From the NCBI GenBank assembly GCA_902624425.1, contig CACNXK010000009.1, forward strand, positions 1 to 33,878: DNA of 33,878 nt, in the 5' to 3' direction. Shown piece by piece: positions 1-33,878 of the stretch (its first letter is position 1; each line of letters opens with the position of its first letter). Made by a program: the position numbers and the translations under genes. Origin of the DNA: an uncultured SAR86 cluster bacterium (lineage in GTDB: Bacteria > Pseudomonadota > Gammaproteobacteria > Magnimaribacterales > D2472). The notes beneath the pieces are model-generated. The model ran no database searches. It saw nothing but the letters and a program-made list of their open reading frames with translations, and was not told where the DNA came from.

Positions 1-57
1 AATAAAAATGAGGAAATTTACATAAAATCAAAAGTACTTAATGCCGTTAATGAATAG
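1..57 (+). CDS. scpA: C-terminal tail of upstream gene, probably ScpA
   Basis: An open frame enters from the left edge and stops at TAG 55-57, giving 18 codons that begin NKNEEIYIK. It overlaps the start of scpB by 17 nt, or by 8 nt if scpB starts at 50. The short Glu-Ile-Tyr-Ile-Lys strand resembles the end of the C-terminal winged-helix of ScpA kleisins, and scpA normally lies immediately before scpB. The call rests mainly on position, because too little protein is present for recognition by sequence. ScpA would be the kleisin that bridges the SMC heads in chromosome condensation. Confidence 0.55.
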   Translation, partial: NKNEEIYIKSKVLNAVNE

Positions 58-622
58 GAATATAGAAAATTTTATTGAGTCATTATTATTTGCATCCGGC
101 AGGCCCTTGAGATTGTCTGAAATTAGAACAATTCTTGAAAACGAAGGTATAAGAGTTGATTTAGCAGAAGTGAAAGTTGGATTGAATAATCTTGAAGAAA
201 GATATGCAGATACATCTTTAGAGTTATCCGAAGTAGCTACTGGTTTCAGGTTACAGATTAAAAAAGACTTTAGTCATCTCTTATCTTCACTATGGACAGA
301 GAACAATAGGTTATCTAAATCATTGATGGAAACCATTTCTATAATTGCTTACAAGCAACCTGTGACTCGAGGAGAAATAGAAGAGATTAGAGGGGTTCAA
401 GTCAGCACAAACATAATTAGGAACTTACTTGAGAGAGACTGGATAAAGATTTCAGGATACAGGGAGACACCTGGTAGACCAGCTTTGTTTATAACTACAA
501 AAACTTTTTTGAATGATCTTAATATCAAGAAAATTTCAGATCTTCCGCCATTGCCTGAAAAAGAAGATTTATCTCAGGATGAAAAAACTGATACAACTGA
601 GATAAATTTAGAGGCGAGTTAA
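41..622 (+). CDS. scpB: Segregation and condensation protein B
   Basis: 193 aa. ScpB dimers bind the kleisin ScpA and help SMC condense and segregate the chromosome. The sequence has two winged-helix units: about residues 5-75 (ESLLFASGRPLRLSEI) and about 85-160, with the family hallmark around IAYKQPVTRGEIEEIRGV and the RPALF segment near the end of the second unit. The tail is acidic and low in complexity, as is usual. ATG 41 is the longest start; ATG 50 (MNRNIENF) is equally possible and would shorten the overlap with the upstream frame to 8 nt. No clear Shine-Dalgarno is seen, so coupling to scpA is likely. rluB follows after 6 nt, a common arrangement in proteobacteria. Confidence 0.93.
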   Translation: MPLMNRNIENFIESLLFASGRPLRLSEIRTILENEGIRVDLAEVKVGLNNLEERYADTSLELSEVATGFRLQIKKDFSHLLSSLWTENNRLSKSLMETISIIAYKQPVTRGEIEEIRGVQVSTNIIRNLLERDWIKISGYRETPGRPALFITTKTFLNDLNIKKISDLPPLPEKEDLSQDEKTDTTEINLEAS

Positions 623-628
623 ATCCCT

Positions 629-1357
629 ATGAAAAAAACTAGGCTGCAAAAAGTGCTTGCAAGGGCAGGCTTTGGTTCAAGGCGGGGCTGTGAGGAGATT
701 ATCAGCTCCGGTAAAGTAACTGTAAATGGCGAAATAGCAAAACTTGGTTGTTCTGTTGATGCAGATGATGAAATTAAATTAGGCGACAAAACAGTTGAAT
801 TCGTAGATATACAAACTCGATTATTTGTTCTGAACAAACCAGCAGGAGTCATTTGTTCGAAAAAGACTGAAGGTAATTTAAAATCGATATATGACTTGCT
901 TCCAAAGATTGATAATGAAAAAAACTTAATTATTGTTGGGAGATTAGATGCAAACTCTACTGGCTTAATCTTTTTTACCAATGACGGAAAGTTATCTGAA
1001 TTTATTGCACATCCAAGTAATTTATTTGATAGAGAGTATCTGGTCAGGGCGCGAGGGAACTTTGATGATGAGATAAAAGAAAACATGTTGACAGGAATTA
1101 AGATAGATAACCAGTTGCTTCGATTAAGCGATATTATTGTTGGGGATAAAACAAGTTCAAATAGGTGGTATACAGTTTGTCTTCTCACAGGACGTAATAG
1201 AGAAATACGAAAAATATTTGAGTCTCAAGGGCTTCAAGTAAGTAGGCTTAAGAGAGTAAGATTTGGACCAATCTTTCTGCCAAAAGGACTGAAAGAGGGT
1301 GACTGGTCAGAGTTAAAATCTAAAGATATAGAAAAAATGTATTCCTATGGAAAGTAA
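629..1357 (+). CDS. rluB: 23S rRNA pseudouridine synthase, RluB type
   Basis: 242 aa, RsuA/RluB/E/F family. In E. coli, RluB converts U2605 of 23S rRNA to pseudouridine. An S4 RNA-binding domain spans about residues 5-50 (LQKVLARAGFGSRR, then VTVNGEIAKLG), followed by the catalytic domain. The motif GRLDANSTGL places the catalytic Asp at D107, and the family's NREIRK segment lies near 190. RluB is preferred over RsuA or RluE/F because of the start sequence and the position directly after scpB, but family members are hard to separate by eye. The end overlaps the next gene by 11 nt. Confidence 0.9.
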   Translation: MKKTRLQKVLARAGFGSRRGCEEIISSGKVTVNGEIAKLGCSVDADDEIKLGDKTVEFVDIQTRLFVLNKPAGVICSKKTEGNLKSIYDLLPKIDNEKNLIIVGRLDANSTGLIFFTNDGKLSEFIAHPSNLFDREYLVRARGNFDDEIKENMLTGIKIDNQLLRLSDIIVGDKTSSNRWYTVCLLTGRNREIRKIFESQGLQVSRLKRVRFGPIFLPKGLKEGDWSELKSKDIEKMYSYGK

Positions 1358-1958
1358 TCAGGCTTACAAAAATCTTCTTACTTTAACAAAGAAATATAAA
1401 CTTGATGAGCTTCACAGACATATAAAAAATATTGGCCCACTCAAAATAAAGCTATCAAAACTCAAATTTGATCATCATTTATGTAAGATAATCGTAGGAC
1501 AACAAATCTCCACAAAGGCCGCTGATGCGATTTGGATAAGAGTTGAAAAAATCTTAAAGGGAAAGCTGCCTAAGAAGCCAACTAAAAATCTTGAAAAAAG
1601 ATTAAAGGGTGCAGGTCTTTCAGCAAGGAAAGTGGATTACATGATTGGAATTATCTATAACGACGAAATTAGATCTTCTAACAGAAAAAAATTAAAGACT
1701 AAATCAACCGAGGACTTTTCAAAGCTTCTCCTGTCTATTAAGGGAATTGGCAAGTGGACTGTAGATATGTCGAGGATATTTTATTTAGGAGACTCAGATG
1801 TAATGCCGTTAACAGATCTAGGGATTATATATGCTCATAAAATTGCTTTTCCAAAGGAAAAAATAGACGAAAGATTTTATAAAAAATTCAGTCCATATAA
1901 TTCCTATCTAAGCTTATTTATGTGGCGTCTTTTGGAAGATGAAAATCTGAGTATTTAA
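1347..1958 (+). CDS. DNA-3-methyladenine glycosylase II-like (HhH-GPD)
   Basis: 203 aa, HhH-GPD superfamily, AlkA branch; base-excision repair of alkylated purines. The segment IIVGQQIST at about 48-56 is the usual start of the glycosylase domain. The helix-hairpin-helix is IKGIGKWTVDM (131-141), and the catalytic Asp of the LTDLG motif is D157, aligning with AlkA Asp238. The protein lacks the N-terminal TBP-like domain of E. coli AlkA, so it is the compact form. The start ATG lies inside the rluB tail. Its 3' end overlaps the convergent gene at 1918 by 41 nt. Exact substrate range cannot be read from the sequence. Confidence 0.88.
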   Translation: MESNQAYKNLLTLTKKYKLDELHRHIKNIGPLKIKLSKLKFDHHLCKIIVGQQISTKAADAIWIRVEKILKGKLPKKPTKNLEKRLKGAGLSARKVDYMIGIIYNDEIRSSNRKKLKTKSTEDFSKLLLSIKGIGKWTVDMSRIFYLGDSDVMPLTDLGIIYAHKIAFPKEKIDERFYKKFSPYNSYLSLFMWRLLEDENLSI

Positions 1959-2664
1959 AATGCACTTTCTCCGAAAGAGAGCTTTCATCTGAAAAAAACC
2001 ATTCAAAACAATGTATTAAGTCTTTTGGAGTTTTTATAGAGTCCTGATCTTCAGAGGGCCTTGCTGCAAAACGCATTTTCGTTTTGGTTGCCCCAGGATC
2101 AAGAGTAAAAACTTTTATATTTTTATTCACCTCAGTCTCTTCGCTAAGAATTTCAGCCAAACCCCTTTGTGCAAATTTTGATATAGAGTATGCACCCCAG
2201 AATGCCTTTCCATTATTTGAAACCCTTGAAGAAACAAAAATAATCCTCGCCTCATTAGAAGAAGATGTTAACTGTAATAGATGCTTTGTGATTAAAAACG
2301 AAGAGGTCAGATTAACCTGCAGGACCTCATCCCAAGTTTTAGATTGATAATCTTCAATCCTTGTGAGATTCCCAAGAATGGCTGCGTTATGAATTAGCCC
2401 ATCTATATTTCCATAGTATTTTTTTATCTCATCTGAGATCTGGATTGCACCTTTCTCATCTAACTCTTTTAGATCAGACTTTATAATCAAGTTTTTTCCG
2501 CCATGTATTGAAATCTCATCATAGAGTTCGTCAAGCTTTTCCTCATCTTTACCAAGGATAATTAGATTGGCACCTTTTGATGAAAATGACCTTGCAAGCT
2601 CGAGACCAATTCCGCTTGTTGCTCCGGTGACCATAATATTTTTTCCCTTAACAACTTCAGACAT
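1918..2664 (-). CDS. yciK: YciK-type short-chain dehydrogenase/reductase
   Basis: 248 aa classical SDR of unknown substrate. The NAD(P)-binding motif TGATSGIG is at residues 13-20, an NNAG-like HNAAILG at 92-98, a catalytic Ser at 145/146 and the YxxxK pair at Y159/K163. The C-terminal pattern, with DPGATKTKMR and then TPKDLIHCFEWFFSD, matches YciK. It lies 8 nt downstream of gph in the ubiG-gph-yciK order known from pseudomonads, which supports the assignment. Its last 41 nt are read on the opposite strand as the end of the glycosylase gene. YciK's physiological role is not established. Confidence 0.9.
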   Translation of the reverse strand: MSEVVKGKNIMVTGATSGIGLELARSFSSKGANLIILGKDEEKLDELYDEISIHGGKNLIIKSDLKELDEKGAIQISDEIKKYYGNIDGLIHNAAILGNLTRIEDYQSKTWDEVLQVNLTSSFLITKHLLQLTSSSNEARIIFVSSRVSNNGKAFWGAYSISKFAQRGLAEILSEETEVNKNIKVFTLDPGATKTKMRFAARPSEDQDSIKTPKDLIHCFEWFFSDESSLSEKVHFKYSDFHLPKDAT

Positions 2665-2672
2665 TTCTTTTA

Positions 2673-3341
2673 TCAGACATTTCTTTTAATAAAATCTAGA
2701 ATTTGTTCAGGTGATTGAAAGCTCTCTGCACCATCAACAGTCAATCCTTTCTCAAAGCCATAGCCAAAAGTACACACACCTGAAATTGTTCCAGCACTTA
2801 ATGACGCATTTAAATCATTTGCGTGATCACCGATATAGATGCATTTTGAATTTGGTACCCCTAGTATGTTACAGGCATGATTAATTCCCTCAGGATAAGG
2901 CTTTGATTTAAAGCCATCATCGCAGCAAATAACTACTTTAGATTGTCTTAGCAAGCTTGATTTTTTTAAAATAATCTCAGTATATTTTCTTGGCTTATTC
3001 GTTACTATCCCATATGGAATTTTTTTCTCTAACAAAAAGTTCAGTAGATCAGAAATTCCAGGAAACAAGTTTCCATGCATAAAAATATTTTTTTCATATT
3101 CGTTTAGGAAGTTTCTTTTATGTTCATCAAAATCTTTATCATCCTCATTTATGTCAAAAACAAGCTTAAGTAGTTTTGAGCTTCCATCAGATACATTTGC
3201 TCTTACAATGTTCTCATTTATTTCTCTCGATTGATTTTTAAAAGGCATATTATGAAGAGATGCTAAAAAGTCAGGAAAAGAATCCAGCAAAGTTCCATCT
3301 AAATCAAATAGAACAGCCTCAATTTTATTCATTGATTCCAT
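2673..3341 (-). CDS. gph: Phosphoglycolate phosphatase (HAD family)
   Basis: 222 aa HAD-superfamily hydrolase. It removes phosphate from 2-phosphoglycolate, which arises among other sources from repair of 3'-phosphoglycolate DNA ends. Motif I is FDLDGTLLDS, with the nucleophile at D13 and D15 as general acid; motif II is the Thr in VTNKP; motif III/IV is YIGDHANDL with its acidic residues. The ATG at 3341 overlaps ubiG by 17 nt. The ATG at 3332 (MNKIEAVLF) gives an 8-nt overlap and a more typical family N terminus, so either may be used. MupP (N-acetylmuramic acid 6-phosphate phosphatase) shares this neighbourhood in Pseudomonas and is a real alternative assignment. Confidence 0.85.
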   Translation of the reverse strand: MESMNKIEAVLFDLDGTLLDSFPDFLASLHNMPFKNQSREINENIVRANVSDGSSKLLKLVFDINEDDKDFDEHKRNFLNEYEKNIFMHGNLFPGISDLLNFLLEKKIPYGIVTNKPRKYTEIILKKSSLLRQSKVVICCDDGFKSKPYPEGINHACNILGVPNSKCIYIGDHANDLNASLSAGTISGVCTFGYGFEKGLTVDGAESFQSPEQILDFIKRNV

Positions 3342-4023
3342 ACATCATGTAGTTAACACCCAAATCATTATTTAAGCTTACATGATGTGTTACAGGATTA
3401 TAGAACATGCCTTTAGCTTCCATAAGTTTCACTGAAGCATTTTCCATATAGTTACTGAGTTCCGATGGCTTTATAAATTTTTCAAATTCGTGTGTTCCTT
3501 TGGGAAGAATATTAAAAATATATTCTGCTCCCACAATCGCTGTTATCCATGATCTTGGATTTCTATTTATTGTTGAAAGAAATAAAAGACCATCCTTTTT
3601 AAGCATTTTTGAACATGCCTCTACTAAAGAACTTGGGCTTGGTACATGCTCTAAAACTTCTAAACAGGTTACAACATCATAATAATTTTCTTTATTTTTA
3701 GAAAAATCTTCAGCTTGTGCAGTTGAATAGTTTATTTCCTTTTGACTTTTTTTTGCATGAATTCTTGCAACTTCAATGCCGGGACCAGCTGCATCGATTC
3801 CATCAACCTCTGCCCCCAAATCATAAAGCGCTTCGGCTAATAAACCTCCACCACATCCAACATCCAAGACTTTTTTACCTTCGAGATCAATTTTTGAGGA
3901 AATATATTGAGATCTAATTGGGTTTATCTTGTGAAGCGGTTTAAATTCTCCAGAAGAGTCCCACCATTTGTCTGCAAGTTCAGCAAACTTATTTACTTCA
4001 TTTTGATCTATATTTTCGTTCAT
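3325..4023 (-). CDS. ubiG: Ubiquinone biosynthesis O-methyltransferase UbiG
   Basis: 232 aa class I SAM-dependent methyltransferase performing both O-methylations of ubiquinone synthesis. The N terminus has the UbiG signature FAELADKWWDSSGEFKPLH. SAM-binding motif I is VLDVGCGGGLLAE (52-64), and the LEVLEHVPSP block follows. The segment AIVGAEYIFNILPKGTH corresponds to the membrane-binding insert described for E. coli UbiG. It is the first gene of the minus-strand operon ubiG-gph-yciK and is divergent from pntAa across a 105-nt spacer. No Shine-Dalgarno is visible before the ATG. Its presence implies an aerobic, ubiquinone-based respiratory chain. Confidence 0.96.
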   Translation of the reverse strand: MNENIDQNEVNKFAELADKWWDSSGEFKPLHKINPIRSQYISSKIDLEGKKVLDVGCGGGLLAEALYDLGAEVDGIDAAGPGIEVARIHAKKSQKEINYSTAQAEDFSKNKENYYDVVTCLEVLEHVPSPSSLVEACSKMLKKDGLLFLSTINRNPRSWITAIVGAEYIFNILPKGTHEFEKFIKPSELSNYMENASVKLMEAKGMFYNPVTHHVSLNNDLGVNYMMYGINE

Positions 4024-4092
4024 TTTTAAAAAACTAAAAACTAATTTTATTTAAGGCTAATATTGAGTTTATAATCAAAACACATTATTTTT

Positions 4093-4098
4093 TATAAT
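4093..4098 (+). promoter_or_regulatory. Candidate -10 element for the transhydrogenase operon
   Basis: A perfect TATAAT lies 30 nt before the pntAa start, in the 105-nt spacer between divergent ubiG and pntAa. The best -35-like hexamer, TTGAGT at 4063-4068, is 24 nt upstream, too far for a standard sigma-70 spacer, so only the -10 is persuasive. In A+T-rich DNA this hexamer also occurs by chance. On the minus strand an 18-nt-spaced TTGATT/TTAAAT pair could serve ubiG, but it is weak. Confidence 0.35.
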
Positions 4099-4128
4099 AA
4101 TATCAAAAAGATAAAAAAAGGGTTCAAA

Positions 4129-5247
4129 TTGATTATTTCAGCTATAAAATCAAAAGATAAATTAGATAAAAGATCTGTTTTACATCCAGACACTATTAAG
4201 AATCTAATATCGAAAGGAATAGATATTATTTTTGAGAGTGGTATTGGCGAAGGTATTCATTTTGATGATCAGACTTTTGAAGATTTAGGCGCAAAAGCAG
4301 TAAGTAGAGAAAGTTGCTTTTCCGATGCTGAAATAATTTTATCTCCAAGTCCAATTGATGACCATGAAACCAAACTTATTGCTGGTGGTAAAACCTTGAT
4401 GGGGATGGTGAATCCTTTTGATAATTTAGATTTAATTAAAAGCTTGAGTGAATCAAATGTTAATTTAGTGTCAATGGAGTTTGTTCCAAGAATTACGCGT
4501 GCACAAAAAATGGATGTTCTTAGTTCTCAGGCGAACTTAGCTGGCTATGTTGCTGTAATAGAGTCTTCAGCTTTATTATCAAGCGCAATGCCAATGATGA
4601 TGACAGCTGCAGGAACTCTTAAGCCTGCAAGAGTATTTGTAATTGGGGTCGGAGTAGCAGGTCTTCAAGCAATAGCGACGGCAAAGAGACTCGGAGCAAG
4701 AGTGGAGGCATTTGATACAAGAGATGTTGTTGAGGAGCAAGTTCAGTCATTAGGTGCCAAATTTGTAAAGATTGATTTAGGGGAGACAGGTGAGACCAGT
4801 CAAGGTTATGCAAAAGAATTGACAGAAGAGCAGTTAGCGAAGCAAAAAGAATTGCAATCAAAAGTTTGTGAAAGATCAGATATTGTTATAACTACAGCTC
4901 AACTTTTTGGGAGACCAGCTCCACGAATAATTGATATTAGCACCATTAAAAAAATGAAAAGAGGAAGTATAGTTTTAGACATGGCTGTTGAGTCTGGTGG
5001 TAATGTGGAAGGTTCAAAGGTTGATGAGATTGTAGAGGTTGATGGAGTTAAGATAGTTGGGATTTCTAACCTTGCATCAAAAGTCGCTGGACACGCATCC
5101 TATGCTTTATCAAATAACTTTAATAACTGGCTTTTAGAATTTTATGATGAGGAAAGTAAAAATATAACATTTGATTTTGAAGATGAAATAATCTCAAACA
5201 GTGTTTTAGTTTTTGACGGCGAAGTAAAAAATGAGAGGTTTAGATAA
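4129..5247 (+). CDS. pntAa: NAD(P) transhydrogenase subunit alpha, part 1
   Basis: 372 aa, the NAD(H)-binding domain I of proton-translocating transhydrogenase, which reduces NADP+ with NADH using the proton-motive force. The family stretch RITRAQKMDVLSSQANLAGY is followed by the NAD-binding Rossmann motif GVGVAGLQAIATAKRLGA at about 173-190. The reading frame begins with TTG; no ATG occurs until about residue 92, and the residues after TTG match the usual PntA N terminus, so TTG is the likely start. A weak AAAGGG precedes it. The stop overlaps the pntAb start by one base (TAATG). The alpha subunit is split into two genes, unlike the fused E. coli PntA. Confidence 0.96.
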   Translation: MIISAIKSKDKLDKRSVLHPDTIKNLISKGIDIIFESGIGEGIHFDDQTFEDLGAKAVSRESCFSDAEIILSPSPIDDHETKLIAGGKTLMGMVNPFDNLDLIKSLSESNVNLVSMEFVPRITRAQKMDVLSSQANLAGYVAVIESSALLSSAMPMMMTAAGTLKPARVFVIGVGVAGLQAIATAKRLGARVEAFDTRDVVEEQVQSLGAKFVKIDLGETGETSQGYAKELTEEQLAKQKELQSKVCERSDIVITTAQLFGRPAPRIIDISTIKKMKRGSIVLDMAVESGGNVEGSKVDEIVEVDGVKIVGISNLASKVAGHASYALSNNFNNWLLEFYDEESKNITFDFEDEIISNSVLVFDGEVKNERFR

Positions 5248-5519
5248 TGGAAATATATATTTTGTTAGGATTTGTTCTTATTCTTTCCATTTATCTTGGT
5301 CTTGAATTAATTTCAAAAGTACCAAGCACTCTTCACACACCATTAATGTCTGGTGCTAATGCTATCTCAGGAATTGCACTTGTTGGAGCATTAACATTGA
5401 CTCAAGATACTTTTCTTCAAACTGTAATTGCATTTTTAGCTATAACTTTTGCATCAATTAATGTTTTTGGTGGCTACTTAGTCACTAATAGGATGCTGAG
5501 CATGTTTAAAAAGAAATAA
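5247..5519 (+). CDS. pntAb: NAD(P) transhydrogenase subunit alpha, part 2
   Basis: 90 aa, hydrophobic, with about three transmembrane helices. It corresponds to the C-terminal membrane part of E. coli PntA. The recognisable stretch is KVPSTLHTPLMSGANAISG, followed by a membrane segment and FGGYLVTNRMLSMF, the end motif of this subunit. It forms part of the proton channel (domain II) with PntB. TAATG couples it to pntAa, and pntB starts one base after its stop. The short separate gene is the normal form in the three-subunit type of the enzyme. Confidence 0.95.
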   Translation: MEIYILLGFVLILSIYLGLELISKVPSTLHTPLMSGANAISGIALVGALTLTQDTFLQTVIAFLAITFASINVFGGYLVTNRMLSMFKKK

Positions 5520-5520
5520 T

Positions 5521-6903
5521 ATGGAAAATTTTGATATAACACTCCTGCAAAACATCGCTTACATTTTTGCTGCGATATTGTTCATAACAGGTATCAAGAT
5601 GCTTGGAAAAGAAGCAACAGCTCAAAAAGGTAATATTATTTCGGCTGTTGGAATGTTTATAGCGATTATCGTCACAGCTATTAATATTGTTAACCCTCTT
5701 GTTGTGCTAGGTGGAATATTACTAGGAGCTTTTATCGGCTCAATAATTGCAATCAAAGTGAAAATGACCTCCATCCCTGAGATGGTTGCTCTTTTCAATG
5801 GCTTTGGAGGATTAGCAACTTTCTTTATTGCTTGGTCTGAGATGGGCAGTGCAAATAATAATCTTTTTCAATATCTATTGGTAATACTGACAATTTATAT
5901 TGGAGGAGTGACCTTCTCAGGAAGCTTGATCGCCTTTGGAAAGCTTTCTGAGAGACTTAAGATTGGGAAAGGCCATTTAGTTACAAACGTATTTATCTCT
6001 TTTTTCTATATATCTTTAATTTCAATATTAGCAATGCTTGTACTACCAATGATTGGGAGCTTGCCTTTAAATTTTGAAACAATTTTTTATATATACCTTG
6101 TATTAGTGATGTTAGGAGGAATTGGTTTCGTTCTACCTATAGGAGGGGGGGACATGCCAGTTGTAATATCGTTGCTTAATTCTCTTTCTGGGATTGCTGC
6201 TGCATTTGCTGGCTTAATTCTTGTCAATAATGTATTAATTGTTGCTGGCTCGCTTGTTGGTGCAAGTGGTCTAATCTTGACCATTATCATGGCAAAAGCT
6301 ATGAACAGAACTATAGGGAATATTTTATTTGTTGGATATGCTGCCTCAGGTACCTCTTCAAGCTCTGAACAGGGTGAGGTTAAACCAATCAATGCTGAAG
6401 ATGCTTTCTTAATCCTTGAGAATGCCTCATCAGTTTTAATTGTCCCTGGATATGGAATGGCAGTTGCCCAAGCTCAACATGTTGTAAGAGAACTAGGCGA
6501 ACTCCTTGAAGAAAATGGTACTGATGTTAAGTATGGCATTCATCCAGTTGCTGGTAGGATGCCTGGTCATATGAATGTGCTGCTTGCGGAAGCTAATGTT
6601 TCTTATGACCTCCTTGCTGAACCAGATGATGTAAACCCAATGATGGATACCGTAGATGTTGCAATTGTTATTGGAGCTAATGACGTTGTTAACCCATCTG
6701 CAACTGAAGAGCCAGGAAGCCCAATTTATGGAATGCCCATTCTTGAAGTAGCAAATGCAAGAACAGTATTCGTTCTAAAAAGATCAATGTCCTCAGGTTT
6801 TGCAGGCGTTCAAAATCCTCTTTTCTTTAAAGAAAATACTAGAATGCTTTTTGGTGATGCAAAAGAATCAATTAGCGGGCTTGTATCTGAGTTTAAAGAT
6901 TAA
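5521..6903 (+). CDS. pntB: NAD(P) transhydrogenase subunit beta
   Basis: 460 aa, standard length. The N-terminal part (about 1-265) is a bundle of transmembrane helices forming most of the proton channel. The C-terminal domain III (about 285-460) binds NADP(H), shown by VPGYGMAVAQAQHVVREL, then GIHPVAGRMPGHMNVLLAEA, VIGANDVVNPSA and KRSMSSGFAGVQN. It completes the operon pntAa-pntAb-pntB with intervals of at most one base, as expected for subunits needed in fixed ratio. The enzyme likely supplies NADPH for biosynthesis. Confidence 0.97.
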   Translation: MENFDITLLQNIAYIFAAILFITGIKMLGKEATAQKGNIISAVGMFIAIIVTAINIVNPLVVLGGILLGAFIGSIIAIKVKMTSIPEMVALFNGFGGLATFFIAWSEMGSANNNLFQYLLVILTIYIGGVTFSGSLIAFGKLSERLKIGKGHLVTNVFISFFYISLISILAMLVLPMIGSLPLNFETIFYIYLVLVMLGGIGFVLPIGGGDMPVVISLLNSLSGIAAAFAGLILVNNVLIVAGSLVGASGLILTIIMAKAMNRTIGNILFVGYAASGTSSSSEQGEVKPINAEDAFLILENASSVLIVPGYGMAVAQAQHVVRELGELLEENGTDVKYGIHPVAGRMPGHMNVLLAEANVSYDLLAEPDDVNPMMDTVDVAIVIGANDVVNPSATEEPGSPIYGMPILEVANARTVFVLKRSMSSGFAGVQNPLFFKENTRMLFGDAKESISGLVSEFKD

Positions 6904-6905
6904 AG

Positions 6906-7343
6906 ATGAAAATTATCGTCGTTAGTGGCGGCTTTGATCCAATTCATTCTGGGCATATATCCTACTTATCAGAAGCAAGGAAAAAAGGAGATAAATTAAT
7001 TGTTGCTCTCAACAGTGATGAATGGCTTATTAAAAAAAAGGGTAAAGAGTTCATGTCTTTTGAGGAAAGAAAGATAATTCTTGAAAATATCAAAAGTGTT
7101 AATCAGGTAATAAGCTTTAAAGATGATCATTTAGGAAGCTGTATTAATGCTTTAAAATCAGTAAAGAATATGTATCCAAATGATGAAATTTTTTTCGCTA
7201 ATGGGGGCGATAGAGATAAAGAAAATATACCTGAGATGAGCGAGGAAGGCATAAAATTTCTATTTGGCATTGGTGGAAATTACAAAAAGAACTCGTCTTC
7301 ATCAATCCTAGAAAATTGGATAGATTTTGTCCAAAAAAATTAA
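6906..7343 (+). CDS. Small HxGH nucleotidyltransferase (cytidylyltransferase-like)
   Basis: 145 aa single-domain protein of the nucleotidyltransferase alpha/beta-phosphodiesterase superfamily. The ATP/CTP-binding motif is GGFDPIHSGH, with H14 and H17. VALNSDEWLIKKKG and the FEERKIIL block resemble the adenylyltransferase half of HldE (heptose 1-phosphate) and glycerol-3-phosphate cytidylyltransferases. The middle FFANGGDRDKENIPE corresponds to the VKGGD segment of those enzymes. It begins 2 nt after pntB and is probably in the same transcript, with no obvious link to transhydrogenase. Substrate unknown; a sugar- or polyol-phosphate is the best guess. No separate hldE kinase gene is visible in the window. 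Confidence 0.75.
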   Translation: MKIIVVSGGFDPIHSGHISYLSEARKKGDKLIVALNSDEWLIKKKGKEFMSFEERKIILENIKSVNQVISFKDDHLGSCINALKSVKNMYPNDEIFFANGGDRDKENIPEMSEEGIKFLFGIGGNYKKNSSSSILENWIDFVQKN

Positions 7344-7406
7344 GCCCAAATCATTCATCAAATCAATAAATTAAAGCCTTATCCATGGTAAAATATAAGC
7401 TAAATT

Positions 7407-7412
7407 TATAAT
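7407..7412 (+). promoter_or_regulatory. Candidate -10 element for the gyrA operon
   Basis: TATAAT lies 44 nt before the gyrA ATG, inside the only sizeable gap (112 nt) upstream of the 14-kb gene chain. No hexamer resembling TTGACA sits at 16-18 nt upstream. It is proposed because every downstream junction to kdsD lacks room for a promoter, so the chain's main promoter should lie here. No Shine-Dalgarno precedes gyrA. Confidence 0.35.
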
Positions 7413-7455
7413 AAAATTTTTAAAGATTAAACACATCATTTTTACTTAAAAATAA

Positions 7456-9990
7456 ATGGATTTTGCTAAAGAAATTCTTCCTGTAAATATTGAGGATGAA
7501 CTAAAACAATCGTACCTCAGCTACGCCATGAGTGTTATTCATGGTAGAGCGCTTCCAGATGTTCGAGATGGATTAAAACCTGTCCACAGAAGGATTCTAT
7601 ATGCAATGCATGATCTAAAAAATAACTACAACAAACCTTATAAAAAATCAGCAAGAGTTGTTGGAGATGTTATTGGTAAATATCATCCTCATGGAGATAG
7701 TGCAGCATATGATGCAATTGTCAGGATGGCTCAGGATTTTTCAATGAGATACACACTTATCCAAGGCCAAGGAAACTTTGGCTCAATTGATGGAGATCCA
7801 CCGGCTGCTATGAGATATACAGAAGTAAGAATGCAGAAGATTGCTGATGAGATTCTTGCTGATCTTGAAAAGGAAACAGTTTCTTTCTCTGAAAACTATG
7901 ACGGCTCAGAACAAATGCCTGATGTAATGCCAACTAAAATCCCAAATCTTTTAATCAATGGATCATCTGGGATTGCAGTAGGAATGGCTACAAATGTGCC
8001 TCCACATAATCTAACGGAAGTTATTAATGGCTCATTAAGGCTTCTTGAAAATCCAAAACTGTCTATAGACCAGATCATTGAATCAATTAGCGGGCCTGAC
8101 TTTCCTACCGGGGGCACAATTGATGGGAAAATGGGTATTTATGAAGCCTATAAGACAGGAAGAGGAATAATTTATGTCAGATCTAAATCAAAAGTAGAGG
8201 AAAGCAAAACTGGTAAGAAATCTTTGGTTATCTATGAAATACCTTTCATGGTAAATAAAGCAAGAACGCTTGAGAAAATTGCAGAGCTTGTCAAAGAAAA
8301 AAAGATCGATGGAATTAGTGAAATAAGAGATGAAAGTGATAAAGACGGTCTAAGAATAGTTATCGATGTGAAGAAAGGAGAGTCAGTAGATGTTTTAGAG
8401 AATAATCTTTTTTCGCAAACTCAGCTTGAGCAATCATTTGGAATAAATTTTACTGTTTTAGTTGACGGCCAGCCAAAAGTACTCAACTTAAAAGAAATTC
8501 TCCAGGAATTTTTAAAACACAGAAAAGATGTTGTTCTTAAAAGAACAAAATTTGAGCTTAGAAGAGCTAAAGAGAGAGGCCATATTGTAGAAGGTTTGAT
8601 GGTTGCAATTGCCAATATTGACGAAATTATTAAGATTATCAAGAAATCTAAAGATCCAAAGATTGCAGCCCAAGAATTAGTTAAAAAGAAATGGAAAGCT
8701 GGCCCTGTGGAGGCAATCCTGAAGAAGGTTGGAAAAGATGCGTGTAAGCCAAAAGGTATTGCAAAGGGAGTTGGACTAACTGGAAAATCTTATAAATTAT
8801 CCAGCAATCAAGCAAAAGCCATTCTTGAGTTAAGACTTGGGAGGCTAACTGGACTTGAGCAAGATAACTTATCAGGCGAATTTAATTCTCTAATTCAAAA
8901 AATTACTTCGCTTCAAGAAATTATTGATGATAAAGGCGTTCTTCAAAAGGTAATCAAAGATGAGCTCAATGAAATTAAAGAAACCTATGGCGATGATAGA
9001 AGAACAGATATAAATGACACTCGACAAGATATTTCAAACGAAGATTTAATTCCCGAGGAAACCAGAGTTTTAACCATATCAAGGACTGGATATGCGAAAA
9101 CTCAACCACTCGAAGAATATAGAGAGCAAAGGAGAGGAGGTCAGGGTAAGGCTGCTGCCTCAGTCAAGGAAGAAGATGTCATTCAAAATCTTTATGTTTT
9201 GAGTAGCCATTCACAAATGCTATGTTTTACTACAAAAGGTAAGGTTTATTGGCTAAAAGTATATGAGGTTCCTGTCGCAAGTAGGACTTCAAAAGGAAGA
9301 CCACTTGTTAACATGCTAAATCTTGATGATGACGAAAAGGTAAGTGATATTTTACCGGTTGATAAATTTTCAGAGGATAGATTCGTTTTTATGGCAACCA
9401 AAAAGGGAACCACAAAAAAAACTCAACTAAGCCTTTTTTCAAAAAAATATAAATCTGGAATTAAGGCGATCAAGTTAGACGATGATGATGAACTTATAGG
9501 CTCGGCAATTACAAACGGAGATGATGAAATACTTTTAGCTTCTTCAGCTGGAAAATTGATAAGATTTTCAGAAAAGAAAGTAAGGCCTATGGGAAGAACA
9601 GCAAGAGGTGTTAGGGGAATGCGGATCAAAAATGATCAACAAATTATTTCTTTAATGGTCGCTAATAATGAAAAAGAAATTCTGTGTGTTTCCGAAAATG
9701 GTTTTGGCAAGAGGACACCGGTTGATGATTTCCCAACACATAATCGAGGAGGGCAGGGTGTAATTTCTATAAAAACTAGTGAAAGAAACGGACTGATGGT
9801 TGCATCAACCCTAGTCGATAACAATGATGGGATAATGCTTATAAGTGATAAGGGAACAATGATCAGAACCTCTGCGGAACAAATACCTTCAATAAGTAGA
9901 AATACACAGGGCGTAAAAATAATTACTCCGAAAGAAGGAGAAAAAATTCTCGAGTGCGTAAGAATAGATCCTGAAGAAGAGGAAGAATGA
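7456..9990 (+). CDS. gyrA: DNA gyrase subunit A
   Basis: 844 aa. GyrA breaks and rejoins DNA in the A2B2 gyrase that introduces negative supercoils. The N-terminal breakage-reunion domain carries the catalytic Tyr at Y121 in AAMRYTE. The quinolone-resistance region reads [10 protein letters not shown], with Ser82 and Asp86 retaining the wild-type E. coli residues Ser83 and Asp87. The C-terminal beta-pinwheel starts near residue 535 and contains the GyrA-box QRRGGQG at 558-564, which distinguishes GyrA from ParC. The protein ends with a run of glutamates, as many GyrA tails do. It is the first gene of the chain; its stop overlaps serC in ATGA. Confidence 0.98.
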
Positions 9991-11075
9991 GGAAATGGAA
10001 TTTTTGTGCTGGTCCCGCAGCAATTCCTGAAGAAGTACTAAAAGAAGCACAAAACGAACTCTTGGAATGGAACCTTTCAGGCTCTTCTGTTATGGAAGTT
10101 AGTCATCGATCTGATTTATTTGCAGAAATAGCGATGTCATCGACAAGAGACATTAAAGCTCTTTTAAATATTGGAGATGATCATGAGGTCCTTTTTCTGC
10201 AGGGTGGAGCGACTCTTCAATTTACTTCTGTACCATTAAACTTTGCAATCAAAGAATCTGTTGTAAGTTATTTAAATACTGGATTATGGTCAAAAAAAGC
10301 TATCGCGGCTGCATCAAAATATACCTCAGTTAATGTTGCCGCATCATCTGAGGAATCAAACTATACATATGTACCTAGTACTCAAGAATGGAGAGTAGAT
10401 TCAAATAGCATTTATTTTCATTATGTTATGAATGAGACAATACAGGGGCTTGCAATTCGTGATCCAATTTCATCTGAGATACCTGTTATTTGTGATATGT
10501 CTTCATGCATATTAAGTGAAGAAGTTGATTTTCATAACCTTGATCTTGTATATGCAGGTGCTCAAAAAAATATAGGCCCTGCTGGATTAACTTTAGTAAT
10601 CATAAAAAAAGATTTTTTAGAAAAAGCCAATGAAAATATTCCTGACATTCTAAGCTATAAAAAAATTAGTCAGGCAGGCTCCATGTTGAACACTCCACCT
10701 ACTTTTGCATGGTATCTCGCAGGTAAAGTATTTAAATGGCTTTTAAAAAAAGGTGGAGTAAAAAGTATTCAAAAAGAAAATGAAAAAAAAGCAAAGTTTC
10801 TATATGACTTTATAGATTCTTCTTCTTTTTACTCAAATCCAGTTAAGAATGAATATCGATCAATTATGAATGTTCCTTTTCTTCTTAGTGATGAAAATGC
10901 TGATTCTTCATTTCTTGAAAAGGCGGAAATAAATGGTCTCTTAAATCTAAAAGGACATAGATCAGTTGGAGGTATGCGTGCAAGTATATATAATGCTACT
11001 CCGTTTGAAGCTGTGGAGGATCTAGTTTCTTTCATGAGTGATTTTGAGAGAAGCTATACTGGGAATGGAAAATAA
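9987..11075 (+). CDS. serC: Phosphoserine aminotransferase
   Basis: 362 aa, class V aminotransferase. It converts 3-phosphohydroxypyruvate to phosphoserine for serine synthesis, and also acts in pyridoxal phosphate synthesis in gammaproteobacteria. The N terminus [14 protein letters not shown] and [11 protein letters not shown] are typical. The PLP Schiff-base lysine is K194 in [11 protein letters not shown]. The C-terminal [15 protein letters not shown] is the family end motif. The start overlaps the gyrA stop by 4 nt. gyrA-serC-pheA order is common in pseudomonads and relatives. Confidence 0.97.
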
Positions 11076-12147
11076 AGTAAAAGAGCTAAGAGATAAAATA
11101 GATGAAATTGATCTCAAAATACTTGATTTAATTCAATCAAGAGCCATTCATGCTTCCAAAATAGGTGAAATTAAAAAAGAATCTCCTGATTTTGATGGAT
11201 TCTTTTATAAACCAGAAAGAGAGAAAGAAATAATGGATAGGCTAACTAAAAGAAATGAAGGGCCTCTGAAGATAAATAATATAAGAAATGTCTTTAAAGA
11301 AATTATTTCTGCATGTCTTTCGGTTGAAGGTGAGCTATCCATATCCTACTTAGGGCCTGAGGGAAGTTTTTCAGATTCTGCCAAGAAAGATCATTTTGGA
11401 AGCTCTGTTACCTCAAAATCAGAAAACACAATTGAGGGAATATTTAAAAGCGTTGAGGCGGGAACCACAAATTTTGGCATTGTCCCTTTTGAGAACTCCT
11501 CTCAAGGGGTTATAAACACAACCCTAAATTGTTTATCAGACTTCAATATCCAAATCTGCGGAGAGACAATCGTTAATATTGAGCATCATCTTGCAGGAAA
11601 AAAAGATATTGAATTCTCACAAATCAAGCAAGTAGTTTCTCATCCACAAGCCCTTGGGCAGTGTTCAAAATGGATTGATAAAAATTTTGGAGATATTAGT
11701 CAAGTTCCAATGAACAGCACAGCTGAAGCAGCAAAGTTTGTAAGTAATAATAGTAACTGTGTTGCAATTGTTAGTGATTTAGCCATAGAAAAATATCAAT
11801 TACATTGTCTTGCAAGATCAATTCAGGATTTTAAAGATAATCAAACCAGATTTCTTGTAATAGGGAATTTCGAACCAGAGATTGCTAAAAAAAATAAGTC
11901 GAGTTTTTTAATAAGGACTGAAAATAAACCCGGAGCTCTTTTAGAAATATTAAAGCCATTTAATGAACACAATATAAATCTTTTTAGAATTGAGACTAGG
12001 CCATCTAGATCAGACAGAGGCTCTCATGACTTTTTTATTGATAGTGAAGGGCATGTCAATGAAAAAGAAATGCAACAACTCATTAAAAAAGTAAAAGCTG
12101 CGAGCAGCTTTATAAAAGTTCTCGGATCATACCCCTTGCATTCATGA
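11065..12147 (+). CDS. pheA: Bifunctional chorismate mutase/prephenate dehydratase (P-protein)
   Basis: 360 aa. It converts chorismate to prephenate and then phenylpyruvate for phenylalanine. An AroQ chorismate-mutase domain covers about 1-90 (LRDKIDEIDLKILDLI). The prephenate dehydratase domain covers about 92-270 (YLGPEGSFSDSA; the conserved Thr-Arg-Phe is in NQTRFLVIG). A C-terminal ACT domain (about 277-355) has PGALLEIL and IETRPSR, the phenylalanine-binding GAL and ESRP equivalents, so feedback inhibition by phenylalanine is expected. I chose ATG 11065, which overlaps serC by 11 nt, because it gives the usual N terminus. An in-frame GTG at 11038 would add nine residues with no family match. 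Confidence 0.96.
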   Translation: MENKVKELRDKIDEIDLKILDLIQSRAIHASKIGEIKKESPDFDGFFYKPEREKEIMDRLTKRNEGPLKINNIRNVFKEIISACLSVEGELSISYLGPEGSFSDSAKKDHFGSSVTSKSENTIEGIFKSVEAGTTNFGIVPFENSSQGVINTTLNCLSDFNIQICGETIVNIEHHLAGKKDIEFSQIKQVVSHPQALGQCSKWIDKNFGDISQVPMNSTAEAAKFVSNNSNCVAIVSDLAIEKYQLHCLARSIQDFKDNQTRFLVIGNFEPEIAKKNKSSFLIRTENKPGALLEILKPFNEHNINLFRIETRPSRSDRGSHDFFIDSEGHVNEKEMQQLIKKVKAASSFIKVLGSYPLHS

Positions 12148-12971
12148 AGAATATTTTAATTTTAGGTTTAGGTTTAATCGGTGGCTCACTTGCAAAAGCT
12201 ATAAAAGAGAGTGAACTTGAATATAGAATCCATGCTTATGATCCAGATCAATTAAGTCTTGAAAATGCATTAAATGATAAATCAATTGATGTAGCGATTG
12301 ATCAAATAGAGGCAATCCCTCAATTAGAAGATCTGTCACTGATTATTCTCAGTTCCTCTATTGATAAAACTATTGAAAATTTGAAATTATTGAAATCTAA
12401 AGGTGAAAAAACTCTTTTTGTATCTCTAGCAAGTTCCTTAACCTCAATAAATGACTTTGCTGAACAAGAGGGTATGAAAAATATTATATTTACGCATCCA
12501 ATTTCAGGCTCTCATAAATCAGGTTATGAAAATGCATCCCCAGATTTGTTTAATCAAAAAAATGTCATAAGTGTTAATGTAAATGACCTTCAAGGAAATC
12601 AGGTCCATGAAATAGAAAAGATGTGGTCCTCTATTGGATCAAATATTATCAATATGTCGCTTGATGATCATGAGAGATTTTTAATGTTTACCAGCCATCT
12701 ACCACATTTAATTGCATACACAACAATGCTTTCGATAGATGATGAGTTAGATATTTCTAAATTTTCAGCTGGAGGCTTAAAAGAATTCTTGAGAATTGCA
12801 GAATCTAGCCCAGATATGTGGGCAGATATTTTTTCATCAAATTCAAAAAATCTTAAAGTTGGTTCAGAAATCTTTATTAAAAATCTAAATAAAATTATTG
12901 ATTTATTTAAAAATCCTGAAACTCTAAAAGAATTACTATCTGAAATAAAGAATAAAAAACAAAAATTGTGA
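12144..12971 (+). CDS. tyrA: Prephenate dehydrogenase
   Basis: 275 aa. Oxidative decarboxylation of prephenate to 4-hydroxyphenylpyruvate for tyrosine. The NAD-binding motif is ILGLGLIGGSLAKAI at the N terminus. THPISGSHKSGYENA contains the conserved active-site His, and SHLPHLIAY is the second signature in the helical C-terminal domain. No ACT domain follows, so regulation by tyrosine would have to act on the core. It overlaps pheA by ATGA and aroA by GTGA. In Pseudomonas, tyrA and aroA are fused into one gene; here they are separate but directly overlapping. Confidence 0.94.
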   Translation: MKNILILGLGLIGGSLAKAIKESELEYRIHAYDPDQLSLENALNDKSIDVAIDQIEAIPQLEDLSLIILSSSIDKTIENLKLLKSKGEKTLFVSLASSLTSINDFAEQEGMKNIIFTHPISGSHKSGYENASPDLFNQKNVISVNVNDLQGNQVHEIEKMWSSIGSNIINMSLDDHERFLMFTSHLPHLIAYTTMLSIDDELDISKFSAGGLKEFLRIAESSPDMWADIFSSNSKNLKVGSEIFIKNLNKIIDLFKNPETLKELLSEIKNKKQKL

Positions 12972-14281
12972 AAGCATCCTCAAAAAGATCAAACAACTTG
13001 CAAGGCACAGTTAGTTGTCCGGGCGATAAATCTATTTCTCAAAGATCTGTAATAATTGGCTCTTTACTTGAAGAGGATATTCAAATAAGTGGGTTCCTCT
13101 TTGCTGAAGATCCTTTGTCTACCATTGGTGCTCTAAGAAATCTAGGTCATGAGATTGAAATTAATGATGATATGGTTTTGCTTAAGAATACTAGGAAGAA
13201 TATTTATGATAAAAAAGTTTTTTGCAATTTAGGTAACTCTGGAACTGGATTTAGATTAATTGCAGGTTTAATTGCTGGCCAAGAAATAAATGCCGAACTC
13301 ACAGGCGATGATTCTTTATGTAAACGTCCAATGAATAGGATAATAAATCCTTTGAATGAAATGGGCGCTAAGATCGAATCTAATAAAGGCTGTGCTCCAT
13401 TAATTTTTAATAAGAGCCAATTGGTAAAAGAATTCCTATATGAAATGCCAATTGCCAGCGCTCAACTTAAATCATGTCTTTTGTTAGCAGCCATTTCATC
13501 AAATATGAAGTTAACCTTGCATGAGAAAAAAGTTTCTAGAGACCATACCGAAAGGATGCTTAAATATTTTGGAGCAAATTTAACTACAAAAAAATATGAG
13601 GGTGGGCAAGATATCATTCTTGATACCAACAATAAACTTAGAGGAAAAGATTATTCAGTAGTTGGAGATTTTTCCTCTGCATCATTTTTAATAGTGGCCG
13701 CACTAATAACTAAAGATAGTTCAATTACAATTAAGAATGTTGGAATCAACGAGACAAGATGCACATTAATAGAAATCCTCAAAATAATGGGTGCAGATAT
13801 TAATATTAAAAACCGTTCTATTTGTTGTGATGAAGAGGTAGCTGATATTGAAGTTTCTTCTTCTGCTTTGAGCGGGATAAGTATTGAGGAAGAGTCTATT
13901 CCTAAAATTATTGATGAAATTCCGATTTTATCCATTGCGGCATGCTTTGCGGAGGGGGAAACATCTATAACTGGTGCTGGTGAGTTGAGATTTAAAGAAT
14001 CTGACAGGCTTATGGCTATTGAAGAGGGATTAAAAAGGATAGGCGTAAGTTATAAATCTTCTGATGACAGTATTGTAATTATGGGAAATAGAGATCTAAA
14101 TGTCTCAAAAGAAGTTAATATTGACTCTTTTGGTGATCACAGAATTGCTATGAGTTTTTTAATTGCTGGATTAAGATTTGATTCAGAGGTGCATGTAAAT
14201 GATTGCAAGAATATTGATACATCTTTCCCACGCTTTTTTGAAACCTTTGCATCTTTGGGAGCAGAAATAAAAACAGCATGA
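12968..14281 (+). CDS. aroA: 3-phosphoshikimate 1-carboxyvinyltransferase (EPSP synthase)
   Basis: 437 aa. It joins phosphoenolpyruvate to shikimate 3-phosphate in the sixth step of the shikimate pathway. The N-terminal PGDKSISQRSVIIGSL has the PEP-binding Lys. GNSGTGFRLIAGL is the phosphoenolpyruvate/glyphosate-site loop, with Leu where E. coli has Pro101. The family's REL-KESDR block reads GELRFKESDRL, and DSFGDHRIAMSF is near the end. The start is GTG 12968, whose last two bases open the tyrA stop TGA; no ATG lies near the expected N terminus. Together with pheA and tyrA it gives the window most of the late aromatic pathway. Confidence 0.97.
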   Translation: MKASSKRSNNLQGTVSCPGDKSISQRSVIIGSLLEEDIQISGFLFAEDPLSTIGALRNLGHEIEINDDMVLLKNTRKNIYDKKVFCNLGNSGTGFRLIAGLIAGQEINAELTGDDSLCKRPMNRIINPLNEMGAKIESNKGCAPLIFNKSQLVKEFLYEMPIASAQLKSCLLLAAISSNMKLTLHEKKVSRDHTERMLKYFGANLTTKKYEGGQDIILDTNNKLRGKDYSVVGDFSSASFLIVAALITKDSSITIKNVGINETRCTLIEILKIMGADINIKNRSICCDEEVADIEVSSSALSGISIEEESIPKIIDEIPILSIAACFAEGETSITGAGELRFKESDRLMAIEEGLKRIGVSYKSSDDSIVIMGNRDLNVSKEVNIDSFGDHRIAMSFLIAGLRFDSEVHVNDCKNIDTSFPRFFETFASLGAEIKTA

Positions 14282-14931
14282 ATAAGGTAATAACTATTGA
14301 TGGACCTTCAGCATCAGGTAAAGGCACATTAGCAATCTTGTTGGCAGACAAACTGAACTGGAAAATACTAGATAGTGGTGCTTTATATAGGGCTTTTGCA
14401 TATTTCTCAATAAGCGAGAATGACCAGAAAATAATTGAAGAAAATTTAAGAAAGATCAGCTTTAATATCGTAGATAATAGTATCCAAGTTCTATTTAAGA
14501 ATGCAGATATTTCAAGGCATCTAAGAAGTGAAGAGACAGCCATTCAGGCATCGAAATTAAGCTCTTTGTCATCGACAAGAGAAATACTTCTTCCAATACA
14601 AAGATTCTTTTGGGAAACAAGTAATCTTATTGCAGATGGAAGAGATATGGGGAGCGTAGTTTTTCCTGATGCAGATTTAAAATTTTTTCTTGATGCAGCT
14701 CCTGAAGTAAGAGCAAAAAGAAGGCATTTAGAGTTGCAGAAAAGGGGACAAGAAGTTAATATGCACGACCTAATAAATGATATTGTTGAAAGAGATAAAA
14801 AAGACAGAACAAGAGATTTATCTCCACTGATCAAAACAGAAGATTCTATTTTATTAGATTCTACAAATTTAGATCAGGAATCTATCTTAAGCGAGGCTCT
14901 TCAACATATTAAAGAAAGGAATATTTTATGA
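14278..14931 (+). CDS. cmk: Cytidylate kinase
   Basis: 217 aa P-loop NMP kinase that phosphorylates CMP and dCMP. The P-loop is DGPSASGKGT, with K15. The CMP-binding LDSGALYRA and the DGRDMGSVVFPDADLKFFLDA block are diagnostic, followed by the lid with RDKKDRTRDLSPL. It overlaps aroA and rpsA by ATGA on each side. Its tail contains the AAGGA that serves the rpsA start. aroA-cmk-rpsA adjacency is widespread in proteobacteria. Confidence 0.97.
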   Translation: MNKVITIDGPSASGKGTLAILLADKLNWKILDSGALYRAFAYFSISENDQKIIEENLRKISFNIVDNSIQVLFKNADISRHLRSEETAIQASKLSSLSSTREILLPIQRFFWETSNLIADGRDMGSVVFPDADLKFFLDAAPEVRAKRRHLELQKRGQEVNMHDLINDIVERDKKDRTRDLSPLIKTEDSILLDSTNLDQESILSEALQHIKERNIL

Positions 14932-16235
14932 GTGAATCTTTTGCAGACCTTTTAGACGAAAGCATTGCAAGTCTTGAAATGCAGCCTGGATCAATAGTCT
15001 CTGGCGTTGTTTTGGATATAGATAAAAACTGGGTCACAGTTCATGTTGGTCTCAAATCTGAGGGCGTAATCTCAATTGATGAATTTAGAACAAACGATGG
15101 TCAGCTAAACATTGAGGTTGGTGATCAAATCGAAGTTGCTCTAGAAGCTGTTGAAGATGGCTATGGTGAGACGAGGATTTCAAGAGAAAAAGCAAGAAAA
15201 ATATCAACTTGGAAAAATTTAGAACATGCCCTTGAAACTGGTGAATTTGTCACTGGTAAAATATTAAATAGAGTTAAGGGTGGTTTCGCGGTTGAGGTGG
15301 ATGTTGTCAAAGCATTCCTTCCAGGATCACTTGTTGATACAAGGCCACTAAAAGAGGCTCCAAACATTGAAAATACTGTTCAAGATTTTAAAGTTATTAA
15401 ACTAGACTACAAAAGAAATAATGTTGTTCTATCAAGAAAAGCTGTACTAGAAGAAGCTAATTCTGCTGAGAAGTTAGAGTTGCTTAAAAATTTAGAAGAG
15501 GGACAAATAGTTAAAGGTATAGTAAAGAATATTACTGACTACGGTGCATTTATTGATCTTGGCGGACTCGACGGATTGCTGCATATAACGGATATTTCAT
15601 GGTCAAGAGTTATTAATCCAGCAGATTCCCTTAATTTAGGAGAGGAAATTGAAGTTAAAGTTCTCAGCTTTGATAAAGAAAAGTTAAGAGTATCCCTTGG
15701 CCTTAAGCAAATTCAAAATGATCCTTGGGAAGAAATTGATTCTAAATATAGTTCTGGCGGTATTTATGAGGCGGTGGTTAGCAATGTTACTGATTATGGT
15801 TGCTTTGCGGAACTTGAACAGGGAATTGAAGGCTTAATTCATTTGTCAGAGCTGGATTGGACATCAAAAAATATACATCCATCAAAAGTTGTTTCTCAAG
15901 ATGAAAAGATAAAGGTAATGATTTTAGAAATTGATAGAGAAAAAAGAAGAATATCTCTTGGATTAAAACAAACAAAACCAAATCCATGGGTCGAGTTTGA
16001 TAACAAATACAATCTCGGTGACAATGTCGAGGGTGAGATTAAATCTATCACTGATTTTGGGATTTTTGTTGGCCTGGAAGGCAACATAGATGGCTTAATC
16101 CATCTTTCAGATATTTCTGATGAGGATAACGCCAAGGAAGCTCTAGAAAAATTCTCAAAAGGGGACAAAATAACATGTGTTATTTTTGGTATTGATTCTG
16201 ATAGAGAGAGAATTTCTCTTAAGTTGAGTGAATAA
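14928..16235 (+). CDS. rpsA: 30S ribosomal protein S1 (five S1 domains)
   Basis: 435 aa, against about 557 in E. coli. S1 recruits and unfolds mRNA on the 30S subunit. Five OB-fold S1 domains are visible, beginning near residues 19, 105, 190, 275 and 361. The last contains IKSITDFGIFVGLEG and ends at the stop, so the sixth E. coli domain is missing rather than degenerate. Domains 1 and 2, which bind the ribosome, are intact. An AAGGA lies 7 nt before the ATG, and the start overlaps the cmk stop by 4 nt, leaving no separate leader of the kind S1 uses for autoregulation in E. coli. No frameshift is apparent; the next frame is ihfB. Confidence 0.96.
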   Translation: MSESFADLLDESIASLEMQPGSIVSGVVLDIDKNWVTVHVGLKSEGVISIDEFRTNDGQLNIEVGDQIEVALEAVEDGYGETRISREKARKISTWKNLEHALETGEFVTGKILNRVKGGFAVEVDVVKAFLPGSLVDTRPLKEAPNIENTVQDFKVIKLDYKRNNVVLSRKAVLEEANSAEKLELLKNLEEGQIVKGIVKNITDYGAFIDLGGLDGLLHITDISWSRVINPADSLNLGEEIEVKVLSFDKEKLRVSLGLKQIQNDPWEEIDSKYSSGGIYEAVVSNVTDYGCFAELEQGIEGLIHLSELDWTSKNIHPSKVVSQDEKIKVMILEIDREKRRISLGLKQTKPNPWVEFDNKYNLGDNVEGEIKSITDFGIFVGLEGNIDGLIHLSDISDEDNAKEALEKFSKGDKITCVIFGIDSDRERISLKLSE

Positions 16236-16521
16236 AAAAACAAAAAAGCTTAATAGATCAGATATAGAAGCATATATTCAAAAAAAACTTCCCCATTTAT
16301 CCAATAGCCAAATCAAACTTTCAATCGACCTTATTATTAATCAAATAGTTGAATCCGTTGCAATGGATGAAAAGGTTGAGATAAGGGGATTTGGGACCTT
16401 TTCTAAGAAGTTTGTAAGACCAAGAAAATTTATTAACCCAAAAACAAAAGAAGTTTCATATCTTGGAGAGACTGAAACTATTCATTTTAAGCCTTCAAAA
16501 AAGTTAACTAAGATCCTATGA
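16228..16521 (+). CDS. ihfB: Integration host factor subunit beta
   Basis: 97 aa HU/IHF-family DNA-bending protein. The body VEIRGFGTFSKKF and the tip of the beta arm, INPKTKEVS, are clear, with the intercalating Pro in NPKT. A KPSKKL close to the end matches HFKPGKEL of IhfB. Position after rpsA favours IhfB over HU. The start is GTG 16228, overlapping the last codons of rpsA by 8 nt; no other start lies upstream of the conserved helix. The N terminus is unusually lysine-rich. It overlaps pyrF by ATGA. Confidence 0.92.
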   Translation: MNKKTKKLNRSDIEAYIQKKLPHLSNSQIKLSIDLIINQIVESVAMDEKVEIRGFGTFSKKFVRPRKFINPKTKEVSYLGETETIHFKPSKKLTKIL

Positions 16522-17168
16522 ATAAGAAATTAATTGTTGCTCTTGATTTTGATAATGCCGATAAAGCATTAAATTTTTTGAATAACTTAAATCCCAATAA
16601 GTGCTTAGTAAAAGTAGGATTAGAGCTCTTTATTTCTGAAGGCTGGAAAATACTAGACTTGATTTCTGATAGGGGATTTGAAATTTTTCTTGATCTTAAA
16701 CTACACGATATTCCAAACACTGTAGCAAAATCTATAAAAAAGATTTCCAATTTTAATGTTGCCCTAACAACTGTACATTTAAATGGTGGAATGAACATGC
16801 TTGAAGCTGCCTGCTCTGAAAAAGCAAATATAAAGATTCTAGGAGTAAGCATTCTTACTAGTCTTTCAAAGGAGGAAATTTTTGAAATAACTGATACTAA
16901 TTTTGATGTTTACTTTAATAATTTAATTTCTATTGCATCTAGCAGCAATGTTGATGGAGTAGTTTGTTCACCAAATGAGCTAGATAGACTAAAGGATTTT
17001 AATAAACTCAAGGTTGTTCCCGGTATTAGAAATAATATTTCAGATGATGATCAAAAAAGAGTTATGACCTCATCAGAAGCATATAAAAAGGGTGCTGACT
17101 TTATCGTTGTCGGTAGGCCAATTACAAAATCAGAAGATCCAAAAAAAACTTTGGAGCTCTTCCTATGA
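16518..17168 (+). CDS. pyrF: Orotidine 5'-phosphate decarboxylase
   Basis: 216 aa TIM barrel catalysing the last step of UMP synthesis. IVALDFDNADKAL opens the barrel. The catalytic array is FLDLKLHDIPNTV, with D59, K61 and D64. The phosphate-binding C-terminal VVPGIRN and FIVVGRPIT are present. It overlaps ihfB and pgi by ATGA. The ihfB-pyrF adjacency occurs in other gammaproteobacteria. Confidence 0.96.
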   Translation: MNKKLIVALDFDNADKALNFLNNLNPNKCLVKVGLELFISEGWKILDLISDRGFEIFLDLKLHDIPNTVAKSIKKISNFNVALTTVHLNGGMNMLEAACSEKANIKILGVSILTSLSKEEIFEITDTNFDVYFNNLISIASSSNVDGVVCSPNELDRLKDFNKLKVVPGIRNNISDDDQKRVMTSSEAYKKGADFIVVGRPITKSEDPKKTLELFL

Positions 17169-18478
17169 GTTTTAAATCACTTATACAAGATTTGCGAGGA
17201 GTTAGAATATCCAGCACAAGCAATTCTCAATCAACAAAGGCATTATTAATAGATCAAATTTCTCAGCCTATCGATGGAGATGTAAAAAAATTACTTTATA
17301 AATATGCTATGGAAAATGATTTTATACAAAAATTTAAAAATGTTGTCATTGGAGAGAAAAGTAACTTTACAGAAAAAAAATCGGTAACTCACTTTAAATA
17401 TAAAGAAAGAATTGAGGAAAGTTTTATTGCAGATCAAACAGAAATAATTGCTTTGGCAGATAAGATTAAAAAAAATTATAAAAGAGTTTTTATATTTAGT
17501 ATTGGTGGATCAAATTTAGGACCTGCACTAATGAATGATATCTTTAAAAAAGATGATTTTAACATCAATTTTATAACGGGTAGCGATCCAGATGAGTATT
17601 CTAATATAAAGATTCAAGACAGCGATGCTTTAGTCATCTCTTCAAAATCTTTTGGAACTTTGGAGACACTTTCTTCATATAAAGAATTATGCGGAAACGA
17701 TTTTTTTGAACAAACTTATGCTGTTACAGCAGATAAAATTAAAGCTCAAGATTTTGGGGTTCATGAAAAAAATATTATCTCCTTTGATTCCTCAACAGGA
17801 GGAAGGTTCTCAATTTGGAGCCCTATTAATCTTGCTTTAATCTTATTGGAAGGCGATCAAGGTTATAAAGATTTTTTGAGAGGTGGCAAGGATATGGATG
17901 CCGCCTGCTTAAATAATCCTGAAAATAATCCAGCTTTTCAATTGTCAGCTCAAGATATTATTTACAACAACATATTAGATGTAGAGACAACTCTCGTAGT
18001 CAATTATGACTATAAGTTAAGAAATTTTATAAGTTTTGCTCAACAAGTTGAAATGGAATCAAATGGAAAAAGCATCGACTCTAACAATGAGAGAGTTGAT
18101 TATCAAACAGGATCAATTGTTTGGGGTGGCTATGGTCCAGAGTCACAACACTCCTTCTTTCAGCATGTATTTCAAGGGACAAAGCAATCAAATAAATATT
18201 TTATTTGCTCAAAGTCAAACAAACTTAATTACAAGCAGATGATTGCACAAATTGAATCATTAGTTCATGGGAATGAAGATGAGAACGATGTTCATAAAAA
18301 AACAAATATTTCCGGCGTAACAAAAATAGAGTTAAAAGATCTTTCACCCTATTCAATAGGGCAATTATTATCGCTATGGGAAAATAAAACTATCTTTAAC
18401 AGTATTTTTTGGGATACAAATGCATTTGACCAATGGGGCGTTGAATTAGGTAAAATTAATACTCAAAAACAGCTTTGA
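17165..18478 (+). CDS. pgi: Divergent, shortened glucose-6-phosphate isomerase
   Basis: 437 aa. PGI interconverts glucose 6-phosphate and fructose 6-phosphate. Recognised by FSIGGSNLGPALM, SSKSFGTLET, TGGRFSIWSP (Arg at 214), VDYQTGSIVWGG, SQHSFFQHVFQGT and the C-terminal signature FDQWGVELGK (K430). It resembles the long E. coli type (549 aa) but lacks several loops and the C-terminal tail. At the position of the catalytic Glu (E. coli WGEPGTNGQH) it reads WGGYGPESQH, so Gly322 stands there, and the segment with the ring-opening His is shortened without a clear His. Function as PGI is likely but not certain. It overlaps pyrF by 4 nt and is 4 nt before uvrC. Confidence 0.85.
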   Translation: MSFKSLIQDLRGVRISSTSNSQSTKALLIDQISQPIDGDVKKLLYKYAMENDFIQKFKNVVIGEKSNFTEKKSVTHFKYKERIEESFIADQTEIIALADKIKKNYKRVFIFSIGGSNLGPALMNDIFKKDDFNINFITGSDPDEYSNIKIQDSDALVISSKSFGTLETLSSYKELCGNDFFEQTYAVTADKIKAQDFGVHEKNIISFDSSTGGRFSIWSPINLALILLEGDQGYKDFLRGGKDMDAACLNNPENNPAFQLSAQDIIYNNILDVETTLVVNYDYKLRNFISFAQQVEMESNGKSIDSNNERVDYQTGSIVWGGYGPESQHSFFQHVFQGTKQSNKYFICSKSNKLNYKQMIAQIESLVHGNEDENDVHKKTNISGVTKIELKDLSPYSIGQLLSLWENKTIFNSIFWDTNAFDQWGVELGKINTQKQL

Positions 18479-18482
18479 ACAA

Positions 18483-20255
18483 TTGAAAGAAAAACTAAAA
18501 AACATACCTGAGTCTCCGGGCGTATATAAATTTTTTTCTAAGAAGGAAATTATTTACATTGGAAAAGCAAAAAACCTTAAAAAGAGAACATCATCATATT
18601 TTGGAAAATCACTCAAAGACAGAAAAACTAATCAGATCAGAAGACTTACTGATGATATTGAAGTATTTATAACAAACAATGAAGTTGAGGCTCTTCTACT
18701 AGAACAAAACTTAATAAAAGAAAATAAGCCTAAATTTAATATTCTTTTAAGAGATGACAAAACTTATCCTTACATTTATTTTTCTCTCCAAGAGGATTTC
18801 CCTGGAATATATTTAAAAAGAACAAAAAGCTCAGTTAATAAAAACTTTATTGGACCTTTTGTAAGCTCAAACTCTGTTAAAAACTCAATTAAAGACATCC
18901 AAAAGATTTTTAAGATTAGAAATTGCTCAGATAATACTTTCAAAACAAGAACAAGGCCATGTATTGAATTCCAGATGAAGAGATGCAGTGCTCCATGCAC
19001 AAACAACCTATCAGAGACGGAGTATAAAGATGATGTGAGGAAATCAATAGAATACCTATCCTCATCTAAAAAGAATATGCTGAATAATCTTCAAAGAGAG
19101 ATGAAGAAAGCCTCTGATAAATTAGAATTTGAGAAGGCGTCGGAAATAAGAGACAAGATTAATCAAGTCAAAATAATCGATGAGAAACAAGCCGTTACAC
19201 CGAATCAAACAAATGCAGATATATTTTCAGTAGAAAAAACAAATAACTATGCTGGCATATGCATCATTAGTATCAGAGATGGAAAAATAAGAGGAACAAA
19301 AACACATCTTGTTAAGAATGCATATTTAGAGACTTTGAAAGATCTTTATGAATTAGCAACTTTTAATTTTTATTCTAATAAAACAAATCTTCCTAATAAG
19401 ATTTATTTCTCTTCAAATCTTAAAGAAAATGCACTTTTAAAAAAAGCAATTATTGAAAATATCCATGAAACGGTAATTTTTCCAAAAAATCTTAGTTCCT
19501 TTATTAGGCCAATAATTTCGCTAGCTGAAAAAAACTCTGCTCAGATAATCCAAAATCATCTCAGCAAGCGAGAAAGATACGAATTTGCATATCAAGAACT
19601 TGCAAAGAAAACAGGACTGAAAAAAATTAAAAGAATTGATGCCTTTGATATAAGCCACCAATACATGAATCAAGGTGTTGGTTCATGCGTTGTGTTTAAA
19701 GAAACTGGAGCATCAAAACAAGATTATAGACTTTTTAATATTCCAGATGCACTTGCTGGAAATGATATTGGTTCAATGGAGCATATGATCGAAAGGAGAC
19801 TAAAATATTATGTCGAATGCAAACCAGATATATTGTTAATAGATGGAGGTAAGACACAACTCGCTTTTACGAATAAGATATTAAGAAACTTCGGAATCAA
19901 AGATATTTTAGTGTTAGCAATTGCAAAAGGGGTCGGAAGAGTTCGAGCCGCAGAAACTATTTTTACTTCAAAGGGTGTTCTTGAGCTTGCACCAAATTCA
20001 GAGTCTTTCAAGCTTTTGAGTGAGGCAAGAGATGAATCACATAGGTTTGCCATAACAGCATCTAGAAAAAAACTTATGAAGAAAAATAAATATTCTTCTC
20101 TTGATAAGATCAGAGGAGTTGGGCCTATAACCAAGACTCAGCTTCTAAAAAAATATAAAAGCTTAAAAAATATTAAAAATGCATCAATAGAAGATTTAAT
20201 GACTATCAAAAACATAAATGAGACAATGGCATCAGAAATTAAACAAAAATTATGA
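18483..20255 (+). CDS. uvrC: UvrABC system protein C (excision endonuclease)
   Basis: 590 aa. UvrC makes both incisions in nucleotide excision repair. The N-terminal GIY-YIG nuclease (about 1-90) has PGVYKFF and IYIGKAKNLKKR; the Cys-containing CSAPC lies near 175; a UVR UvrB-binding motif lies at about 200-235. The RNase H-like nuclease has D389 (FDISH), D454 (IDGGKTQL) and H520 (DESHRFA). Tandem helix-hairpin-helix motifs (IRGVGPITK, then IKNINETMA) end the protein. The start is TTG 18483; the residues that follow match the usual N terminus and no ATG is nearby. It is followed by pgsA with an ATGA overlap, as in many gammaproteobacteria. Confidence 0.97.
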   Translation: MKEKLKNIPESPGVYKFFSKKEIIYIGKAKNLKKRTSSYFGKSLKDRKTNQIRRLTDDIEVFITNNEVEALLLEQNLIKENKPKFNILLRDDKTYPYIYFSLQEDFPGIYLKRTKSSVNKNFIGPFVSSNSVKNSIKDIQKIFKIRNCSDNTFKTRTRPCIEFQMKRCSAPCTNNLSETEYKDDVRKSIEYLSSSKKNMLNNLQREMKKASDKLEFEKASEIRDKINQVKIIDEKQAVTPNQTNADIFSVEKTNNYAGICIISIRDGKIRGTKTHLVKNAYLETLKDLYELATFNFYSNKTNLPNKIYFSSNLKENALLKKAIIENIHETVIFPKNLSSFIRPIISLAEKNSAQIIQNHLSKRERYEFAYQELAKKTGLKKIKRIDAFDISHQYMNQGVGSCVVFKETGASKQDYRLFNIPDALAGNDIGSMEHMIERRLKYYVECKPDILLIDGGKTQLAFTNKILRNFGIKDILVLAIAKGVGRVRAAETIFTSKGVLELAPNSESFKLLSEARDESHRFAITASRKKLMKKNKYSSLDKIRGVGPITKTQLLKKYKSLKNIKNASIEDLMTIKNINETMASEIKQKL

Positions 20256-20791
20256 TTACCAAAATACTTAATGCCATAACGCTTTCAAGAATTTTATGCG
20301 CAATACTAATTTATTTAATTTTATATTTAGAAAAAAATTACTCAATCGCATTAGTTTTATTTTTTATTGCATCTTTTTCCGACTTTCTTGATGGCTATCT
20401 TGCAAGAAAAACAAACTCTGTATCCATATTAGGGGAAATTCTAGATCCTATAGCTGATAAATTATTAATCGTTTTTGTTTTAATTGGGCTGAGCATTAAT
20501 CTAAATAGTTTTTTAATTGGTTTCATATCTTCTGTTATTATTTCAAGAGAAATTTGGGTCGCTGCTTTAAGAGATATCAACTCTAGAAATAACCAATCTG
20601 ACAAAACAAGAGTGACTTTCTTAGCAAAGACAAAAACCGCAATACAGATGCTGTCGATTTTAATGTATCTCTTTGGCCTAACAATTAATAATATGATGGT
20701 TCTTTTCTTTGCTGATATCATTCTTATAATTGCGCTTTTAGTTACAATTCAAACAGGTTTTCAATATACAATTTCAACTTTTAAGAAATGA
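20252..20791 (+). CDS. pgsA: CDP-diacylglycerol--glycerol-3-phosphate 3-phosphatidyltransferase
   Basis: 179 aa integral membrane enzyme that makes phosphatidylglycerol phosphate, the committed step to phosphatidylglycerol and cardiolipin. The CDP-alcohol phosphatidyltransferase motif is complete: D44, D47, G48, A51, R52, G61, D65 and D69 in SDFLDGYLAR and GEILDPIAD. Several hydrophobic helices surround it. IPA-type names are excluded by the IVSREIWVAALR-like block (IISREIWVAALRD) typical of PgsA. uvrC-pgsA adjacency supports the call. It overlaps both neighbours by ATGA. Confidence 0.95.
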   Translation: MITKILNAITLSRILCAILIYLILYLEKNYSIALVLFFIASFSDFLDGYLARKTNSVSILGEILDPIADKLLIVFVLIGLSINLNSFLIGFISSVIISREIWVAALRDINSRNNQSDKTRVTFLAKTKTAIQMLSILMYLFGLTINNMMVLFFADIILIIALLVTIQTGFQYTISTFKK

Positions 20792-21756
20792 GTAATGATA
20801 GAAAAATAATAGATATTGCTAGGCAAGTTATTGATGATGAAGTCGAAGCCCTTATTGGTTTAAAAGACTGCATTGATGAAAACTTTGAAGAAATCATAGA
20901 TATTATTTACAAATGTAAAGGTCGTATAATTTTTACTGGAATTGGAAAGTCTGGACATATTAGTAAAAAGATTTCTGCTACCTTATCCAGTACTGGGACT
21001 AGCTCTTTCTTCATGCATTCCACCGAGGCTTTTCATGGAGATCTTGGAATGATTCAAAGTGAGGATATTGTTGTTGCTATAAGTTATTCAGGCGAGACAG
21101 AGGATCTTCTTAAAACAATTCCAATCATAAAAAAGTTAGGCTGCTCTGTAATAGGCGCATCAGGAAATGATAAATCAACTCTATCAAAGATTTGTGACTT
21201 CCATCAATTAATAAAAGTTGATAAAGAAGCTTGCCCGCTTGACCTTGCTCCAACTTCAAGCGCAACAGCAACTCTCGTTTGGGGAGATGCTCTGGCGATT
21301 TCCTTGATGAACAAAAAAGATTTTAAACCTGAAGATTTTGCAAAATCACATCCCGGAGGCACTTTGGGAAAGAGATTACTTCTATGTGCAAAAGATGTCA
21401 TGATATCGGGAGATGAAATACCTATTATTAATCATGATGAGCTCTCAAAAGATGTGATCAAAATCATCTCTGAGAAGGGTATGGGTGTTACATTTGTAAA
21501 AGATCAAGATGATAAGATTATTGGTTTAATTACTGATGGAGATATAAGGCGAGCAATTGACAATACTAATTACTTTTTTGACATGTCAGCTCAAGATATT
21601 ATGACAAAAAGATTTCTATCAGTAACTCCTGATGACTTAGCTTCTGAGTGTCTTAATAAGATGGCTGAGAAAAAGATAGGTTGTCTTGCTGTAATGCAAA
21701 ATAATGAATTAGTTGGCGTAATCAATCAAAAAGATTTAGTTAAATTGGGTATATAA
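20788..21756 (+). CDS. kdsD: D-arabinose 5-phosphate isomerase
   Basis: 322 aa. It converts ribulose 5-phosphate to arabinose 5-phosphate, the first step of Kdo synthesis for lipopolysaccharide. An N-terminal SIS domain (about 35-170) has FTGIGKSGHISKKISATLSSTG, ISYSGETEDL and PTSSATATL. Two CBS domains follow (about 205-320). KSHPGGTLGKRLL is the family linker. GutQ/KpsF paralogues share this architecture; the housekeeping KdsD is assumed because no other copy is seen. It is the last protein gene of the chain from gyrA; a TATAAT overlaps its stop codon just before tRNA-Cys. It implies a Kdo-containing outer membrane. Confidence 0.94.
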   Translation: MSNDRKIIDIARQVIDDEVEALIGLKDCIDENFEEIIDIIYKCKGRIIFTGIGKSGHISKKISATLSSTGTSSFFMHSTEAFHGDLGMIQSEDIVVAISYSGETEDLLKTIPIIKKLGCSVIGASGNDKSTLSKICDFHQLIKVDKEACPLDLAPTSSATATLVWGDALAISLMNKKDFKPEDFAKSHPGGTLGKRLLLCAKDVMISGDEIPIINHDELSKDVIKIISEKGMGVTFVKDQDDKIIGLITDGDIRRAIDNTNYFFDMSAQDIMTKRFLSVTPDDLASECLNKMAEKKIGCLAVMQNNELVGVINQKDLVKLGI

Positions 21757-21767
21757 TCCATTTTATT

Positions 21768-21841
21768 GGCTGGGTGGCAGAGTGGTCATGCAGCGGACTG
21801 CAAATCCGTGTACGCCGGTTCGATTCCGGCCTCAGCCTCCA
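21768..21841 (+). tRNA. tRNA-Cys (GCA)
   Basis: 74 nt including an encoded CCA. The acceptor stem GGCTGGG pairs with CTCAGCC (one G-T pair), leaving discriminator T73, the expected identity base for cysteine tRNA. The anticodon loop is CTGCAAA, so the anticodon is GCA. The T-arm is CCGGTTCGATTCCGG. It starts 11 nt after the kdsD stop, so it may be cotranscribed with that operon, although a TATAAT at 21752-21757 could act as its own -10. Confidence 0.97.
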
Positions 21842-21872
21842 AATAAAAACTCTTTAAAGCCTTTTTTTTGTA

Positions 21873-21878
21873 TATAAT
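21873..21878 (+). promoter_or_regulatory. Candidate -10 element before the kinase gene
   Basis: TATAAT sits 22 nt before the ATG at 21901 and just after a T8 tract (21862-21869) that might end transcription from tRNA-Cys. No good -35 is seen, although a TG lies two bases upstream of the hexamer, close to an extended -10. A transcript from here would have a leader of only about 10-15 nt with AAGAGA as its weak ribosome site. Confidence 0.4.
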
Positions 21879-21900
21879 ACAAATCTTTTTAAGAGACTTT

Positions 21901-22314
21901 ATGAAAATTTTAATTATGGGTCTTCCTGGGAGTGGAAAAACCTATCTAACAGAAAGACTTCAACCCCTGCTTGAAGCTGCATGGTATAACGCTGACAATG
22001 TAAGAAACATGGCAAATGATTGGGATTTCTCAAATGAAGGAAGAGCGCGTCAATCGAATAGAATGAGATGCTTTGCAGATTTTGAAAAAAATAATGGAAG
22101 ATTTGTTCTTTGTGATTTTGTTTGTCCCACAGCTCAAACAAGAAAGAATTTTAATGCTGATATAACAATATGGATGGATACAATTTCAGAGGGGAGATTT
22201 GAGGATACAAATAAAATTTTTGAAAAACCAAAATCTGTCGATTTTCATATAACAGAATGGAATGATAAAAATCATATTAATATTGCCCACGACATTAAAG
22301 AAAAATATGTTTAA
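21901..22314 (+). CDS. APS-kinase-like P-loop kinase
   Basis: 137 aa, shorter than CysC (about 200). Walker A is GLPGSGKT (7-14). ADNVRNMANDWDFSNEGR aligns with the DGDNVR and FSxxDR blocks of adenylylsulfate kinase, and FVCPTAQTRKNF with its FISPxxxxR block; DITIWMDT follows as in CysC. The C-terminal lid is reduced. It may phosphorylate adenylylsulfate or another small nucleotide-linked substrate. ATG 21901 is chosen over an in-frame TTG at 21868, because that TTG lies upstream of the TATAAT and adds a stretch without family match. It overlaps the following nucleotidyltransferase by 8 nt, so the two probably work together. The pair sits between two tRNA genes. Confidence 0.75.
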   Translation: MKILIMGLPGSGKTYLTERLQPLLEAAWYNADNVRNMANDWDFSNEGRARQSNRMRCFADFEKNNGRFVLCDFVCPTAQTRKNFNADITIWMDTISEGRFEDTNKIFEKPKSVDFHITEWNDKNHINIAHDIKEKYV

Positions 22315-22699
22315 TTGGAAGAATCCAACAGTTCAAATGCTAGGCAGATGGCAGCCTTGGCATGATGGGCATCAGGCTTTATTTAAAAGGTGTATTGAGA
22401 AAACAGGACAAGTTGTAATTCAAGTTCGAGATGTTCAAGGATCATCTGGAGGGATAAATCAAGACGATAATCCATTTGATTGGGATGATGTTTGCAAAAA
22501 TATTGAAGCAGGCTTACTAAAGGATGGTTTCAAGAGAGGTTTTGATTATGAAATTATGCTTGTACCAAATATTGTAAATATCTCCTATGGTAGAGGAGTT
22601 GGTTATGTGTTTGAAGAAGAAGTTTTCGATGATTCCATAACATCAATAAGCGCAACAAAAATTAGAAAAAAACTCAGAGATGAGGGAAAATTAAAATAA
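22307..22699 (+). CDS. Small HxGH adenylyltransferase-like protein
   Basis: 130 aa. GRWQPWHDGHQAL carries the nucleotidyltransferase HxGH signature at H19-H22, and ISATKIR (114-120) is the second nucleotide-binding motif, as in NMN and pantetheine-phosphate adenylyltransferases. The middle has FDWDDV and GRGVGYVFEEEVF. Similar short proteins are commonly labelled cytidylyltransferase-like or NMN adenylyltransferase-like; the substrate is unknown. The ATG at 22307 overlaps the kinase stop by 8 nt. The longer frame from 22262 starts inside the kinase with no family similarity. tRNA-Leu begins two bases after its stop codon region. Confidence 0.72.
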   Translation: MFNWKNPTVQMLGRWQPWHDGHQALFKRCIEKTGQVVIQVRDVQGSSGGINQDDNPFDWDDVCKNIEAGLLKDGFKRGFDYEIMLVPNIVNISYGRGVGYVFEEEVFDDSITSISATKIRKKLRDEGKLK

Positions 22700-22700
22700 T

Positions 22701-22787
22701 GCCCGGGTGGTGGAATTGGTAGACACAAGGGATTTAAAATCCCTCGGTAGCAATACCGTGCCGGTTCAAGTCCGGCTCCGGGCACCA
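22701..22787 (+). tRNA. tRNA-Leu (UAA)
   Basis: 87 nt class II tRNA with encoded CCA. The acceptor stem GCCCGGG pairs with TCCGGGC, with discriminator A. The anticodon stem AGGGA/TCCCT closes the loop TTTAAAA, giving anticodon TAA. The long variable arm (CGGTAGCAATACCG) is a hairpin, as expected for leucine tRNAs. The T-arm is CCGGTTCAAGTCCGG. It lies 1 nt after the nucleotidyltransferase gene. The polysaccharide locus begins right after it, a position often used by islands. Confidence 0.97.
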
Positions 22788-22977
22788 TTCATCATATTTA
22801 TTATGAAATAATTTGTTGTTAAAAAAACACATAAAGATATAATCAAAATATTCAATTAATTAGTAAGAAAAAGCTTTAAGCTAGGAATAATTAGTATGAT
22901 TCCAAAAAAAAACTTTTTTGTGTCAAAAAGTATGAAGAATAAGATAGACTTAAAATACATATAAACAAAGAACTTCT
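22788..22977 (+). other. Intergenic leader between tRNA-Leu and the polysaccharide locus
   Basis: 190 nt with no confident gene. It holds an imperfect hairpin at 22788-22807 (TTCAT ... ATGAA), a sigma-70-like promoter (separate entry), and an A9-C-T6 tract at 22904-22919 that can fold on itself. A 22-codon frame from ATG 22896 to TAA 22964 is probably chance. The 5' leader of the first polysaccharide gene would be about 130 nt, longer than elsewhere in the window. No RfaH ops element was found in the leader. Confidence 0.5.
22816..22843 (+). promoter_or_regulatory. Candidate sigma-70 promoter of the polysaccharide locus
   Basis: TTGTTA at 22816-22821, a 16-nt spacer and a perfect TATAAT at 22838-22843. 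The -35 matches consensus at four of six positions. It is the best-spaced promoter in the window and stands between tRNA-Leu and the first gene of the polysaccharide locus. Confidence 0.5.
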
Positions 22978-23916
22978 ATGCAACCAGAACATGATAAAGA
23001 ATATTCAGATCATTTTAACAATGAGTTAGATCTGAAATTATTTTTTAATATTTTATTGCAGGGAAAATGGATCATAATATCTGTGACAACTTTTGTATCT
23101 ATTCTTGGCTTATTATTTAGTTTGTCCCTTCCAAATGTATATCAATCTAAAGCTCTTTTAGTTTCCGTCAACTCATCAGCTGATATTCCTGCAACATATA
23201 GCACTCTTGCAGGGCTTGCCGGCATTAGCTTTCCTGCAAACAGTACTGAGAATAACTCTTCAAAAGCAAAAGTAAAGATGACATCTCTTAGTTTTTTTGA
23301 AAATAATATAATGAAAAATATTTATCTTCCAGACCTAATGGCTTTTCAATCTTGGAACCATAAATCAAATACAGTGACTTATGATGAAAACCTTTTCGAT
23401 AGTACTAATGGAACTTGGATAAGAAAATATTCTTACCCTAAACAACAAATACCGACCCCCCAAGAAAGTTTTAAAGTATTTATTTCAAAGCATATAAGCG
23501 TGCGTGAAAATGTACAAACTGGATTTATAACTCTTTCGATCAAACACCAATCTCCATTTATAGCGAAGGAATGGACGAATTTAATAGTTGATGAAATTAA
23601 CAGTTTTTATAGAAAAAAAGACAAATTAGAATCAGAAAGGGCTGTTAGTTATTTAAAACAACAAATTTCAATTACTTCCTTATCTGAAGTCAAAGAAGCA
23701 CTTACAATGCTTCTTCAAGAAGAAATTAAAAAGCTCACTCTTATTGAAGCTAATGATTTTTATGTTTTTGATTATATAAATCCTCCCGCTGTAATGGAAA
23801 AAAAATTAGAACCTAATAGAGCCTTAATTTGTATATTGATATCGCTTATCGGTGGAATACTAGGTATTTTTATTGTGCTTATTAAACATTATGTTTTTGG
23901 TAAAAAAACTTCATGA
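22978..23916 (+). CDS. Wzz-type polysaccharide chain-length regulator
   Basis: 312 aa inner-membrane protein with the Wzz layout: a short cytoplasmic start, TM1 at about 31-51, a large periplasmic region with a coiled-coil-prone part near 215-260, and TM2 at about 282-303. VYQSKALLVSV after TM1 matches the Wzz domain, and the proline-rich entry to TM2 includes INPPAVMEKKLEPNRAL. There is no C-terminal tyrosine-kinase domain, so it resembles O-antigen Wzz rather than a BY-kinase such as Wzc. It would set the modal length of a Wzx/Wzy-dependent glycan. It is the first gene after the leader; a 94-nt spacer precedes ugd. Confidence 0.85.
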   Translation: MQPEHDKEYSDHFNNELDLKLFFNILLQGKWIIISVTTFVSILGLLFSLSLPNVYQSKALLVSVNSSADIPATYSTLAGLAGISFPANSTENNSSKAKVKMTSLSFFENNIMKNIYLPDLMAFQSWNHKSNTVTYDENLFDSTNGTWIRKYSYPKQQIPTPQESFKVFISKHISVRENVQTGFITLSIKHQSPFIAKEWTNLIVDEINSFYRKKDKLESERAVSYLKQQISITSLSEVKEALTMLLQEEIKKLTLIEANDFYVFDYINPPAVMEKKLEPNRALICILISLIGGILGIFIVLIKHYVFGKKTS

Positions 23917-23957
23917 GTTTATAGGGTTCCAAAACCTTGTAAAAAAATAAGATTCTT

Positions 23958-24014
23958 ATGGATATTTCTGAAGTAAGCAAATATGTAATATCAAGATATA
24001 GGTTTAGAAATTGA
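23958..24014 (+). CDS. Possible 18-codon upstream ORF coupled to ugd
   Basis: ATG 23958 opens an 18-codon frame starting MDISEVSKYV and ending at TGA 24012-24014, which overlaps the TTG start of ugd as TTGA. The arrangement is the same as the coupled junctions elsewhere in the window and might deliver ribosomes to the weak TTG. There is no clear Shine-Dalgarno and no recognised similarity. It may equally be chance. Confidence 0.2.
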   Translation: MDISEVSKYVISRYRFRN

Positions 24015-25189
24015 AGAACAAAACAAAAATTACCGTTGTTGGTTCCGGATATGTAGGAATGTCACTCGCAGTGCTTCTTTCTCAAAATAATGAAGTTGTC
24101 GTTCTTGATATAGATGCTTCACGAGTTGAGAGTATTAACAATAAAAAAACCACCGTTGCTGATGAAGATATTCAAGACTTTTTGGCCAAAAAAGAACTTA
24201 GTTTAAGAGCAACTTCTGACAAGGAAACCGCATATAAAGATGCAAAATTTGTATTAGTTGCAACACCTACCAACTATGATCCTGATGCTGGTCAATTTGA
24301 TACGAGCTCAGTAGATGGTGTTATCAGAGATGCACTTAAGCACAATTCAGATGCTTTGATCGTCATAAAGTCTACCGTCCCTTTGGGCTATACTGAATCT
24401 GTCCAAAAAAAAACTAGTTCACCTAATGTGATATTTTCTCCTGAATTCCTTCGAGAGGGACAGGCTTTAAAAGATAACCTTTACCCAGCAAGAATTATAA
24501 TAGGAACTAAACTCAAGGCTGGAAAAGACTTTGCAGAGCTCTTAGCTCAAGGAGCTTATAAAAAATGTATTGAAGTTCTCTATATGAGCTCAACTGAAGC
24601 CGAGGCAGTAAAACTCTTTGCTAATTCCTATCTTGCAATGCGCGTATCATTCTTTAATGAGCTAGACTCCTATGCGTTATCAAATGATCTTGATACCGGG
24701 AATATAATAAACGGAGTATGTTTGGATGAGCGTATAGGTCACGGATACAACAATCCATCATTTGGTTATGGAGGATACTGTCTCCCAAAAGACACTAAAC
24801 AGCTTTTATCAAACTATGAGCAAATCCCACAAACGTTAATACAAGCAATCGTTTCATCAAACACTATTCGAAAAGATTTCATTGCCGATGAGATTATAAA
24901 GTTAAAACCAAAAATAGTTGGTTTTTATCGTTTAATTATGAAAGAGGGAAGTGATAACTTCAGATCCTCTGCTATACAAGGAATTATAAGAAGGATCCAA
25001 GCTAGAAATATTGAAGCTGTTATATTTGAACCAACATTAAGTGATGATAAGTTTCATCAAGTAAGAGTTTTAAGGACGATTGATGATTTTAAGAATATAT
25101 CTGATGTTATTGTAACAAATCGAATGGATAATGAGCTTGATGATGTCATAGAAAAAGTCTTTACACGTGATATTTTTAGAAGTGATTGA
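24011..25189 (+). CDS. ugd: UDP-glucose 6-dehydrogenase
   Basis: 392 aa, the short E. coli type (388 aa). It oxidises UDP-glucose twice to UDP-glucuronate. The NAD motif is VVGSGYVGMSLAVLL. STVPLGYT, then FSPEFLREGQAL, and the active-site FGYGGYCLPKDTKQL with the catalytic Cys at C257 are all present. The start is TTG 24011; an in-frame stop (TAG 24005-24007) just upstream excludes a longer protein, and the next ATG lies inside the Rossmann motif. It is distinct from the two later dehydrogenases by its FLREG and GGYCLPKD signatures. Confidence 0.95.
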   Translation: MKNKTKITVVGSGYVGMSLAVLLSQNNEVVVLDIDASRVESINNKKTTVADEDIQDFLAKKELSLRATSDKETAYKDAKFVLVATPTNYDPDAGQFDTSSVDGVIRDALKHNSDALIVIKSTVPLGYTESVQKKTSSPNVIFSPEFLREGQALKDNLYPARIIIGTKLKAGKDFAELLAQGAYKKCIEVLYMSSTEAEAVKLFANSYLAMRVSFFNELDSYALSNDLDTGNIINGVCLDERIGHGYNNPSFGYGGYCLPKDTKQLLSNYEQIPQTLIQAIVSSNTIRKDFIADEIIKLKPKIVGFYRLIMKEGSDNFRSSAIQGIIRRIQARNIEAVIFEPTLSDDKFHQVRVLRTIDDFKNISDVIVTNRMDNELDDVIEKVFTRDIFRSD

Positions 25190-25361
25190 ATAGAAATGGT
25201 TTTTTTTGTTTTAATTGCCCAATGATAGCTTTGACAACAAATATCAAAGTGGAAAAGAGGATATATAAGTGCTTTGTACTAGCTCACTCTTACATTGTTT
25301 TTGTTTAAGATAAGTTGAATTATAGCAATGTAAGAAAGAGAAGCATGGTAAAAGGAGAAAG
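25190..25361 (+). other. Intergenic region before wecB
   Basis: 172 nt without a confident gene. It starts with a T8 tract (25200-25207), which has no stable stem before it. A TTGACA at 25231-25236 lacks a -10 at normal spacing. Then come the inverted repeat (separate entry) and a strong Shine-Dalgarno, AGGAG at 25353-25357, four bases before the wecB ATG. A 28-codon frame (25222-25308) is probably chance. It is one of only two gaps of this size in the polysaccharide locus and could mark a second transcription unit. Confidence 0.5.
25288..25335 (+). repeat. 10-bp perfect inverted repeat upstream of wecB
   Basis: TCTTACATTG (25288-25297) and CAATGTAAGA (25326-25335) are exact reverse complements separated by 28 nt; the inner neighbours add a G-T and a T-A pair in RNA. 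The right arm ends 26 nt before the wecB start. It could be an operator for a dimeric regulator or an RNA stem in the leader. It has no T-tract after it, so it is not a terminator. Confidence 0.6.
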
Positions 25362-26498
25362 ATGAAAAAGATTTTATGTGTTTTTGGAACACGCCCAGAG
25401 GCAGTAAAAATGGCGCCACTGATAATGGCTTTAAAAGATAATAAGTCGACCGATGTAAAGGTTTGTGTATCGGGACAACATCGCGAAATGCTAGATCAAG
25501 TCTTGAAGTTGTTCGATATAAGTCCTGACTTCGATTTAAATATTATGCAACCAGACCAAACTCTTGAAGAGATAACATCAAAAATTATGAAAAATATTTC
25601 TTCAGTTCTTGAGAGCTATTCACCAGATATTGTATTGGTCCATGGTGATACGACTACTACTTTTGCTACCTCTTTAGCTTCTTTCTATAAGCAAATAGAT
25701 GTGGGTCATATAGAAGCAGGTTTAAGGACAGGGAATATTTATTCTCCCTGGCCCGAGGAAATGAATCGAAAGTTGACGGGAGCAATTGCAAAATATCATT
25801 TTGCACCCACTGAAACCGCTCGCAATAACTTGATTGCAGAGGGCATTAATCCCTCAAAAATATCAGTAACAGGAAACACGGTAATTGATGCTCTTTTAAA
25901 GGTTAATGCAATACTCAAAAATGATGAGGAATTAAGTTTAGAGATTGACAAGCAACTAAAAATTGATCGTTCTCGAAGATTGGTTGTTGTTACGGGACAT
26001 CGACGAGAGAGTTTTGGAGATGGTTTTGATAGGATCTGTCTTGCTCTTAGACGTTTGTCAATGCGGGACGATGTGCAAATTATTTATCCAGTGCATCTAA
26101 ACCCAAATGTTCTCCTACCAGTCAAAGAATCTTTGGACGCAAGAAAAAATATTGTTCTTTTACCACCTCAAGAATATAAACCCTTTGTTCATTTAATGAG
26201 CAGGGCTGATATCATCCTAACAGACTCTGGCGGAATACAAGAGGAAGCCCCATCCCTTGGAAAACCAGTCTTGGTCATGAGAGATACTACTGAACGACCA
26301 GAAGCTGTTCAAGCAGGAACAGTTAAGCTTGTTGGAACTGAGGTTGATAAAATTATTGGAGAAATAAGTCGACTCCTTGATGATGATCTATACTACAAGA
26401 CGATGGCTAGTTCTATAAATCCCTATGGAGATGGACACGCTTCAACGAAGATTATAGAATCTTTAAATATTTTTTGGTCATCAGAGAGTTCAAGTTAG
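25362..26498 (+). CDS. wecB: UDP-N-acetylglucosamine 2-epimerase (non-hydrolysing)
   Basis: 378 aa. It interconverts UDP-GlcNAc and UDP-ManNAc. The N terminus is VFGTRPEAVKMAPL. Family active-site residues are visible: D96 in VHGDTTTT, E118 in HIEAGLRT, E132/E133 in WPEEMNR and H213 in TGHRRESFG. TDSGGIQEEAPSLGKPVLVMR is the UDP-binding end motif. It has the best Shine-Dalgarno in the window. It overlaps the next gene, the UDP-ManNAc dehydrogenase, by one base, so the product is probably passed on to UDP-ManNAcA. Confidence 0.97.
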   Translation: MKKILCVFGTRPEAVKMAPLIMALKDNKSTDVKVCVSGQHREMLDQVLKLFDISPDFDLNIMQPDQTLEEITSKIMKNISSVLESYSPDIVLVHGDTTTTFATSLASFYKQIDVGHIEAGLRTGNIYSPWPEEMNRKLTGAIAKYHFAPTETARNNLIAEGINPSKISVTGNTVIDALLKVNAILKNDEELSLEIDKQLKIDRSRRLVVVTGHRRESFGDGFDRICLALRRLSMRDDVQIIYPVHLNPNVLLPVKESLDARKNIVLLPPQEYKPFVHLMSRADIILTDSGGIQEEAPSLGKPVLVMRDTTERPEAVQAGTVKLVGTEVDKIIGEISRLLDDDLYYKTMASSINPYGDGHASTKIIESLNIFWSSESSS

Positions 26499-27754
26499 TG
26501 CATAAATTTTCTAAAATATCAGTAATTGGTCTTGGTTATATTGGTCTACCAACTGCAGCAATGTTTGCTATTAATGGAGTAAGTGTTGTCGGGGTAGATG
26601 TTAATCAAGATGTAGTAGATATTATAAATAAAGGAAAAATACACATAGCTGAGCCGGGCTTAGATAAAGCTGTTTTTGAAGCAATAAATTTAAAAAACTT
26701 GAGAGCAACTTCATCTGCTGAACCTGCTGATGCTTTTTTGATAGCTGTTCCAACTCCATTTGAAGGTAAAAATAATCAGCCCGATTTATCTTTTATCAAG
26801 TCTGCAATAAAATTAATTGCTCCTGTTCTTGCAAAAGGGAATTTAGTAATTCTTGAGAGTACTGTTCCTGTTGGAACTACTTTCTCTATAGCAAAATTAT
26901 TAGCTAATTATCGTAAAGACCTAACTTTCCCCCAAAGCCATGGTGAAGATTCAGATATTAGAATTGCCCATTGTCCTGAAAGAGTTCTTCCAGGAAGGGT
27001 TATGGAGGAGCTGAAGACTAACGATAGAATCATTGGAGGAATGTCGGTAAAGTGCTCTAATGATGCTAAGGCATTATATAAAAAGTTTGTCACTGGTAAC
27101 TGCATCTTGGCCTCAGATCCAGCTGTTGCTGAAATGGCGAAACTTACTGAAAATAGTTTCCGAGATGTGAATATTGCCTTTGCAAATGAATTATCTATTG
27201 TTTGCGATGATCTTGGTATAGATGTTTGGGAGCTTATAAACCTGGCTAATAAGCATCCAAGGGTTAATATATTGCAACCTGGTCCAGGAGTTGGTGGGCA
27301 CTGTATTGCTGTCGATCCATGGTTTATAGTGTCCTCATCTCACAAAAATACAAAGTTAATTAAGGCATCAAGGGAAGTCAATGACAGAAAGCCCGAATGG
27401 GTATTAAGAAAAGTTAAGGAGAAAGTTAAAAAAATGCAGAAGCATTTAGGATCTGAGGCTAATGTTGTGATTGCATGCTATGGATTATCTTTTAAACCTG
27501 ATATTGATGATATTCGGGAGAGCCCAGCTATCAAGATTGCCAATGATTTATTAATGAGTTACCCAAGATCAGTTTTACTCGTTGAGCCAAACTTAGAAAG
27601 TTTACCTAGTGTTTTTAATGGTGAAACTTTAATAGATTTTAATGAAGCATCTGAGCGAGCAGATATTCACGTTCTGTTAGTTGATCATCAGGAATTTAAA
27701 AATAGAAAGCCAAATAAAGGCCTGATAATAGATACAAGAGGAATATGGTCCTAA
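26498..27754 (+). CDS. wecC: UDP-N-acetyl-D-mannosamine dehydrogenase
   Basis: 418 aa, compared with 420 in E. coli WecC. It oxidises UDP-ManNAc to UDP-ManNAcA. The NAD motif is VIGLGYIGLPTAAMFA. PTPFEGKNNQPDLS and ESTVPVGTT follow, then HCPERVLPG, and the catalytic GVGGHCIAVDPWF with Cys at C269. I chose GTG 26498, which shares its first base with the wecB stop (TAGTG) and gives the usual N terminus; a TTG at 26474 would add eight residues from within wecB. The pairing with wecB supports WecC over other nucleotide-sugar dehydrogenases. Confidence 0.93.
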   Translation: MHKFSKISVIGLGYIGLPTAAMFAINGVSVVGVDVNQDVVDIINKGKIHIAEPGLDKAVFEAINLKNLRATSSAEPADAFLIAVPTPFEGKNNQPDLSFIKSAIKLIAPVLAKGNLVILESTVPVGTTFSIAKLLANYRKDLTFPQSHGEDSDIRIAHCPERVLPGRVMEELKTNDRIIGGMSVKCSNDAKALYKKFVTGNCILASDPAVAEMAKLTENSFRDVNIAFANELSIVCDDLGIDVWELINLANKHPRVNILQPGPGVGGHCIAVDPWFIVSSSHKNTKLIKASREVNDRKPEWVLRKVKEKVKKMQKHLGSEANVVIACYGLSFKPDIDDIRESPAIKIANDLLMSYPRSVLLVEPNLESLPSVFNGETLIDFNEASERADIHVLLVDHQEFKNRKPNKGLIIDTRGIWS

Positions 27755-27755
27755 A

Positions 27756-29042
27756 ATGATATTTGAAAAAAAATTTCAAGATATATCTATTGCAGTTATT
27801 GGACTAGGATATGTGGGGCTTCCACTAGCTGTAGCCTTTGGAAATAAATTAAAAACAATTGGCTTTGACATAAATAAAGATCGAGTTGAATCTTTAATCG
27901 GTGGAAGTGATTGGACAAATGAAGTTGACCCAGACAAATTAAAAGATGTTAGTTCACTTTCCTACACCTCAGAAAAAAATGATCTTGTTGATTGTGATGT
28001 TTTTATTGTAACCGTCCCTACTCCTGTTGATAAAAATAAAGAACCTGATCTAGACGCCCTCAGATCAGCCTCAAAACTAGTAGGAAGCATAATGAAGACT
28101 GGCTCAATCGTAATTTTTGAATCTACTGTTTATCCTGGAGCTACAGAGGAGATTTGTCTTCCTATTATTGAGGACGAATCAGGCTTAAAAATTAATAAAG
28201 ATATTTTTGCTGGATATAGCCCAGAGAGAATTAACCCAGGTGATAAATCTAGATCCCTGGAATCTATTATAAAAGTAACATCGGGTTCTAACGCCAACTC
28301 TGCAAGTTTTGTGGATAAGTTGTATAGTTTAATTATATCAGCAGGAACCTATTGCGCAGAATCGATAAAAGTTGCGGAGGCTGCAAAAGTTATTGAAAAC
28401 ACTCAAAGAGATCTAAATATTGCATTAGTTAATGAACTCTCAATTTTATTTCGCTATCTTGATTTAGATACGGAAGCTGTCCTCAAAGCTGCAGAGACTA
28501 AGTGGAATTTTTTATCCTTTAGGCCCGGACTTGTTGGAGGGCATTGTATAGGGGTTGATCCTTATTATTTAACTTACAAGGCTAGAGAGGTTGGCTATAG
28601 TGCTGATGTTATACTTGCTGGACGTAAAATAAATGATGGAATGCCAGAATATGTTTCAAATAGGGTATTGCTTGCTATGCAAAAGAAGGGCATTAAAACT
28701 AAAGGAGCAAAGACCTTGATCTTGGGAGCAACGTTTAAAGAGAATTGTCCAGATATTAGAAATTCAAAGGCTTTATCGCTTGTTTCAGCTCTTAGAAACA
28801 AAGATATTGATACAGAAATTTTCGATCCAATTGCAGATTTTAAAGCCTTATCTAGTGAGTATAAGATACAAACAATTGAGGGATTACAATCTGAAGCATA
28901 TGATGCGATTGTTTTATGTGTAGCTCATGATTACTTTTGTGAGCTTGGTCTCAAAAAGATTAAAAGTTTTTGTAAACCAAACAGTGTTTTCTTTGACTTG
29001 AAATCAGTTTTTGATATTTCAGAATCTGATGAAAGACTTTAA
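27756..29042 (+). CDS. UDP-N-acetylglucosamine 6-dehydrogenase, TviB/WbpA type
   Basis: 428 aa. It likely oxidises UDP-GlcNAc (or UDP-GalNAc) to the uronic acid. The NAD motif is [30 protein letters not shown] and [13 protein letters not shown] are the TviB/WbpA forms of the family motifs, followed by [10 protein letters not shown] and the catalytic [14 protein letters not shown] with Cys at C264. Family members are TviB (Vi antigen) and WbpA (Pseudomonas O6). The next gene, a TviC/WbpP-type epimerase, is its usual partner and supports the assignment. It starts one base after wecC, and its stop is one base before the epimerase start. Confidence 0.93.
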
Positions 29043-29043
29043 T

Positions 29044-30075
29044 ATGTTAGATGACTTAGAAATAATACTTAATACTCCAAAGTCATGGCTTATTACTGGT
29101 GCAGCAGGATTCATCGGATCCAATATTGTTGAATACCTTCTGAAGCATGACCAAAATGTTGTAGGACTTGATAACTTTTCAACTGGTCACAGATCCAATA
29201 TAGATGAAATAAATGATTCGGTAACGGTATCGCAACGTGAGCGATTTAATTTTATTGAGGGAGATATAAAAGATTATAATATATGTCTTAAAGCTTCACA
29301 TAATATCGATTTCTGCTTACATCAAGCAGCTTTGGGGTCTGTTCCAAGATCAATAAGTGATCCACTGGCAACAAATGCCTCAAATATAACTGGATTTCTT
29401 AATGTTCTTTCAGCATCTAAGGAATCAGGAAATGCTCGCTTTGTTTTTGCTGCTAGCAGCTCGACATATGGCGACAGTGCGCAGCTGCCAAAAATCGAAG
29501 ACGAAATAGGAAGACCCCTATCACCATATGCAGTTACTAAATATGTGAACGAGCTTTATGCAGAAGTTTTCTCAAGGACATATCATATGGAAACTGTCGG
29601 TCTGCGTTATTTTAATGTATTTGGTGCCCGTCAAGATCCCGCAGGTGCTTATGCAGCTGTTATACCCAAATGGATTGCATCAATGATTAGAAATGAAGAT
29701 GTCTTCATAAATGGTGATGGCAAAACCAGCCGTGATTTTTGTTATGTTGAGAATGCCGTTCAAGCAAATATTCGGGCTGCACATATGGAGCTGAAAAGCA
29801 ATCACGAAATTTATAATGTTGCCGTGGGTCATCGCACTTCATTATTGGATTTATTTAAACATATTAAGCATAGTCTAGGTGAGCATGGCATTATTTATGA
29901 AAAAGAACCAATTTATAGAGATTTCAGGCCCGGTGACGTTCGTCACTCGCAGGCAAATATTGATAAAGCCAGTATAGAGCTTAAATATTGCCCAACTCAC
30001 AATATCAAGCAAGGTATTGCTGAGGCCATGCCATGGTATATTAGAAATCTATCAGCTAAAGAGCTGTCATCATAA
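29044..30075 (+). CDS. UDP-GlcNAc(A) 4-epimerase, TviC/WbpP type
   Basis: 343 aa extended SDR. WbpP and TviC interconvert UDP-GlcNAc(A) and UDP-GalNAc(A). The NAD motif is [40 protein letters not shown] and AASSSTYGD follow, with the catalytic YAVTK at Y162/K166 and [25 protein letters not shown] and the ending AMPWYI closely follow WbpP. Start ATG 29044 matches the length before WLITG in WbpP; ATG 29029 and an upstream start at 29011 would lie in the dehydrogenase gene. With the previous gene it should yield UDP-GalNAcA. Confidence 0.94.
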
Positions 30076-30087
30076 AAAATATGGTAT

Positions 30088-31767
30088 ATGTCAAAAATAC
30101 TATTACTTGGAAGTAACGATCGAGCTGCATTAGAGTTTGTTAGATCTCTTGGTAAAAGAGGATTAGAAATAGATATCTTGCGTTTCGGGCCTCCAACTAT
30201 TTGTGAGTACTCTAGGTTTTGTTCTAAATCTTATTTTTTTGGTAATCCTGAAAAAGATCTTACAGATTTTAATAAGTTGCTGCTGAAACATCTTCAATTC
30301 ATTAATTACGACTTAATAGTGCCAATTAATGATCTGGCCTGTGAAATTATATTTCAGAAGGAATTTAATGAATTTAATTCTAACAAAATAATGGGCCCAT
30401 CCAGTGAATGTTATGATTTTGCTCATGATAAAGCTAAGACTCTTGAATTATGTCGTCGCATCGGTGTGCCAACTCCTGATTCTTTGCTTATTTCATCTTT
30501 GTCTGAAGTCACTGAACATAAAATAGATTTTCCAGTTTATGCAAAACCACAGTTTTCAAGACTAATAAAAGATGGCGTTACTCATAATTTCCAGGTGAGA
30601 AAGATTAGTACTGATTTACAATTAGCAAATTTTCTTCGTGACAATATCTTGAATTGCGGTGTTTTGCTTCAAAAACAGATCTCTGGTTGGGGTATTGGTG
30701 TAAATGTTTTTGCTGTTAGTGGATCAATATTAGCCAAAACAGCAACTGAGCGCGTACATGAACCAATCAATGGAGGCAGCAGCAGTTATCGTCGATCGGT
30801 GAGAATAGATAAAAAGCTTGCGAAATATACTGAATTGATAATTAGTGAGGCTAAATGGACTGGACTGGCAATGATTGAGTTTAAAACAGATGGAGCTGAC
30901 TATTATGTTATGGAAATAAACGGAAGGCCTTGGGGGTCAATAGGAGTTCCAATTAAGTCAGGTATTGATTTTCCTTACATAGCATATTGTCATTTTGCTG
31001 ATATCAAAGATAAGCCTTTGATGAACTATTTACCTGGAAAGTATGGCCGAAATTTATATAGGGATATTCATTGGTTTTTAATAGAAATACGAAGTCTAAA
31101 GTTCATAAACGCATTAAAGTCAATTTTTAAAGGATTTTTTCGAATGATCTCAGGCAAAGAGTACATTGATGAGTTTTCATTAACAGATCCTAGGCCATTC
31201 CTTTTCTCTATAGTTCTAATTTTCCGTCGTTATTTTTTAAGCATATTAAAAATAAATAAGAATAATTTGAATAATGTTTCCAGCTCTAAAATATCTTTAC
31301 CCATAGAGCAAAAATCAAAAGTACTTTTTGTTTGCAAGGGTAATATTAACCGAAGTGCATTTGCTGAAAACTTTTTTAAATCAAGATTAGCTCACAATAT
31401 TTTAGTTGATTCCGCTGGTACTATGCTTAGAAGAAATAGGATGGCTTCAGAAGAAGCAACGGAAGTCGCATTAAAATTTGGTGTTGATCTATCACAACAT
31501 AAATCAAAGTCAGTTTTTGATTTAAACTTAGATGAATATAGCCACATTTTTGTCTTTGATAATGCAAATTATAAATTCATGGCAGATAACTTCTCCTTTC
31601 ATTTAAATAGAGTTTTTCGTTTAACTAGGGATAATGAAATTGATGACCCCCATGGGCTTGGATTAGAAGTTTTCCATTCGATATTCTCTAAAATAGATAG
31701 TGCTTTATGTTCCTTAGAGCTAAACTTAAAGGAGTCTAAAAATAAAAAAGGATCAAGTTTTGAATAG
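30088..31767 (+). CDS. ATP-grasp ligase fused to low-molecular-weight tyrosine phosphatase
   Basis: 559 aa, two-domain. The N-terminal part (1-110) is a pre-ATP-grasp Rossmann-like fold. The ATP-grasp fold (about 110-305) has K115 in HDKAKT, K153 in YAKPQFS, and metal-binding E264, E276 and N278 in MIEFK and MEINGRPWG. A basic linker (about 310-405) includes a hydrophobic stretch near 370-387. The C-terminal domain (411-545) is a low-molecular-weight phosphatase with C416 and R422 in VCKGNINRS (C-x5-R-S) and the acid D520 in DDPHG. All key residues of both domains are present. One possibility is ligation of an amine or amino acid to a uronic acid carboxylate, with the phosphatase acting on protein or sugar phosphates. 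Substrates are unknown. It overlaps the deacetylase gene by 8 nt. Confidence 0.85.
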   Translation: MSKILLLGSNDRAALEFVRSLGKRGLEIDILRFGPPTICEYSRFCSKSYFFGNPEKDLTDFNKLLLKHLQFINYDLIVPINDLACEIIFQKEFNEFNSNKIMGPSSECYDFAHDKAKTLELCRRIGVPTPDSLLISSLSEVTEHKIDFPVYAKPQFSRLIKDGVTHNFQVRKISTDLQLANFLRDNILNCGVLLQKQISGWGIGVNVFAVSGSILAKTATERVHEPINGGSSSYRRSVRIDKKLAKYTELIISEAKWTGLAMIEFKTDGADYYVMEINGRPWGSIGVPIKSGIDFPYIAYCHFADIKDKPLMNYLPGKYGRNLYRDIHWFLIEIRSLKFINALKSIFKGFFRMISGKEYIDEFSLTDPRPFLFSIVLIFRRYFLSILKINKNNLNNVSSSKISLPIEQKSKVLFVCKGNINRSAFAENFFKSRLAHNILVDSAGTMLRRNRMASEEATEVALKFGVDLSQHKSKSVFDLNLDEYSHIFVFDNANYKFMADNFSFHLNRVFRLTRDNEIDDPHGLGLEVFHSIFSKIDSALCSLELNLKESKNKKGSSFE

Positions 31768-32524
31768 GTTATCAAGAATATTTGAAGCAAAAGCTTCAAG
31801 TTTGTGGAAGAGAAAAATGTTCAGAGGTAATTTTAGGAAAAGTGGATGCGTGTCTTTCACCTTTGATGACTTTCCTATGTCAGCAGCTCAAAAGGGTGCA
31901 ACAATTTTAGATAAAGCTAATGTTAAAGGGACATTTTATACATCAGTTGGTCTAATGGGTTTAAAGATGTATGGAGTTGAAATGTTTAGTGCCAACCAAC
32001 TTAGAGCACTTATAAAGAATGGCCATGAAATAGGCTGTCATACATACTCTCACTTCGACTTCTATCAAGGAGGGCATTGTGCTTCTGGCTTAAATTTAGA
32101 GCTTAATCAGAATTTAATTGAACTACAAAAGATTGTTGGCCCTTATAGTATGCAGTCATTTGCATTTCCTAAGGGAAGAGTAACGCTTGCAGGTAAGACA
32201 ATTTTAGCGCGTAAATTTGAATCATGTCGAGGTGTTAAATATGGAATAAATTATCCAGGAGATGACCTAAATCAACTCAAGAGCGTTCCTTTATATGCTT
32301 CATCATTCAATGCTCAGCAGATATCCAAAATTGTAAAAGATGCAGTGGATAATCATGGCTGGTTAATTTTTTATACTCATGACGTTGGAGAGACAGTCAC
32401 TTCTCCATTTGGCTGCACTATTAAACAATTTGAGTTGGTACTTCAGATTGTAATTAATTCAGGAGCGCGTATATTACCTGTTGGGGAAATAACAAAATTT
32501 AACAGTTCTTTATCAAGTAAATAA
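31760..32524 (+). CDS. Polysaccharide deacetylase (NodB domain)
   Basis: 254 aa, carbohydrate esterase family 4 type. SFTFDDFP holds the metal-binding and catalytic Asp pair D36/D37; CHTYSH gives H94 and H98 for the metal. FAFPKG and LIFYTHDV are the later NodB motifs. No signal peptide is obvious, so it may act in the cytoplasm on lipid-linked or nucleotide-linked sugars. The start TTG 31760 has AAGGA seven bases upstream and overlaps the previous gene by 8 nt. An internal ATG at 31817 with GGAAGAG before it is an alternative that would remove 19 basic residues. Likely removes N- or O-acetyl groups from the cluster's amino sugars. Confidence 0.87.
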   Translation: MNRLSRIFEAKASSLWKRKMFRGNFRKSGCVSFTFDDFPMSAAQKGATILDKANVKGTFYTSVGLMGLKMYGVEMFSANQLRALIKNGHEIGCHTYSHFDFYQGGHCASGLNLELNQNLIELQKIVGPYSMQSFAFPKGRVTLAGKTILARKFESCRGVKYGINYPGDDLNQLKSVPLYASSFNAQQISKIVKDAVDNHGWLIFYTHDVGETVTSPFGCTIKQFELVLQIVINSGARILPVGEITKFNSSLSSK

Positions 32525-32541
32525 GAAAGAAAAAAATACTA

Positions 32542-32622
32542 ATGATAAGTATATCTGCCCATTATCAAGAAACAATCAATAGGCATAAAAAAACTTTTTT
32601 ATCTTCGCAATTCGTTAACTAA
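32542..32622 (+). CDS. Possible 26-codon leader ORF
   Basis: ATG 32542 opens a 26-codon frame that ends at TAA 32620-32622, whose last two bases begin the AAGGAG ribosome site of the next gene. It carries the A7-C-T6 tract also found before the first gene of the locus. A terminating ribosome would cover the next start, so coupling is possible. No known similarity and only a weak ribosome site; may be chance. Confidence 0.2.
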   Translation: MISISAHYQETINRHKKTFLSSQFVN

Positions 32623-32631
32623 GGAGAAAAA

Positions 32632-33878
32632 TTGTTAAATAACCAGATATCATTTACTAGTAAGAAAGCAGCTTATTTAGTATTTTCTATTTGTGTTACT
32701 TCTCTAGCATATTTAACATTTATTATTTTTTCTGCTTCTGAAAGCCAGTTGGTATTTCTTAATAATTACTTTTTTTTGATTGCTTCTACTTTTACTATTG
32801 TTTTTATTCGATGTTTAGCAATGATTGGTTTGATTGCTTACGGATATTCCCGCATATTCAAATATTCTATATTAATTCTATTTTTAATAATCGGAGTCTT
32901 TTTAAACATCTCAACTTTTTTTTATTTCACCAATGATATATTTGAGTTTGTTGGTTCTGATTCACTTGTTTATCAGGAATTGGCCGAAATGCTCTATTCA
33001 GAACCAATCTCTTCCTGGCCATATTTAATGAGTAGTTATACAAGATATTCCTTTTCGGACTTTGGTTATCCCATGTTTATTGCCGCCATAAATCTAATTT
33101 ATGAAAGTGTCTATGCACCAAGAATTATCAATATTCTCATGGCCTTATTAACATACTTCTATCAACGTAAAACTTTAAACGCTCTAGGATTATCATCATC
33201 AGAGTCATCATTTTTTGCCGCTCTATTAATAACAAGCCCTCTTTACTTATTTTATGTCTCCTCAGGCCTCAAAGAAGTAGTAATGACAACTATTATTGTG
33301 ATGGGATCATACTATACGATTGCTTCAGATGTTCGAGCTAAATGGATTCCAGTTCTTTTTGCATTTACTGCTTTGATGTTTTTTCGAATCCCAGCGGCAA
33401 TATTTTTTCTTGCTTCTGCACTTTGGATACCAACTCAAAAGAAATTTGGGATTTTTACTTCGCTCTCAGCAATGTTGCTGGCTGGGTTAGTTATTGTTGT
33501 AATGATTTTGCAATCCTCTTTATTGCCGCTAGTAAATGCATATTTCTTTGCAGATAACCCAAATGCCAATATACCAATTCCTTTACTCTTACTTAGTGGA
33601 TTTGCAGGCCCAATCCCAAACCCCACATGGAGCGGCTTAGATCATACAAGTTGGATGTATGCAAGTGGGTTGATTGAGCGATCTGCACTTACAATTCCAT
33701 TTATTGTTGGTGCTCTAAAATGTTTTTCTTCGAAGAAATTACAGCAAGCATCAGGTATTTTAATTTTTGTACTTCTCAATATCTTTGGTTTGATTTGGGC
33801 AGAACAGACTCTTAAAGCTAGATATATAATACCTTTCTTGCCTGCAATTTATATTTTAGTTGCTTTAGGATTCAGAAA
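32632..33878 (+). CDS. Polytopic membrane protein of the polysaccharide locus (3' truncated by window end)
   Basis: An open frame from TTG 32632 continues without a stop to the last base, giving at least 415 codons. AAGGAG at 32621-32626, five bases upstream, strongly supports TTG as start. The protein has about ten hydrophobic segments. Between the early segments is a polar loop with FVGSDSLVYQELAEML, then SGLKEVVMTT after a helix, and a late RYIIPFLPAIYILVALG. This layout resembles GT-C-type glycosyltransferases or Wzy-like polymerases, which often have an acidic first loop and an Arg-Tyr before a late helix. I cannot choose between them. Its place after sugar-precursor genes and in a Wzz-containing locus is consistent with either. 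Confidence 0.8.
   Translation, partial: MLNNQISFTSKKAAYLVFSICVTSLAYLTFIIFSASESQLVFLNNYFFLIASTFTIVFIRCLAMIGLIAYGYSRIFKYSILILFLIIGVFLNISTFFYFTNDIFEFVGSDSLVYQELAEMLYSEPISSWPYLMSSYTRYSFSDFGYPMFIAAINLIYESVYAPRIINILMALLTYFYQRKTLNALGLSSSESSFFAALLITSPLYLFYVSSGLKEVVMTTIIVMGSYYTIASDVRAKWIPVLFAFTALMFFRIPAAIFFLASALWIPTQKKFGIFTSLSAMLLAGLVIVVMILQSSLLPLVNAYFFADNPNANIPIPLLLLSGFAGPIPNPTWSGLDHTSWMYASGLIERSALTIPFIVGALKCFSSKKLQQASGILIFVLLNIFGLIWAEQTLKARYIIPFLPAIYILVALGFR

Follow-up and report, generated by a model that had tools for sequence, protein, structure and literature searches.

A gene of an uncultured SAR86 cluster bacterium encodes an ATP-grasp ligase joined, in one reading frame, to a low-molecular-weight tyrosine-phosphatase-type domain (LMW-PTP). 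Both active sites are intact in sequence, both parts model as known folds, relatives of the fusion recurrently adjoin a CE4-type deacetylase gene, and nearly all carrier genomes tested encode a polysaccharide tyrosine kinase. What we infer from these observations is the reaction and the substrate of each domain, along with any coupling of the two sites. In the explanation that we favor, tentatively and with somewhat less than even confidence, the protein would be an amide ligase that decorates a polysaccharide precursor, works with the deacetylase, and is tied to a Wzb/AmsI-like phosphatase acting in most carriers likeliest on a kinase. Each domain is of a known kind, and the combination is apparently undescribed. 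The preliminary description of this DNA knew of no characterized enzyme with this architecture, and we likewise found neither a characterized example nor a description of it in the literature searched, a body of work outside which most subscription journals lie.

Domain architecture and active sites

The window, that is, the whole stretch of DNA analyzed, is one entire contig (C9, 33,878 bp) of a fragmented 963-kb assembly that is 78.5% complete. The coordinates of the fusion, its parts, and its neighbors are collected in Table 1.

Table 1. Features of the window in and around the fusion gene
Feature	Position	Strand	Remarks
Wzz-type chain-length protein, 312 aa, without kinase domain	22978..23916	+	PF02706; only Wzz/GNVR and chain-length matches
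Nucleotide sugar dehydrogenase, UDP-glucose 6-dehydrogenase-like	24011..25189	+	TIGR03026 over cut-off
WecB, UDP-GlcNAc 2-epimerase	25362..26498	+	TIGR00236 over cut-off
WecC, UDP-ManNAc dehydrogenase	26474..27754	+	NF008286 over cut-off
TviB-like UDP-GlcNAc C6-dehydrogenase	27756..29042	+	NCBIfam NF011729, E 2.9e-155, below cut-off
TviC-like UDP-GlcNAcA C4-epimerase	29011..30075	+	NCBIfam NF011728, E 4.9e-131, below cut-off
Bifunctional ATP-grasp/LMW-PTP protein	30088..31767	+	559 aa, ATG start, no internal stop
ATP-grasp ligase part	30088..31236	+	residues 1-383; Pfam ATPgrasp_Ter; structural alignment to 3vot, 4ffr
Linker	31237..31311	+	residues 384-408; pLDDT <50 at 392-400 (AlphaFold2)
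LMW-PTP part	31312..31722	+	residues 409-545; C416-x5-R422-S423, D520-P521; Pfam LMWPc
CE4-type polysaccharide deacetylase (HfsH-like)	31760..32524	+	Pfam Polysacc_deac_1, E 7.2e-15
Membrane-protein-like ORF, open at contig end	32632..33876	+	no Pfam match

Pfam detects ATPgrasp_Ter and LMWPc in the fusion, each above its curated cut-off, and no NCBIfam model reaches its own. The AlphaFold2 model, built with 50 homologues, has a mean pLDDT of 90.2 and a pTM of 0.84. The linker between the two parts is predicted to be flexible. The earlier claim of two domains with complete sites in one unbroken frame is borne out by the Pfam matches and by residues that are invariant in 50 aligned fusions. This conservation supports, short of proof, the view that both active sites work.

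The ATPgrasp_Ter match covers residues 193-305 (E = 4.4e-09). By Foldseek and VIA-align, residues 1-385 group with PurK, PurT, an L-amino acid ligase, PylC, and the structure 2pn1, at 9-18% identity. VIA-align superposes the L-amino acid ligase (PDB code 3vot) with Z 27.1, rmsd 3.8, and 335 residues aligned; PylC (PDB code 4ffr) with Z 26.2, rmsd 2.9, and 288 aligned; and 2pn1 with Z 25.9, rmsd 3.1, and 286 aligned. The fusion shares with these three proteins the fold over residues 1-385 (Z 26-27) and the ATP-grasp catalytic residues, but is only 13-18% identical to them, stands in another context, and carries a C-terminal phosphatase domain. Two hallmarks of ATP-grasp carboxylate-amine ligases, the fold and the ATP/Mg-binding Lys, Glu, and Asn residues, are present, with K115, K153, S157, E264, E276, N278, and R280 invariant in the 50 aligned fusions. 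At position 220, the window fusion has Thr and 48 of the 50 have His. The modeled fold says that the enzyme would be of the carboxylate-amine ligase type; a fold does not give the substrate. In ATP-grasp trees, which were built by a quick method only and do not fix the number of fusion events, the fusions do not form one clade, and the window sequence sits on a long branch.

The phosphatase part has three sequence features of an LMW-PTP: a profile match (LMWPc, PF01451; residues 412-540, E = 1.9e-18, 67.5 bits versus a cut-off of 23.2), the C-x5-R-S loop, and the DP acid. C416, G418, N419, I420, R422, S423, D520, and P521 are invariant in the 50 aligned fusions, and the residue after DP is H522 in the window fusion and Tyr in 40 of the 50. 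When the phosphatase part of the family profile was compared with the PDB, E. coli Wzb (2fek) ranked first (E = 5.6e-36) and AmsI (4d74) third. This ranking argues for a Wzb-like phosphatase, as does the invariant I420, at whose position the arginine phosphatase YwlE has Thr. LMW-PTPs favor aryl phosphates. Wzb and AmsI share with the fusion the C-x5-R-S and DP motifs and an occurrence in polysaccharide loci, but they are stand-alone proteins encoded beside a Wzc-type kinase, whereas here the phosphatase is joined to a ligase.

Two other readings of this part were considered and rejected. An arsenate reductase is disfavored by the weak ArsC matches and by the family profile, which places Wzb-type phosphatases far above. 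A housekeeping phosphatase recruited from the same genome as the source does not agree with the separate LMW-PTPs of the window genome and its relatives, which group apart from the fusions; the pairing of the window's long branch with a dnaQ-linked phosphatase is probably long-branch attraction.

Occurrence of the fusion

Protein searches recovered full-length fusions from a 398-genome phylum sample, three genomes in addition to the window's, and from plasmids of Vibrio alfacsensis, where the gene lies in an XrtA/PEP-CTERM polysaccharide region and is annotated only as an ATP-grasp domain-containing protein. Scanning of genome contigs with a five-sequence alignment confirmed 256 relatives, the best 80 of which were kept, and 84 loci were examined with these. 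Both domains lie in one ORF in 83 of the 84, isolate genomes among them, a proportion that was obtained with a fusion query and the best 80 of 256 relatives and is thus no estimate of the fusion frequency among all ATP-grasp relatives. Relatives with the ligase alone occur in haloarchaea and Pseudomonadota, and in Nitrospira defluvii (9992-11785 of locus L100) the two domains are adjacent ORFs of 399 and 197 residues.

The preliminary description would have been overturned by homologues that are consistently two genes; the single frame in 83 of the 84 loci speaks to the opposite, and the fusion is therefore neither a chance product nor a sequencing join. An artificial joining of two genes during sequencing or assembly, to which only the fragmented, incomplete state of the assembly lends itself, is hardly conceivable. 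By record title or taxonomy, carriers belong to the Pseudomonadota, Nitrospirota, Planctomycetota, Acidobacteriota, Myxococcota, Verrucomicrobiota, Actinomycetota, Bacillota, and Armatimonadota. Since it occurs in Pseudomonadota and eight or more further named phyla, the architecture is not the rarity that was first implied. A viral origin was also rejected: no relative was present in viral contigs, and phage records gave one weak, unannotated match.

Some relatives carry further domains. In L104 (2896-5733), a FemAB-like acetyltransferase-fold domain, the ATP-grasp part, and the LMW-PTP part form one 946-residue protein in a single frame, and in L087 (3593-6433) and L102 (3823-6528) the fusion is followed C-terminally by XrtA-associated hydrolase 1 or 2.

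Deacetylase neighbor and proposed mechanism

In the window, the fusion gene shares its last 8 bp with the listed start of the CE4-type deacetylase gene. Its product matches the HfsH model below cut-off (E = 2.1e-44) and an HMM of the deacetylases neighboring other fusions (E = 2e-11). Among the 84 examined loci (with the best 80 of 256 relatives), 33 have a CE4-type gene that lies no more than 200 bp from the fusion and runs in its direction, and 51, some of them on short contigs, have no immediately adjoining one; the loci are partly related, so that counts across them are not independent. By strict gene order, 28 of 82 loci have a CE4 gene next to the fusion, versus 38 of 768 for the other genes there. 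The adjoining genes fall into two subfamilies, either side of the fusion: upstream in many Nitrospirota, Acidobacteriota, Planctomycetota, and Mycobacterium, and downstream in Vibrionaceae and Alteromonadaceae. One deacetylase subfamily (cluster 7) lacks a Pfam match and was named deacetylase-like from motifs by eye.

This adjacency points to an amino-sugar nitrogen as the target of the ligase. In the mechanism that we favor, the ATP-grasp domain would spend ATP to convert a carboxylate to its acyl phosphate and would then join it to an amine, so that a sugar nucleotide or a lipid-linked precursor acquires an amide decoration. The CE4-type deacetylase, acting in the same series of steps, would most likely deacetylate an N-acetylated sugar and so expose the amino group that the ligase would re-acylate. 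The C-terminal phosphatase domain, presumably active and Wzb/AmsI-like, would remain tied to the ligase, and its likeliest target in most carriers would be phosphotyrosine on the polysaccharide tyrosine kinase of the same genome. Decoration and export control would thereby reside on one protein. That the family as a whole is bifunctional, decorating a deacetylase-exposed amine with an amide and removing an assembly-gating phosphate, and in this way couples decoration with polymer export, is an unlikely extension.

Alternative functions and the kinase question

The genes directly upstream of the fusion suit a different substrate. Three nucleotide sugar dehydrogenases, with WecB between the first two (24011-29042), suggest a polymer rich in uronic acids, and since the window's neighbors make uronic acids, a carboxylate on the sugar is favored here. 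The ligase might join a uronic acid (GalNAcA, ManNAcA, or GlcA), through its C6 carboxylate, to a phosphorylated amine, with the phosphatase domain then stripping the phosphate, a scenario we regard as possible but doubtful. Besides the dehydrogenases and the TviC/WecB-like epimerases, it can draw on the capsule of C. jejuni, in which ligation and dephosphorylation are paired on separate proteins: amidoligase Cj1438C uses serinol-P or ethanolamine-P, and phosphatase Cj1435 hydrolyses off the phosphate (PMC11800379). The pair resembles the fusion in combining an ATP-grasp amide ligase with a phosphatase in capsule synthesis; however, Cj1438C is of the TupA-like ATP-grasp type and Cj1435 is a HAD enzyme, which weakens the analogy. 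Marine bacteria do make amides of uronic acids, such as the GalNAcA-D-Ala capsule of Microbulbifer (PMC3210612). The lack of a detected tyrosine kinase in the window's genus would also fit.

The polysaccharide locus recognized in the preliminary description stands, but its suggestion of uronic-acid amidation does not hold as a rule for the family: UDP-sugar dehydrogenases lie within ∼10 kb of the fusion in only 6 of the 84 examined loci (with the best 80 of 256 relatives), compared with the 33 that have an adjoining CE4 gene. The proximity of the phosphatase to Wzb and AmsI, together with the aryl phosphate preference of LMW-PTPs, also speaks against a phosphorylated amine.

Alternatively, the protein may consist of two independent enzymes of one pathway that were fused for co-expression and whose sites are functionally uncoupled. 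The flexible linker would allow this, as would the adjacent genes of N. defluvii and two loci in which the domains are separate genes (L123, 6884-10917, and L124, 7102-11353; genomes G170 and G376). In both, a ligase-only ATP-grasp gene touches a CE4 gene, and a separate LMW-PTP gene lies ∼1-1.5 kb off in the same polysaccharide locus; one of the two also holds an XrtA-associated tyrosine kinase. The maintenance of the fusion across many phyla argues against such independence, which we consider improbable.

In the favored mechanism, the likeliest phosphatase target in most carriers is a kinase. Of 45 fusion-bearing genomes tested, 44 have a TIGR01007 match of E 1e-20 or better, and the 45th has an XrtA-type kinase match (3e-48) below cut-off; the background is 136 of 199 phylum genomes, a set that differs from the fusion genomes in phylum make-up. 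In many gammaproteobacterial carriers, the kinase gene is 20-45 kb from the fusion, in some without another LMW-PTP nearby and in others with one; in several genomes of Halieaceae and Porticoccus, that gene region also encodes a stand-alone LMW-PTP. The BY-kinase found in nearly all fusion genomes tested keeps a classical phosphatase role possible for the family, with none found in the window's genus. There, no polysaccharide tyrosine kinase exceeds the cut-off in the window genome (G000, 78.5% complete) or in nine congeners, so that the kinase suggested as the phosphatase target in most carriers may be missing here. As the preliminary description had stated, the local Wzz has no kinase domain either. 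The phosphatase target is the weakest step: a kinase is plausible in most carriers, and nothing in the window's lineage supports one.

The frequency of BY-kinases in carrier genomes, and their distance from the fusion in gammaproteobacteria, would also suit a regulatory protein whose phosphatase controls the tyrosine kinase and whose ATP-grasp part serves mainly as a scaffold or else modifies a protein, be it the kinase or a different one. The invariance of all ATP-grasp catalytic residues and the deacetylase partner kept by ligase-only relatives make this quite improbable.

Many gammaproteobacterial relatives sit in XrtA/PEP-CTERM exopolysaccharide loci, and XrtA-associated families were matched near relatives of the fusion. 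None exceeds its cut-off among the window proteins tested, on a contig that ends inside the locus. The last ORF of the contig (Table 1) could be a polymerase. Ahead of the capsule genes (21868-22699) are two small overlapping ORFs, one for an APS-kinase-like P-loop protein (PF01583, E = 2.3e-07) and one of 145 residues that has the look of a nucleotidyltransferase in sequence and no Pfam match.

Amide and N-acyl decorations are common in bacterial surface polysaccharides, and few of the enzymes responsible are known. The fusion belongs to a family of surface-polysaccharide loci that is widespread and seemingly undescribed. The conserved fusion and its recurring deacetylase neighbor offer a starting point for tests in many genomes, among them those of cultivable Vibrio, Photobacterium, and Alteromonas strains. 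They also pose the question of what purpose is served by linking a tyrosine-phosphatase-type domain to an enzyme that modifies sugars.
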